49,301 bases of DNA from an uncultured Ignavibacteriota bacterium (GTDB lineage: Bacteria; Bacteroidota; Ignavibacteria; UBA10030; UBA8401): assembly GCA_903958625.1 (NCBI GenBank), contig CAJBTU010000003.1, positions 1 through 49,301 on the forward strand, given 5' to 3'. Below, one piece after another: positions 1 to 49,301 of this stretch. Below the pieces are notes generated by a model, which did no database searches, was not told the origin of the DNA, and saw only the letters and a list, made by a program, of their open reading frames with translations. The position numbers were made by a program, and so were the translations under genes. Each line of letters begins with the position of its first letter. Position 1 is the stretch's first letter.

Positions 1-44
1 ACCATGAACAGTATCAATGATTTGCGTAACATCAGATAGTAATT

Positions 45-458
45 TCAATTGACGTCAAAAGAGATCGTTTGCTGTTGACGGGAAATATTGACCGATTGAA
101 GAAATTGATCTGATAAATTTTTTTCCTGAATGTTCCCGACAACATACATAAAGAGCGTCATCATGATCACCGCGCCGATGGAATATACGGCCGTTGGGAT
201 TGAAATCGTCAGGGTTCTGTTCCGAAATTGCGAAGCTGTTTCTTTCATTCCCAGCACTTCAAACTTCCGGTCCATCTCATGCGGAACCGGATCATATGCC
301 AATTCTTTCACCGCGTCGTGGATCGTTTTCGTATCGCTAAAAAATTCCCTGCACAGTTCGCATTCTGATAGATGCCGGAACAGCGCTTGCTGCTGTTCTT
401 TCGGCAGTTCATTGTCCATAAACTGACTAATCTGTTCCTGAAATGATTGATGGTCCAT
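45..458 (-). CDS. zinc-finger anti-sigma factor (zf-HC2 type), membrane-anchored
   Basis: A 137-aa protein likely to hold the adjacent ECF sigma factor inactive at the inner membrane. The N-terminal half has the anti-sigma zinc-binding signature H29-x3-C33-x2-C36. A single hydrophobic segment at about residues 83-108 is followed by a short polar, presumably periplasmic tail, the usual layout of ZAS-type anti-sigma factors. The gene lies 11 bp downstream of the sigma gene on the same strand. A strong Shine-Dalgarno (AGGAGGA) begins at the sigma stop codon and supports the start at 458, so the two are probably co-translated. The signal sensed cannot be read from the sequence. Assignment as the cognate partner rests on adjacency plus the motif. 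Confidence 0.85.
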   Translation of the reverse strand: MDHQSFQEQISQFMDNELPKEQQQALFRHLSECELCREFFSDTKTIHDAVKELAYDPVPHEMDRKFEVLGMKETASQFRNRTLTISIPTAVYSIGAVIMMTLFMYVVGNIQEKNLSDQFLQSVNISRQQQTISFDVN

Positions 459-469
459 ATTATTCCTCC

Positions 470-1018
470 TTACAGATACGGTTTTAGCATTTCATTCAAT
501 GCTGCGCGCGATTTGAACAATTTCGATTTTACGGCGCTTACCGTTGTTGATGTTGTTTTTGCAATCTCTTCATACGTTAGACCTTCTGTTTCTCTTAATA
601 AATATGCTTCACGGTAGGCAGGTTTTAACTGCATGATCGCCGTCAGAAGTATCTCCGTCATTTCAGACTGAATGGTAATGCTCAATGGAGTAGAATGATC
701 GAAGACGATCGTTTCATCGTCATACTGTTCCATCGGAATTATTTTATTTCTCCGCAATACCATCAGCACTTCGTTCCGTGCAACCGAAAACAGCCACGAT
801 TTCAATGTTACTCCGCGCTCTATGGACTGAATCTTTGTGATCATTTTCAGGAATGTTTCCTGTGCCGCATCCTGCGCCGCGGCCGGATCCTTGAGCATTC
901 GAAGACAAAACGAATAGACCGCATTTTTATGACGTACATACAGTGCCGATCCGGCGTTGAGTTCCCCGTTCTTTAACTGCACGATCAATTCTTCGTCCGG
1001 TACCGTCGTTGTATTCAT
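470..1018 (-). CDS. ECF-type RNA polymerase sigma factor
   Basis: A 182-aa sigma-70 family protein of extracytoplasmic-function size. Region 2 (about residues 25-92) contains the DAAQETFLK core-binding/-10 helix and the SWLFSVARN segment. Region 4 (about 120-178) carries the helix-turn-helix LTYEEIAKTTSTTVSAVKSK that reads the -35 element. Regions 1 and 3 are absent, as expected for ECF factors. It is the first gene of a two-gene unit with the anti-sigma factor. It is divergent from the CsgG-like gene, with 144 bp between the start codons. Its regulon is unknown. The ECF subgroup cannot be assigned by eye. Confidence 0.93.
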   Translation of the reverse strand: MNTTTVPDEELIVQLKNGELNAGSALYVRHKNAVYSFCLRMLKDPAAAQDAAQETFLKMITKIQSIERGVTLKSWLFSVARNEVLMVLRRNKIIPMEQYDDETIVFDHSTPLSITIQSEMTEILLTAIMQLKPAYREAYLLRETEGLTYEEIAKTTSTTVSAVKSKLFKSRAALNEMLKPYL

Positions 1019-1089
1019 GGGGCCTGTTGTTATTGTTCAATTGTGCCAGTAAGATGCACAAGTCAGGTAAAAGTTGCCACTTTCCTTCA

Positions 1090-1120
1090 TTGCCTTTCGC
1101 TGTCAATCTCTCTATATTTC
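1090..1120 (+). promoter_or_regulatory. candidate promoter of the CsgG-like gene
   Basis: A TTG at 1090-1092, then 20 bp, then TATATTTC at 1113-1120 resembles the Bacteroidota primary-sigma pattern (TTG, about 19-21 bp, TAnnTTTG) with one mismatch. It ends 42 bp before the proposed start codon at 1163. There is no experimental support, and the match is short enough to occur by chance. Confidence 0.3.
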
Positions 1121-1162
1121 CCCACTTCACTCACAATTCAATACACTTATCGGGGACTAATT

Positions 1163-2047
1163 ATGAAAAGCATAACTCTATTCCTTGCTGCAGTACTTCT
1201 TTTTTCGCTTGCCGATGCACAATTGAAAAAACGCGTGGCAATCTCAGCATTTGAAGATAAAACAGGTTCCGGTTACGCGCATCTCGGTTCCGGTGTTGCC
1301 GATATGCTGACAACAGCATTGGTAAAATCGGGAAAGTTCACCGTAATTGAACGTCAGGAATTGGAAAAAGTGCTGGCAGAGCAAAAACTTGGCGAAAGCG
1401 GACTTGTTACGGCAGAAACAGCGCCAAAGGTGGGGAAACTGCTCGGAGTGGAACTGATCGTTGTGGGATCTGTGTCGGAATTCGGAACAAAGGAAAATAA
1501 GGTGTCCGGCGGATTGTCGTTCATCAGCGGCGGCATCAAACGCAAAACATCACGCGCTGTTGTGGATGTGCGCCTCGTGAATACCGTTACCGGCGAAATT
1601 GTTGCTGCCGAATCGAAAGAAGGAGAAGAATCCACCACCGGTATTTCGTTCGATTATTCAGGGGTCGACTTCAGCAACATGGACAGCTGGGATGATACCG
1701 ATATCGGCAAAGCATGCCGTAAAGCGGTGGACGGTGTTATTGAATTGATCACGGAGAATATGGGAAAGATTCCCTTCACCGGAAAAATTTTGAAAATGAA
1801 CAGCGACGGCACATTATTGATGAAACCCGGCTCCGAAGGGAACGTAAAGGTCGGGATGGAATTCGATGTGTTCCGTGTCGGCGAACCGATCAAAGATCCG
1901 GATACGGGGCTTGACCTCGGCGCCGAAGAGACAAAGGTCGGCCATGTAAAAGTGATCGAAGATGCCTTGAAGGGAAAAGCGGCGAAAGCAAAGATCACCG
2001 AAGGAAAAGATATTCAATCGACCGATATTCTCCGGGAACCAAACTAA
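1163..2047 (+). CDS. CsgG/TolB_N-like secreted protein
   Basis: A 294-aa protein related to the CsgG family of curli-assembly and related periplasmic or outer-membrane proteins. The start at 1163 gives a clean signal peptide (about 19 residues, cleaving near ADA-Q) with no lipobox cysteine. The longer in-frame start at 1043 would place a non-signal extension ahead of it. The CsgG-like core runs from RVAISAFEDKTGSG through the LGSGVADMLTTALVKSGKF and VIERQELEKVLAEQ segments (about residues 25-80) to a domain near VGSVSEF. The C-terminal 80 residues look like an SH3-like or TolB-associated domain. No other csg genes are present, so a curli role is not implied. The gene is divergent from the ECF sigma gene and 93 bp ahead of the ABC exporter genes. 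Confidence 0.8.
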   Translation: MKSITLFLAAVLLFSLADAQLKKRVAISAFEDKTGSGYAHLGSGVADMLTTALVKSGKFTVIERQELEKVLAEQKLGESGLVTAETAPKVGKLLGVELIVVGSVSEFGTKENKVSGGLSFISGGIKRKTSRAVVDVRLVNTVTGEIVAAESKEGEESTTGISFDYSGVDFSNMDSWDDTDIGKACRKAVDGVIELITENMGKIPFTGKILKMNSDGTLLMKPGSEGNVKVGMEFDVFRVGEPIKDPDTGLDLGAEETKVGHVKVIEDALKGKAAKAKITEGKDIQSTDILREPN

Positions 2048-2064
2048 CTTGAATGAAAATGAAA

Positions 2065-2130
2065 AATTAACAATGGACAATCATGCGGTAGTAACATTGC
2101 GTAAAATATTTCAATATTCCATTGTCAATT
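2065..2130. repeat. imperfect inverted repeat, 13-bp arms
   Basis: AATTAACAATGGA (2065-2077) is matched on the other strand by TCCATTGTCAATT (2118-2130), 12 of 13 positions, around a 40-bp spacer. The right arm is followed by another CTCAATTG-type word. The pair fills nearly all of the 93-bp gap between the CsgG-like gene and the ABC ATPase gene. There is no T-run suggestive of a terminator, and no second copy was noticed in the window. Confidence 0.45.
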
Positions 2131-2140
2131 CTCAATTGTT

Positions 2141-3055
2141 ATGAGTGATATCATCCTCCGCACTAAAAATCTCGGCAAGCATTATAAGAACCGCTGGGCC
2201 GCGCAAGAGATCGATCTTGAAGTGCACCGGGGCGACGTATTCGGTTTTCTCGGACCGAACGGTGCGGGAAAAAGTACAACGATACGGATGATCCTCTCCC
2301 TTATCACGCCGACGACCGGAACGGTAGAGTTGTTCGGCCACGATCTATTTAAGAAGCGCGAAGCTGCGTTGCAGAATGTCGGCGGCATCGTGGAAAAACC
2401 GGATTTCTACCTTTATCTTTCCGCATACCGCAATATGCAGATCGCCGGTTCGCTCACCCTTGGCAAAACTCCCGACGATAAAAAAATTAACGATACACTC
2501 GGTATTGTCGGCCTCGCCGAACGGTCGCTGGACAAAGTAAAAACATTCTCTCACGGAATGAAGCAGCGTCTCGGCATAGCGCAGGCACTTCTCTGCGATC
2601 CTCAATTGATCATGCTTGACGAACCGACGAACGGTCTTGATCCTCAGGGGATGAAAGAAGTAAGGGAATTGATAACACGGCTGACAACGGAACGGGGTAT
2701 CACCGTTTTTCTCTCCTCGCATCTGCTGAATGAAGTGGAACAGGTGGCAACACGCATGGCGATTATCAACAAAGGAAAAATGATCGTTCAAGGTAAGGTT
2801 GAAGATCTGCTTAAAGCGAACGCGAATAAGGTTCTCTTCAATGTTGAGCCGGTCAAGCGATCGATGGCAGTATTGGAAAAGATCAAAAAAGTATCGGAAA
2901 TAGCGCAGACCGACGAAGGTATCGTTGCGAAGGTCGATGGAAAAATGATCCCTGCTGTGGTTAATGAACTGGTAAAAGCGAAATGCAAGGTCTTTTCGGT
3001 GCAGCCGAAACACAGTTTGGAAGAATATTTTTTGGACGTCACCACCGAGAGTTAA
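2141..3055 (+). CDS. ABC transporter ATP-binding protein (ABC-2 exporter type)
   Basis: A 304-aa ATPase subunit that powers the membrane permease encoded at 3455. The Walker A is GPNGAGKST (residues 38-46), the signature loop is a variant FSHGMKQ (136-142) and the Walker B is LIMLDEP with D160-E161, followed by NGLDPQG. The switch histidine lies in LSSHLL. The C-terminal 90 residues form the extra domain typical of CcmA/NatA/BcrA-like exporters. The family moves drugs, lipids or peptides or acts in gliding and copper systems; the substrate here is unknown. The partner gene should follow directly, but the GIY-YIG element at 3067-3432 now separates the two. Confidence 0.95.
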   Translation: MSDIILRTKNLGKHYKNRWAAQEIDLEVHRGDVFGFLGPNGAGKSTTIRMILSLITPTTGTVELFGHDLFKKREAALQNVGGIVEKPDFYLYLSAYRNMQIAGSLTLGKTPDDKKINDTLGIVGLAERSLDKVKTFSHGMKQRLGIAQALLCDPQLIMLDEPTNGLDPQGMKEVRELITRLTTERGITVFLSSHLLNEVEQVATRMAIINKGKMIVQGKVEDLLKANANKVLFNVEPVKRSMAVLEKIKKVSEIAQTDEGIVAKVDGKMIPAVVNELVKAKCKVFSVQPKHSLEEYFLDVTTES

Positions 3056-3066
3056 GGAGTTGCTGG

Positions 3067-3432
3067 CATTCCGAGCGAAGCCCCGATATTTTTATAGGGG
3101 CGAAGCGAGGAATCTCAACGTTATTTTTTAATGAAGAATAAATCTGGAACTCTTTATGTCGGCATGACTAATGATTTGCGAAAACGTGTTGCTCAACACA
3201 AAGAAATGCTTGTTGAAGGATTTACAAAACGCTATCGAATAACAACGCTGATTTATTTTGAAGAATACGATGATGTTCGATATTGTATTGAACGGGAAAC
3301 ACGAAAGAAAGCTTGGACCAGAAGGAAAAAATTGGATTTGATTGCGACAATGAACCCTTCAATGAAAGAAATAATTATTAATTGATTTTTAAAGATTGAG
3401 ATTCCTCGTCCCATGGAATGGGACTCGGAATG
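3067..3432 (+). mobile_element. GIY-YIG gene bounded by palindromic inverted repeats
   Basis: A 366-bp unit lies between the two subunit genes of one ABC exporter. Its ends match as perfect inverted repeats at two levels. Outer: CATTCCGAG (3067-3075) against CTCGGAATG (3424-3432). Inner: CGAGGAATCTCAA (3106-3118) against TTGAGATTCCTCG (3396-3408). Each end is itself a hairpin. The left has a GCCCC/GGGGC stem between CGAAG words (3076-3105). The right has a perfect 7-bp stem GTCCCAT/ATGGGAC with a 3-nt loop (3409-3425). The only gene inside is the GIY-YIG ORF. No convincing target-site duplication was found. Mobility is inferred from structure and location; no transposase is present. Confidence 0.65.
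3131..3385 (+). CDS. GIY-YIG endonuclease-like protein, N-terminally short
   Basis: An 84-aa protein with the YIG half of the GIY-YIG nuclease fold (GTLYVGMTND), the following helix arginine (DLRKRV), the QHK motif, the acidic YFEEYDD strand and the family's usual tail IERE..RRKKLDLIATMNP. Free-standing relatives usually begin about 8-10 residues earlier with a YYVYI strand that holds the first catalytic tyrosine. Here the reading frame is open upstream only to 3098 and has no ATG, GTG or TTG before 3131. The codons just upstream read RYFL, running into the end of the left repeat arm. The copy is therefore either truncated and possibly inactive, or begins at a non-standard codon. Such proteins act on DNA, but this one's target is unknown. 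Confidence 0.8.
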   Translation: MKNKSGTLYVGMTNDLRKRVAQHKEMLVEGFTKRYRITTLIYFEEYDDVRYCIERETRKKAWTRRKKLDLIATMNPSMKEIIIN

Positions 3433-3454
3433 ACAATTACTCAACATTCTACTT

Positions 3455-4294
3455 ATGCTCAATCTTATCTACTGGGAACTCTTCAAGACCTACGCCAAGT
3501 GGCGGACCTATATCGGCTTTATCGCCGTCGGCGTCCTCATTCCCGTGATCATGTGGATCATGTGGGTGGAAGGGGGAAAGTTCATTCAGCATCAACTGAG
3601 ATCGCTCCAATCTGAATTTTTAATTACCGGAAATCTCTTTAACGGCTGGGTGATCGCGCAATTGATCATGAACGGCCTGTGGGTTCACGTTCCCACGCTG
3701 ATAGCACTTGTTGCCGGCGATCAGCTTTCAGGTGAAGCGACCTCGGGAACATTCAGGCTGACGCTCATCCGTCCGGTTTCCCGCACGCGGATACTGAATG
3801 CAAAATATATCGCCACGCTCATCTACACCGCGTCACTCGTTATTGCCATCGCCTTCACCTCCGTCGGACTGGGGCTATGGATCTTCGGCACCGGCGATCT
3901 TATTGCATTCGATAAGGACGGGATCACCATCCTTCCGGAGTACGACCTGTATATTCGTTTTCTTTTTGCTTATGCGCTTGCTATTTGGTCGATGTTCGTA
4001 GTCGCTTCGCTCGCATTCTTCATCTCATCATTTGTTGAAAATGCCATCGGCCCGATCATTACAACCATGACGGTGATCGTCATCTTCCTCATAATTTCTA
4101 ATCTCCCGGTCGAATCCGTTGAAGGGATCAAACCTTGGCTCTTTACAACGCATATGAATGTATGGCAGCAGGCATTTCGCGATCCGTATGATTGGGAAAA
4201 GATCCGCACTTCGGTGCTTGCGCTCGGGGCAAACAGTCTATTCTTTTGGGCAATAACGCTCTTCATATTCCGACGAAAAGATATTCTATCATAA
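3455..4294 (+). CDS. ABC-2 type transporter permease
   Basis: A 279-aa inner-membrane protein with about six hydrophobic segments (near residues 17-38, 60-80, 110-130, 165-190, 195-218 and 255-275). A conserved cytoplasmic loop, GDQLSGEATSGTFRLTLIRPVSRTRIL (two halves of one segment), is the standard ABC-2 permease coupling region. It is the membrane partner of the ATPase at 2141; the spacing between them is about 400 bp only because the GIY-YIG element sits there. The POT-like transporter starts 13 bp downstream, so the transcript probably continues. Exported substrate unknown. Confidence 0.88.
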   Translation: MLNLIYWELFKTYAKWRTYIGFIAVGVLIPVIMWIMWVEGGKFIQHQLRSLQSEFLITGNLFNGWVIAQLIMNGLWVHVPTLIALVAGDQLSGEATSGTFRLTLIRPVSRTRILNAKYIATLIYTASLVIAIAFTSVGLGLWIFGTGDLIAFDKDGITILPEYDLYIRFLFAYALAIWSMFVVASLAFFISSFVENAIGPIITTMTVIVIFLIISNLPVESVEGIKPWLFTTHMNVWQQAFRDPYDWEKIRTSVLALGANSLFFWAITLFIFRRKDILS

Positions 4295-4307
4295 ACAAAG
4301 GAACACA

Positions 4308-5576
4308 ATGACATTGCAGGAAAGATTAAGGGAAGTAAAAGACGGGTTCCATCCGTCGTTCTGGGTTGCCAACGGAATGGAACTGTTCGAACGCCTTGCA
4401 TACTACGGACAACAAATTGTTTTCATGGTGTATGTGCGCAACAGACTCGGTTTTACCGAAACGGAAGCTGGAACGCTCTCCGGAATTTTCGGCGGATTGA
4501 TCTATCTCCTTCCGATTCTCGGCGGCACACTTGCCGATAAATGGGGATTTCGTCGCGCATTCAATATTGCGTTTTCAATCCTTGGCCTTGGATATTTTCT
4601 TATCGGTTCGGTAGGCATGACCGCCTTTGCCGGGATATACAGCGGAATTCCTCTTTACTGGCTGCTGCTGGCCTTCCTCATCTTCACGGCTTTCGGCGGA
4701 TCGTTCATCAAACCATCAGTGCTTGGAACCGTTGCCGTTACATCTACGGAAAAAACAAAATCCCTCGGCTTCGCCATTTATTATTGGCTGGTCAATGCCG
4801 GCGCAATGATCGGACCGACGATCGCCTATTTTGTACGCGACAGTTTCGGCAATGAATTTGTCTATCTGGTCTCATCCATCAGCTGCTTTGCCATGCTCAT
4901 CGTCAACTTGATCCTTTATAAAGACGTGGTGCACGAAAAGAATGAGATCACCGAAACGCTCGGCAAGAAAATGGCAAATCTCGTTGTTGTTCTCGGAAAT
5001 TTTAAATTCATGATCTTCCTGCTCATCTATTCACTGTACTGGGTCATCTTCTGGCAGGAATTCATCATTGTTCCGTATTACATAACGGACTATATCGGCA
5101 AGGAAGCGCCGTACGAAATTGTGCAGTCGTGGGCGGGAGCCGGTGCAATTATCTTGCTGCAAATTCCCATTAACCGGTGGACGAAGAATATTCCGACCCG
5201 CACTGCCATCCTGACCGGGTTTGCGGTGTCATCGCTCATCTGGATCATCATTGCGATCCATCCTTCCATTCCCACGATCGCCGCAGGAATTGTCGCCTTT
5301 GCCATCGGCGAAATGATTCAGGCTCCGCGGTATTACGAATATATTTCGGAGATCGCACCGAAAGGGCAGCAGGGATTGTATCAGGGATATGCATTTCTTC
5401 CGATAGCCATCGCACGGTTTGTCGGCGATCCTTTCGGCGGCTGGATCTACCAAACTTCAAAAGCTTCTGGAAATCCTTCTAATGTGTGGTATTCTATGAT
5501 CGCGATCGGCATTACCGGAACGGTCCTAATGGCGATCTATAACAAAGTGATTGCACGGCAAGAATCAAGGATATGA
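4308..5576 (+). CDS. MFS transporter, POT/PTR-like
   Basis: A 422-aa, about 12-helix inner-membrane transporter. The N-terminus has GMELFERLAYYG, which matches the E-R-x-x-Y-Y-G signature of proton-dependent oligopeptide transporters. It is followed by the MFS loop GGTLADKWGFRRA. The family typically imports di- and tripeptides with protons, though bacterial relatives at this divergence may carry other small molecules. A start at 4308 is supported by AAAGGAAC seven bases upstream. Its stop overlaps the LolA-like gene's start by 4 bp (ATGA), indicating translational coupling. Substrate not assignable from sequence. Confidence 0.82.
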   Translation: MTLQERLREVKDGFHPSFWVANGMELFERLAYYGQQIVFMVYVRNRLGFTETEAGTLSGIFGGLIYLLPILGGTLADKWGFRRAFNIAFSILGLGYFLIGSVGMTAFAGIYSGIPLYWLLLAFLIFTAFGGSFIKPSVLGTVAVTSTEKTKSLGFAIYYWLVNAGAMIGPTIAYFVRDSFGNEFVYLVSSISCFAMLIVNLILYKDVVHEKNEITETLGKKMANLVVVLGNFKFMIFLLIYSLYWVIFWQEFIIVPYYITDYIGKEAPYEIVQSWAGAGAIILLQIPINRWTKNIPTRTAILTGFAVSSLIWIIIAIHPSIPTIAAGIVAFAIGEMIQAPRYYEYISEIAPKGQQGLYQGYAFLPIAIARFVGDPFGGWIYQTSKASGNPSNVWYSMIAIGITGTVLMAIYNKVIARQESRI

Positions 5577-6301
5577 ATATGAAAAAGGAAACGGCAAGAA
5601 ATAAAATGTACCGCGTACTGTATAAATATCTTCTGTGCAGTATTCTTGTTTTTTCTTTTTCCCTGACGGCCTTTGCGCAGGAGTTGACCGCCGAGAAGAT
5701 CCTCCGGAACGTGAAGGCAAATTTTGATGCGGTGAAGGATTATACAGCCATGCTCACCGCCACGGTGGACATGGAACGGCTTCGTGTGCCGGAAATGAAA
5801 GTGAAGATCTACTTCAAGCAGCCGAACAAATTCAAAACGGAATCGAAGAACACCTCGTTCCTTCCAAAAAATATGATGGACCTGAATCCGGGTGATATGC
5901 TGAAAAAATTCGACGCATCATTGATGGGGAAAGAGGAATCGGGAGGAAAAACTTTCTACAAGATCCGTCTCATTACAAAGCCTGAAAAAGGTAAGCAGGT
6001 CCGGGAAAGTTTTGTATGGGTCGATGCTGAACACTGGACGATCACAAAACTGGAAGCTTTTCCGTCCGAAGGAAGAAAGATCGAACTGAAAGTTGAGAGT
6101 ACTGTCATCGACGGCAAATTCATTGTACCATCCAGAATATTTGCAAAATTTGACTTCGATCAAAATGCCGATTCTACCGCAGAAAGGATCTACAGTCCGA
6201 ACCGCATGCCGAAAAAGGGATCGGTGGAATTGAAGTATTCCGATTATGAGGTGAACAAAGGATTGAGTGATGAGATCTTTGAGAAGAAGGAAAAGCAATA
6301 G
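5573..6301 (+). CDS. LolA-like outer-membrane lipoprotein-sorting protein
   Basis: A 242-aa exported protein with an N-terminal basic region, a hydrophobic core and a cleavage site near FAQ (about residue 36). The mature part has the LolA/LolB-type half-barrel pattern: LTAEKILRNVKANFDAVKDY at the start, alternating beta strands, KIYFKQPNKFK, then FVWVDAEHWTITKLEAF. Classical LolA ferries lipoproteins across the periplasm. Paralogs in this group often accompany transporters and have undefined lipid-related roles. It is translationally coupled to the POT-like transporter through an ATGA overlap. An alternative start at 5579 would remove only two residues. Confidence 0.78.
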   Translation: MNMKKETARNKMYRVLYKYLLCSILVFSFSLTAFAQELTAEKILRNVKANFDAVKDYTAMLTATVDMERLRVPEMKVKIYFKQPNKFKTESKNTSFLPKNMMDLNPGDMLKKFDASLMGKEESGGKTFYKIRLITKPEKGKQVRESFVWVDAEHWTITKLEAFPSEGRKIELKVESTVIDGKFIVPSRIFAKFDFDQNADSTAERIYSPNRMPKKGSVELKYSDYEVNKGLSDEIFEKKEKQ

Positions 6302-6337
6302 CAGTTGATTTTTATCTTACGATGATTATTTTGCAGT

Positions 6338-6808
<471 letters not shown>

Positions 6809-6826
6809 TCTTAAAAAAAATTGCAC

Positions 6827-6857
6827 AATAAAAGCCGCTTTCAAAGCGGCTTTTTTA
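6827..6857. terminator. bidirectional rho-independent terminator
   Basis: AAAGCCGC and GCGGCTTT form a GC-rich stem around TTTCAAA, with A-rich sequence on one side and TTTTTT on the other. It can therefore serve the DUF2442 gene (+) and carA (-). The carA stop codon (6855-6857) lies in its T-tract. Confidence 0.85.
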
Positions 6858-7985
6858 TTGCTTCTGCTTCTCCATCATCGTGATGAATTTTGAAAAGAGA
6901 TAATCACTGTCGTGCGGTCCGGGTGATGCTTCCGGATGGTACTGCACACAGAAAAGCGGATGATGTTTGTGTTCAAATCCTTCCACCGTCTGGTCGTTTA
7001 GATTGATATGTGTCAGTTCCACCTGCGACTGGTCCATCGACTTCCAGTCAACGGCAAATCCGTGATTCTGAGAGGTGATTTCGATGACACTCGTTTTCAA
7101 ATTTTTTACCGGATGATTCCCGCCGCGATGGCCGAATTTAAGTTTGTATGTAGTTCCACCGAGTGCCAGGCCGAGCAATTGGTGGCCGAGACAAATACCG
7201 AAGATCGGTTTCTTACCTATAAGTTCTTTGATGGTCGTGATTGCATATTTCACCGCACCCGGATCTCCGGGACCGTTGGAGAGAAATATTCCGTCGGGTT
7301 TCATCGCCAGCACCTGTTCCGCCGAATAACTTGCCGGAACCACGGTCAGATCGCAGCCGTAAGTGGTCAGTCGGCGAAGGATATTCTGTTTTACTCCGTA
7401 ATCTATTACCACGACTTTGTACTGTGCATTGTTTTTTTCGTTGTTCTTTGTACCCAACGCATAATTGGTTGTATCTATTTCGTTCCAGCGGTACTCGGCC
7501 TTCGTGGTAACATTCTTCGCAAGATCGCGGCCATTCATGTCGGGAGATGATTTTGCTTTTGCGATCAGTGAGGTATCGTCGAGGTCCTGTGTGGAGATTA
7601 CTCCGCGCATCGCCCCTTCTGTCCGCAGAATCTTCGTCAGCATGCGCGTATCGATCCCCTGGATGGCGAGAATATTGTTTTTCTTCAGCCAGTCGCCAAG
7701 CGACGAATCAGCGCGCCAGTTGCTGTAAAAATCAAAATATTCCTTCACGATAAAACCGCTCACCTGCGGTTTCACCGATTCAACATCTTCCGTATTCACT
7801 CCATAATTGCCGATCAGCGGATACGTCATTGTTACGATCTGTCCTGCGTATGACGGATCGGTAAGGATCTCCTGATACCCGGTGATGCTGGTATTGAAAC
7901 AGACTTCACCGAATGTTTCACCCTCGGCGCCGAAATGTTCACCGGTAAAGATTGTACCATTCTCTAAAGCAAGTTTTGCGATCAT
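6855..7985 (-). CDS. carA: carbamoyl-phosphate synthase small (glutaminase) subunit
   Basis: A 376-aa protein of normal length that hydrolyses glutamine and passes ammonia to the large subunit, feeding pyrimidine and arginine synthesis. The N-terminal CarA domain has GTIFTGEHFGAEGETFGEV and ITGYQEILTDPSYAGQ. The C-terminal class I amidotransferase domain has the nucleophile C265 in GICLGHQLLG and the His350/Glu352 pair in YHPEASPGP, so the triad is complete. It stands alone on the minus strand; carB is not in the window. GGAAA precedes the start. No attenuator or PyrR-type leader was recognised upstream. Confidence 0.97.
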   Translation of the reverse strand: MIAKLALENGTIFTGEHFGAEGETFGEVCFNTSITGYQEILTDPSYAGQIVTMTYPLIGNYGVNTEDVESVKPQVSGFIVKEYFDFYSNWRADSSLGDWLKKNNILAIQGIDTRMLTKILRTEGAMRGVISTQDLDDTSLIAKAKSSPDMNGRDLAKNVTTKAEYRWNEIDTTNYALGTKNNEKNNAQYKVVVIDYGVKQNILRRLTTYGCDLTVVPASYSAEQVLAMKPDGIFLSNGPGDPGAVKYAITTIKELIGKKPIFGICLGHQLLGLALGGTTYKLKFGHRGGNHPVKNLKTSVIEITSQNHGFAVDWKSMDQSQVELTHINLNDQTVEGFEHKHHPLFCVQYHPEASPGPHDSDYLFSKFITMMEKQKQ

Positions 7986-8092
7986 TGTTTCCTACGGCGT
8001 CACGTTATGCGGCAAAAAATTATATTCACTTATTGGATGCTCCGGCTAAAAATACGAAATATTTGTTGACAACTGAAATACAATTATAATAG

Positions 8093-8387
8093 AATTGGTC
8101 TCAAAAATACCAATTTGTTTTCATGCCTAGTTCCGCCTACTGCGGGATAAACTGCGTCGAGATATGGATATCGTGAATTGTCACACTGAGGTTCTCATAT
8201 TGACATCCTGCCTGCCGAAGGCACGGCGTCAAGAATCATCATAAAATTGACATCAATAGATTAGTCCCTGGATGACTTATGCCAATAGTGAACAATTTAA
8301 TGCATTAATAGGTGAATCTTTTTGATGTCATTGGTAGCGAAGTCGAAGTGTGACAATCTTCAAAAAATACAGTTTTTGAGACCAGTT
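8093..8387. mobile_element. MITE-like non-coding repeat with nested inverted repeats
   Basis: The ends AATTGGTCTCAAAAA (8093-8107) and TTTTTGAGACCAGTT (8373-8387) are inverted repeats matching at 14 of 15 positions. Both are directly flanked by ATAG (8089-8092 and 8388-8391), a possible 4-bp target duplication. Inside is a second perfect inverted repeat, ATTGTCACACT (8177-8187) against AGTGTGACAAT (8347-8357), the right copy preceded by GCGAAGTCGA. No ORF fills the 295 bp. The structure fits a small non-autonomous element, perhaps with another palindromic repeat inserted or split inside. Only one copy is in this window, so repetition in the genome is not shown. Confidence 0.5.
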
Positions 8388-8948
8388 ATAGTAGTCTTAG
8401 AGGAGAGGTGCACACAAGTATTCATGCGGAAAGCTGAACAAATCGGGGAAGCATGAAAAAGGTATTATGGTAGCATCGCCGAAAGATGGAGCGCGTTCCC
8501 GTTCCGTTCTTGGGATGCAAAAATACGACTTGCAATCTGTTGTTTCGAGATGTTAGAACAAAGCGCTATTGACCATCTGCAAAGAATCATTTAGCCGTTG
8601 TTGTGTGCGGTTCCTATCATTCAAACGCAGAGAGTCCGGAACGCTTCTCTACGTTTTTCGGTTTAGAGCATTGATTTTACAAATTTCAAAGAATTGAGAG
8701 ATATAGTGTCAAAATGAAACAGAAGATCGAATCCATCGCCTTTCAGCTTGGCTATATGATTCTGGTTTTTTTTCAAAATTTCCTCGACATTCATAAACGA
8801 TTAGGATGTGCATCCGGTGCGGCTCTAGCGGCAAAACTGATACAGAAATCATCCGGAATATTCACATTTAAAGAAATATTTTTTTGAACAATCACTCAAT
8901 CACCAATAAAAGGAACAAGTATGTCATCAACATTTTCTTTTCGCGGCG
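8388..8948. other. non-coding or degenerate stretch
   Basis: About 560 bp with no recognisable gene. The longest reading frame with an ATG (8714-8887, 57 codons) resembles nothing I know and has no Shine-Dalgarno. An AGGAACA followed by an ATG at 8921 opens a frame that stops after 26 codons. The stretch lies between the MITE-like repeat and the dapD remnant and is probably decayed sequence. Confidence 0.5.
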
Positions 8949-9023
8949 TTGCAACGGCACTTGCCGGTTCATGCGTCTATGTGTGCAAGAGTTTTCGTTA
9001 AAGACCAGAGTCACAACTGGACG

Positions 9024-9260
9024 GTGTTACGCCTGACCATCTCCGCACCGGTGTACGATCTTGTGAATAAAACTATTATCCGGAAGAACCGGAAGGGATC
9101 GATAGTCATTCCGGAGAATGCGGTCGTTGTGGCCGGAAGCAGAAAAGTGGAATCTTCTTTTGCGCAAGAGCATGGATTAAGCGTGTATACGCCGATGATC
9201 GTGAAATACCGTGATGAACGGACCGATGCGAGAACTGCGCTTGAGGAGAGTTTGCGTTGA
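9024..9260 (+). pseudogene. remnant of a dapD-like tetrahydrodipicolinate N-succinyltransferase
   Basis: The last 78 codons of a reading frame match the C-terminal end of DapD-type left-handed beta-helix acyltransferases: [47 protein letters not shown] and a final LEESLR. DapD makes N-succinyl-2-amino-6-ketopimelate in lysine and diaminopimelate synthesis and is normally about 270 aa. Nothing upstream encodes the N-terminal domain or most of the helix repeats. The frame extends back to 8949 but that part is unrelated in appearance. This is a 3' fragment and is presumably non-functional. A complete dapD elsewhere in the genome would be expected. Confidence 0.7.
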
Positions 9261-9340
9261 TCTGACTTTATCAGTGTAAGAATATTTCGTATGTTTCCTT
9301 GTGTTATGACAGTTTCATCCACAACTTTCTTCGCCAACAT

Positions 9341-9670
9341 ATGACAACAATATTTCTTTTGACCGCTTCCAACATTTTCATGACCTTTGCATGGTACGGG
9401 CATCTCAAATTCAGAGATGTGGACTTGTGGAAAGTGGTACTTGCCAGCTGGGGTATAGCATTCTTTGAGTATTGCCTGATGGTTCCCGCGAACAGATACG
9501 GCTTCGGCAGATTCAGTGCGGTAGAATTAAAAACGATCCAGGAAGTTATCACACTCGTAGTATTTTCTGTTTTCTCCGTTGTGTATCTTAAAGAGGAACT
9601 CCGATGGAATTATATTGTCGGATTCATTCTTATCGTTGCCGCTACGTTCATAATTTTCAAGAAGTGGTAA
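9341..9670 (+). CDS. DUF486 (DMT-like) small membrane protein
   Basis: A 109-aa, four-helix membrane protein of the DUF486 family. The start at 9341 gives the family's characteristic beginning, with the SNIFMTFAWYGHLKF signature at residues 9-23. It continues with WGIAFFEYCLMVPANRYG and LKTIQEVITLVVFSVFSV. The family resembles half of a drug/metabolite transporter and may work as a dimer; its substrate is unknown. An in-frame start at 9299 would add 14 non-conserved residues. It stands alone downstream of the dapD remnant and may have been the next gene in that former unit. Confidence 0.88.
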   Translation: MTTIFLLTASNIFMTFAWYGHLKFRDVDLWKVVLASWGIAFFEYCLMVPANRYGFGRFSAVELKTIQEVITLVVFSVFSVVYLKEELRWNYIVGFILIVAATFIIFKKW

Positions 9671-9690
9671 AAATATGTTTAAGAGCAGAC

Positions 9691-9820
9691 CACGGATCGT
9701 CACGGAAATACACAGATTCGCACGGACGAATAAAAGCATACCGTGGATCAACACAGAAAATTGATTTGATCGGAAAAGAGCTAACCACAGAGTTACACAG
9801 AAAGAACTGATTTGCACGGA
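9691..9820. repeat. degenerate 10-bp phased CACGGA/CACAGA repeats
   Basis: Units beginning CACGGA or CACAGA start at 9691, 9701, 9711 and 9721, exactly 10 bp apart. Related words follow at 9752 (CACAGA), 9786 (CACAGA), 9796 (CACAGA) and 9815 (CACGGA). They occupy the otherwise empty region between DUF486 and the efflux operon. CACGGA/CACAGAG-type intergenic words of this style are familiar from many bacterial genomes, with no settled function. The helical spacing could bend DNA or present protein sites. Confidence 0.55.
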
Positions 9821-9906
9821 TAAAAAACAACCAAATATCTTCACAAACTCCCCTTTTTAACAAAAAAACACTTATTTATCCTGTTTCTTAATTTTTCTTC
9901 ATAACA

Positions 9907-9962
9907 TTGGAAACTGGATGAAACATTGGTATATTGGAAACCAAGGAAACCGCTTCGGTTTC
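9907..9962. promoter_or_regulatory. candidate TetR operator cluster, distal
   Basis: TTGGAAAC (9907-9914) and TTGGAAACC (9934-9942) are direct copies. They are followed by a perfect 7-bp palindrome GAAACCG-CTT-CGGTTTC (9946-9962). The same GGAAACC word recurs as an inverted pair nearer the tetR start. A cluster of this word only upstream of a tetR-led efflux operon suggests binding by its regulator. This is inference from sequence symmetry. Confidence 0.45.
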
Positions 9963-10027
9963 TTACAATAATAGTAAGACATACACGTCAATTAATGCAG
10001 GAAATCTGCATTTTTTTATGGAACAAA

Positions 10028-10055
10028 GGAAACCAAAAAAACGTTGTAGGTTTCC
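10028..10055. promoter_or_regulatory. candidate TetR operator, proximal inverted repeat
   Basis: GGAAACC (10028-10034) and GGTTTCC (10049-10055) are perfect inverted half-sites separated by 14 bp, giving a 28-bp site that ends 24 bp before the tetR start codon. The extent and symmetry fit a TetR dimer or pair of dimers. An AGGAG Shine-Dalgarno lies between it and the ATG. Confidence 0.55.
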
Positions 10056-10079
10056 AAGAGTAGGCAATAGGAGATAATA

Positions 10080-10718
10080 ATGTCCGATATAGAAATCAAA
10101 AGCAGAATTCTGGAAGCCGCCAAAGAGAACTTTTTCAACAACGGTTTCAGCAAAACCACGATGGAAGAATTTGCACAGAGCATGGGCATGAGCAAAAAGA
10201 CCATCTACAAATTTTTTCCCAGCAAGGATGATCTTATACGGGAGATCACACACGAGAAGCTGCACACCATTCACTCGCAGTGCGAAAGCATCCGCATGGA
10301 CGAATCCATAGAATTCGTCGACCGCATTAAATTGACGATCAATTTTCTGACATCAAGGATGCAGGAAATGAAACCGCTGTTCGCTCTTGACATTCAGCGG
10401 ACAATGCCGGAACTGTGGAAAGAAGTAGAAGATTTCCGCAAAGAAAAGATGAAGCACGATTTTGCCTTGATGATAACACAAGGTGTAGAACTCGGCATCT
10501 TCCGGAAAGATGTCAACGTGCAGGTGTTCGTGCTGATGTATGCATCCGCAATGCGGGGCATCATTAATCCGGAAGTGTTGTCGCAGCTCCCCATCAATTT
10601 AAGCCAGGCATATCAAGCGGCGGTCACCGTGTTCTTTGAAGGAATGATGACCGACGAAGGAAGAAATAAATACAGATCAAAATTAACCGAACCAATGAAA
10701 GAAGAGGTCGCAGCATAA
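10080..10718 (+). CDS. TetR/AcrR family transcriptional regulator
   Basis: A 212-aa protein with an N-terminal TetR helix-turn-helix: RILEAAKENFFNNGFSKTTM then EEFAQSMGMSKKTIYKFFPS (about residues 8-50). The C-terminal part is an all-helical ligand-binding domain. Its stop overlaps the tolC start (TAATG), and it heads the efflux operon on the same strand, so it probably represses its own operon until a substrate binds. The GGAAACC/GGTTTCC sites upstream are its candidate operators. AGGAG is well placed before the ATG. The inducer is unknown. Confidence 0.92.
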   Translation: MSDIEIKSRILEAAKENFFNNGFSKTTMEEFAQSMGMSKKTIYKFFPSKDDLIREITHEKLHTIHSQCESIRMDESIEFVDRIKLTINFLTSRMQEMKPLFALDIQRTMPELWKEVEDFRKEKMKHDFALMITQGVELGIFRKDVNVQVFVLMYASAMRGIINPEVLSQLPINLSQAYQAAVTVFFEGMMTDEGRNKYRSKLTEPMKEEVAA

Positions 10719-12067
10719 TGAATAAATTTTTCATCACCCTGATTCTCCTGTCCAGTTCCGTCGTTTTCGGACAGCAGAAACTTTCCCTCACCGTTGAACA
10801 AGCCATCCAAACGGGGCTCGAAAACAGCAAATCGCTGAAGTCGTCGCAATTTAAAGTGGTGGCGGCCGAAGCAAAGACAAGCGAAGCCGGCGCGGCAGGA
10901 TTGCCGTCGTTAAAAGTAAACGCAGCCTATTCAAAATTAAGCAAGGTCGATCCTTTTACCTTGAGTTTTCCTGCCTATGGACTTCTTCAGCCCGACAATA
11001 AGACGGTTCTGTTCAAGACGGTAGCGGCGCAACTCGGCGATAATATTACGAACAACTATGTGGTGCGCGCAACCGTGCAGCAGCCGTTGTTCACGGGTGG
11101 CAAGATCTCTTCCGCTGAAGACATAGCGGAATATTCGTTTGAAGCTACAAAACATGATTTTCAAAAGGACCGGTCCGATCTCATCTATAACATCAAGAAC
11201 GCATATTGGAATCTTTACCGGGCCAATGAATTTAAAAAGGTCGTCGACGAGAATGTCGGGCAGATCAGGGCGCACGCCACCGATGCTGAGAATCTGATGA
11301 AGCAGGGACTGCTGACCAATAACGATCTTCTGAAGGTTCAAGTGCAGCTTTCCGATGCGCTCGTCCGTCAGATCGATGCAAAGAATAATGTTACGCTCTC
11401 AATGATCATGCTGGACAATACACTTGGCCTTCCCCTGTCCACCGAGATTGAGATTCTTTCGCAATTACAAACCGGCGCAGCAGCCCAGTCCGACATCTCT
11501 ACTCTTGTAAAAAAAGCGGTGGAAAACCGTCCGGATATTCTGGGAATGAACGCGCGTTTGAAAATAAGCGAATCGAATCTTTCCATTGCACAGTCTGGAT
11601 GGTATCCGCAGATTTTTCTGGTCGGCAATTATAATTATTTGAATCCCAATCAGCGCATCTTCCCGTCGAAAGGCGAATTCAAGGGAACGTGGGATGTGAG
11701 CGTCTCGCTGAGTTACGATCTCTGGAACTGGAATACATCGGGAAGCCAATCGACACAGGCAGAAGCTCAGTTGTCGCAGACAGAACAGGCATTATCCCAA
11801 ATGAAGGATGGCGTATTGCTGGATGTGACTCAAAGTTATCTGACGGTCAATCAAACCAATGAACGCGCCACCGTAGCCCGCAAAGGAGTGGAACAGGCCG
11901 AAGAGAACTACCGCGTAACCAACGAACGTTACAAAAAAGGATTGAACGTTAATTCGGACCTTCTGGATGCCGAAGTCGCATTATTGCAGGCAAAATTGAA
12001 CTATACCCAGTCGTTGATCGAATACGAATTATCCAATGCGCGCCTGTCGCGCTCCATTGGTGAATAA
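10718..12067 (+). CDS. TolC family outer-membrane efflux channel
   Basis: A 449-aa protein with a signal peptide (about 19 residues, cleaving near VFG-Q) and two outer-membrane efflux protein repeats. The first begins at LTVEQAIQTGLENS and the second around VKKAVENRPDILGMNARLKI. Long helical segments form the periplasmic tunnel. It supplies the outer-membrane duct for the adaptor and RND pump encoded next. It overlaps tetR by one base and is 40 bp ahead of the adaptor gene. Length and repeat layout are normal. Confidence 0.93.
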   Translation: MNKFFITLILLSSSVVFGQQKLSLTVEQAIQTGLENSKSLKSSQFKVVAAEAKTSEAGAAGLPSLKVNAAYSKLSKVDPFTLSFPAYGLLQPDNKTVLFKTVAAQLGDNITNNYVVRATVQQPLFTGGKISSAEDIAEYSFEATKHDFQKDRSDLIYNIKNAYWNLYRANEFKKVVDENVGQIRAHATDAENLMKQGLLTNNDLLKVQVQLSDALVRQIDAKNNVTLSMIMLDNTLGLPLSTEIEILSQLQTGAAAQSDISTLVKKAVENRPDILGMNARLKISESNLSIAQSGWYPQIFLVGNYNYLNPNQRIFPSKGEFKGTWDVSVSLSYDLWNWNTSGSQSTQAEAQLSQTEQALSQMKDGVLLDVTQSYLTVNQTNERATVARKGVEQAEENYRVTNERYKKGLNVNSDLLDAEVALLQAKLNYTQSLIEYELSNARLSRSIGE

Positions 12068-12107
12068 ACATAAAAAGTAAAACAAATAATAGATAAGGAT
12101 AATACGA

Positions 12108-13172
12108 ATGAACAAATACAGATTAATCTCCATCAGCGTGGTACTCTTTGGTGTTTCTCTTGGTTTCATCATGAACAGTCAGGCAAAGAACGGATCCGAT
12201 ACTGCCGCCGGATCAGGGGTTTCAACGGCATATTCCGTTTCCGTTGTTACCGCTTCCAAACAAAGCGTTTCCGACAATTTTTCGTTAACCGGCACGATTG
12301 CCGCGAATAACGATGTGATTGTCATGTCTGAAACACAGGGACGCGTAGTAAAAGTGAATGCTCAGGTCGGCGATTATAAAACGGCCGGATCGGTTCTAGT
12401 AGAAGTCGATGACGAATTGAAGGAAGCCAACTATAAAGCGGCAAAACTAAACTACGACAAAGCAAAAAATGATCTCGATCGCTATGAATCTCTTTATAAA
12501 GACAAATCCATTTCGGAATCACAAATAGAACAGGCACGCTGGAGTTTCCAAAGCGCAGAATCGCAATATATCGTTGCCCGCCGGCAATACCGGGACACGA
12601 AGATCACAACGCCCATCTCCGGAATCGTCACCGCACGCCCGGTCGATATCGGTTCGATGCTTCAGGGCTCCCCTCAGCCAAGTGTGGTGGCAAACATTGT
12701 CGACATTTCGAAGCTGAAGGTAAAAATTAGCGTCGCGGAAAAAGATGTGTTCAAACTGAAACTCGGCGATAATGTTGAAGTGACTACCGATGTCTACCCC
12801 AGCGCAACCTTCGAAGGAAAGGTTATCACAATTGCGGCAAAAGGGGATGAATCGCATACCTATCCTGTAGAGGTTCGTATTGAGAACAGTAAAACGTATC
12901 CACTCAAAGCAGGAATGTTCGGACGGGTAAGCTTTTCGCTGTCAAACAAAGGGGAGTATGTCGTCATTCCCCGCGAAGCAATTCTGGGAAGTCTGAAGAA
13001 TGCAAAGATCTATGTCGTTCAAAATAGCATCGCCAAACTGCGTTCGATCACGATCCGGAAAGAGTCCGGCACGAATGTCGAAATACTGAACGGCTTGAAC
13101 GATGGCGAAGTGGTTGTCATCAACGGGCAGAATAATTTAAAGGACAATGCATCCGTAGTTGTCAGAAAATAA
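12108..13172 (+). CDS. RND efflux periplasmic adaptor (HlyD/AcrA family)
   Basis: A 354-aa membrane-fusion protein that bridges the RND pump and TolC. It has an N-terminal signal or anchor (about residues 6-24). The lipoyl-like domain is split around VMSETQGRVVKVNAQVGDYK (near 68-87) and TTPISGIVTARPVDIGSML (near 166-184). Between them is a coiled-coil hairpin, followed by beta-barrel and membrane-proximal domains (VVIPREAIL). No lipobox cysteine is seen. Order and spacing in the tetR-tolC-adaptor-pump operon are those typical of Bacteroidota. Confidence 0.93.
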   Translation: MNKYRLISISVVLFGVSLGFIMNSQAKNGSDTAAGSGVSTAYSVSVVTASKQSVSDNFSLTGTIAANNDVIVMSETQGRVVKVNAQVGDYKTAGSVLVEVDDELKEANYKAAKLNYDKAKNDLDRYESLYKDKSISESQIEQARWSFQSAESQYIVARRQYRDTKITTPISGIVTARPVDIGSMLQGSPQPSVVANIVDISKLKVKISVAEKDVFKLKLGDNVEVTTDVYPSATFEGKVITIAAKGDESHTYPVEVRIENSKTYPLKAGMFGRVSFSLSNKGEYVVIPREAILGSLKNAKIYVVQNSIAKLRSITIRKESGTNVEILNGLNDGEVVVINGQNNLKDNASVVVRK

Positions 13173-13235
13173 ATAATCATGGGTGTCTGGTTTACGTACG
13201 AATGAGCGCCCCCTATATCAAACAAGGAATAAGCA

Positions 13236-16200
13236 ATGACAATTACAGAATTATCAATTAAACGGCCAACGCTTGTTGTGGTTGTTTTCACGGTTATCGG
13301 CGTACTTGGCTTGTTCAGTTATTTTCAACTGAACTACGAATTATTTCCAAAGATGTCTATTCCCATTATTACAATTACGACGATCTACCCCGGCGCTTCT
13401 CCGTATGAAGTAGAAAATAATATCACAAAAAATATTGAAGATGCGGTATCGGGCATCGATAAAATCGACAATGTTCGCGCAACCTCGTTTGAAGGATTGT
13501 CTCTTGTTATCATCGAATTTCAACAGGAAGCAAACATCGATAATGTGGTTCAGGATGCATCCCGAAAAGTAAATGCGATTGGGTCAAAACTTCCCTCGAC
13601 GGCAAAACCGCCGACTGTATCAAAAATTGCCTTCGATGAAATTCCGGTGCTGCGTTTAGGTGTCACAAGTAAAATGAATTCACGGGATTTCTATCAGTTT
13701 CTCAAGGATAGAATTCAGCCGCGGATTTCAAAAATAAGCGGTGTTGCGCAGGTGGCCCTTTCCGGCGGTGACGAGCGGGAAATCAAGGTCAATCTTGACG
13801 CCAGCAAGGTTCGCGCATACGGCCTTTCTGTCTTGCAGATAATACAGGCAGTTCGCAGCGCAAACATGGACTTTCCAACGGGAAAGGTGAAAGATACCGA
13901 TGCACAATTTGTCGTTCGTGTTGCAGGAAAATTCCATTCCATTGAAGATATGAGAAATCTTATCGTCGCCCGTTCACGTCAAGGGGGCGATATCCGCCTG
14001 GGAGATATTGCAGAAGTTCAGGACGGCATTAAAGAGTATTCACAGATAAATCGAATCAACGGCATAACATCTGTTGGCATTACCGTTGTAAAACAATCCG
14101 ATGCCAATGCCGTTACGGTGAGCAAATTGGTCCGTGATGAACTGGTCAATATTCAAAATGAGTACAAAGAACAGAGTATTTATTTTGATATTTCACAGGA
14201 CGGTTCAACATTCACTTCGGATGCGGCACGTGCTGTAAAAGAAGATCTTGCTCTTGCCGTATTAATGGTTGCCATTGTGATGCTTTTGTTTTTACACAGC
14301 TTCCGCAACTCGCTTATCGTTCTTGTTGCAATTCCATCATCACTGATAGCAACATTTGCCTTCATGTATGCAATGGGTTTTTCTTTTAATATCATGTCGC
14401 TGCTTGCGTTGTCGTTGGTGATCGGTATTCTTGTGGATGATTCTATCGTGGTGCTGGAGAATATCTATCATCACATTGAAAAAGGAGAAGAACCGCACCT
14501 CGCGGCGCTGCGGGGAAGAAATGAAATCGGATTTGCAGCTCTATCGATAACGCTGGTTGACGTTGTGGTATTTCTTCCATTATCGCTTGTTGGCGGTCTT
14601 GTAGGTAACATCTTGCGACAGTATGCACTTGTTATTGTCGGGGCCGCACTGATGTCTCTGTTTGTTTCGTTTACCATTACGCCAATGCTGGCGTCACGGT
14701 TTGCAAAACTTGAACGATTAACGAACCGGACGTTGCTGGGTAAATTTGCGCTGGCATTTGAACGGTACTACCATAAATTTTCTGAGGCATATCAAAAAAC
14801 TCTTCACTGGTCTCTGGTCAACAAATCAAAAGTGGCAATAATATCAAGCGTATTATTCTTTATGTCGTTATCCTTACCGGCGCTTGGCCTTATTGGCAAT
14901 GAATTTATGCCGCAGTCTGACCGCGGTGAATTCAGCGTTTCGCTTGAATTGCCTCCCGGTGCTTCAATCGAACAAACCAATCAGACAACATTAAAAGTTG
15001 AACGCATACTATCGGAAATGCCGGAAGTAAAAAAAGTATTTACCGGTGTGGGGGCGCAGGCAAGCGGCATGCTTTCAATCTCGAGCAATAATCTTACACA
15101 ATTGAATGTTGCGCTTACTCCAAAAAACAAACGGAAAAAATCAACAATGGCCGTCGGCGAAGAGATCAAAGCAAAGGTCAGCGAAATACCCGGCGTAAAA
15201 GTGTTCGTAAACCCGATTGGTATTTTTGGTTCTGCAAACGATGCTTCACTGCAAATTGCCGCCTATGGTACGGACAATAAAGATTTGATACAGGCCGCAG
15301 GGCAAATTGCCGATGTCTTGAAAACAGTTGCCGGAACTACCGATATCCGCCTATCTTCTGAAGACGGCAAACCGGAAATGAACATCGATATTGACCGGGC
15401 CAAGATGGCGCAGTTCGGTCTTTCCGTTGCCGATGTTGGTTCAACACTCCGCATTGCTTTAACGGGAGATGATGAATCAAAATTCCGTGACGGCAACAAC
15501 GAATATGATATCCGGATTCAATTTGATGAATCAGACCGTTCGCGAACATCGGAAATCGGCAACATTGCTTTTCTGAACAACCGCGGACAACAAATTGAAT
15601 TGAACCAATTTGCTACGATCACTCAATCTTCCGGTCCCACCCGGCTGGAACGGAGAGACCGCATTGGGGTATTGTATGTGAAAGGCGAAACATTGGGCCG
15701 GCCGGCCGGAACGATCATGGAAGATTTTAAGAAAGCCATTGCCAATACAAAGCTGCCGGCAGGCGTTTCCATTTCATATCTTGGTCAGGAAAAACAGCGT
15801 GCCGAAGGATTTAATAGTCTTTTTATCGCCATGGGTATCGGTATTTTATTTATCTACCTGATTATGGTTGCTCTGTATGATTCGTATGTTTATCCGGTCG
15901 TCGTATTGTTCTCTCTTCCCTTAGCAATGATTGGCGCAATGGCGGCTCTTGCTATTTCAGGAAGTGCGCTGAGTATCTTTAGTCTTCTCGGTATTATCAT
16001 GCTTATGGGACTCGTTGCAAAGAATGCAATTCTTCTTGTTGACAGAACGAATCAAACCCGCCTTGAGAGCGGTTTAACTGTTTACGAAGCATTGCTTGAA
16101 GCTGCACAGTCAAGATTACGTCCAATTTTAATGACCACGGCAACAATGATCTTCGGTATGATGCCAATTGCGCTATCAACGGCGTCGGGATCAGAATTTA

Positions 16201-16427
16201 AGTCCGGTTTAGCGTGGGCGCTTATCGGAGGACTTACAAGCTCTATGTTTTTAACATTGCTGGTAATCCCTGTTGTCTATATGAAAATTGATGAATGGAA
16301 AACAAGAATTCCCGCTTTCTTCAACCGTCCCTCATCAATGTTCGCGCGATTCAAAAAGAACGGATCGAATGGCAACAGTATCGCTGTTAATCCCAATGGT
16401 AAATTAGAGGATTTGAAGGTGCAATAA
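13236..16427 (+). CDS. RND multidrug efflux permease (AcrB family)
   Basis: A 1063-aa inner-membrane proton/drug antiporter of normal length. The proton-relay residues are present: D401-D402 in GILVDDSIVVLEN (TM4) and K929 in GLVAKNAILLVD (TM10). The N-terminus (LSIKRPTLVVVVFTVIGVLG) and the first large periplasmic loop (YPGASPYEVENNITKNIEDA) are typical of the HAE1 group. The tail ends in a charged cytoplasmic extension. It is the last gene of the efflux operon, and a strong hairpin follows. Substrates are likely hydrophobic or amphiphilic compounds but cannot be specified. Confidence 0.95.
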   Translation: MTITELSIKRPTLVVVVFTVIGVLGLFSYFQLNYELFPKMSIPIITITTIYPGASPYEVENNITKNIEDAVSGIDKIDNVRATSFEGLSLVIIEFQQEANIDNVVQDASRKVNAIGSKLPSTAKPPTVSKIAFDEIPVLRLGVTSKMNSRDFYQFLKDRIQPRISKISGVAQVALSGGDEREIKVNLDASKVRAYGLSVLQIIQAVRSANMDFPTGKVKDTDAQFVVRVAGKFHSIEDMRNLIVARSRQGGDIRLGDIAEVQDGIKEYSQINRINGITSVGITVVKQSDANAVTVSKLVRDELVNIQNEYKEQSIYFDISQDGSTFTSDAARAVKEDLALAVLMVAIVMLLFLHSFRNSLIVLVAIPSSLIATFAFMYAMGFSFNIMSLLALSLVIGILVDDSIVVLENIYHHIEKGEEPHLAALRGRNEIGFAALSITLVDVVVFLPLSLVGGLVGNILRQYALVIVGAALMSLFVSFTITPMLASRFAKLERLTNRTLLGKFALAFERYYHKFSEAYQKTLHWSLVNKSKVAIISSVLFFMSLSLPALGLIGNEFMPQSDRGEFSVSLELPPGASIEQTNQTTLKVERILSEMPEVKKVFTGVGAQASGMLSISSNNLTQLNVALTPKNKRKKSTMAVGEEIKAKVSEIPGVKVFVNPIGIFGSANDASLQIAAYGTDNKDLIQAAGQIADVLKTVAGTTDIRLSSEDGKPEMNIDIDRAKMAQFGLSVADVGSTLRIALTGDDESKFRDGNNEYDIRIQFDESDRSRTSEIGNIAFLNNRGQQIELNQFATITQSSGPTRLERRDRIGVLYVKGETLGRPAGTIMEDFKKAIANTKLPAGVSISYLGQEKQRAEGFNSLFIAMGIGILFIYLIMVALYDSYVYPVVVLFSLPLAMIGAMAALAISGSALSIFSLLGIIMLMGLVAKNAILLVDRTNQTRLESGLTVYEALLEAAQSRLRPILMTTATMIFGMMPIALSTASGSEFKSGLAWALIGGLTSSMFLTLLVIPVVYMKIDEWKTRIPAFFNRPSSMFARFKKNGSNGNSIAVNPNGKLEDLKVQ

Positions 16428-16450
16428 TATTTTTTTGATGATCTCTTCTG

Positions 16451-16488
16451 CACAAATCCCTGAATCTCTTTGAATTCGGGGATTTGTG
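16451..16488 (+). terminator. strong hairpin after the RND permease gene
   Basis: CACAAATCCCTGAAT pairs with ATTCGGGGATTTGTG over 15 positions, one a T-G pair, around an 8-nt loop. The downstream T-run is weak (GTTCCTTACC), so termination may be partial or the hairpin may protect the mRNA 3' end. Confidence 0.65.
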
Positions 16489-16637
16489 TTCCTTACCGTT
16501 CTGAAATGATTTCTTCCCTGCGGTATTTTTTTGTAATTTAGTATGCATGTGTCGCAAATACCTCTGACTTAACTGCCTTTTTTGATGGTAATTACGTTTC
16601 ATCATGTTTTCATCGAGTTGAACTTTATTTAACAACC

Positions 16638-17939
16638 TTGACAAAAACAATATTTTCGCTCTTCATTGTATTCTTCTCCCCCGGATTGCTTCTCGCTCAA
16701 ATATCTGCCTATGGTTCTACATCGTACGGATATAATTCCAATCCGCTCTATAACTATGAGAAACTGTCCGATCAGCTTTTTCAAACGTATGTTGAAGTCA
16801 CTTCCGATCATTCGCTCGAACGGTCCGATCTAAAGTTTCAGTATGTCGGCGGTTCAATGATCTTTCATCGCTTTACGCTGCGCAATTATTACGAACACAG
16901 CCTTGCCCTTCACTACGATACTAAACTTTTCCGTTCTTCGGCCCCCATTCACGAGGATGAAGAAGAGGGTGAAGATGAATCTGACCCTGAAGAGAGTGAT
17001 GATTCAACGGGAATATCGTTCCATACCGACGTTCAAGTATCGGCAAGACATGATAAGAAAGAATTTAAGGAATTTGACAACGAGGGCCTGATATCAAACA
17101 ATCGTTTGTCTTTCAATATCGGAGAAGGTTTTTCAGCGGACATCAACAGCAAGACAGAGTATCGATATTACCAGAACCTGCATCCATACAATAATCTCTC
17201 CGAAATATTCACGCTCGATCTTAAGAACGGAAACAGCGGACCGTTTCAATATGGATTATCTTTAAGCGGCGGATTGAAATATTTTTCGAAAATTAAATAC
17301 GATACTTCTCTGTTCGAGGAAACCCGTTCGTATGTTGTGCAAATGATACGTGACTCAAACTTTGTTGGGTCCGGAAAACAGGGGCGCTGGGTATATTATA
17401 CATACCCAGATACAAGTGAATCGGAAAAAATAGTGCTGCAAAGACCTGATTCAAAAACAACATACCAGATATCCGCAGGCGGATTTATTCTTCGGAACTG
17501 GGAGAACGGATCATTTAGAATTGAATGCGTTTATCGGATCAATTCCCGGTCAACACTGCTGACTCTGGTTCAAAGCAGTTCCACGCTCACGCTGAATGAG
17601 GATCTGTATAATAGTGTTTTTAATGCGCACGGACCCGAACTTCGTCTTCTCTTAAGCTCTACTTTGCCATCGGCGATACAGTTCTCCGCCAATATTACGG
17701 CAGATAAAAAGACATATGAAACACCGGCATACGATCTTCTCTCCGGCCAGAGGAAAACTACAGACCGGAAAGATATTGGGACAAATATCGAGGTCAATGC
17801 ATCAAGATTCTTTCAGGTAACGGAAACAGTCGGGTTCGATATTTCCGTCAACATAAATTATTTGCGGAATTCTTCAAACGATGCGTATAACGATTATTCA
17901 TTGTTCGGATATTCTCTTTCATTCGGCTGCGCATTCTAA
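16638..17939 (+). CDS. outer-membrane beta-barrel protein, function unknown
   Basis: A 433-aa protein. The start is TTG at 16638, because only this start gives the complete signal peptide (MTKTIFSLFIVFFSPGLLLA then Q) and no in-frame ATG lies close upstream. The mature part is rich in alternating amphipathic strands with Tyr and Asn and ends in a final phenylalanine (CAF), as outer-membrane barrels do. An acidic, low-complexity stretch at about residues 103-122 looks like an extracellular loop. No family was recognised. It lies 176 bp upstream of, and on the same strand as, the epimerase-deacetylase-synthase genes, so it could be their polymer exporter. That role is inferred from context only. 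Confidence 0.7.
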   Translation: MTKTIFSLFIVFFSPGLLLAQISAYGSTSYGYNSNPLYNYEKLSDQLFQTYVEVTSDHSLERSDLKFQYVGGSMIFHRFTLRNYYEHSLALHYDTKLFRSSAPIHEDEEEGEDESDPEESDDSTGISFHTDVQVSARHDKKEFKEFDNEGLISNNRLSFNIGEGFSADINSKTEYRYYQNLHPYNNLSEIFTLDLKNGNSGPFQYGLSLSGGLKYFSKIKYDTSLFEETRSYVVQMIRDSNFVGSGKQGRWVYYTYPDTSESEKIVLQRPDSKTTYQISAGGFILRNWENGSFRIECVYRINSRSTLLTLVQSSSTLTLNEDLYNSVFNAHGPELRLLLSSTLPSAIQFSANITADKKTYETPAYDLLSGQRKTTDRKDIGTNIEVNASRFFQVTETVGFDISVNINYLRNSSNDAYNDYSLFGYSLSFGCAF

Positions 17940-18115
17940 AATGCTCCTTTATGACAATCGTTATAACATTTCATCATTCTGTGAAAGAAGAATAGTTTCC
18001 GTCATCAACAAATATAAGGAATGGATACGGGAGCGATAATAAAAGCAGTGAAGTGCGCGTGTTTTGCGTAAATTGTAATAGAATTTCGTAATAATTTTCA
18101 ATAGCAGGACCTTTT

Positions 18116-19267
18116 ATGAAGAAAATAGCTGTTATTTTTGGAACAAGACCCGATACAATCAAACTCGCTCCGGTGATCGTAGAATTACAGCGGCTGCACA
18201 AACATTTTGATGTCATTCCCATAGCAACCGCGCAACACCGTTCAATGCTTGACCAGGTGCTGGATGTTTTCACGATCGATCCCCGGTACGATCTGAACGT
18301 GATGAAACCGAACCAATCGCTGGCCATGATCACTAAGAACATCATCGGAGCGCTGGATGATATTCTTATCAAAGAAAATCCTGATATGATCGTTGTTCAG
18401 GGTGATACTTCCACAACATTTGTCGGTAGCTTGGCGGCATTTTACCGGCACATTCCCATTGCTCATGTGGAAGCGGGATTACGCACGTACGACAAGAACA
18501 ATCCGTTCCCCGAAGAGATCAACAGACGATTGACAACGTGTCTGGCCGACCTGCATTTTGCACCGACAGCTACGTCAAAGAAAGCCTTGCTGAAAGAACA
18601 TGTCGATCCGAAATCCATCTTCGTTACCGGCAATACGGTGATTGATGCCTTGAATACATCTGTGAGAAAACAATACCGTTTTAGTTATGCTCCGCTCAAT
18701 GCCATTCTCGCCGGTACAAAACGCCGGATTCTTATCACAATGCATCGCCGCGAAAATTGGGGAACGCCGATGCACAATGCCTGCATTGCCGTACAACGAT
18801 TGGCAATGAAATACCCTGATATCGATTTTATCTTTCCCGTTCACTTAAATCCTATGGTCCGCAATATTGTGTATCCGATATTGTCTCATGTGCCGAATGT
18901 GATGCTTATCGAACCGCTTGACTATCTGGATTTCGTCAATACAATCGCCCGTGTAACGCTCGTCCTCACCGATTCGGGCGGAGTTCAGGAAGAGGCCCCT
19001 TCGCTTGGGAAACCGGTATTGGTCTTGCGCAGCACGACCGAGCGGCCGGAAGCGGTGAAATACGGCACGGCAAAACTGGTAGGATTAAACGAGAATTTGA
19101 TCTTTTCCGCAACATGCAGACTTTTAGACAATTCAAAAGCATACAAAGCAATGGCGACGGCCACAAATCCGTATGGCGATGGTCTGGCATCGGCGAGGAT
19201 CGCAACGATTATCAGCAAATATTTTGGTCTGTCAAAAAAGACCGCCAAGGAATTCAAACCCCGGTAA
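18116..19267 (+). CDS. wecB: UDP-N-acetylglucosamine 2-epimerase (non-hydrolysing)
   Basis: A 383-aa enzyme that interconverts UDP-GlcNAc and UDP-ManNAc in the cytoplasm. Family landmarks are FGTRPDTIKLAPVI at the N-terminus, VVQGDTSTTF, HVEAGLRTYD, FPEEINRRLTTCLADLHFAPT, TMHRRENWG and the UDP-binding TDSGGVQEEAPSLGKPVLV near the C-terminus. Most relatives have P-E in place of the P-D of TRPD, a mild variation. The next gene starts 11 bp after its stop, so the epimerase probably supplies or balances sugar nucleotides for the downstream polymer machinery. MnaA is an equivalent name. Confidence 0.93.
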   Translation: MKKIAVIFGTRPDTIKLAPVIVELQRLHKHFDVIPIATAQHRSMLDQVLDVFTIDPRYDLNVMKPNQSLAMITKNIIGALDDILIKENPDMIVVQGDTSTTFVGSLAAFYRHIPIAHVEAGLRTYDKNNPFPEEINRRLTTCLADLHFAPTATSKKALLKEHVDPKSIFVTGNTVIDALNTSVRKQYRFSYAPLNAILAGTKRRILITMHRRENWGTPMHNACIAVQRLAMKYPDIDFIFPVHLNPMVRNIVYPILSHVPNVMLIEPLDYLDFVNTIARVTLVLTDSGGVQEEAPSLGKPVLVLRSTTERPEAVKYGTAKLVGLNENLIFSATCRLLDNSKAYKAMATATNPYGDGLASARIATIISKYFGLSKKTAKEFKPR

Positions 19268-19278
19268 GAAAGAACAAC

Positions 19279-22200
19279 GTGCGAAAAATATTATTCATTG
19301 TACTTTTCAGTTTCCTGTCCGTTTCACTCTTTTCACAGCAGCACAAAAAAGTTCTCGTCGTTACAGAGGGCGTTTCCGATCTCAACAATCCTTCCTTCGC
19401 TGTCGGCAGGCAGCTCCTTACCCTGTGTGGTCATTTCGCCGCACAATCGACACTGATAGCGGTTCATGATTATACGCCGGAAATGACGGAACAATATGAT
19501 GTAATTTTTTACACTGGATTCAATCCGAAAAATACCGTTCCCAAAGTATTTTTGAACGATGTATTCAAAACATCGAAACAGGTTGTATGGTTAAGCACCG
19601 GTTTTATCGAATTCTGCCGCGACTTCCCTGTTGAAAAGCAGTTTGGGTTTTCGGTCGCAAAATTTGATTCTGCAACCGAATATTCCACTGTGCTCTACGG
19701 TTCAAAAATATTCGGCCGGTCTGAAATGACAACCGGAATAATCCGCATAGCAGATAAACATAAAGTTCAAGTGGTTGCAACGATCCGTGCCAAAAAATCT
19801 TCATCCGAACTTCCCTATATCGTCCGGTCGGCTAATCTTACCTATATTGCTGATTCCCCTCTGTCGTACACCGACGTCAGCGACCGGTATCTTCTTTTTG
19901 CCGATATGCTGCATGACATTGTCGGAGAAGATCACGAAGAACATCATACGGCCATTGTCCGCATTGAAGATGTGGACGCATATGAAGACCCGAACGAACT
20001 TCGCGACATTGCCGATCTTCTTTCTGCAAAAGAGATCCCCTTTTTAGTTGGTGTTGTTCCCTTCTATGTGGATCCAAATACAGGAACCCGTTCCAGTTTA
20101 TCGGAGCGACCTGACCTTGTTGATGCATTGAAATATATGGTACGCAACGGCGGAACGATCGTAATGCACGGAACGACACACCAGTACAAAGGTACAACAA
20201 CGGTCGATTTTGAATATTGGGACGAAAGCACAAACAAACCGATCAAAGAACAGACCGAGGCGGATATCGAACGGAAATTTGAACTGGGGCTGCAGGAATT
20301 TATGCGCAACGGATTGAATCCGTTGATCTGGGAAACACCGCACTACACGGCATCGAGACTCGCCTATACGGTGGCGGCGCGGCATTTCAGCACTGCCTGT
20401 GAACAGCGCCTTGCCAATGAAGACGCCGATTTCAGCCAGTACTTTCCCTATATCATCAATAAGGATCTCTACGGCCAGACGATCTTTCCGGAAAATTTAG
20501 GATATGTGCCTCAAGATAAAAATCCGGAAGTTGGCGAAAATGCCGTGCGAGTGATCCTGAACGGCGCCAGGACACTGCTTAATGTCCGCGACGGCGTGGC
20601 CGGATTTTTCTTCCACCCTTTCATCCGCATATCGCTATTGGAAAAAATCGTTGACGGCATGCAGGAGATGGGATACACATTTCTTGATATCAAAGATTCT
20701 CCGCACTGGGTAAAGGCAAAAGAAAAAACCATTCTGTGCGGTACCCAGCAATACTCGCTTAATGTGAACGATCAATACCTTGTTGAATCGTATTCCGATC
20801 ATACCGGCGAATTAAAAGAAAAGAGCATTTCAACGGAACGGATGAAAGGCCGCGTCGCAAAAACAATATCGTTGGATGAGGGGGAAACATACAAGGCGGA
20901 ACTGACCGATATCCGCATTAAGGAAATATCGCTGCTGGAAAAAACGGAACGTTTTGCAACGCAGGTATGGGAAAAAACTCTGGCACCGGAAATCAACTGG
21001 GAATATCCCCGCGTGGCCGTTCTGTGGAATCATTTTTTACGGGGGGCACAATTCAATAATCAGGCATCGTACATTTCGGCTCTGCAAAGTGTGAATATTA
21101 CGGTTGATACAATATTTGTCAATGAGCCTCTTGAGCTCTCCCGTTATAATGTGGTCATCGTTCCTTCCGGATTTGTTGACTCGTTGAAACAGACCGATTA
21201 TGATATTCTAACAAGCTTTGTTTCCAAGGGTGGAAATCTTGTCACCGATTCAAAAAGCGAACTTGCCAAGGAGTTCGGCATACAGCATCTGAAATCAATG
21301 CTGCACGTCTCCCGGGTGCGGGATAAATTCTATTCCGAGCAATCGCTGACATGGCGCGATCCGCAGCTGGTGCCAAAATTCGAGGCAGAAGGGATCGACG
21401 AGATCTTTTGCAGCGATGAGGCAACGGAATTACCGATGGTCATCGGAAGAAAATTTGGGAATGGTAAGGTATTGTTCCTGAATTCACTATTCGATCCCCT
21501 TTCGCCGCACGGCTATAGTTTGTATCCCTATTTTATCCAATACGTTCAAAAATATTTCAATATCCGTCCGTTTATCAGACGCGAGGCGCTGGAACTGTAT
21601 TTTGATCCGGGGCTTCGGCATGCGTATTCCATTGAACAATTGGTTGCTCTGTGGGTGAAGCAGGGAGTCCGTATCATCCACGCGTCAGGATGGCATCAAT
21701 ACCCGAAATACACATACGATTATGAGCGGCTGATCCGCGTGGCTCATGCCAACGGCATACTGGTCTTTGCCTGGCTGGAACCCCCTCAGGTCAGTCAAAA
21801 ATTTTGGACCGATCATCCCGAGTGGCGCGAAAAAAATATCAAGGGTGAAGATGTCCGTCCATCGTGGAGATACCCTGTTGCTTTGACCGATGCGCGCTGT
21901 GTGGATTCGATGGTTGCTCTCTATACCGGCTTATTGCAAAAATATGACTGGGACGGGGTGAACATTGCTGAATTGTACTTCGAAGCCGGACAAGGATTTA
22001 AGGATGTTAATTATTTTACACCGATGCATCACACAGCAAAGGAAGAATTCAGACGCCGGTACGGATTCGATCTTCAGTCCGTATTTAACGATACGTCGCA
22101 GCATTATTGGAAGACAAATACCGCTTCCCGTTCTGCCGTGACCGATTTCCGCGTGCATGCGTTGGACGGTATCTATGAACGGATACTTACTTCAGTAAAA

Positions 22201-23223
22201 ATCTTTACCGAGCAGCGGCCGGGATTCCAGATCATCGTTACGGCAATGGATAGTTACGGCTCGCCCGAACTGCGTGAAAATATTGCCGTGGACATGGACC
22301 ATATTATTGCGCTTCAAAAGAAACACAATTTTTATCTGCAGGTGGAAGACCCGGAAAACAAATGGTCAACCTCGCCAACACGTTATCAGGCAATTGCCGA
22401 CCAGTACCGGTCCGAGGTCAGTCATCCGGACCATTTGATGCTCGACCTTAATATCTTGGAGTTCAGGAAAACAGCAACGGTCACCGCATTCCCGACATTG
22501 ACACCGACAGGTATTGAAGGTTACCAGCTTGTTCGCAGTGCGGCTTTAGGAACTTCCCGTTCCACGATCTATAGTGAAGCAACCGTCCCTCCGGAAGATC
22601 TTTCGTTGTACGGTAATGCTCTTACCACCGATGTAACGTACCGGTATTCCGGAAATGAGATCTCCGTATACAGTCCAAGATCCTTTACTTTATCGGTTCC
22701 AAAAAATATCACCGAAGTGAGCATCGACGGTTCGCCGCGGATGCCGGTGCGCAAAGGAAATATTTTGATCACTGCCGGAGAACACCGCCTGGGTCTTCAA
22801 TCGTCGGGTTCCGGTGAGTTTTCCACTTCACAGCTTGAACTGCAGTTGTTATCCATCAATGCAAATCTTCTTTCCATCATCCACTCGATGAGGAATCTCG
22901 ATTTTGAATACGAGTCATCGCAGCGCGTATTGGCCTCGCTGAATGCTAAGCCGACAAAAGTGCTTGTCGACGGAGAAGAATTTCAAACGGTAATTTTGCC
23001 GGGAAATGACTGTTTTACCATCTCCCTTCCAACGGGGAAACACTCCGTTCTTATTTTCACCGGCGATGAATTTGCCTATGGCGTAAGTCTTACCAGTTTC
23101 TGGTCCACTTATGCCATCGCAATATTCGGATTCGGCGCTGTTGTCCTGCTCTTGATGATGTACGTTGTGTTGAAAGTGGTGAAACGGCAGTCGGGCGCAC
23201 GTAATGTGAGGAAAAGTCTATGA
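19279..23223 (+). CDS. bifunctional polysaccharide deacetylase (DUF2334-like) / TIM-barrel hydrolase-like membrane protein
   Basis: A 1314-aa protein. The GTG start at 19279, 11 bp after wecB, gives a signal peptide ending in LFSQ. Domains in order: N-terminal Rossmann-like region (about 22-200); DUF2334-type deacetylase (about 225-465) with acidic EDVD (230-233), metal-type H297-x3-H301 and H446 in FFHPF; amidotransferase-like non-catalytic Rossmann domain (about 575-770); TIM-barrel glycosidase-like domain (about 785-1090) with acidic DWDGVNIAELYFE (891-903); beta-rich region; one TM helix (about 1275-1303) and a basic cytoplasmic tail. It would be anchored in the inner membrane and face the periplasm. 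Deacetylase-plus-hydrolase fusions are known in PgaB and PelA, which process exported polymers. Its stop overlaps the GT2 start (ATGA). Enzymatic activity is inferred. Confidence 0.75.
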   Translation: MRKILFIVLFSFLSVSLFSQQHKKVLVVTEGVSDLNNPSFAVGRQLLTLCGHFAAQSTLIAVHDYTPEMTEQYDVIFYTGFNPKNTVPKVFLNDVFKTSKQVVWLSTGFIEFCRDFPVEKQFGFSVAKFDSATEYSTVLYGSKIFGRSEMTTGIIRIADKHKVQVVATIRAKKSSSELPYIVRSANLTYIADSPLSYTDVSDRYLLFADMLHDIVGEDHEEHHTAIVRIEDVDAYEDPNELRDIADLLSAKEIPFLVGVVPFYVDPNTGTRSSLSERPDLVDALKYMVRNGGTIVMHGTTHQYKGTTTVDFEYWDESTNKPIKEQTEADIERKFELGLQEFMRNGLNPLIWETPHYTASRLAYTVAARHFSTACEQRLANEDADFSQYFPYIINKDLYGQTIFPENLGYVPQDKNPEVGENAVRVILNGARTLLNVRDGVAGFFFHPFIRISLLEKIVDGMQEMGYTFLDIKDSPHWVKAKEKTILCGTQQYSLNVNDQYLVESYSDHTGELKEKSISTERMKGRVAKTISLDEGETYKAELTDIRIKEISLLEKTERFATQVWEKTLAPEINWEYPRVAVLWNHFLRGAQFNNQASYISALQSVNITVDTIFVNEPLELSRYNVVIVPSGFVDSLKQTDYDILTSFVSKGGNLVTDSKSELAKEFGIQHLKSMLHVSRVRDKFYSEQSLTWRDPQLVPKFEAEGIDEIFCSDEATELPMVIGRKFGNGKVLFLNSLFDPLSPHGYSLYPYFIQYVQKYFNIRPFIRREALELYFDPGLRHAYSIEQLVALWVKQGVRIIHASGWHQYPKYTYDYERLIRVAHANGILVFAWLEPPQVSQKFWTDHPEWREKNIKGEDVRPSWRYPVALTDARCVDSMVALYTGLLQKYDWDGVNIAELYFEAGQGFKDVNYFTPMHHTAKEEFRRRYGFDLQSVFNDTSQHYWKTNTASRSAVTDFRVHALDGIYERILTSVKIFTEQRPGFQIIVTAMDSYGSPELRENIAVDMDHIIALQKKHNFYLQVEDPENKWSTSPTRYQAIADQYRSEVSHPDHLMLDLNILEFRKTATVTAFPTLTPTGIEGYQLVRSAALGTSRSTIYSEATVPPEDLSLYGNALTTDVTYRYSGNEISVYSPRSFTLSVPKNITEVSIDGSPRMPVRKGNILITAGEHRLGLQSSGSGEFSTSQLELQLLSINANLLSIIHSMRNLDFEYESSQRVLASLNAKPTKVLVDGEEFQTVILPGNDCFTISLPTGKHSVLIFTGDEFAYGVSLTSFWSTYAIAIFGFGAVVLLLMMYVVLKVVKRQSGARNVRKSL

Positions 23224-24491
23224 ATGTTTTGGAAGTCGATTTAAGCGCGTTGTTTGTCGTGGCTGTCATCCTTATCTGGTTCATGATCGCTTACCAGTTT
23301 GTCCTGACGGTTTTCGGGTACATCAATTACGTCCGTTCCATACGCGAGAAACAGCTTGCCGACGGAGCCGCAATAGATTTTCCGTCGTGCACAATTTTAA
23401 TACCGGCACATAATGAAGAAAAGGTCATCGGCGACACTGTGCAGGCCATGCTTGCACTCAGGTATCCGCGGGAGAAGTTACGCATTATTATCATCAACGA
23501 TGGATCACAGGACCGCACGGAAGAGATCGTCCGGCAATATGCTGAGAGCGACGAACGGGTGATCCTGTTCAACGTGCCGAAAGGTGAAGGGGGAAAAGGA
23601 AAGTCGCGCGCATTGAATCTGGCGATCCCAAAGGTTCAATCTGATATCATTGCCGTCTATGATGCAGACAATACTCCGGATCCGGACGCGCTTCGTTATC
23701 TTGTCATACAACTGGTTCATAATAAAGAACTTGGAGCAGTAATCGGAAAGTTCCGTTCGATCAACAAGCACGCCACGCTGCTGAACAGATTCATCAATAT
23801 TGAAACGCTCAGTTTCCAGTCGATGCTGCAGGCCGGACGCTGGCAGTTGCACAAGGTGGCAACGCTGCCCGGAACGAACTACGTCATGTGGACACATCTC
23901 CTCCGGTCGCTGAACGGATGGGATGAGGAAGCGCTGACGGAAGATTCCGAAATGAGCATACGCTTATACGAAGAAGGATACAAGATCAAATTCATTCCGT
24001 ATGCCATAACGTATGAACAGGAACCGCAGGAATGGAAGGTGTGGCTGAAACAACGTCTGCGCTGGGTCCGCGGGAATAATTACGTTATAACAAAATTCTG
24101 GAAGGACTTGCCGAAATTCGAGAGTAAACGTGTCGCATTCGATCTTTTGTATACGCTGTCGCTCTATTATGTGTTCTTCGTGGCGATGATCATTTCCGAT
24201 ATTCTTTTTATTGTGAGTGCGGTCGGTCTTGTCTCCATGAGTCTGCCGGGACCATACACGATTGTGTGGATGATGGCATTTATCCTCTTTATTTTTGAAA
24301 TCATCTTAACAATTTCGTACGATGACGAAGACACCCTCAGCAATATTTTTGTGATCTTGCTAATGTATTTCACTTATTGCCAATTATGGATCTATCTGGT
24401 TCTGAAAGCTTCCTACATCGAATTCATCAAGAAAGAAAAACACACGTGGGATAAAACGGTGCGGTTCGATGTGCGGCCCGGTGCAAAATAA
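23220..24491 (+). CDS. processive family 2 glycosyltransferase (polysaccharide synthase)
   Basis: A 423-aa inner-membrane synthase resembling PgaC/IcaA, hyaluronan and cellulose synthases. An N-terminal TM helix (about 10-32) is followed by the cytoplasmic GT-A domain with PAHNEEKVIGDTV, the substrate D148-A-D150, the catalytic-base region TED (D242) and Q278-R279-L-R281-W282, the QxxRW motif of processive enzymes. About four C-terminal TM helices follow (from 305). Such proteins both polymerise and translocate a glycan. It is translationally coupled to the deacetylase/hydrolase gene and near wecB, so an N-acetylhexosamine polymer is plausible. The actual sugar is not determinable here. Confidence 0.88.
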   Translation: MNVLEVDLSALFVVAVILIWFMIAYQFVLTVFGYINYVRSIREKQLADGAAIDFPSCTILIPAHNEEKVIGDTVQAMLALRYPREKLRIIIINDGSQDRTEEIVRQYAESDERVILFNVPKGEGGKGKSRALNLAIPKVQSDIIAVYDADNTPDPDALRYLVIQLVHNKELGAVIGKFRSINKHATLLNRFINIETLSFQSMLQAGRWQLHKVATLPGTNYVMWTHLLRSLNGWDEEALTEDSEMSIRLYEEGYKIKFIPYAITYEQEPQEWKVWLKQRLRWVRGNNYVITKFWKDLPKFESKRVAFDLLYTLSLYYVFFVAMIISDILFIVSAVGLVSMSLPGPYTIVWMMAFILFIFEIILTISYDDEDTLSNIFVILLMYFTYCQLWIYLVLKASYIEFIKKEKHTWDKTVRFDVRPGAK

Positions 24492-24512
24492 TTTATTCGA
24501 GTTTGTTCATAA

Positions 24513-24556
24513 AAGAAAAACCCCGAATTCGCATTGAGATCGGGGTTTTCTTTTTT
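24513..24556. terminator. bidirectional rho-independent terminator
   Basis: AAAACCCCGA and TCGGGGTTTT form a perfect 10-bp stem around a 12-nt loop, followed on the plus strand by CTTTTTTC and on the minus strand by TTTTTCTTTT. It separates the synthase gene from the convergent lipoprotein gene. Confidence 0.88.
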
Positions 24557-24637
24557 CATTACGGATAAGTATAACTATTTTTTGAAATAGAAATACCGCA
24601 ACTATGTCAATCAGTTCTTATCCATCGTTCAATAATG

Positions 24638-25168
24638 TTATTTTGTAATCTTCGACGATACTGCCGTTGCGACATATTCTATGTTATCTTTTGTCTGGTC
24701 ACCCATTTGGGAAGAACCGTGGATCTGTCCGTTCTTTTCCGCAATAATCTCGCGTTTCCCTTCCGGCAGCACCATCGTCACATTCACCGTCAAGAATGAA
24801 TCACCCAATCCAAAAAAACTAAACCACCGGAAAAAGCCTATGCCGCGTTCCAACCGCGTTACATGCAGTTGGATGTAGTTCGATTCAGCGGTTTCGACCG
24901 ATACCGGCTTGACACCGCGCGACGTAAGTTCCTTGATCACTTCTTTTCGAAGTGTTTCCTTAAAAGAATCGTTCGTAAATCCTGCGCTTGCGATTTCTTT
25001 TTCCAGGCCTTCTTTCAACGTGGGAGGGAGGATATTCACTTCGCTTCCTGCGGCAATCTTAATCTCTTTGGCACTTTCGTCCCGATCATTCACTGACACC
25101 ATCAAAGACGCACAACCGCCCGCAAAGAGGGAAATAACAATAAGAAGCGATAGAAAATATTTGTTCAT
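24638..25168 (-). CDS. lipoprotein, DUF4410-like
   Basis: A 176-aa protein with a lipoprotein signal peptide: hydrophobic core, then FAGGC with the lipid-bearing Cys at residue 19. The mature part has an ETLRKEVIKELTSRGVKPVS helix and strands LQLHVT-like and VNVTMVLPEGKREIIAEKNG, resembling DUF4410-type lipoproteins that adopt a TolB/CsgG-like N-terminal fold. Family membership is tentative. It is monocistronic and convergent with the polysaccharide operon. Function unknown. Confidence 0.7.
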   Translation of the reverse strand: MNKYFLSLLIVISLFAGGCASLMVSVNDRDESAKEIKIAAGSEVNILPPTLKEGLEKEIASAGFTNDSFKETLRKEVIKELTSRGVKPVSVETAESNYIQLHVTRLERGIGFFRWFSFFGLGDSFLTVNVTMVLPEGKREIIAEKNGQIHGSSQMGDQTKDNIEYVATAVSSKITK

Positions 25169-25651
25169 CGTGAATATCCTTTCTGAATAATTGAATAGAT
25201 GGTTGATTAAATCCGGTGTTTATTCTTCTCCTGTCATTGCTTACCGGAAAAAAAATTCGTTAAATATAAGCAATTTTATAATTATCATTCAATAAAAAAG
25301 TTGAATACGAATGGTTATTATCGAATTTATGGTGCAGTTCAATTTACCCGTTCCGATTTTTAGTCCACCAATTCGGAATGAATGGGCAACAAAGAGAATA
25401 CATCGTCCCCTCCGCACCGAAGTAGTACTTCGAACAAGCGGCGGGGAGTTCAACCCGAAGAGATTAAATTCTTGACAATAGGCACCGCAGATCTTATTCT
25501 GCATATATTCCGCTATTCCCTCAGTGTTTTATCCGACAAAATATACATTCAGAAAACTTCATCGGCATTTATTGCTTCTTAGCACAGTTGTTGCTTTATT
25601 TGCATAACTCAATGGAACAAACTGAAAATTCACAATGGTAACGGAGGAACT
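25169..25651. other. non-coding region with a GC-rich nested inverted repeat
   Basis: This 483-bp gap between divergent genes holds no gene I can support. At 25407-25446 CCCCTCCGC and GCGGCGGGG (8 of 9 paired) enclose GAAGTA-G-TACTTC, a strong potential cruciform in otherwise AT-rich DNA. The minus-strand frame across it reads STTSVRRGR and then HSFRIGGLKIG, faintly like the start of small GIY-YIG ORFs, so it may be a decayed copy. That idea is weak. An AACGGAGGAAC Shine-Dalgarno at the right end belongs to the next gene. Confidence 0.4.
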
Positions 25652-25969
25652 ATGTTGCTCACCACAACCAACACCGTCGAGGGGAAAAAAGCACTCAAAT
25701 ATCACGGACTTGTCAGCGGAGAAGCGATCCTCGGCGCGAATATCTTCAAAGATCTTTTTGCGGGAATCCGGGACATCGTCGGGGGACGCTCGGCTGCATA
25801 TGAGGAAGAACTTCGCCGGGCTAAGGATATTGCACTGGAGGAAATGCAGCAGCAGGCTCGATCGCTCGGCGCCAACGCCATTATTGGGATTGATCTGGAT
25901 TATGAAACGGTGGGAAGCGGCACGATGCTGATGGTCAGCGCCACCGGTACAGCGGTCACGCTGGAATAA
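25652..25969 (+). CDS. YbjQ/UPF0145 family protein
   Basis: A 105-aa cytoplasmic protein of the YbjQ family, often annotated as heavy-metal-binding and known to form a pentameric ring in structures. Recognisable segments are [54 protein letters not shown] and [17 protein letters not shown]. The length is normal. A strong GGAGGA lies seven bases before the ATG. It is followed by a good bidirectional terminator, so it is transcribed alone. The biochemical role is unknown. Confidence 0.92.
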
Positions 25970-25977
25970 AAATAATT

Positions 25978-26010
25978 AGCCGCCCGATGGCGTAGATCAA
26001 TCGGGCGGCT
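25978..26010. terminator. bidirectional hairpin between YbjQ-like gene and rdgB
   Basis: AGCCGCCCGAT pairs perfectly with ATCGGGCGGCT over 11 bp around an 11-nt loop, with AATTTT on the plus side and TAATTATTTTT on the minus side. It serves the two convergent genes. Confidence 0.82.
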
Positions 26011-26022
26011 CAATTTTAAAGT

Positions 26023-26610
26023 TCAAATTCCTCTCAATATCTCAACCGCTTTTTCCAATGCGCGGGCGCGATGGCTTAGTTGATTCTTCTCTTCAATTGT
26101 CATTTCGGCATACGTTTTTAAATATCCTTTCGGCATGAAAAGCGGATCATAGCCGAATCCCTGATTGCCGCGCGGTTCTTCACATATTACTCCTTCTACG
26201 ATACCTTCCGCCGTCCGTTCGATCCCCTTGCCGACAATGGCAACAACGGTGCGGAACTGCGCTTTCCGTCTGCGCGGCGCGACACCATTCATCGCCTGCC
26301 GCAGTTTATCGCAATTGTCCGCATATGTCGCCTTTTCTCCTGCATATCGGGCGGAATAGACTCCGGGATTCATTGCAAGATAAAAAACCTCCAAGCCTGT
26401 GTCGTCGGCGAGCGTCAGCATTCCTGTTGCGTGGAACGCTTCCCGTGCTTTTTTCAGCGCATTGCCTATAAGCGTCGGCGCATCTTCGACCGTTTTCGGC
26501 GCGTTAGGAATATCGATCAGCGAATGAAGTTCGAAAGGAAGCGAAGAGAAAAAATGTCTGATCTCTTCAACTTTGTGTTTGTTGTTCGTTGCGATAAGGA
26601 GTTTTTCCAT
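26023..26610 (-). CDS. rdgB: XTP/dITP diphosphatase (non-canonical purine NTP pyrophosphatase)
   Basis: A 195-aa house-cleaning enzyme that hydrolyses dITP, ITP and XTP to the monophosphate. It begins with the family LLIATNNKHKVEEI, followed by LADDTGLEV with the metal and base acids, PGVYSARYAGEKATYADNC, and the substrate loop GFGYDPLFMPKGY, ending with SHRARAL. It lies 2 bp after the guanine deaminase gene and two genes after radA, on the same strand. It forms part of a small nucleotide/DNA maintenance cluster. Confidence 0.95.
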   Translation of the reverse strand: MEKLLIATNNKHKVEEIRHFFSSLPFELHSLIDIPNAPKTVEDAPTLIGNALKKAREAFHATGMLTLADDTGLEVFYLAMNPGVYSARYAGEKATYADNCDKLRQAMNGVAPRRRKAQFRTVVAIVGKGIERTAEGIVEGVICEEPRGNQGFGYDPLFMPKGYLKTYAEMTIEEKNQLSHRARALEKAVEILRGI

Positions 26611-26612
26611 GA

Positions 26613-27080
26613 TCAGTATTTGATCTTATCCTGCTTTTGTTCCCATTCAAGGAATGCGGCAAGTGCTTCCTCGCGCATCAGTTGTTTGGTCGGTATCATC
26701 CGTTCGGAGATCTTTTTGGGAAGTTCTTCATACAGGAATTCGTCGTCAAAACCTATCCGTGCGGCATCGTTTCTGCCGTTCGCGTAATAGATTTTATCCG
26801 GTCGGGCCCAATAGATGGCCCCGAGGCACATGGGGCACGGCTCGCACGATGTATAGATCTCGCAGCCGGTCAGCTGGAATGTCTTCAGCACTTTGCACGC
26901 ATTGCGGATCGCAACAATTTCCGCATGTGCGGTCGGATCGTTCGTGGAAGTGACGGTATTCGTACCGCGTGCAATGATCTTGTTGTCTTTCACGATCACG
27001 CACGCAAACGGTCCGCCGGATCCCTCCCTGATATTCTGGATCGAAAGCCGGATGGCTTCCCACATAAATTCTGCGTTCAT
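26613..27080 (-). CDS. guaD: guanine deaminase-like nucleoside/base deaminase
   Basis: A 155-aa cytidine-deaminase-fold enzyme most like Bacillus GuaD, which converts guanine to xanthine and ammonia. Zinc ligands are H52 in the HAE motif and C82 and C85 in CEPCPMC; E54 is the proton shuttle. The TSTNDPTAHAEIVAIRNACK stretch and the CLGAIYWARPDKIYYAN loop are GuaD-like rather than TadA-like. The length also matches. It is located between radA and rdgB, with only 2 bp to rdgB. Another aminohydrolase specificity is possible. Confidence 0.85.
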   Translation of the reverse strand: MNAEFMWEAIRLSIQNIREGSGGPFACVIVKDNKIIARGTNTVTSTNDPTAHAEIVAIRNACKVLKTFQLTGCEIYTSCEPCPMCLGAIYWARPDKIYYANGRNDAARIGFDDEFLYEELPKKISERMIPTKQLMREEALAAFLEWEQKQDKIKY

Positions 27081-27128
27081 AATTTTTCCTGCACTTTTTC
27101 GGTCCGTGCAATTCCGGAATCTTTTCTG

Positions 27129-28487
27129 CTATTCAACCAGGTGTTTGATCGCTTCCTGAATTGACTCCACACCGATAATTGTAATCTCTTTTGTCGATTT
27201 CATTTTCTTTGCGTTCGTTTTCGGTACAACTATCGTTTTGAATCCGAGCTTTGCCGCTTCCTGCACCCGTTTATCGCAATGCGCGATCGTGCGGATCTCG
27301 CCGCCAAGACCGATTTCGCCGATGGCAACGGTCTGCGAATCGACCGGGATATCCCGAAGGGAAGAGACGATCGCCGTCGCAATTCCCAGGTCGGCGGCCG
27401 GCTCATCGATGCGGATGCCGCCGGCAATATTCACGAACACATCGTGCGTGCCGGTGTTGATGCCGACACGCTTATCAAGAACGGCCAACAACATCTGCAG
27501 TCTGCGAAGATCAAATCCCGTGGATGTGCGCTGCGGCATTCCGTAATTGCTGGTGGTAACGAGCGCCTGCACTTCGATCAAAATCGGCCTTGTTCCTTCC
27601 AGGCTTGCCACGATCGCTGCGCCGCTGGAACCGTAGCTCCGTTCGGAAAGAAATATTTCCGACGGATTCAGCACTTCGCGCAGACCGGTATCGTGCATCT
27701 CAAAGATGCCAATCTCATTGGTGGAACCGAAACGGTTCTTAATTCCGCGCAGTATCCTGTACGCATAATGCTTCTCCCCTTCAAACTGCAGCACGGCATC
27801 AACCATATGTTCGATCACGCGCGGACCGGCGATCGCCCCTTCTTTCGTTACGTGACCGATAAGAATGATCGGAATATTCTTTGCCTTTGCAATGCGGGTC
27901 AGCATTCCGGTCGATTCACGCACCTGTCCGACGCTTCCCGGAGCACTTTCAAGATTCGGATTGAACAAAGTTTGGATCGAATCGATGATCACCAGATCGG
28001 GCAGGGCGCGTTCGATCACATCGGTGATCGTTTCAAGATTTGTTTCGGCAAGCAGCTGAAAATTATTCGTTGCTGTTCCCAGCCGTTCCGCGCGAAGTTT
28101 CACCTGTTTCGGCGATTCCTCACCGGTGATATACAGAACAACTTTATCCTTCAAATGAAGTGCTACCTGCATCATCAGCGTCGATTTTCCGATTCCCGGA
28201 TCGCCGCCCAAAAGGATCACGCTGCCGGTAACGATGCCGCCGCCGAGCACACGGTCGAATTCCGCCAGCCCCGTGACAAAACGGACATCGGAAACACTGT
28301 CGATCTCATTAAGCGGAACCGCGTTCAATTTGGATGCTATACCGCCACTTTTGCGCACCAGTTTTAGCGGTATTGGCGCCTCTTCCACAAAAGTATTCCA
28401 TTCGCTGCAATTCGGACATTTTCCGGTCCACCGGGGCGATACATAACCGCATAACTGGCAGACATATTTTGATGATTGTTTTGACAT
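27129..28487 (-). CDS. radA: DNA repair protein RadA (Sms), Lon/RecA-like
   Basis: A 452-aa ATPase that drives branch migration of recombination intermediates. From the start at 28487 it has an N-terminal four-cysteine zinc finger (C10, C13, C24, C27), Walker A GDPGIGKST (residues 95-103), Walker B LVIIDSIQT, the RadA signature KNRFGSTNEIG and a C-terminal Lon-protease-like domain (VNIAGGIRIDEPAADLG). An upstream in-frame ATG at 28523 adds 12 unconserved residues; the shorter start matches the family. No Shine-Dalgarno is clear for either. It is the first gene of the radA-guaD-rdgB group. Confidence 0.96.
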   Translation of the reverse strand: MSKQSSKYVCQLCGYVSPRWTGKCPNCSEWNTFVEEAPIPLKLVRKSGGIASKLNAVPLNEIDSVSDVRFVTGLAEFDRVLGGGIVTGSVILLGGDPGIGKSTLMMQVALHLKDKVVLYITGEESPKQVKLRAERLGTATNNFQLLAETNLETITDVIERALPDLVIIDSIQTLFNPNLESAPGSVGQVRESTGMLTRIAKAKNIPIILIGHVTKEGAIAGPRVIEHMVDAVLQFEGEKHYAYRILRGIKNRFGSTNEIGIFEMHDTGLREVLNPSEIFLSERSYGSSGAAIVASLEGTRPILIEVQALVTTSNYGMPQRTSTGFDLRRLQMLLAVLDKRVGINTGTHDVFVNIAGGIRIDEPAADLGIATAIVSSLRDIPVDSQTVAIGEIGLGGEIRTIAHCDKRVQEAAKLGFKTIVVPKTNAKKMKSTKEITIIGVESIQEAIKHLVE

Positions 28488-28570
28488 AGCTGAATAAATA
28501 TAACCACAAAGCGAGAGAGGCACAAAGATAATTTTTAATTTTACGTTGACAAATCATTATCTTAAACCAT

Positions 28571-30127
28571 ATGAAGAAATATCTTCCTTTTGCTGTATCA
28601 TCTGTTCTGTTGATTCTTGTTACGTTTGTAGAATTTGTAACAATTCTCAGAACAAATTTTGGAATGTTTGTCTATACGCTGGATGACACCTATATCCATC
28701 TCTCCGTCGCCGAAAACATCGGTCGGGGATCTTACGGTATCAATCCGGGAGAGTTCGCTTCAGCGGCATCGAGCATCATTTGGCCGTTTCTATTGGCGCC
28801 GTTCACGTACTTTTCATTCGGCCTCTATATCCCTTTGTTGCTGAATATTTTTTTCCAAATCGGGACACTCTATGTCCTTTGGAAAATATTCGACCGCGTA
28901 TTCAATTTTGTAAAACAAAAAGATTTGCTCGTTTCAATTCTTCTTGTTCTTATGATTCCCGCGACAGCTATGGTCGGACTGATCTTCACCGGTATGGAAC
29001 ATTCTCTGCAGGTATTCTCGATTGTTCTGATATTATACGCAATCATACAGGAACTGCACGGAGAATTTGATGCCCGGATCATGATTTCATCGGTCGTACT
29101 GGCTTCCATTGTGCGATATGAGAATCTTTCCGTTTGTCTTTTTGCGGCTGCATTCTTTTTTGTACGCGGAAGGAAAAAACAGGCGCTCCTCTCAATGGTT
29201 ATTGTGATCGCATCACTATTATTGTTCTCCCTTTTCATCTATCTCAACGAAGGCTCATTCCTGCCTTCATCCGTCATGGCAAAGATGAGTGCTATGCGCA
29301 GTTCAGCGCTGAATTTTTCAAAAATATTTGAGGTTACACGCTCATCATTCGGAATGCTGTACGTTGCCGCCGTGTTTGTAATTATTCTCATTGCTGTCGT
29401 TCAACGAAATGATATTACTGCCGTTGTCCTTGCTGCCGGTGCGGTGTTCATCACACTGCTGCATTTGTCGTATGGAAAGACTCAATATTACGGAAGTTTG
29501 TTTATGGACTTCGGATATTACTTCAGGTACGAAATGTATCTTTGGACATTCCTGTTGACGGTGACGATCATTCTGTCGCGGACATTTCTTGTTACGCTAT
29601 TTAATTATTCTAAATCTCTTTTTATTGTTCTTCTCACGGTCACGGAAATTGTTTTCTGCGGCAGGGCAAATGTGATGCTGTTCTCCATTCCATTAGCATC
29701 AAACAACGTCTTTGAACAACATGTGCAGATCCACGATTTTGTTGCCCGGTTCTATCGGAAACCGGTTGCCGTGCATGATATTGGCTGTGTTTCCTATAAC
29801 AATAACAATTATGTGCTCGACCTGTGGGGTTTAACATCGAAAAAGGTTTTCAACATCAGAAAGTCCAATGCTGGAAAGAGTGAATGGCTGGATTCTCTTG
29901 TTACCGCAAAGAATATTTCGCTGGTAATCATTTATGATGTGTGGTTCCCCCGCCATCCTGCGCATTGGACAAAAATTGCTGAATTAACCTTAACAAAACC
30001 GGAAATTACGGCATCCGAGAATGTCGTATCGTTCTATGCGGTCAATAATACGGAAGAGACCGTACAAAAATTAAGGGCATTCCGGAATGAAGTGCCCTTA
30101 AAAGAAATGCTGCGCATCCTTAATTAA
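28571..30127 (+). CDS. GT-C-like polytopic membrane glycosyltransferase
   Basis: A 518-aa inner-membrane protein with about 10-11 TM helices in the first 380 residues and a soluble C-terminal domain (about 390-518). The first extracytoplasmic loop carries LDDTYIHLSVAENI, whose acidic pair matches the conserved Asp/Asp or Asp/Glu of GT-C enzymes that use polyprenyl-linked sugars. A TGMEHSL segment follows in a later loop. Acceptor and sugar are unknown. It is divergent from radA, and its end is only 9 bp from the convergent TRAP permease stop. Its final codons contain the hairpin that probably terminates the TRAP operon. Confidence 0.68.
   Translation: MKKYLPFAVSSVLLILVTFVEFVTILRTNFGMFVYTLDDTYIHLSVAENIGRGSYGINPGEFASAASSIIWPFLLAPFTYFSFGLYIPLLLNIFFQIGTLYVLWKIFDRVFNFVKQKDLLVSILLVLMIPATAMVGLIFTGMEHSLQVFSIVLILYAIIQELHGEFDARIMISSVVLASIVRYENLSVCLFAAAFFFVRGRKKQALLSMVIVIASLLLFSLFIYLNEGSFLPSSVMAKMSAMRSSALNFSKIFEVTRSSFGMLYVAAVFVIILIAVVQRNDITAVVLAAGAVFITLLHLSYGKTQYYGSLFMDFGYYFRYEMYLWTFLLTVTIILSRTFLVTLFNYSKSLFIVLLTVTEIVFCGRANVMLFSIPLASNNVFEQHVQIHDFVARFYRKPVAVHDIGCVSYNNNNYVLDLWGLTSKKVFNIRKSNAGKSEWLDSLVTAKNISLVIIYDVWFPRHPAHWTKIAELTLTKPEITASENVVSFYAVNNTEETVQKLRAFRNEVPLKEMLRILN
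30066..30101 (-). terminator. terminator of the TRAP operon, inside the convergent GT-C gene
   Basis: TTAAGGGCA (30071-30079) and TGCCCTTAA (30093-30101) form a perfect 9-bp stem. Read on the minus strand the hairpin is followed by TTTTTG, a proper T-tract, and lies about 36 bp past the dctM stop. On the plus strand there is no T-run. It is embedded in the last 20 codons of the GT-C gene. Confidence 0.75.
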
Positions 30128-30136
30128 TAACGCCCG

Positions 30137-31399
30137 TTATTTCACCAGCCACAGACTCAATTCCGGCACATAGGTAATCAGGATCAATGCGATAAAAAGG
30201 ACGAAGATGAACGGAAGCGTTGCGACCGCAACTTGTCCGATGGACCGCTTGAACCGGAAGCTTGCCATGAAAAGATTCAACCCGATCGGCGGCATAAGAT
30301 AAGCGATCTCAAGATTCGCAAGAAAAATGATGCCGAGATGGATGGGATCGATGCCGTATTGTTTTGCCACGGGAACGATGAGCGGAACAACAACGATGGC
30401 GGAAAAGATTTCCATCATCATTCCGATGATGAGCAGGAAGACATTAAGGATCATCAGGAAGAATACCTTACTGCTGACGACCTGGCTGATATACTCAAAT
30501 AATTTTTGCGGAACCTGCTGATCGATGAGGTAACTTGTCAACCCCATCGCGCAGCCGAGGATCATGATAATAGCACCGACAAGTACCATGCTCTCTTTCA
30601 TCACGCGCGGCACATCGGTAAAAAATTTTAGGTCCTTGTAGATGAACACTTCTACCACAAACACGTAGAACGCCGTCACCGCCGCCGCTTCGGTTGCCGT
30701 GAACAATCCGCCGTAGATTCCGAAGATGATGAAGAACGGAAGCGGAATCTCCCACGCGATCCCCTTAATAGCTGCCCACGCTTTTTTTGCATCGAACGGA
30801 TGACGCGGAACATGCGCCTTGCTCCCCTGCTGAATGCTGTAGAGCGCCACCACCAGCATCAGGATCACCCCGGGAACAATTCCCGCTTTGAACAATGCAT
30901 CCACAGAGACTTCGGCAAATGTGCCATAGAGGATGATGGGAAGCGAAGGGGGAAATAACAAACCCAAACTGCCGGAAGTTGTGACAAGTCCCAGCGCAAA
31001 TTTTTCAGAATATTTTTCCGAGATCAGGATCGGGAAAACCAGCCCTCCTAACGCAACGATCGTTACGCCGGAACCTCCCGTAAAGGCCGTAAAGACCGCG
31101 CAGCTGATAAGAACAACGATCGCGAGACCCCCCGGCATCCATCCGATCAGCGCCTGTGCCAATGCAACGATCCGCAGAGGGGCTTTGCTTTCCGCAAGGA
31201 AATATCCGGAAACGGTAAAAAGCGGTATGGCAAGAAGCACCGGCTGACCGGCAAGACGGTACAGTTCTATGATAACCGCCGCCGTATCGATCCCCTCTTT
31301 GGAGAATCCGAACATCGATATCGCACCAATGATCGTGAAGAGCGGTGTGCCGATAAGAACAAGTAGAACGAGTCCGAGTGCAATAAAAAGAATAGACAT
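30137..31399 (-). CDS. TRAP transporter large permease (DctM/TatM)
   Basis: A 420-aa, 11-12 helix permease that uses the sodium gradient to import the ligand delivered by the periplasmic binding protein. Typical segments include GTPLFTIIGAISMFGF, LLAIPLFTVSGYFLAESKAP, TGGSGVTIVALGGLVFPIL, SLGLLFPPSLPIILYGTFAE and LEIAYLMPPIGLNLFMASF. The start at 31399 is chosen because GAGGAGG lies upstream and the ATG overlaps the small-permease stop as TGATG. The ORF is open nine codons further but without support. Last gene of the four-gene TPR-associated TRAP operon. Confidence 0.94.
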   Translation of the reverse strand: MSILFIALGLVLLVLIGTPLFTIIGAISMFGFSKEGIDTAAVIIELYRLAGQPVLLAIPLFTVSGYFLAESKAPLRIVALAQALIGWMPGGLAIVVLISCAVFTAFTGGSGVTIVALGGLVFPILISEKYSEKFALGLVTTSGSLGLLFPPSLPIILYGTFAEVSVDALFKAGIVPGVILMLVVALYSIQQGSKAHVPRHPFDAKKAWAAIKGIAWEIPLPFFIIFGIYGGLFTATEAAAVTAFYVFVVEVFIYKDLKFFTDVPRVMKESMVLVGAIIMILGCAMGLTSYLIDQQVPQKLFEYISQVVSSKVFFLMILNVFLLIIGMMMEIFSAIVVVPLIVPVAKQYGIDPIHLGIIFLANLEIAYLMPPIGLNLFMASFRFKRSIGQVAVATLPFIFVLFIALILITYVPELSLWLVK

Positions 31400-31911
31400 C
31401 AGTGTTTTGCCTCCTCGGTATTCCAATTCCCCTGCAGCATTTCAACGCTCCAATTCAGCGCACGCACGAAAAACCGGAAGGAGAGCAAAGCATAACCAAC
31501 GGGAATGATGATGATAAAATACCAGCTGGAAAGTTCCAGAATGAGCTTCGATCCGGATTCGATCTCAAGCTGAACAAACGAGATCGATGCCTGCATCAGC
31601 AGATAACAGATGATTGCCGCAAAGAGGCTTGTGATAACGAAGAATATTTTACGCGGCCGTTCCGGCACCAGTTTGCTCACGAATTCGATGCGCAGGTGGC
31701 GTCCTTCCCCTGTTGCGATCACTGCGCCGAAATAGCCTACCCATAAGACAAGATGGCGCAGGAAAATATCGCCCCACTCAATGCTCGATTCAAAGAAATT
31801 CCGGAGAATGACCTGACCGAACGCCATCACGATCATAATGCCGAGCAGCGACACCAGCATCCATCCGGAGATACGTTCAAGCCATTTGTCGATAAGAAGA
31901 ATTGGTTTCAT
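31399..31911 (-). CDS. TRAP transporter small permease (DctQ/TatQ)
   Basis: A 170-aa four-helix membrane subunit that pairs with the large permease. Hydrophobic segments lie at about residues 14-35, 48-68, 88-110 and 130-152. The family motif region FLRHLVLWVGYFGAVIATGE followed by GRHLRIEF is present. It is translationally coupled to the large permease gene by a one-base overlap and lies 28 bp after the binding-protein stop. Confidence 0.92.
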   Translation of the reverse strand: MKPILLIDKWLERISGWMLVSLLGIMIVMAFGQVILRNFFESSIEWGDIFLRHLVLWVGYFGAVIATGEGRHLRIEFVSKLVPERPRKIFFVITSLFAAIICYLLMQASISFVQLEIESGSKLILELSSWYFIIIIPVGYALLSFRFFVRALNWSVEMLQGNWNTEEAKH

Positions 31912-31939
31912 TATTTATTTCGCAGTGATCGATACATAA

Positions 31940-32935
31940 TTATTTATTTTTCGCCCGGAAATCAGCGAGCGCTTTTTCCACGCGGTTCAGCAGATCTTCC
32001 GAATACAGTTTCCCGGCTAGGGAACGGCGCGCTTTGCGTCCGATCTCATCGTACGATTTCAATTCGGTTGCATCCGGTTTATTGAATGTCATCTTGTTCT
32101 TTTTTAATGTCTCAAGCGATTTAATATTGTCTTTACGGCTTTGCTCGGTCAGCTTGCGCATGTATGCTTTCCCGTGTTTCAGCAAAATCTGCTGAAGATC
32201 GGCCGGAATCTTGTCGAAATCGCGTTTCGAGATCACCACGGCGCCGGACGCATTGGTCAGCGGATAGTCCATTAAATTGCTGGTCGCCGAATTCCATTGC
32301 AGTGAAACGATCGCCAGCGGCGACGCATAGGCGCCGGTGATCAATCCCGTCTGCAGTGACGTGACCACGTCGGTAATGGAAAGCTGTATCGGATTGATAC
32401 CGATCGTTTTGAATGTTGCATCGGCAACAGGATCCCCTTCCCACTCCCACATTTTTATGCTGTGAAGATCGCTGATCTTCATCACCGGTGTTTTGGAAAT
32501 GATGTACACCGAACCGACCTCGGCCCAGCCGAGCAGAACGAATCCACCATTTTGAAATTCGTTGTTGAATTCCCCGTCGAACTGTGTTACGATTTGATCC
32601 ACTTCTGCGGAATTCTTGAAAAGGAACGGCGCATCGAGCACCCGTGCGGACTTCGCGATCTCGCCGATGCCGAATCCGGTGATCCCGGCGCTGTTAAATT
32701 GTCCGAGACGGATCTTGCGCATCACATCCTTTTCGTCGCCGGCTACGCCTCCGGCATAGATGCGGAAACCAAGTTTGCCGCCGCTTTCCTTCCGCACGGC
32801 CGCATCATATTCTTTCATGATGTTGATCCACGTGCTCCCTTCGGGGGCAAGCGTTGCGAATTTAATGACATATTCCTGGGAGTACGACACAGTGATCAGT
32901 ACTATTAGAGCAATAAACAATAATGTTTTTTTCAT
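31940..32935 (-). CDS. TRAP transporter periplasmic binding protein (DctP/TatP type), conserved Arg replaced
   Basis: A 331-aa exported binding protein with a signal peptide ending SYSQ. Family landmarks are IKFATLAPEGSTWINIMKEY, FRIYAGGVAGDEKDVMRKIR, the DAPFLF segment and TDVVTSLQTGLITGAYASP. In classical TRAP binding proteins an arginine in the motif GxKxR forms a salt bridge to a carboxylate ligand. Here the aligned stretch is SIKMWEW, with W163 in place of that arginine. Loss of the arginine is consistent with a non-carboxylate, perhaps hydrophobic, ligand, as proposed for TPR-associated systems such as that of Treponema pallidum. The gene lies between the TatT-like gene and the permease genes. 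Confidence 0.92.
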   Translation of the reverse strand: MKKTLLFIALIVLITVSYSQEYVIKFATLAPEGSTWINIMKEYDAAVRKESGGKLGFRIYAGGVAGDEKDVMRKIRLGQFNSAGITGFGIGEIAKSARVLDAPFLFKNSAEVDQIVTQFDGEFNNEFQNGGFVLLGWAEVGSVYIISKTPVMKISDLHSIKMWEWEGDPVADATFKTIGINPIQLSITDVVTSLQTGLITGAYASPLAIVSLQWNSATSNLMDYPLTNASGAVVISKRDFDKIPADLQQILLKHGKAYMRKLTEQSRKDNIKSLETLKKNKMTFNKPDATELKSYDEIGRKARRSLAGKLYSEDLLNRVEKALADFRAKNK

Positions 32936-32974
32936 GATATTTCTCTGTTCCGTTTTTGTCGCGGTGATAAAAAA

Positions 32975-33850
32975 TTAGAAGAATAACTCATCGACGCGTT
33001 CGGCGAGTTTTTTTGCTTTTCGTTTTGCGATGGCGTTCACCAGGCGTTGTTCCGGCAGATCATCAAGAGGGGTTTCATCAATGGTTGTGAGCAGTTTCTC
33101 AAACAGTGCCCTGTCCTGCATTTGCACGCAGTAGCTTTTCGCCATATACAGATGCGGCAGAACGAACTTATTCTTGCCGATCTCGAAACATTTTTCAAAA
33201 TGATAACGGGCACTATCCGGTTTTCCCCCAAGATTCTTCGGCGTCGTGGCCAGGATCGCCGCAAAATAGAGATGGGCGCTTCCGTAGAAATATGTTTCAT
33301 CGTTCTTCAGCACAAACTCCATCATTGCATTCACTTTCGGAAGATCGCCGAGCACCGAAGGATCGGAGATGCTGATATTGATCAGGTTTCCCCACGCATT
33401 TGCCGTCCAGAAGATCATCGGCACATCATCTTTTCCGAACTGATCGAGGCTCTTCTTAAATGCCGCCTGGTCTTGGTCGAATGCCTGAAGAAATTGCTTG
33501 TTTTTTTTCAGAGTTTTCAGTCCGTAATCACGAGCGCGGGCATAGAGCACTTTCGCCCGTTCTGCATCGACATCTTCAACAAATCCCAGCGTATAACCTG
33601 TATATCCTTCCGTAAGAAGGAACGCCAGATGATCGTCATCCTTGTCTTTAGCGCGATATAAAGCTTCCAGTAATGTCAAATTTCCGGGAATGGCTTTTTC
33701 TGCAAAGTCGAGATCGCTTTCTTCAAAAATTGCTCCGAGACCGTAATCGACGATGTTCGTTGTAGCATTCACGGCAACGGTATTGACAACGCCGCACGAC
33801 CAATGAATGAGCGTGGAGAGTAACAGGGCAAAGAATGAGAATTGTTTCAT
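32975..33850 (-). CDS. TatT-like TPR protein of a TPR-associated TRAP transporter
   Basis: A 291-aa helical protein resembling TatT, the TPR partner of the binding protein in TPAT systems (Tp0956 with Tp0957 in Treponema pallidum). Helical repeat segments run through most of the chain, for example the GNLTLLEALYRAKDKDDDHL helix pair, RAKVLYARARDYGLKTL, and the conserved FWTANAWGNLINIS and FYGSAHLYFAAILATTPKNL regions, ending RVDELFF. The N-terminal signal has a Cys at residue 19 preceded by HWS, a poor lipobox (His at -3), so lipidation is uncertain. First gene of the operon tatT-P-Q-M; divergent from the two-component system across 241 bp. Confidence 0.88.
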   Translation of the reverse strand: MKQFSFFALLLSTLIHWSCGVVNTVAVNATTNIVDYGLGAIFEESDLDFAEKAIPGNLTLLEALYRAKDKDDDHLAFLLTEGYTGYTLGFVEDVDAERAKVLYARARDYGLKTLKKNKQFLQAFDQDQAAFKKSLDQFGKDDVPMIFWTANAWGNLINISISDPSVLGDLPKVNAMMEFVLKNDETYFYGSAHLYFAAILATTPKNLGGKPDSARYHFEKCFEIGKNKFVLPHLYMAKSYCVQMQDRALFEKLLTTIDETPLDDLPEQRLVNAIAKRKAKKLAERVDELFF

Positions 33851-34091
33851 AGTGTTTGAAAATAAAAAAATGTTGCTCTATATCCAAGGTGGAATATGCG
33901 CGGTAGAATGAAAAATACTTAACGTTTTTCGATCTTTTACCGCCGGGAACACTTGCTTCCTTCTTTCTATTCGGGTACTTTTATCCAAGTTCTATTGTTC
34001 CGCATTGCCTCCTGTTCGATCGATGGCATACTGAAACCGGAATGAAATGGGACATGCTTTTGATGAAACACCGCATGAATAGAAAGACTCT

Positions 34092-34784
34092 ATGAAAGAA
34101 CACAAAACAAAGATCCTGATCATTGAAGATGAAAAAAAGATCTCCGCGTTGATCCGCAAAGGACTGGAAGAAGAAAAATATTCCGTGGATGATGCTTTCG
34201 ACGGCGAGAAAGGAGAACAACTTGCCGTAAAACAGCATTTTGATCTCGTCATTCTGGACATCATGCTTCCAAAAAAAGACGGGATACAGGTCTTGGAATC
34301 ATTACGCAAAGCGAACAACGAAACACCCGTGCTGATGCTGACGGCAAAAGGGACCGTTGAAGACCGCGTGAAGGGACTTGATACGGGGGCCGATGACTAT
34401 CTGGTAAAACCATTTGCGATCACCGAACTTCTTGCGCGTGTCCGATCCCTGTTGCGCAGAAAAAAGGGGGCGGAAAAATCCGCAACAACGCTTACCATTG
34501 CAGATCTGACGCTGGATCTTGTCTCGCGTAAAGTGATCCGCGGAGGAAAACTGATCGACCTGACATCCAAAGAATTTTCCCTGCTCGAATATTTCATCCG
34601 CAATAAGAATAAGACATTGAACCGCTCCACCATCACCGAGCATATCTGGAACTACAATTTCGATACCGGCACAAATATTATTGATGTGTATATTAACCAC
34701 CTTCGCACAAAAATAGACGGCGGATTCTCTTCCAAATTGCTTCATACGATCCGCGGCGTCGGATATGTCTTGAAGGACCGTTAA
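34092..34784 (+). CDS. OmpR-family response regulator
   Basis: A 230-aa two-domain regulator. The receiver domain (about 5-120) has acidic residues in IEDE, phospho-acceptor D56 in LDIMLP, TAK and LVKPF. The winged-helix DNA-binding domain (about 130-228) has LTSKEFSLLEYFIRN and the recognition region TNIIDVYINHLRTKID ending VRGVGY-like (IRGVGYVLKD). The histidine kinase gene follows 6 bp later on the same strand. Copper/silver and envelope-stress regulators are close in style, but the stimulus is unknown. Confidence 0.95.
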   Translation: MKEHKTKILIIEDEKKISALIRKGLEEEKYSVDDAFDGEKGEQLAVKQHFDLVILDIMLPKKDGIQVLESLRKANNETPVLMLTAKGTVEDRVKGLDTGADDYLVKPFAITELLARVRSLLRRKKGAEKSATTLTIADLTLDLVSRKVIRGGKLIDLTSKEFSLLEYFIRNKNKTLNRSTITEHIWNYNFDTGTNIIDVYINHLRTKIDGGFSSKLLHTIRGVGYVLKDR

Positions 34785-34790
34785 ACAGCC

Positions 34791-36302
34791 ATGAAGAATC
34801 TTCGGCGCTCAATACGATTCAAACTTACGCTCTACTATTCGCTGATCGTCGGCGGCACATTGCTGGGATTTGCGCTGGCTTCCTACTATTATACGGAACA
34901 GAACCTGCTGGCAAGTCTTGACCGGTCGTTATATAATGAAGTGGTGTGGCTGAAGAATTTTATCGAACCGCGCGCAAGCAAAGTGAAACTCAAGAAACAG
35001 CGGATCATTCCGAAACAGCAGGCGGCAAACGAAAAAAAATCTCCGACGCAATCGGTCAGAAAATCCGATGAAATTGAGATCGTCAACATCGATTCAACCG
35101 ATATCGAATTCGACGCGATCTGGAACCAGATCTACGAACATACTCTTCTGACGCCGAAAAAACAGATCATTCAGATCAAAGACCGGAACGGCGACGTTCT
35201 GTATAAATCCGGATTGGGAAAAGAGGATATCGCGTTCGACGATGTTCCGCAGGACATCACCAAGCTCGTCACTATTTGGAATACCAAAGGACAGCCGCTA
35301 CGGCTTGCCGTCAGCCAGGACCGGACAATGAAGGTGTACGTTGCCTATCCCATTTCAGAGATCAACGAAGTGCTGAGCAATCTCTTCTTCATCTTCATTT
35401 ATCTGATCCCGGTTGCCGTGGTCATTTCTGTCGGAGGGGGCTGGTTCCTTGCAACCCGTTCGTTTAAACCGGTGGATGATATTGCGCGGACCGCCCGTGC
35501 GATCACCGCTCACAACCTTGATCAGCGCATCCTCTCCTCCGGCGTCGACGATGAATTGGGGAGGCTTATTGCAACATTCAACGAGATGATCAGCCGGCTT
35601 CAGCTCTCCTTCACTCAGATCCAGCAGTTTTCGAGCGATGCTTCGCATGAACTGCGTACGCCGCTGACAATTATGCGCGGAGAACTGGAACTCGCATTGC
35701 GTTCAAAAAAACATTCCTCCGAGGAATACCGTAAAGTGCTTTCCAGCGCACTCGAAGAAACAATGCACATGACGGTCATAACAGAAAATCTTCTGACAAT
35801 GGCCAAAGCGGACCGAGGTTTGACCAATTTTGCAACGGACGATGTTTGGCTCAGATCGATCGTTCAGGAATTGTTTGAAGACTGTGAAATCCTTGCTGAA
35901 CGAAAGCATATTTCCGTTAAGCTGGGAACGCTGGACGACGCTCTGGTTGTCGGCGATATTGTCCGGCTGCGTCAGCTACTCTTGAATCTGATCGACAATG
36001 CCGTAAAATACACCCCCGAAAAAGGAAGCATCGAGATCTCTCTGTTCCGCGAACAACGGCTGGCAAAGATTCGTATCAAAGATTCAGGCGTCGGGATACC
36101 GGCGGAAGACCTTTCGAAGATCTTTGACCGTTTTTACCGTGTCGATAAGGCCCGTTCCCGGGAACAAGGAGGAAGCGGACTCGGACTCTCCATATCAAAA
36201 TGGATCGCCGACATTCACGGCGGAACAATCTCGGTGGAAAGTGAAGTAAACAATGGAAGCATCTTTACGGTGACATTGCCTCTCAAATACCAAGTGTCAT
36301 AG
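34791..36302 (+). CDS. sensor histidine kinase with HAMP domain
   Basis: A 503-aa inner-membrane kinase. TM1 is at about residues 12-34. A large periplasmic sensor region with a lysine-rich, low-complexity part (about 60-95) follows, with TM2 at about 200-222 and then a HAMP linker. The dimerisation/phospho-acceptor domain has H286 in SDASHELRTPLTIMRGE. The ATPase domain has NLIDNAVKYTPEKG (N box), DSGVGIP (G1), FDRFYRVD (F box) and GGSGLGLSISKWI (G2). It pairs with the preceding response regulator. Periplasmic ligand unknown. Confidence 0.95.
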   Translation: MKNLRRSIRFKLTLYYSLIVGGTLLGFALASYYYTEQNLLASLDRSLYNEVVWLKNFIEPRASKVKLKKQRIIPKQQAANEKKSPTQSVRKSDEIEIVNIDSTDIEFDAIWNQIYEHTLLTPKKQIIQIKDRNGDVLYKSGLGKEDIAFDDVPQDITKLVTIWNTKGQPLRLAVSQDRTMKVYVAYPISEINEVLSNLFFIFIYLIPVAVVISVGGGWFLATRSFKPVDDIARTARAITAHNLDQRILSSGVDDELGRLIATFNEMISRLQLSFTQIQQFSSDASHELRTPLTIMRGELELALRSKKHSSEEYRKVLSSALEETMHMTVITENLLTMAKADRGLTNFATDDVWLRSIVQELFEDCEILAERKHISVKLGTLDDALVVGDIVRLRQLLLNLIDNAVKYTPEKGSIEISLFREQRLAKIRIKDSGVGIPAEDLSKIFDRFYRVDKARSREQGGSGLGLSISKWIADIHGGTISVESEVNNGSIFTVTLPLKYQVS

Positions 36303-36396
36303 TATCCTATCAACAATAATTTCTCTCGCAACATTGCATCTTGCTATGTGATTGACTATTATTTTCGGACTGATTTCATCAACACAGGAGAAACGC

Positions 36397-37794
36397 ATGT
36401 CAACGGAACCACAGAAGACAACGCTTGCCCGCCGTTTAACGCTTACCAATGCCGTTATGGTCGTCATCGGTTCCGTTATCGGTTCCGGGATATTTCTCAC
36501 ACCGCAGAATGTTGCCGCCCATGTTGATGTTCCGGGATTGATGATCGGCGTCTGGATCCTGACGGGGTTACTCACGCTCGCCGGCGCACTGACAAATGCG
36601 GAGGTCGCCAGTTTAATACCGGAAGCGGGAGGTCAATACGTATTCTTTCGCGTTACGTTCGGACAATTGACCGCTTTTTTGTACGGCTGGACAACATTTA
36701 TCGTGTACCAGACGGGATCCATTGCGGCAATCGCTGTCGCCTTTGCAAAATATCTCGGGTATTTCGTCGATCTCCCGCACCTCGGACCGGAGCTTGAAGC
36801 ATGGCAGCTTCCGCTGCTTGGAAATATTTTTCCGTTGAAAAATATCGGCGTCACCATGGTCGCCATTCTTGCCATCATCACCGTGACAACAATCAATTAT
36901 TTCGGGGTGCAGTTCGGCGGGATGATCCAGAATGTCTTCACGATCCTGAAGGTGGTAGCGATCGGCGCGATTATTGTTCTTGCGTTCTCTTCGGGAAAAG
37001 GGAATGTCGATAATTTCTTTCCTCTGTGGGGTATGCCCTCCTCCGGTTCGCTGCTGGCTGCCGTCGGTATTGCGATGATCGCAACGCTCTGGTCGTACGA
37101 CGGATGGAACTCGCTCACATTTTTAGCGGGTGAGGTGATAGAGCCGCAAAAGAACATTCCGCGCGCACTGATCATTGGAACGCTTTCGGTCATTCTTATT
37201 TACGTTACAACGAATCTTGCATATCTGTACATTCTTCCGATCGGTCAGATCGCGCAATCCAAACTTGTCGCCGCCGATGTCATGAATGCGATCTTCTCCG
37301 GTTGGGGTGGCGCGATTATTTCTGCGATGGTGATGATCTCAACATTCGGCACGGTGAATGCATCGTCGATGACCACCGCCCGTGTTTTCTACGCAATGGC
37401 AAAAGATAAAATGTTCTTTAAGCAAATGGCCGATGTTCATCCGAAGTTCCGCACGCCGAACAAATCCCTCGTCATTCAATGCACCTGGGCATGCATCTTA
37501 TGTCTGACCGGAACGTACGATCAGATCTTTACGTACGTGATCTTTGCAGGGTGGATCTTCTATGCCCTCGGCGGAGCCGCGGTCTTCATATTACGCAGAA
37601 AACAACCCGATGCGGTACGGGCATACAAAGTTCCGTTTTATCCCGTCATTCCCGTTCTCTTCATTATTGTTGCAACGTGGTTTGTGTTTAATACTATTGT
37701 TCAGCAAACAGCAGATTCCATGGTTGGATTATTCCTGGTTGCGGCAGGAATTCCGTTTTATCTCTACTGGAAGAAACAGATGATGAACGCCTAA
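36397..37794 (+). CDS. APC-family amino acid permease
   Basis: A 465-aa, about 12-helix transporter. The start at 36397 follows AGGAG by six bases; the open frame upstream to 36352 lacks such support. TM1 has the unwound GSVIGSGIFLTP motif, which binds the amino group of the substrate. Later come LIPEAGGQYVFFRVTFG, the GWNSLTFLAGEVIEPQKNIPR-type loop (in two parts) and VNASSMTTARVFYAMAKD. These place it in the LAT/APA-like amino acid transporter group. It lies 94 bp after the histidine kinase gene and before a strong terminator. The specific amino acid is not predictable. Confidence 0.9.
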   Translation: MSTEPQKTTLARRLTLTNAVMVVIGSVIGSGIFLTPQNVAAHVDVPGLMIGVWILTGLLTLAGALTNAEVASLIPEAGGQYVFFRVTFGQLTAFLYGWTTFIVYQTGSIAAIAVAFAKYLGYFVDLPHLGPELEAWQLPLLGNIFPLKNIGVTMVAILAIITVTTINYFGVQFGGMIQNVFTILKVVAIGAIIVLAFSSGKGNVDNFFPLWGMPSSGSLLAAVGIAMIATLWSYDGWNSLTFLAGEVIEPQKNIPRALIIGTLSVILIYVTTNLAYLYILPIGQIAQSKLVAADVMNAIFSGWGGAIISAMVMISTFGTVNASSMTTARVFYAMAKDKMFFKQMADVHPKFRTPNKSLVIQCTWACILCLTGTYDQIFTYVIFAGWIFYALGGAAVFILRRKQPDAVRAYKVPFYPVIPVLFIIVATWFVFNTIVQQTADSMVGLFLVAAGIPFYLYWKKQMMNA

Positions 37795-37820
37795 TACCGG
37801 TAAAAGTAGCTGCCAACAAA

Positions 37821-37855
37821 AAACCCGTTCCGATGATACCGGAACGGGTTTTTTA
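37821..37855. terminator. bidirectional rho-independent terminator
   Basis: AAACCCGTTCCG pairs perfectly with CGGAACGGGTTT over 12 bp around ATGATAC, followed by TTTTATTT on the plus strand and TTTTTGTTGG on the minus strand. It ends the permease transcript and the convergent envelope operon. Confidence 0.92.
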
Positions 37856-37874
37856 TTTACGGACAATTTATTCT

Positions 37875-40800
37875 TTAGAAGTCTCCGCCGAGCGAAAAAT
37901 AATATTTCGGAACCGAAAACCCTGCACCGTTATACGACCATGCTACATCAATCTTCAGTGGAAGTCCGAACAGGAACATCCGAACTCCCATACCCGTGCC
38001 GATCAGCAGGTCTTGCGTAGCGCTTTTTCCCTGAGAATCCTTTCCAAATCCGCGGAAGGCTTTCTCTCGTGTCCAGGAGGAACCAACATCGAGAAATGTT
38101 GCACCGGTAATATTGCCAAGGGCAATAGGAAGGCCGCCGGTCACCAGATATTGGATGAACGGATACCGCAGTTCATAATTCATCAGCGCGAACTTTGTTC
38201 CGTTCTTCACGTTGTAATTGAAGCCGCGCATCGGCAGCGCCGGTGTTAGGAAGGCAAAATCTTCGATGTTGACGATCGGAATGCCGCCGTTCTCGAATTC
38301 CCGGTTGATCCATCCGTCCGTTCCGCCAATGAAGAACCGTTGAGCATTCTTTCCAACGCTGACTCCGCCGGAATACCGCAGGACGAATGAATAGTTCTTC
38401 CAGAATTTGAAGTATGTCCGGTAATCCGCCGTATAGGTCTGAAAGTCCAGCGAATTGCTCCCCAACTTCGGACTGATCATGGCGTTGATATTGTAGCGGG
38501 AACCGTTGTTCGGAGAAGTGTATCCCCACAGCGTATTGTCGTGAACAAAACTTACCGTGGGAATAATGAGTTCCCTCTTCTGGTTCGGACTGGCCGAGTA
38601 TTCAAGATTTTCTCTGAGCAGATTCATCCAGGAAATTCCAAACTCGAACCGGTTGAAACGGTCGAGAGGCATCGATGCCGTTCCGGCTATTCCCCACGTG
38701 CGGAAACGATAAAGTGCTATACCGAACGCATCCTCAAGATACAGGAACCGCGCACTGTGATATCCCTGAATTCCATAGTCGATGAATGCCGGCAGATAAT
38801 AGTAGGCAAGCACATAGTCGCTGTTCTTCAGATCGAGAAGCAGATTGGTAAGGAAATAGATCTGATGATCGCCGAGCATATCGCTGAACGCCATCATCGT
38901 TGTTCCCTGAACACCGTAGAACGTACTGAATGCCGCATTTCCATACACGATATCCGGCGAAAAATTCAGCTTATATTTGTTGACAACAAAATTGCTGTCC
39001 TCATCCATATTGCCGGAAATGGATAGCGATTTTGTGCTGAGTGCCGGAACATATTCCGATTCTTGCGGTTTGGCCGCATCATCGTTAAAGATGTAATGGT
39101 TAAAGTCGATACGGACATTGTCGCCGTACACATTTGTCGTATCACTCTTTGTTTCGGTCACTGTCTGCACGGAGGACGAATCAATTTTTTTATTCACCAA
39201 ACGGTTCTTCCGCTTCACATATTCCGTCGGTTCGATCTGAGCGCTGTCAAATTTTTTTTCAAACGGCGTCTTCAGCAGGAAGATATCGAATCCAGCCTGA
39301 TCCAATGCCGAAAATGCGAGTTTATTCCCGTCGGACGAAAGTGAAAGCTGATAGACGCCGGTGATCGAGTTTGTGATCGGCCTGTCCTGCCCTGTCACAA
39401 GATTCCGCTCATACACGTTACCGTTGCCGTTCCGATCGGACACATACAATAATTTCTTAGCGTCGGCCGAAACAACAGGAGATGTCTCGTCGCTCTCTTC
39501 GTCGTTCGTAATGCGCAAGATCGCACCGCTGGCCACATCGAGCGAATACAGATCCAGTTGCTTATACCGGGAGCGGACAATTCTAAAATTCGCCGGAAGC
39601 ATGTTCCGCGAAAGATTGTCGCCGCGATCCGAAACAAAAAATATCGTTTTGCCGTCAGGCGACCATACCGGGTCGGAATCGGAGAAAATGTCTTCCGTAA
39701 GATTCTTCAGTTCTTTTGTTGCAATATCATAGGTATAAATATCGGACTGATACGATGTGTTTCCGACAAAAACAAGCTTGTCCCCGGAGTGCGACCAATC
39801 AACCGTGAATATCCCTTCCAGGTCGATGGCGATCTTTTCTTCATCGCCGCTGCTTACATCGATCAGATAGATCGCATCACGCTCACCGCTCTTTGCCGAA
39901 AGGGCAATTTTTTTTCCGTCCGGCGACCAGCACATGCCGGGGGTGAGCAGATGGAGTTCCTCAAAATTCTTCGTCCTCTGCCCGTCCACCAGTTTCGTAA
40001 CTTTGTTATCGATCGTGGACATGATATAGACGTCGAAATAATCATCCCTGTCCGAAATAAAAGCCACCTTATCACCCTGCGGTGAAATTGCGGGACTGGT
40101 GTTATAAAAATTGTTTTCTTTCACGTGATTGGTCAAACGGCTCGCAAAATCCTCCGGTTCTTCCCGTTTAGCAACATCGGGCCAGTAGAGAACCTTCTGC
40201 TCTTTGTGCCACCGTTCGGAAAGTTCTTCCACGGTCAACCCAAGTGCGCTTTTGAATCCGGCATCCACATTGCGCAGACTCTTCACTCGGTGCAGAATTT
40301 CGGCGATCTTCTGTTCCCCGTATTTGTTGGCGATATAATAGAACACGGATTGACCGCCGCGATAGGCAAAATACCCGCCGAGCATTTCGATGGGAGGAAG
40401 ATATGTGTGGATCGTGGCATCGCGCATGAACATATCGGAATTCGTATCCCATTTCAGCGCTTCGTATTCCGCAAAACCTTCGCTGATCCACATGGGAAGC
40501 TGCAGGCGGATATTGTTCGAAATGATGGATTGGATCGAACCGCCGTAGAACATGTCGTTCATTACGGCATGCACCAGTTCATGATGGATCACATGCCGGA
40601 ACTGGCGGTAACTTCCTTCGAACGGAAGGACGACGCGGTTTTTAAACAGCTCCGTAACACCGCCGATCCCCTCTTCCATATATTCTCCGACAACATTGGT
40701 CTGCTGGAAATCGTTGTGCGAATTGTATACCATAATGGCAATGCGGTTGTTCAATTGATACCGCATTGTTGTACTGATGGACGTATAGGCCGACTCCGCC

Positions 40801-40979
40801 GCAATCGCCGTAAAGTTGGCGATGGATGCACCGCCGTCGTAGAAATAGATATCAAAATGGTTCGTTTGAATGAACGACCATTTGAACGGCTTATATTGCA
40901 CCTTATTTTTTCCAAAGTTCCCGTCCTGCCCAAAAAGCAATGCTGAGAACAGAACGATACCGATGAATATTTTTTTCAT
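37875..40979 (-). CDS. metalloprotease / TolB-propeller / Omp85-type barrel fusion protein
   Basis: A 1034-aa exported protein; the start at 40979 gives a signal peptide ending LLFGQ, whereas the frame open to 41024 does not. Three parts follow. (1) A peptidase-MA/gluzincin-like domain (about 30-270) with the zinc motif H133-E134-L-V-H137 and third ligand E167 in WISEGFAEYE, apparently complete. (2) Six PD40/TolB-type blades (about 285-600), such as SPQGDKVAFISDRDD, SPDGKKIALSAK and SPDGKTIFFVSDRGD. (3) A beta-rich C-terminal region of about 390 residues ending YYFSLGGDF, resembling the Omp85/BamA surface-antigen barrel. It would sit in the outer membrane with the first two parts in the periplasm. 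It is the last gene of the operon with tamB. Role and substrates are unknown. Confidence 0.82.
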   Translation of the reverse strand: MKKIFIGIVLFSALLFGQDGNFGKNKVQYKPFKWSFIQTNHFDIYFYDGGASIANFTAIAAESAYTSISTTMRYQLNNRIAIMVYNSHNDFQQTNVVGEYMEEGIGGVTELFKNRVVLPFEGSYRQFRHVIHHELVHAVMNDMFYGGSIQSIISNNIRLQLPMWISEGFAEYEALKWDTNSDMFMRDATIHTYLPPIEMLGGYFAYRGGQSVFYYIANKYGEQKIAEILHRVKSLRNVDAGFKSALGLTVEELSERWHKEQKVLYWPDVAKREEPEDFASRLTNHVKENNFYNTSPAISPQGDKVAFISDRDDYFDVYIMSTIDNKVTKLVDGQRTKNFEELHLLTPGMCWSPDGKKIALSAKSGERDAIYLIDVSSGDEEKIAIDLEGIFTVDWSHSGDKLVFVGNTSYQSDIYTYDIATKELKNLTEDIFSDSDPVWSPDGKTIFFVSDRGDNLSRNMLPANFRIVRSRYKQLDLYSLDVASGAILRITNDEESDETSPVVSADAKKLLYVSDRNGNGNVYERNLVTGQDRPITNSITGVYQLSLSSDGNKLAFSALDQAGFDIFLLKTPFEKKFDSAQIEPTEYVKRKNRLVNKKIDSSSVQTVTETKSDTTNVYGDNVRIDFNHYIFNDDAAKPQESEYVPALSTKSLSISGNMDEDSNFVVNKYKLNFSPDIVYGNAAFSTFYGVQGTTMMAFSDMLGDHQIYFLTNLLLDLKNSDYVLAYYYLPAFIDYGIQGYHSARFLYLEDAFGIALYRFRTWGIAGTASMPLDRFNRFEFGISWMNLLRENLEYSASPNQKRELIIPTVSFVHDNTLWGYTSPNNGSRYNINAMISPKLGSNSLDFQTYTADYRTYFKFWKNYSFVLRYSGGVSVGKNAQRFFIGGTDGWINREFENGGIPIVNIEDFAFLTPALPMRGFNYNVKNGTKFALMNYELRYPFIQYLVTGGLPIALGNITGATFLDVGSSWTREKAFRGFGKDSQGKSATQDLLIGTGMGVRMFLFGLPLKIDVAWSYNGAGFSVPKYYFSLGGDF

Positions 40980-41029
40980 TCCTACCCCGTTGGTTCTTCT
41001 TCTACAAATAGAACACATCCGCAAGCACG

Positions 41030-43204
41030 TTAATTCCTGCGCTGTTTTCCTTTTTTTCTTTTTCCGCCCTCTTTAATATCTGTTTCCGCAAGAACAAAAT
41101 CAATCTGCCGGCGTTCCGGCGTCACTTTTGCCACCTTTACCGTTATGGAATCGCCGAGACGAAGGCGTTTTCCTTTTCGTTCTCCCACCAGCGAATATTG
41201 TTTCTCGTCGAATACGTAATAATCGTCATTCAAATCGCGCACATGCAGCATTCCCTCAACAAGAATGTCGTTGATCTCCACAAAGACGCCGTATTGAATG
41301 ACGCCGGAAATGATCCCTTCAAACTCGGCGCCGAGATGCTGACGCATATATTCCACCTGCATCACCTTCACGGAATCGCGCTCCGCTTCCGCGGCAACTT
41401 TCTCCCGTTCCGAACAATGCTTGCACATTGCCGGCAGTTCCTTTTTCATCGACTGCTTTCTTTTTTCATTCATCCCCTCAGTGTAATCCCACAGAAGGCG
41501 GTGAACCAGAAGATCGGGATACCGGCGTATCGGCGAAGTGAAATGGGAATAAAACTCGAACGCCAGGCCGAAGTGCCCGATGTTGTCGGTCGAATAGACT
41601 GCTTTTGCCATGCTTCTCAGCGCCACTTCGCTGATAAGATTCTCTTCTTTCGTTCCCTGGATCTCAACAAGAAGGCGCTGCAATTCCTTAGACGAAGATG
41701 ATTGCGTAATGTTTAATTTATGTCCGAACTTTCTGACAAATTCTTCAAGGGTCTTGAGCTTTTCCTTGTCCGGCTGGTCGTGAATACGATAGACGAACGG
41801 AAGTATCTCCCCATCTTTTTGCAGTGTAGAGATATAGGTTGCAACCGTTTGATTTGCCAGCAGCATGCATTCTTCTACCAATTGATGACTCTTCAAACGC
41901 TTTTTAATGAAGATGTCGGCCGGTTTTCCTTTTTCATCGTACGTAAACTTTGCTTCGGGCGAATCAAAGTCGAGGCTGCCGTTCTTCATCCGGTTCTTCC
42001 GCAGCGTTTTTGCGGCGGTCCAAAGATGTTTCAGTTCATCCGAATATTCTCCCGATCCGGCATCAAGAATCTTTTCCGCTTCTTCATACGAGAATCGTTT
42101 ATTCGAATTGATCACGCTCCGCGCAAACTCATATTTCCGCACTCTTCCTTTTTCCGTCACATGCATGAAGACGGTATAGGTCAGACGGTCCTTGTGCGGT
42201 ACGAGACTGCAGATATTGTTGGAAAGTTTTTCCGGCAGCATGGGAATTACCTGATTGGCAAGATACACGCTTGTTCCGCGCGCGAACGCCTCCTGATCCA
42301 ATATGCTCCCTTCGGTCACATACGCACTCACATCGGCAATATGAACACCGATCCGGAAAGAACCCCCTTCCAGCATTTCGATTGAAAGAGCATCGTCAAA
42401 ATCCTTGGCGTCATGCGGATCGATGGTAAGAACAACGGTCTTGCGGAGATCAAGGCGACGAGCGATCTCTTCTTTCGGAATTTCTGACGGAATACTTGCC
42501 GCAGCCTGTTCCACTTCTTTGGGGAACGATGTCGGCAGGCGGTACGTTTGGATCACCGAACGCAGTTCGACGAACGGATCGCCGGCCGCGCCGAGCGTAG
42601 AAATGATCCGGCCTTCGGGATTTTTGTACGGATCGTCCCATTCCAGCAGTTCCACTAGAACTTTATCGCCGGACTCCGCACCGTTCAAATCTTCGGGAGC
42701 AATATAAAAATCGCGCTTTACCGTCGGATCGTCGGGAAGAACAAAATAAAAATTCTTACTCTTCTGCAGCGTTCCGCCGAACTGTGTGTGAGCGCGGGAG
42801 AGCACATTCAGCACTTCACCCGTATCCGGCGTTCCTTCACTTTTTTTGGATTTTTTTGAGACGAAGACTGCCGCTTCAACAACATCACCATTGAACGCCG
42901 TATGGAGCGACTGCTTATCGATAATGATCTCACCGCGCGCAGTGGTAACGACACCGTTTCCGCGTTTGTCAATTTTTACCGTTCCCTGAATCCGGTTGGA
43001 GGTGGAAGCGATGTGATATCCCCGTTGTTTCGTCCAGGTCAACACACCTTCATCGACCATGGCATGAAGAACGTCGCGGAGATCCTGAAATTCGTCCTCT
43101 CCCGACATCCGGAATACTCTTCTCAGCTGGCGTGATTTGAATCCATCTTTCGAGCGCTTGGAAAGATAGGCGATGATCTGATCGCGAAGTTGATTTGTTT
43201 TCAT
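41030..43204 (-). CDS. rnr: ribonuclease R (RNase II family 3'-5' exoribonuclease)
   Basis: A 724-aa processive exoribonuclease. Start at 43204 (MKTNQL), which removes 12 unconserved residues of the longer frame. It has an N-terminal helix-turn-helix/cold-shock region, the catalytic RNB domain beginning near TIDPHDAKDFDDALSIE with metal-binding aspartates, HIADVSAYV, and a C-terminal S1 domain (EFEGIISGVIQYGVFVEIND) followed by a lysine/arginine-rich tail (KRKKGKQRR), typical of RNase R rather than RNase II. It lies 10 bp after tamB, so it is co-transcribed with envelope genes. Confidence 0.96.
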   Translation of the reverse strand: MKTNQLRDQIIAYLSKRSKDGFKSRQLRRVFRMSGEDEFQDLRDVLHAMVDEGVLTWTKQRGYHIASTSNRIQGTVKIDKRGNGVVTTARGEIIIDKQSLHTAFNGDVVEAAVFVSKKSKKSEGTPDTGEVLNVLSRAHTQFGGTLQKSKNFYFVLPDDPTVKRDFYIAPEDLNGAESGDKVLVELLEWDDPYKNPEGRIISTLGAAGDPFVELRSVIQTYRLPTSFPKEVEQAAASIPSEIPKEEIARRLDLRKTVVLTIDPHDAKDFDDALSIEMLEGGSFRIGVHIADVSAYVTEGSILDQEAFARGTSVYLANQVIPMLPEKLSNNICSLVPHKDRLTYTVFMHVTEKGRVRKYEFARSVINSNKRFSYEEAEKILDAGSGEYSDELKHLWTAAKTLRKNRMKNGSLDFDSPEAKFTYDEKGKPADIFIKKRLKSHQLVEECMLLANQTVATYISTLQKDGEILPFVYRIHDQPDKEKLKTLEEFVRKFGHKLNITQSSSSKELQRLLVEIQGTKEENLISEVALRSMAKAVYSTDNIGHFGLAFEFYSHFTSPIRRYPDLLVHRLLWDYTEGMNEKRKQSMKKELPAMCKHCSEREKVAAEAERDSVKVMQVEYMRQHLGAEFEGIISGVIQYGVFVEINDILVEGMLHVRDLNDDYYVFDEKQYSLVGERKGKRLRLGDSITVKVAKVTPERRQIDFVLAETDIKEGGKRKKGKQRRN

Positions 43205-43214
43205 AGTATTTTTT

Positions 43215-46200
43215 TTAGAATGAAAAGCGATAGAAAACACGGGCGCCGAGAATTGCGTTCGCTTTTATTGCATAGTCGGAATTCTCAATTTTTCTCTCGA
43301 CTTCAAACATGAAATTACGGTTCTGCCGGCCAAGCACCGGCACCTGAATGCTGATATTCGTATTGTTGACATCGTTAAAGACGCGCCCGCCGACATTGAA
43401 CACGGCATCCAACAACTCGCCGGTGATATTGATGTCGGTTTCTGTTGTCACGTTGCGCAGCTCCACGCGTTTCACGAACGGAATATCATTTTCTTTGATG
43501 AAGTCCATAACAACACCGGAAAGCAGACTGTTGATGAATGTTCCGCCGATCGCTTCCGTCAATTGGTTCCCCAGCCGATTCCGGTCATAGGTGGATAATT
43601 CTTCCCGGAATTGGCCGGATTTGTTGGAAGACGAAGTAAGTAAAAATGCAATGGCATCATTTTCTACGTCGCCCAGCCTCGGTATTTCCCTGCCGCTTAA
43701 ATCGATTGTCGCCAGCCCGATCTTTAGTTTCGGCGAGAGCCGGTTTCCGGTGATCGCCAGCGAGACCACGACCTTTTCGGGCGGTTCCTTGCAGTCCCCT
43801 TTATCGAGGTCGGGATTTTTACAATGTGTGCCTTCATATTTTGCGAGAATATTCAATTGCGGATTCTGCGGATCTCCCACAAACGTCAGCGATCCTGTTG
43901 CTTTGAATTCCTTGTAGAACTTATAGTTTGAACCATCGCCGACATTGATCGTTCCGGTAAGCTGCTGACCTGCTTCATCTTTTTTCAGCACCATCTTTCC
44001 GTTCAGTTCGGCATATAATTCTTCATACGCTCCTGCATCGGCACTGAAGATCATTTGCACGCGGACATTCCCCTGAGTTTGTATCGTCAGTTCGTAACCG
44101 AATCCGTCAAGGAACGTCCGCTCGCTGCTTTGTGATTTTACGGCCGGCGCCGTAATCTGAAGGAGCTTTTGCACCACGGCCGTATCCACGAACAAACGGG
44201 TCGTATCATCAACAAAGATCACGTCCTCAAAGCGCGCCGAAGAGAATGAAGCAGATTGCTGTGTGGGCGGGAACGTGATGAACGCATCCTGAACCAGCAC
44301 TTCCCCGATGATCCGTGAACGTTCAAATGATCCTTCAAATTTTATTCCGGTCTCCCCCGTTCGCGCGATCAATTTCCCGAAGAATGATTGACCCGGAGTG
44401 CGCGAAGCATCGGTGAGCACAAGTAATTCTCCGTTCATATTAAGATGATATTCGGAAGGAGCAAATCCTTTCAGATGAATGAATCCTCCTACGGCCATGG
44501 ATCCGTCGGTATAATCCCTGGTGCTATTGCTGATCTTGAAATCGGGAAACCTTATCTTTTGGCTGTCCAGAGCGATTTGGCCGGCAACATTGTATTCAAT
44601 ACCGGTCATCTCCAAACGGAATGATCCCTCACGCAGCTGCAGCGAACCATTCATTAAGGGTGCATCAAGCGAACCGGTAAGATTGACCGCTCCGTCAGCT
44701 TTCCCGGACATACGATCGATCTCCGGCACGAAGATGTCGAACATTCCAACCGGCAGATTGGCGGCTGTCAATTGAACATCCATCCCCTGTAAATTTGTCC
44801 GTTCTTCTACCGCCGTAAAACTGAGGTCGATCGGCACGACACCTTCAAGTTCAAAACTGGTCAGTGTATCCGTTTTTTGTTTGTTATTCAACTCTATCTT
44901 TATTCCTGCTTTTTTCTTCGCATAATTCAATACGCCATCAAGATCACCAAAACTGCTGTTACGGTAAGAGATATCCTTCCCTTCCAGCTGCGAAATAATG
45001 ATCGGGCTCTCAACGGTTCCGGTTATTGTTACCGCTCCGTCGATCGTACCACCCAAAGCAAACGCCTGTTCTCTGAATTCGTGAGAGGTGTTGACAAAAA
45101 AGATATCGGATAATGCAAAATTCTTGATGGATGCGTTCAACAAAATCGCTCCACGGTAATCATATGTTCCTTTTACGACGAACTTTTCTTCACCACGGAT
45201 AAAAACCGATGAGTCGATGGTGATGCCGTTCTGCGTTTCGGAGAGAACAAACGGGGTCATGTTTTGGATCGAAAAGCCCTGGTATTTTGCATAGAATCCG
45301 GAAATTATAAAACGATTCTCAAGATCCGACACTTCAATTTTTCCGTCCACCGCTGCGCTAACCGTGGTATCGATGTCGGTTGCGGCAAAATAGTTTCCTT
45401 TTTGATCGTGGAAATCAAAATCGAGTTTCATTAAACGAAAAGCGGTATTGTTCACCTTCAGTTCATCCCCCGTGAACTGTATGTTCACTTTGAGTGAATC
45501 ATTCGGCGAGATCAGCTGCGGCGGAGAGATATTTTCCAGCGTATAATCAAGACTGGCATTGCGCAGCCGTATGTTTGCCGATGTATCAGCATAACTGCCG
45601 CGGGTAAGTTGAATGGTGCCGGAGGAGGAGGAATATACAGTGTCGCTATGAATTATTCCTTTCGCCGTTCCAACAAGGTCCAGTTCCGGAAACCGGAAGA
45701 ATATCGACAGCGGTTTCAGGTTCTTCATCTGCAGATCGTAAGAAAGTGAGCTTTCCTTCAGCGGATAGGTATTTTGTTTTTCTACGGTATCCTTTTGCAC
45801 CAGCAGTGTTGAATCGATGATCCCCCGTTGATAAGCATACACTTTCTCAAAACCGGCAAGATGTGTCTGCACATTGTTCACAATATCGCCGATGGTGAAT
45901 TTTCCCTTCACCTCGCCGTCAACCAAAGGGGACCGCACAACAAGATGATCAGTATTAGTGGAATCCTTCAGCCATTTCAATATGACCTGGGCACTGTCGA
46001 ACGACATTCCATTGAAATTTGAACGATGAATATCGATCCTGGTATCGGAAACATTATTAAAGAGCGATATCCCTTTCCCGGAACGTTCGATATCGAATGA
46101 CAGGTCCGATGTATAATACTCATCCCGAACGATCGGACCAAGATTTAACCCGCGCACTTTTCCCGAAAGGACATACTCCGGAATGTTTTCATCCTGAAAA

Positions 46201-47720
46201 TCGATCAGTGTTTTCAGCAGGATATTGCCAACGGGTGATTGAACGGCGATATCGCTGTTGATCTTTTTTTCGTTTGCCTTCAGGGAAACCGTGGTCCTGT
46301 TCAGCGGAATGTTCCGGAACGTGGAGGAATCTATCTGTATGGTCGCTTCAGCATTCAATGTGCCGAGGGAAACTCCGTCTCCTTCAATAAATATTCGTGT
46401 GTTCAAACGGGACGCAAGATCATTCGTGGCAAAGATCTTTTCCAAATTCACATCGTTCCCGGCAAGAATCCCTTTATAGTGAATATTCTCTTCCGTGATC
46501 ACCATTTGTCCGTCAACGGTAATGGTCCCCGCTGCCGAGGTGATCTTGGATATGGCAAGAAAATCGAGCGGTTTGCCCACAAATTGAAAATCCAGCGTAA
46601 CAAGACCAATGTCCGAATAGTCCGGAATGCTGTAATACGGCAACAGCGCCGTAACATCCGATGGTTGTATGGTGCTTTTTGTTGAGACAATATTCAAACG
46701 CAGTTCTTCCGGTTTATAGACGTTCGATACCGAACCCGAAAGCGAAACCGAGGAACTGCCAAATTGAGCGTTCAAACTTTTCACCGAAATATTCTCGAAG
46801 TTCCCCTCCATTTCGCCGTCAAAAAGTACGTTTCCTTCCACAAAATCCAGCGACGGAAGGAATACCTGGATATCTCTTGACAGGATATTTGACGGCAAGA
46901 CCGCGAGCGTCAAATGTCCCCGGCGAAGATCTTCCGTTTTACTGATCGCGAATGCATCAAGATTATCCATTGAAACGGATGTTTTGATGGATGAACCCGG
47001 CGTTGAAATGACAAGGTTTTTAATAGAACTTCGCGTTGAGGTACGGTATAGATCGGCGGAAAGCTGCCGCAGAATGAAATGCTCTTTCGGGGAGACAAAG
47101 GAACAATGCGTGATCCCGACATCCAATTTCCGTTCAGAATACATCCCGTGCAAGTCGATATCGATCTTTTCCAGGTCAATATTGCGGTAGTTGATGCTCG
47201 GTCTGCCGTTCCGGTCAACGATCGTCCGGTCGAATTCCCCCGTTGAATCGGTAAGATGAAACTTCGCGTTGACGATCTTCACTCTACCGGCCGTGACGAT
47301 CAGCGACGATTCAGTGGAGTCTTCGCTCGGCGGATTCTTTGCCAGACGGTTCACATTCCATTCGCCGTTTTTCCACCGTGTAAGATTAACGATCGCATTT
47401 TCCAGCGTTAATGTGTCAATGGTGATCCTGTTGCTGATAATATCAAACAAGCGGTAACGGACGGAGAGTTTCCCTGCTTCCAGAAAAGGGGCGTGGTCCA
47501 CATACATCATTACGGTATCAACGGTGAAACCATTGATGAGATTTCCATCGATCTCACCGATGTAGATATCCGCATTGACCTCTTTTGCAAGGTAGGTATA
47601 TAGTGTTGAACGGAGCGTTGCGCGGAACATCGGGGTTTGTGAGAACAGCGCCAGTCCTGCCGCAAACAGAAGTGCGGTAAGGAAAGAATAGAAAAGTATT
47701 TTTGTGACTTTTTTTGTCAT
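43215..47720 (-). CDS. tamB: TamB-like translocation/assembly module protein (DUF490)
   Basis: A 1501-aa protein with one N-terminal TM anchor (about 7-27), then a very long beta-rich periplasmic region with repeated AsmA/TamB-type motifs and the DUF490 domain in the last 400-450 residues, ending in a hydrophobic, aromatic strand with a terminal Phe. TamB spans the periplasm, works with an Omp85 protein (TamA) in outer-membrane assembly, and its AsmA-like relatives are implicated in phospholipid transport. Start at 47720 is 3 bp from the rfaE2 stop. An Omp85-barrel fusion is encoded two genes downstream and could be its partner. Length is within the family range. Confidence 0.9.
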   Translation of the reverse strand: MTKKVTKILFYSFLTALLFAAGLALFSQTPMFRATLRSTLYTYLAKEVNADIYIGEIDGNLINGFTVDTVMMYVDHAPFLEAGKLSVRYRLFDIISNRITIDTLTLENAIVNLTRWKNGEWNVNRLAKNPPSEDSTESSLIVTAGRVKIVNAKFHLTDSTGEFDRTIVDRNGRPSINYRNIDLEKIDIDLHGMYSERKLDVGITHCSFVSPKEHFILRQLSADLYRTSTRSSIKNLVISTPGSSIKTSVSMDNLDAFAISKTEDLRRGHLTLAVLPSNILSRDIQVFLPSLDFVEGNVLFDGEMEGNFENISVKSLNAQFGSSSVSLSGSVSNVYKPEELRLNIVSTKSTIQPSDVTALLPYYSIPDYSDIGLVTLDFQFVGKPLDFLAISKITSAAGTITVDGQMVITEENIHYKGILAGNDVNLEKIFATNDLASRLNTRIFIEGDGVSLGTLNAEATIQIDSSTFRNIPLNRTTVSLKANEKKINSDIAVQSPVGNILLKTLIDFQDENIPEYVLSGKVRGLNLGPIVRDEYYTSDLSFDIERSGKGISLFNNVSDTRIDIHRSNFNGMSFDSAQVILKWLKDSTNTDHLVVRSPLVDGEVKGKFTIGDIVNNVQTHLAGFEKVYAYQRGIIDSTLLVQKDTVEKQNTYPLKESSLSYDLQMKNLKPLSIFFRFPELDLVGTAKGIIHSDTVYSSSSGTIQLTRGSYADTSANIRLRNASLDYTLENISPPQLISPNDSLKVNIQFTGDELKVNNTAFRLMKLDFDFHDQKGNYFAATDIDTTVSAAVDGKIEVSDLENRFIISGFYAKYQGFSIQNMTPFVLSETQNGITIDSSVFIRGEEKFVVKGTYDYRGAILLNASIKNFALSDIFFVNTSHEFREQAFALGGTIDGAVTITGTVESPIIISQLEGKDISYRNSSFGDLDGVLNYAKKKAGIKIELNNKQKTDTLTSFELEGVVPIDLSFTAVEERTNLQGMDVQLTAANLPVGMFDIFVPEIDRMSGKADGAVNLTGSLDAPLMNGSLQLREGSFRLEMTGIEYNVAGQIALDSQKIRFPDFKISNSTRDYTDGSMAVGGFIHLKGFAPSEYHLNMNGELLVLTDASRTPGQSFFGKLIARTGETGIKFEGSFERSRIIGEVLVQDAFITFPPTQQSASFSSARFEDVIFVDDTTRLFVDTAVVQKLLQITAPAVKSQSSERTFLDGFGYELTIQTQGNVRVQMIFSADAGAYEELYAELNGKMVLKKDEAGQQLTGTINVGDGSNYKFYKEFKATGSLTFVGDPQNPQLNILAKYEGTHCKNPDLDKGDCKEPPEKVVVSLAITGNRLSPKLKIGLATIDLSGREIPRLGDVENDAIAFLLTSSSNKSGQFREELSTYDRNRLGNQLTEAIGGTFINSLLSGVVMDFIKENDIPFVKRVELRNVTTETDINITGELLDAVFNVGGRVFNDVNNTNISIQVPVLGRQNRNFMFEVERKIENSDYAIKANAILGARVFYRFSF

Positions 47721-47723
47721 TAT

Positions 47724-48206
47724 TTATTTCTTACCGAAACGGCTTACGATTGTTTCGACAATATTCGAGGTGGAGCGGTCCGGCACAAATTCAATCGTCT
47801 GCACTTTTCCGCCGGCACGTTCAACAACATCTTTTCCGACGATGGCATCCAGAGAATAATCGGCCCCTTTTACAAGTATGTCCGGCAGAAGAAGCGAAAT
47901 GATGTTGTAGGGCGTATCCTCTTCAAAAAGTGAAACAGCATCCACGCAGACAAGCTGAGAGAGAATGTATGCGCGGTCTTCCTGTTGTACTATTGGACGA
48001 AGTTCCCCTTTGATCCGTTTCACCGATGCATCGCTGTTCATTCCGACGATCAGCCGGTCGCCGAGCGATCTTGCCTGAGTCAGATATTCAATATGCCCGC
48101 GATGCAAAATATCAAAGACGCCGTTCGTAAAGACAACGGTGTGCCCCTCGTCTTTCCATAACTTCCGTTGTGCCGCCAGCGATGATTGTGTATAGACTTT
48201 TCCCAT
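47724..48206 (-). CDS. rfaE2: D-glycero-beta-D-manno-heptose 1-phosphate adenylyltransferase
   Basis: A 160-aa nucleotidyltransferase that makes ADP-heptose for LPS inner core. The catalytic motif is H35-R-G-H38 in NGVFDILHRGHIEYL, followed by RLIVGMNSDASVKRIKG. The adenylyltransferase is a stand-alone protein here, whereas in E. coli it is fused to the kinase as HldE. The start codon overlaps the kinase stop by one base (TAATG), so the two are coupled. Confidence 0.95.
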   Translation of the reverse strand: MGKVYTQSSLAAQRKLWKDEGHTVVFTNGVFDILHRGHIEYLTQARSLGDRLIVGMNSDASVKRIKGELRPIVQQEDRAYILSQLVCVDAVSLFEEDTPYNIISLLLPDILVKGADYSLDAIVGKDVVERAGGKVQTIEFVPDRSTSNIVETIVSRFGKK

Positions 48207-49201
48207 TAGGCTCGATTTTCCAGGATGGTAGAACGCAAAAGTGCGGGATCGATGGGAATGATGCCGACCTCACCGCAGACAATTCCCCCCGCAACATTTG
48301 AAAGCATTGCGGATTCTGCGATGGATCCTCCGGCGCAGAGAACCGCCGTCAATGTAGCAATGACGGTATCGCCGGCACCGGAAACATCGGCAACCTTTCG
48401 GGCGTGTGTCGGAATATGCGAGACCGTGCCGTTCTTCTGAAACAGGCTCATTCCTTTTTCGCTTCGGGTCAGCAGAATATTCTCCGCGTTCAACCGCTGA
48501 AGAAGAGATTTTCCGGCGGCAATCACTTCCTCTTCCGTCATTAATTTTTGTCCTAGTGCCTCTTCTGTCTCTTTTTTATTCGGTTTAAAGACCGTTACAT
48601 CGGTATATTCAAAAAAATTATTGAATTTCGGATCCACGGTGATGATCTTGTGATGTTTGTTGGCAAGCCGGATGATCTTGTGGATCAATTCTTTAACGAT
48701 AACCCCTTTGTTGTAATCTTCGATGATGATTCCGTCGATCGAATCTATGTTCTTTTCCAGCACATCATATAATTTTTGCCGGATGGATTGATCGATGTCC
48801 TTTTTCTCTTCGCTGTCGATCCGCACCACATGCTGGTTATGAGCGATCACGCGTGTTTTTACACTTGTTGGACGGCTGGGATCGGTCACGATTCCGTCCG
48901 GCGACGTTTTCTGCTGCTGCAATTCGGAACGAAACTCTCGTCCGCTGAGATCGTCGCCCACCACGCCGATTAAAAATGCCGATGCGCCGAGCGAAACAAT
49001 ATTGGTCGCTACATTGGCCGCACCGCCAAGGCGCGAAGTTTCGCTTTCCACTTCCACCACTGGTACAGGCGCTTCGGGAGAGATACGGTTCACTGTTCCC
49101 CACACATAGCGGTCGATCATCACATCGCCAACCACGGCGATCCGTTTTGTCTTTAGATTTGATAGAAGTTCATCTATGCGTTGCGGTGTTAAAGAGATCA
49201 T
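48206..49201 (-). CDS. rfaE1: D-glycero-beta-D-manno-heptose-7-phosphate kinase
   Basis: A 331-aa PfkB/ribokinase-family kinase from the start chosen at 49201 (MISLTPQRIDELL). In-frame ATGs at 49222 and 49261 are possible, but the added residues look unconserved. Landmarks are VVGDVMIDRYVWGTV, the substrate GGAANVATN motif, TVDPK, and the anion-hole/catalytic DVSGAGDTVIATL near the C-terminus. It phosphorylates heptose-7-phosphate at C1 before adenylation by the next gene product. First gene of the envelope operon inside the window. Confidence 0.94.
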   Translation of the reverse strand: MISLTPQRIDELLSNLKTKRIAVVGDVMIDRYVWGTVNRISPEAPVPVVEVESETSRLGGAANVATNIVSLGASAFLIGVVGDDLSGREFRSELQQQKTSPDGIVTDPSRPTSVKTRVIAHNQHVVRIDSEEKKDIDQSIRQKLYDVLEKNIDSIDGIIIEDYNKGVIVKELIHKIIRLANKHHKIITVDPKFNNFFEYTDVTVFKPNKKETEEALGQKLMTEEEVIAAGKSLLQRLNAENILLTRSEKGMSLFQKNGTVSHIPTHARKVADVSGAGDTVIATLTAVLCAGGSIAESAMLSNVAGGIVCGEVGIIPIDPALLRSTILENRA

Positions 49202-49301
49202 AGCATCCGATAATTTTTGCATTAATATTAAGAATATAGCCAATAAACCAGCGAGTATCAATTTGGGGGGAAATAATAATCCCCTAAATATTCAAAATTT
49301 A

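Follow-up and report, generated by a model that had tools for sequence, protein, structure and literature searches.

REPINs probably owe their spread to RAYT transposases, and in REPtrons the enzyme gene lies between two inverted REPs while ORF-less REP pairs are dispersed elsewhere. The Ssn nucleases (Neisseria NTS) are reportedly single-strand-specific GIY-YIG enzymes with many homologues of different specificities. A further group of repeats, the CGTC REPs, is reported from five phyla, Chlorobi and Bacteroidetes among them; no dedicated enzyme has been found for these repeats, which "lack a dedicated transposase" (Di Nocera et al. 2013, PMC3733652). They combine an outer (C)GTC/TGTC tag with AT first stem pairs and an unpaired tail, form dimers in intergenic regions, and are sometimes nested as dimers in larger palindromes (PMC3733652).

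The window analysed here (the whole stretch of DNA, 49,301 nucleotides from an uncultured Ignavibacteriota bacterium) contains two palindromes around a GIY-YIG gene. The unit has the features of CGTC REPs but, unlike those of PMC3733652, its palindromes flank a nuclease gene with a motif that tracks the stem; the match is one of features, as opposed to aligned family letters. The REPtron layout is also shared, including the dispersed ORF-less pairs. Differences are that the enzyme is GIY-YIG rather than HUH/Y1, that the tag reads GTC instead of GTAG and that mobility is here read from sequence; no Y1/HUH transposase lies between the palindromes, and Y1 loci lack such palindromes. As in the Ssn system, a small GIY-YIG protein goes together with a cognate repeated genomic sequence (here at the level of the class). 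Ssn is reported to cleave single-stranded DNA site-specifically, as the present nuclease may. The nearest solved structures by sequence and fold are those of UPF0213/YhbQ-like GIY-YIG proteins (PDB 1zg2 and 1ywl).

Anatomy of the unit

The features of the unit and its host genes are collected in Table 1. The first-pass annotation had placed the unit at positions 3067 to 3432, which is 2 bases short on each side: comparison with relatives extends the ends to a GTC/GAC tag, mutated from GTC to GGC on the left (3065-3067) and intact as GAC on the right (3432-3434). Its description of the ends was otherwise accurate. The outer inverted pair (3057-3075/3424-3442) shows 79% identity around an exact 9-bp core (CATTCCGAG/CTCGGAATG), and the inner pair (3106-3118/3396-3408) is identical at 13 of 13 positions. 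Each end folds separately into a hairpin with its own core (left -25.9 kcal/mol, z -3.5; right -20.1 kcal/mol, z -3.7), and none of 200 shuffles was as stable as either. CATTCCGAGCGAAGC occurs exactly once in the window; when up to 2 mismatches are allowed there are 2 matches, where 0.14 would be expected. Apart from the GGC of the left tag, the ends show all characters of a CGTC-tagged REP dimer: the outer (C/T)GTC tag, the AT stem start, the unpaired tail and the outward pair.

Table 1. Features of the palindrome-nuclease unit and neighbouring genes, in window coordinates.
Feature	Position	Strand	Basis
Whole unit: palindrome, GIY-YIG gene, palindrome, with outward tags	3065..3434	+	ends from comparison with relatives
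Left palindrome, CGTC-type REP; stem ATTCC/GGAAT; core GCGAAGCCCC...GGGGCGAAGC	3065..3116	+	
Right palindrome, inverted relative to the left; stem ATTCC/GGAAT; core TCCC...GGGA	3398..3434	-	
Remnant nuclease frame, conserved Tyr to stop; sole ATG at 3131	3122..3385	+	
Recognition-motif codons K-A-W-T-R-R-K-K, residues covarying with palindrome stem	3308..3331	+	covariation
Upstream host gene: ABC transporter ATPase (ABC_tran)	2141..3055	+	profile match
Downstream host gene: ABC-2 type permease (ABC2_membrane)	3455..4294	+	profile match

The unit occupies the gap between an ABC ATPase gene and its permease gene. These had been called normally adjacent, and in most relatives compared they are, separated by anything from a few bp to about 100 bp. 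The ORF between the ends matches GIY-YIG (PF01541, E 1e-12), again as annotated. Across alignments of GIY-YIG proteins the first Tyr, the YIG-type motif, an Arg and a Glu are conserved; the only ATG of the window ORF falls after the first beta strand. The frame stays open for 11 codons further upstream, through the inner arm to 3098, from which it had been suggested that the left arm may supply the missing first strand of the nuclease. That suggestion is not supported, as no ATG, GTG or TTG is present in this frame between 3098 and 3131 and hence no start precedes the first Tyr. Since the homologue at the equivalent site in relative G010 does have a normal start (MKTYFVYIMTNNSG), the window copy is probably truncated at its 5' end and inactive; activity at this locus today is unlikely. 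The nearest nuclease elsewhere in the same genome (G000) is 33-38% identical, and no close homologue was found in this incomplete assembly of 426 contigs. At most, the window copy could be a substrate for a nuclease encoded elsewhere.

Palindromes and probable recognition motif of small GIY-YIG nucleases

We surveyed two sets of GIY-YIG loci, 90 in relatives and 80 in GTDB species spread over many phyla. All were picked by protein only, and 164 were usable. Under a strict rule (GTC-AT-NNN ... N'N'N'-AT-C/T, tag outward, at most 250 bp from the gene) a palindrome was found in both flanks of 86 loci and in one flank of 51, so that 137 of the 164 have at least one. Fractions are similar for the relatives (44 both, 25 one, n=78) and the GTDB-wide subset (40 both, 26 one, n=77). 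Shuffled flanks gave 0.8% per side and 0/3280 for both sides together. Flanking palindromes were absent from 24 permease-gene controls and, in contrast to the nucleases of this class, from the UPF0213-like homologues of the same genomes (0/7); reverse-reading control patterns numbered 0 in all genomes scanned. At some loci the spelling differs between the two sides. Several nucleases of different dialects may coexist in one genome (G010, G005), and the genes are often decayed by stops and truncations.

Two further arrangements were seen during the survey. Beside nuclease locus L045 (G009:C6, ~306,800-312,500) A-type palindromes repeat at a spacing of ~152 bp. At L003 (1380-1880; G000:C64) a further GIY-YIG gene directly follows an SRP-RNA-like sequence, and another, partial copy of this sequence type comes after it; the arrangement looks like an insertion at an SRP-RNA-like gene that duplicated the end of that gene.

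To relate protein to palindrome, mutual information was calculated for every combination of protein column and stem letter in 137 proteins (effective number 77). The four columns with the highest excess are precisely the x, W/G, x and W/K positions of the motif K-x-[W/G]-x-R-x-[W/K]-K. The resulting code pairs GS..K with ATTGCGA (25/27 units), WN..W with ATTCCCG (24/41), WL..K with ATTCTGA (16/22), WK..W with ATTCCTG (11) and WR..K with ATT[C/T]CGA (9/9), the last group including the window type. Kinship was checked with 68 disjoint nearest protein pairs and 73 tested columns: pairs that differ in the motif columns tend to differ in spelling too (p=6e-7 for column 72 and 1e-5 for column 70), the next column reaching 0.003. 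Linked inheritance alone would be expected to spread the signal over the whole protein, which is not what is seen. Genomes with a matching nuclease also carry the corresponding spelling in greater numbers (p=2e-7 for dialect A, 1e-7 for B, 5e-8 for D and 0.016 for C); for dialect C the association is weak, and the typing of nucleases per genome is incomplete.

In a high-confidence model of the G010 nuclease L039 (pLDDT 94) the four residues map to the turn joining the last two helices and to the first turn of the last one; the nearest folds are the UPF0213, Slx1 and UvrC GIY-YIG domains. Since four residues around a single helix turn covary with the palindrome stem and rank above every other column, the small GIY-YIG nuclease very probably recognises its palindromes. 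The same recognition had been proposed in the first-pass annotation, and the covariation now gives it strong backing.

The ends fold well and directly follow a stop codon, as terminators or mRNA-stability hairpins would, and the nuclease gene might then be adjacent by chance. Such plain intergenic structures are hardly tenable as an explanation and are already contradicted by the controls: shuffles and control genes gave 0 on both sides, scans of the region returned no Rfam family and no terminator pattern, and the stem covaries with the motif.

History of the site and probable mobility of the class

The equivalent gap was sought in 100 relatives. G010, of a different genus, has a like gene and right end in this gap, and the congener G001 has a palindrome pair but no gene. 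The window, G010 and G001 can all be aligned over the right end and from there to the permease start. Another species of the genus (G007) carries a pair of ATTGCGAG spelling in the equivalent gap (L010). Such a pair is absent from the gap in G005, G003, G002, G018, G009, G016, G021 and G012. The simplest reading of these alignments is one old insertion, after which either the gene alone or the complete unit was lost. As the right end is common to G010 (with the ORF) and G001 (without it) in the same gap, the window copy appears old and not recent, and the earlier reading as a mobile element is not supported for it. Repeated insertion into this gap is less simple though conceivable, since G006 has, at a different site, a nuclease with about the same degree of similarity as the G010 one.

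The first-pass annotation had named two outcomes that would speak against a mobile element: ORF and arms present at this site as ancestral sequence, or arms occurring nowhere else. G010 and G001 come close to the former, while the arms are indeed found elsewhere. The comparison of orthologous ABC operons that it proposed did reveal relatives without the pair; no clean empty site from which to define the insertion ends of the window unit was obtained, the gaps of G004, G005, G003 and G002 not being alignable base by base with the window flanks.

For the class as a whole, homology between copies at unrelated sites starts and stops 0-3 bases from the outer tags in L046/L072/L074, L072/L074, L109/L111, L133/L149 and L144/L149; this end test is clear for a minority only, as in many other pairs the alignment ended within the gene or continued into the flanks. 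In addition, G016 has, in another ABC gap, an ATTCCCG-spelling unit that is lacking in G005 and in G021, the flanking genes of G021 being 94-95% identical to those of G016. No target duplication or clean empty site could be defined between G021 and G016, because the two also differ in filler sequence. The comparison with a homing endonuclease element, which inserts into an intact allele that it cuts at a defined site, gave different copies in unrelated gaps and no clean empty site. As homology ends at the outer tags in some pairs, and one neighbour site of 95% identity lacks its copy, the class is likely mobile. To this extent the earlier designation as a mobile element stands for the class, minus the clean empty site and the target duplication. 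Two units of different spelling, L074/L130 (G016) and that of the window (3055-3455), each lie between ABC ATPase and permease genes, possibly by chance and possibly through a preference for gaps that follow a stop codon within operons.

Elsewhere in the genomes, where the first-pass annotation had proposed to look for the arms, ORF-less pairs with the same spelling are present in many copies. G000 contains 8 strict A-type units and relatives up to 25. Most of the ORF-less pairs inspected in G000, including most inspected A-type units, sit in a separate MITE whose terminal inverted repeats are ~24 bp long, so the count of solo palindromes in G000 was rejected as proof of mobility and does not demonstrate spread driven by the nuclease. 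This MITE (ACATCTGAAAAATCTCACATCAAT..., 50 arms genome-wide; L238-L243, L311-L346) carries pairs of several spellings, and its short versions, 65-80 bp long, retain little of the interior. In genus g2 (L266-L278; G016, G021, G008) the CGTC pairs are nested in a different larger repeat, AGTCATGTTACGCAAAAAGATTG...GCGTAACATGA, much as described for CGTC REP dimers (PMC3733652).

The MITE-borne pairs raise the question whether another enzyme, either a Y1/RAYT or a MITE transposase, mobilises the palindromes with the nuclease as a passenger. Y1 transposases are indeed present in 48/60 relatives. Nonetheless, this seems unlikely to us: none of 25 Y1 loci has a palindrome within 350 bp, which also fits the earlier description of an element without a transposase, and a passenger would not be expected to show covariation focused on four neighbouring motif residues.

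A possible nuclease for the CGTC REPs

We consider the window unit, with a probability of roughly 70%, to be an old, decayed copy of a selfish combination of a nuclease and a palindrome pair. An intact nuclease would bind and nick the hairpin form of its own palindromes when the DNA is single-stranded, during replication or DNA uptake. Repair or recombination of the cut ends might then copy the pair, either alone or together with the gene, into further intergenic sites, in a way comparable to the presumed spread of REPINs by RAYT transposases. Cutting of hairpins or single strands is suggested by analogy with the GIY-YIG superfamily and with what is reported for the Ssn nucleases; the copying through repair or recombination is likewise our inference.

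The same anatomy, a nuclease with a cognate repeated palindrome, could also belong to a domesticated, host-serving nuclease resembling the Ssn/NTS pair. The palindromes would then be genomic marks that spread slowly and passively, and the nuclease would modulate DNA uptake or recombination. The flank and covariation evidence for recognition fits this equally well, as does the age of the window insertion. However, the intergenic scatter, the presence and absence of copies at 95% identity, the several dialects per genome and the frequent decay look more like a parasite, and we regard domestication as rather unlikely.

A broader proposal is that the CGTC REP super-family has its missing dedicated enzymes in the GIY-YIG nucleases. 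This would be a second selfish system of the REPIN type, evolved independently, whose nuclease of ~90 residues reads its palindrome by means of a four-residue code at one helix turn and spreads the palindrome pair without a transposase. This we put forward tentatively, at a little short of even odds. The general idea of a site-specific GIY-YIG nuclease with cognate repeats is probably not new, since the Ssn nucleases have reportedly been described before. What may be added here is the residue code, the connection with CGTC REPs and the anatomy of the unit. Our literature search returned nothing combining CGTC, palindromic and GIY-YIG and nothing tying GIY-YIG to REPs or RAYTs; in a 2025 REP survey the word 'endonuclease' is absent and CGTC appears only in a reference.

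For the CGTC REPs, which occur in five phyla without a known enzyme (PMC3733652), the covariation names a candidate enzyme and predicts the residues that set its specificity. What moves or maintains these repeats thereby becomes testable with proteins of ~90 residues. The code predicts, for example, that Neisseria repeats starting with ATTCCCGC go with an enzyme motif K-x-W-N-R-x-W-K. If true, it would also make the sequence specificity of small GIY-YIG nucleases readable from their residues.
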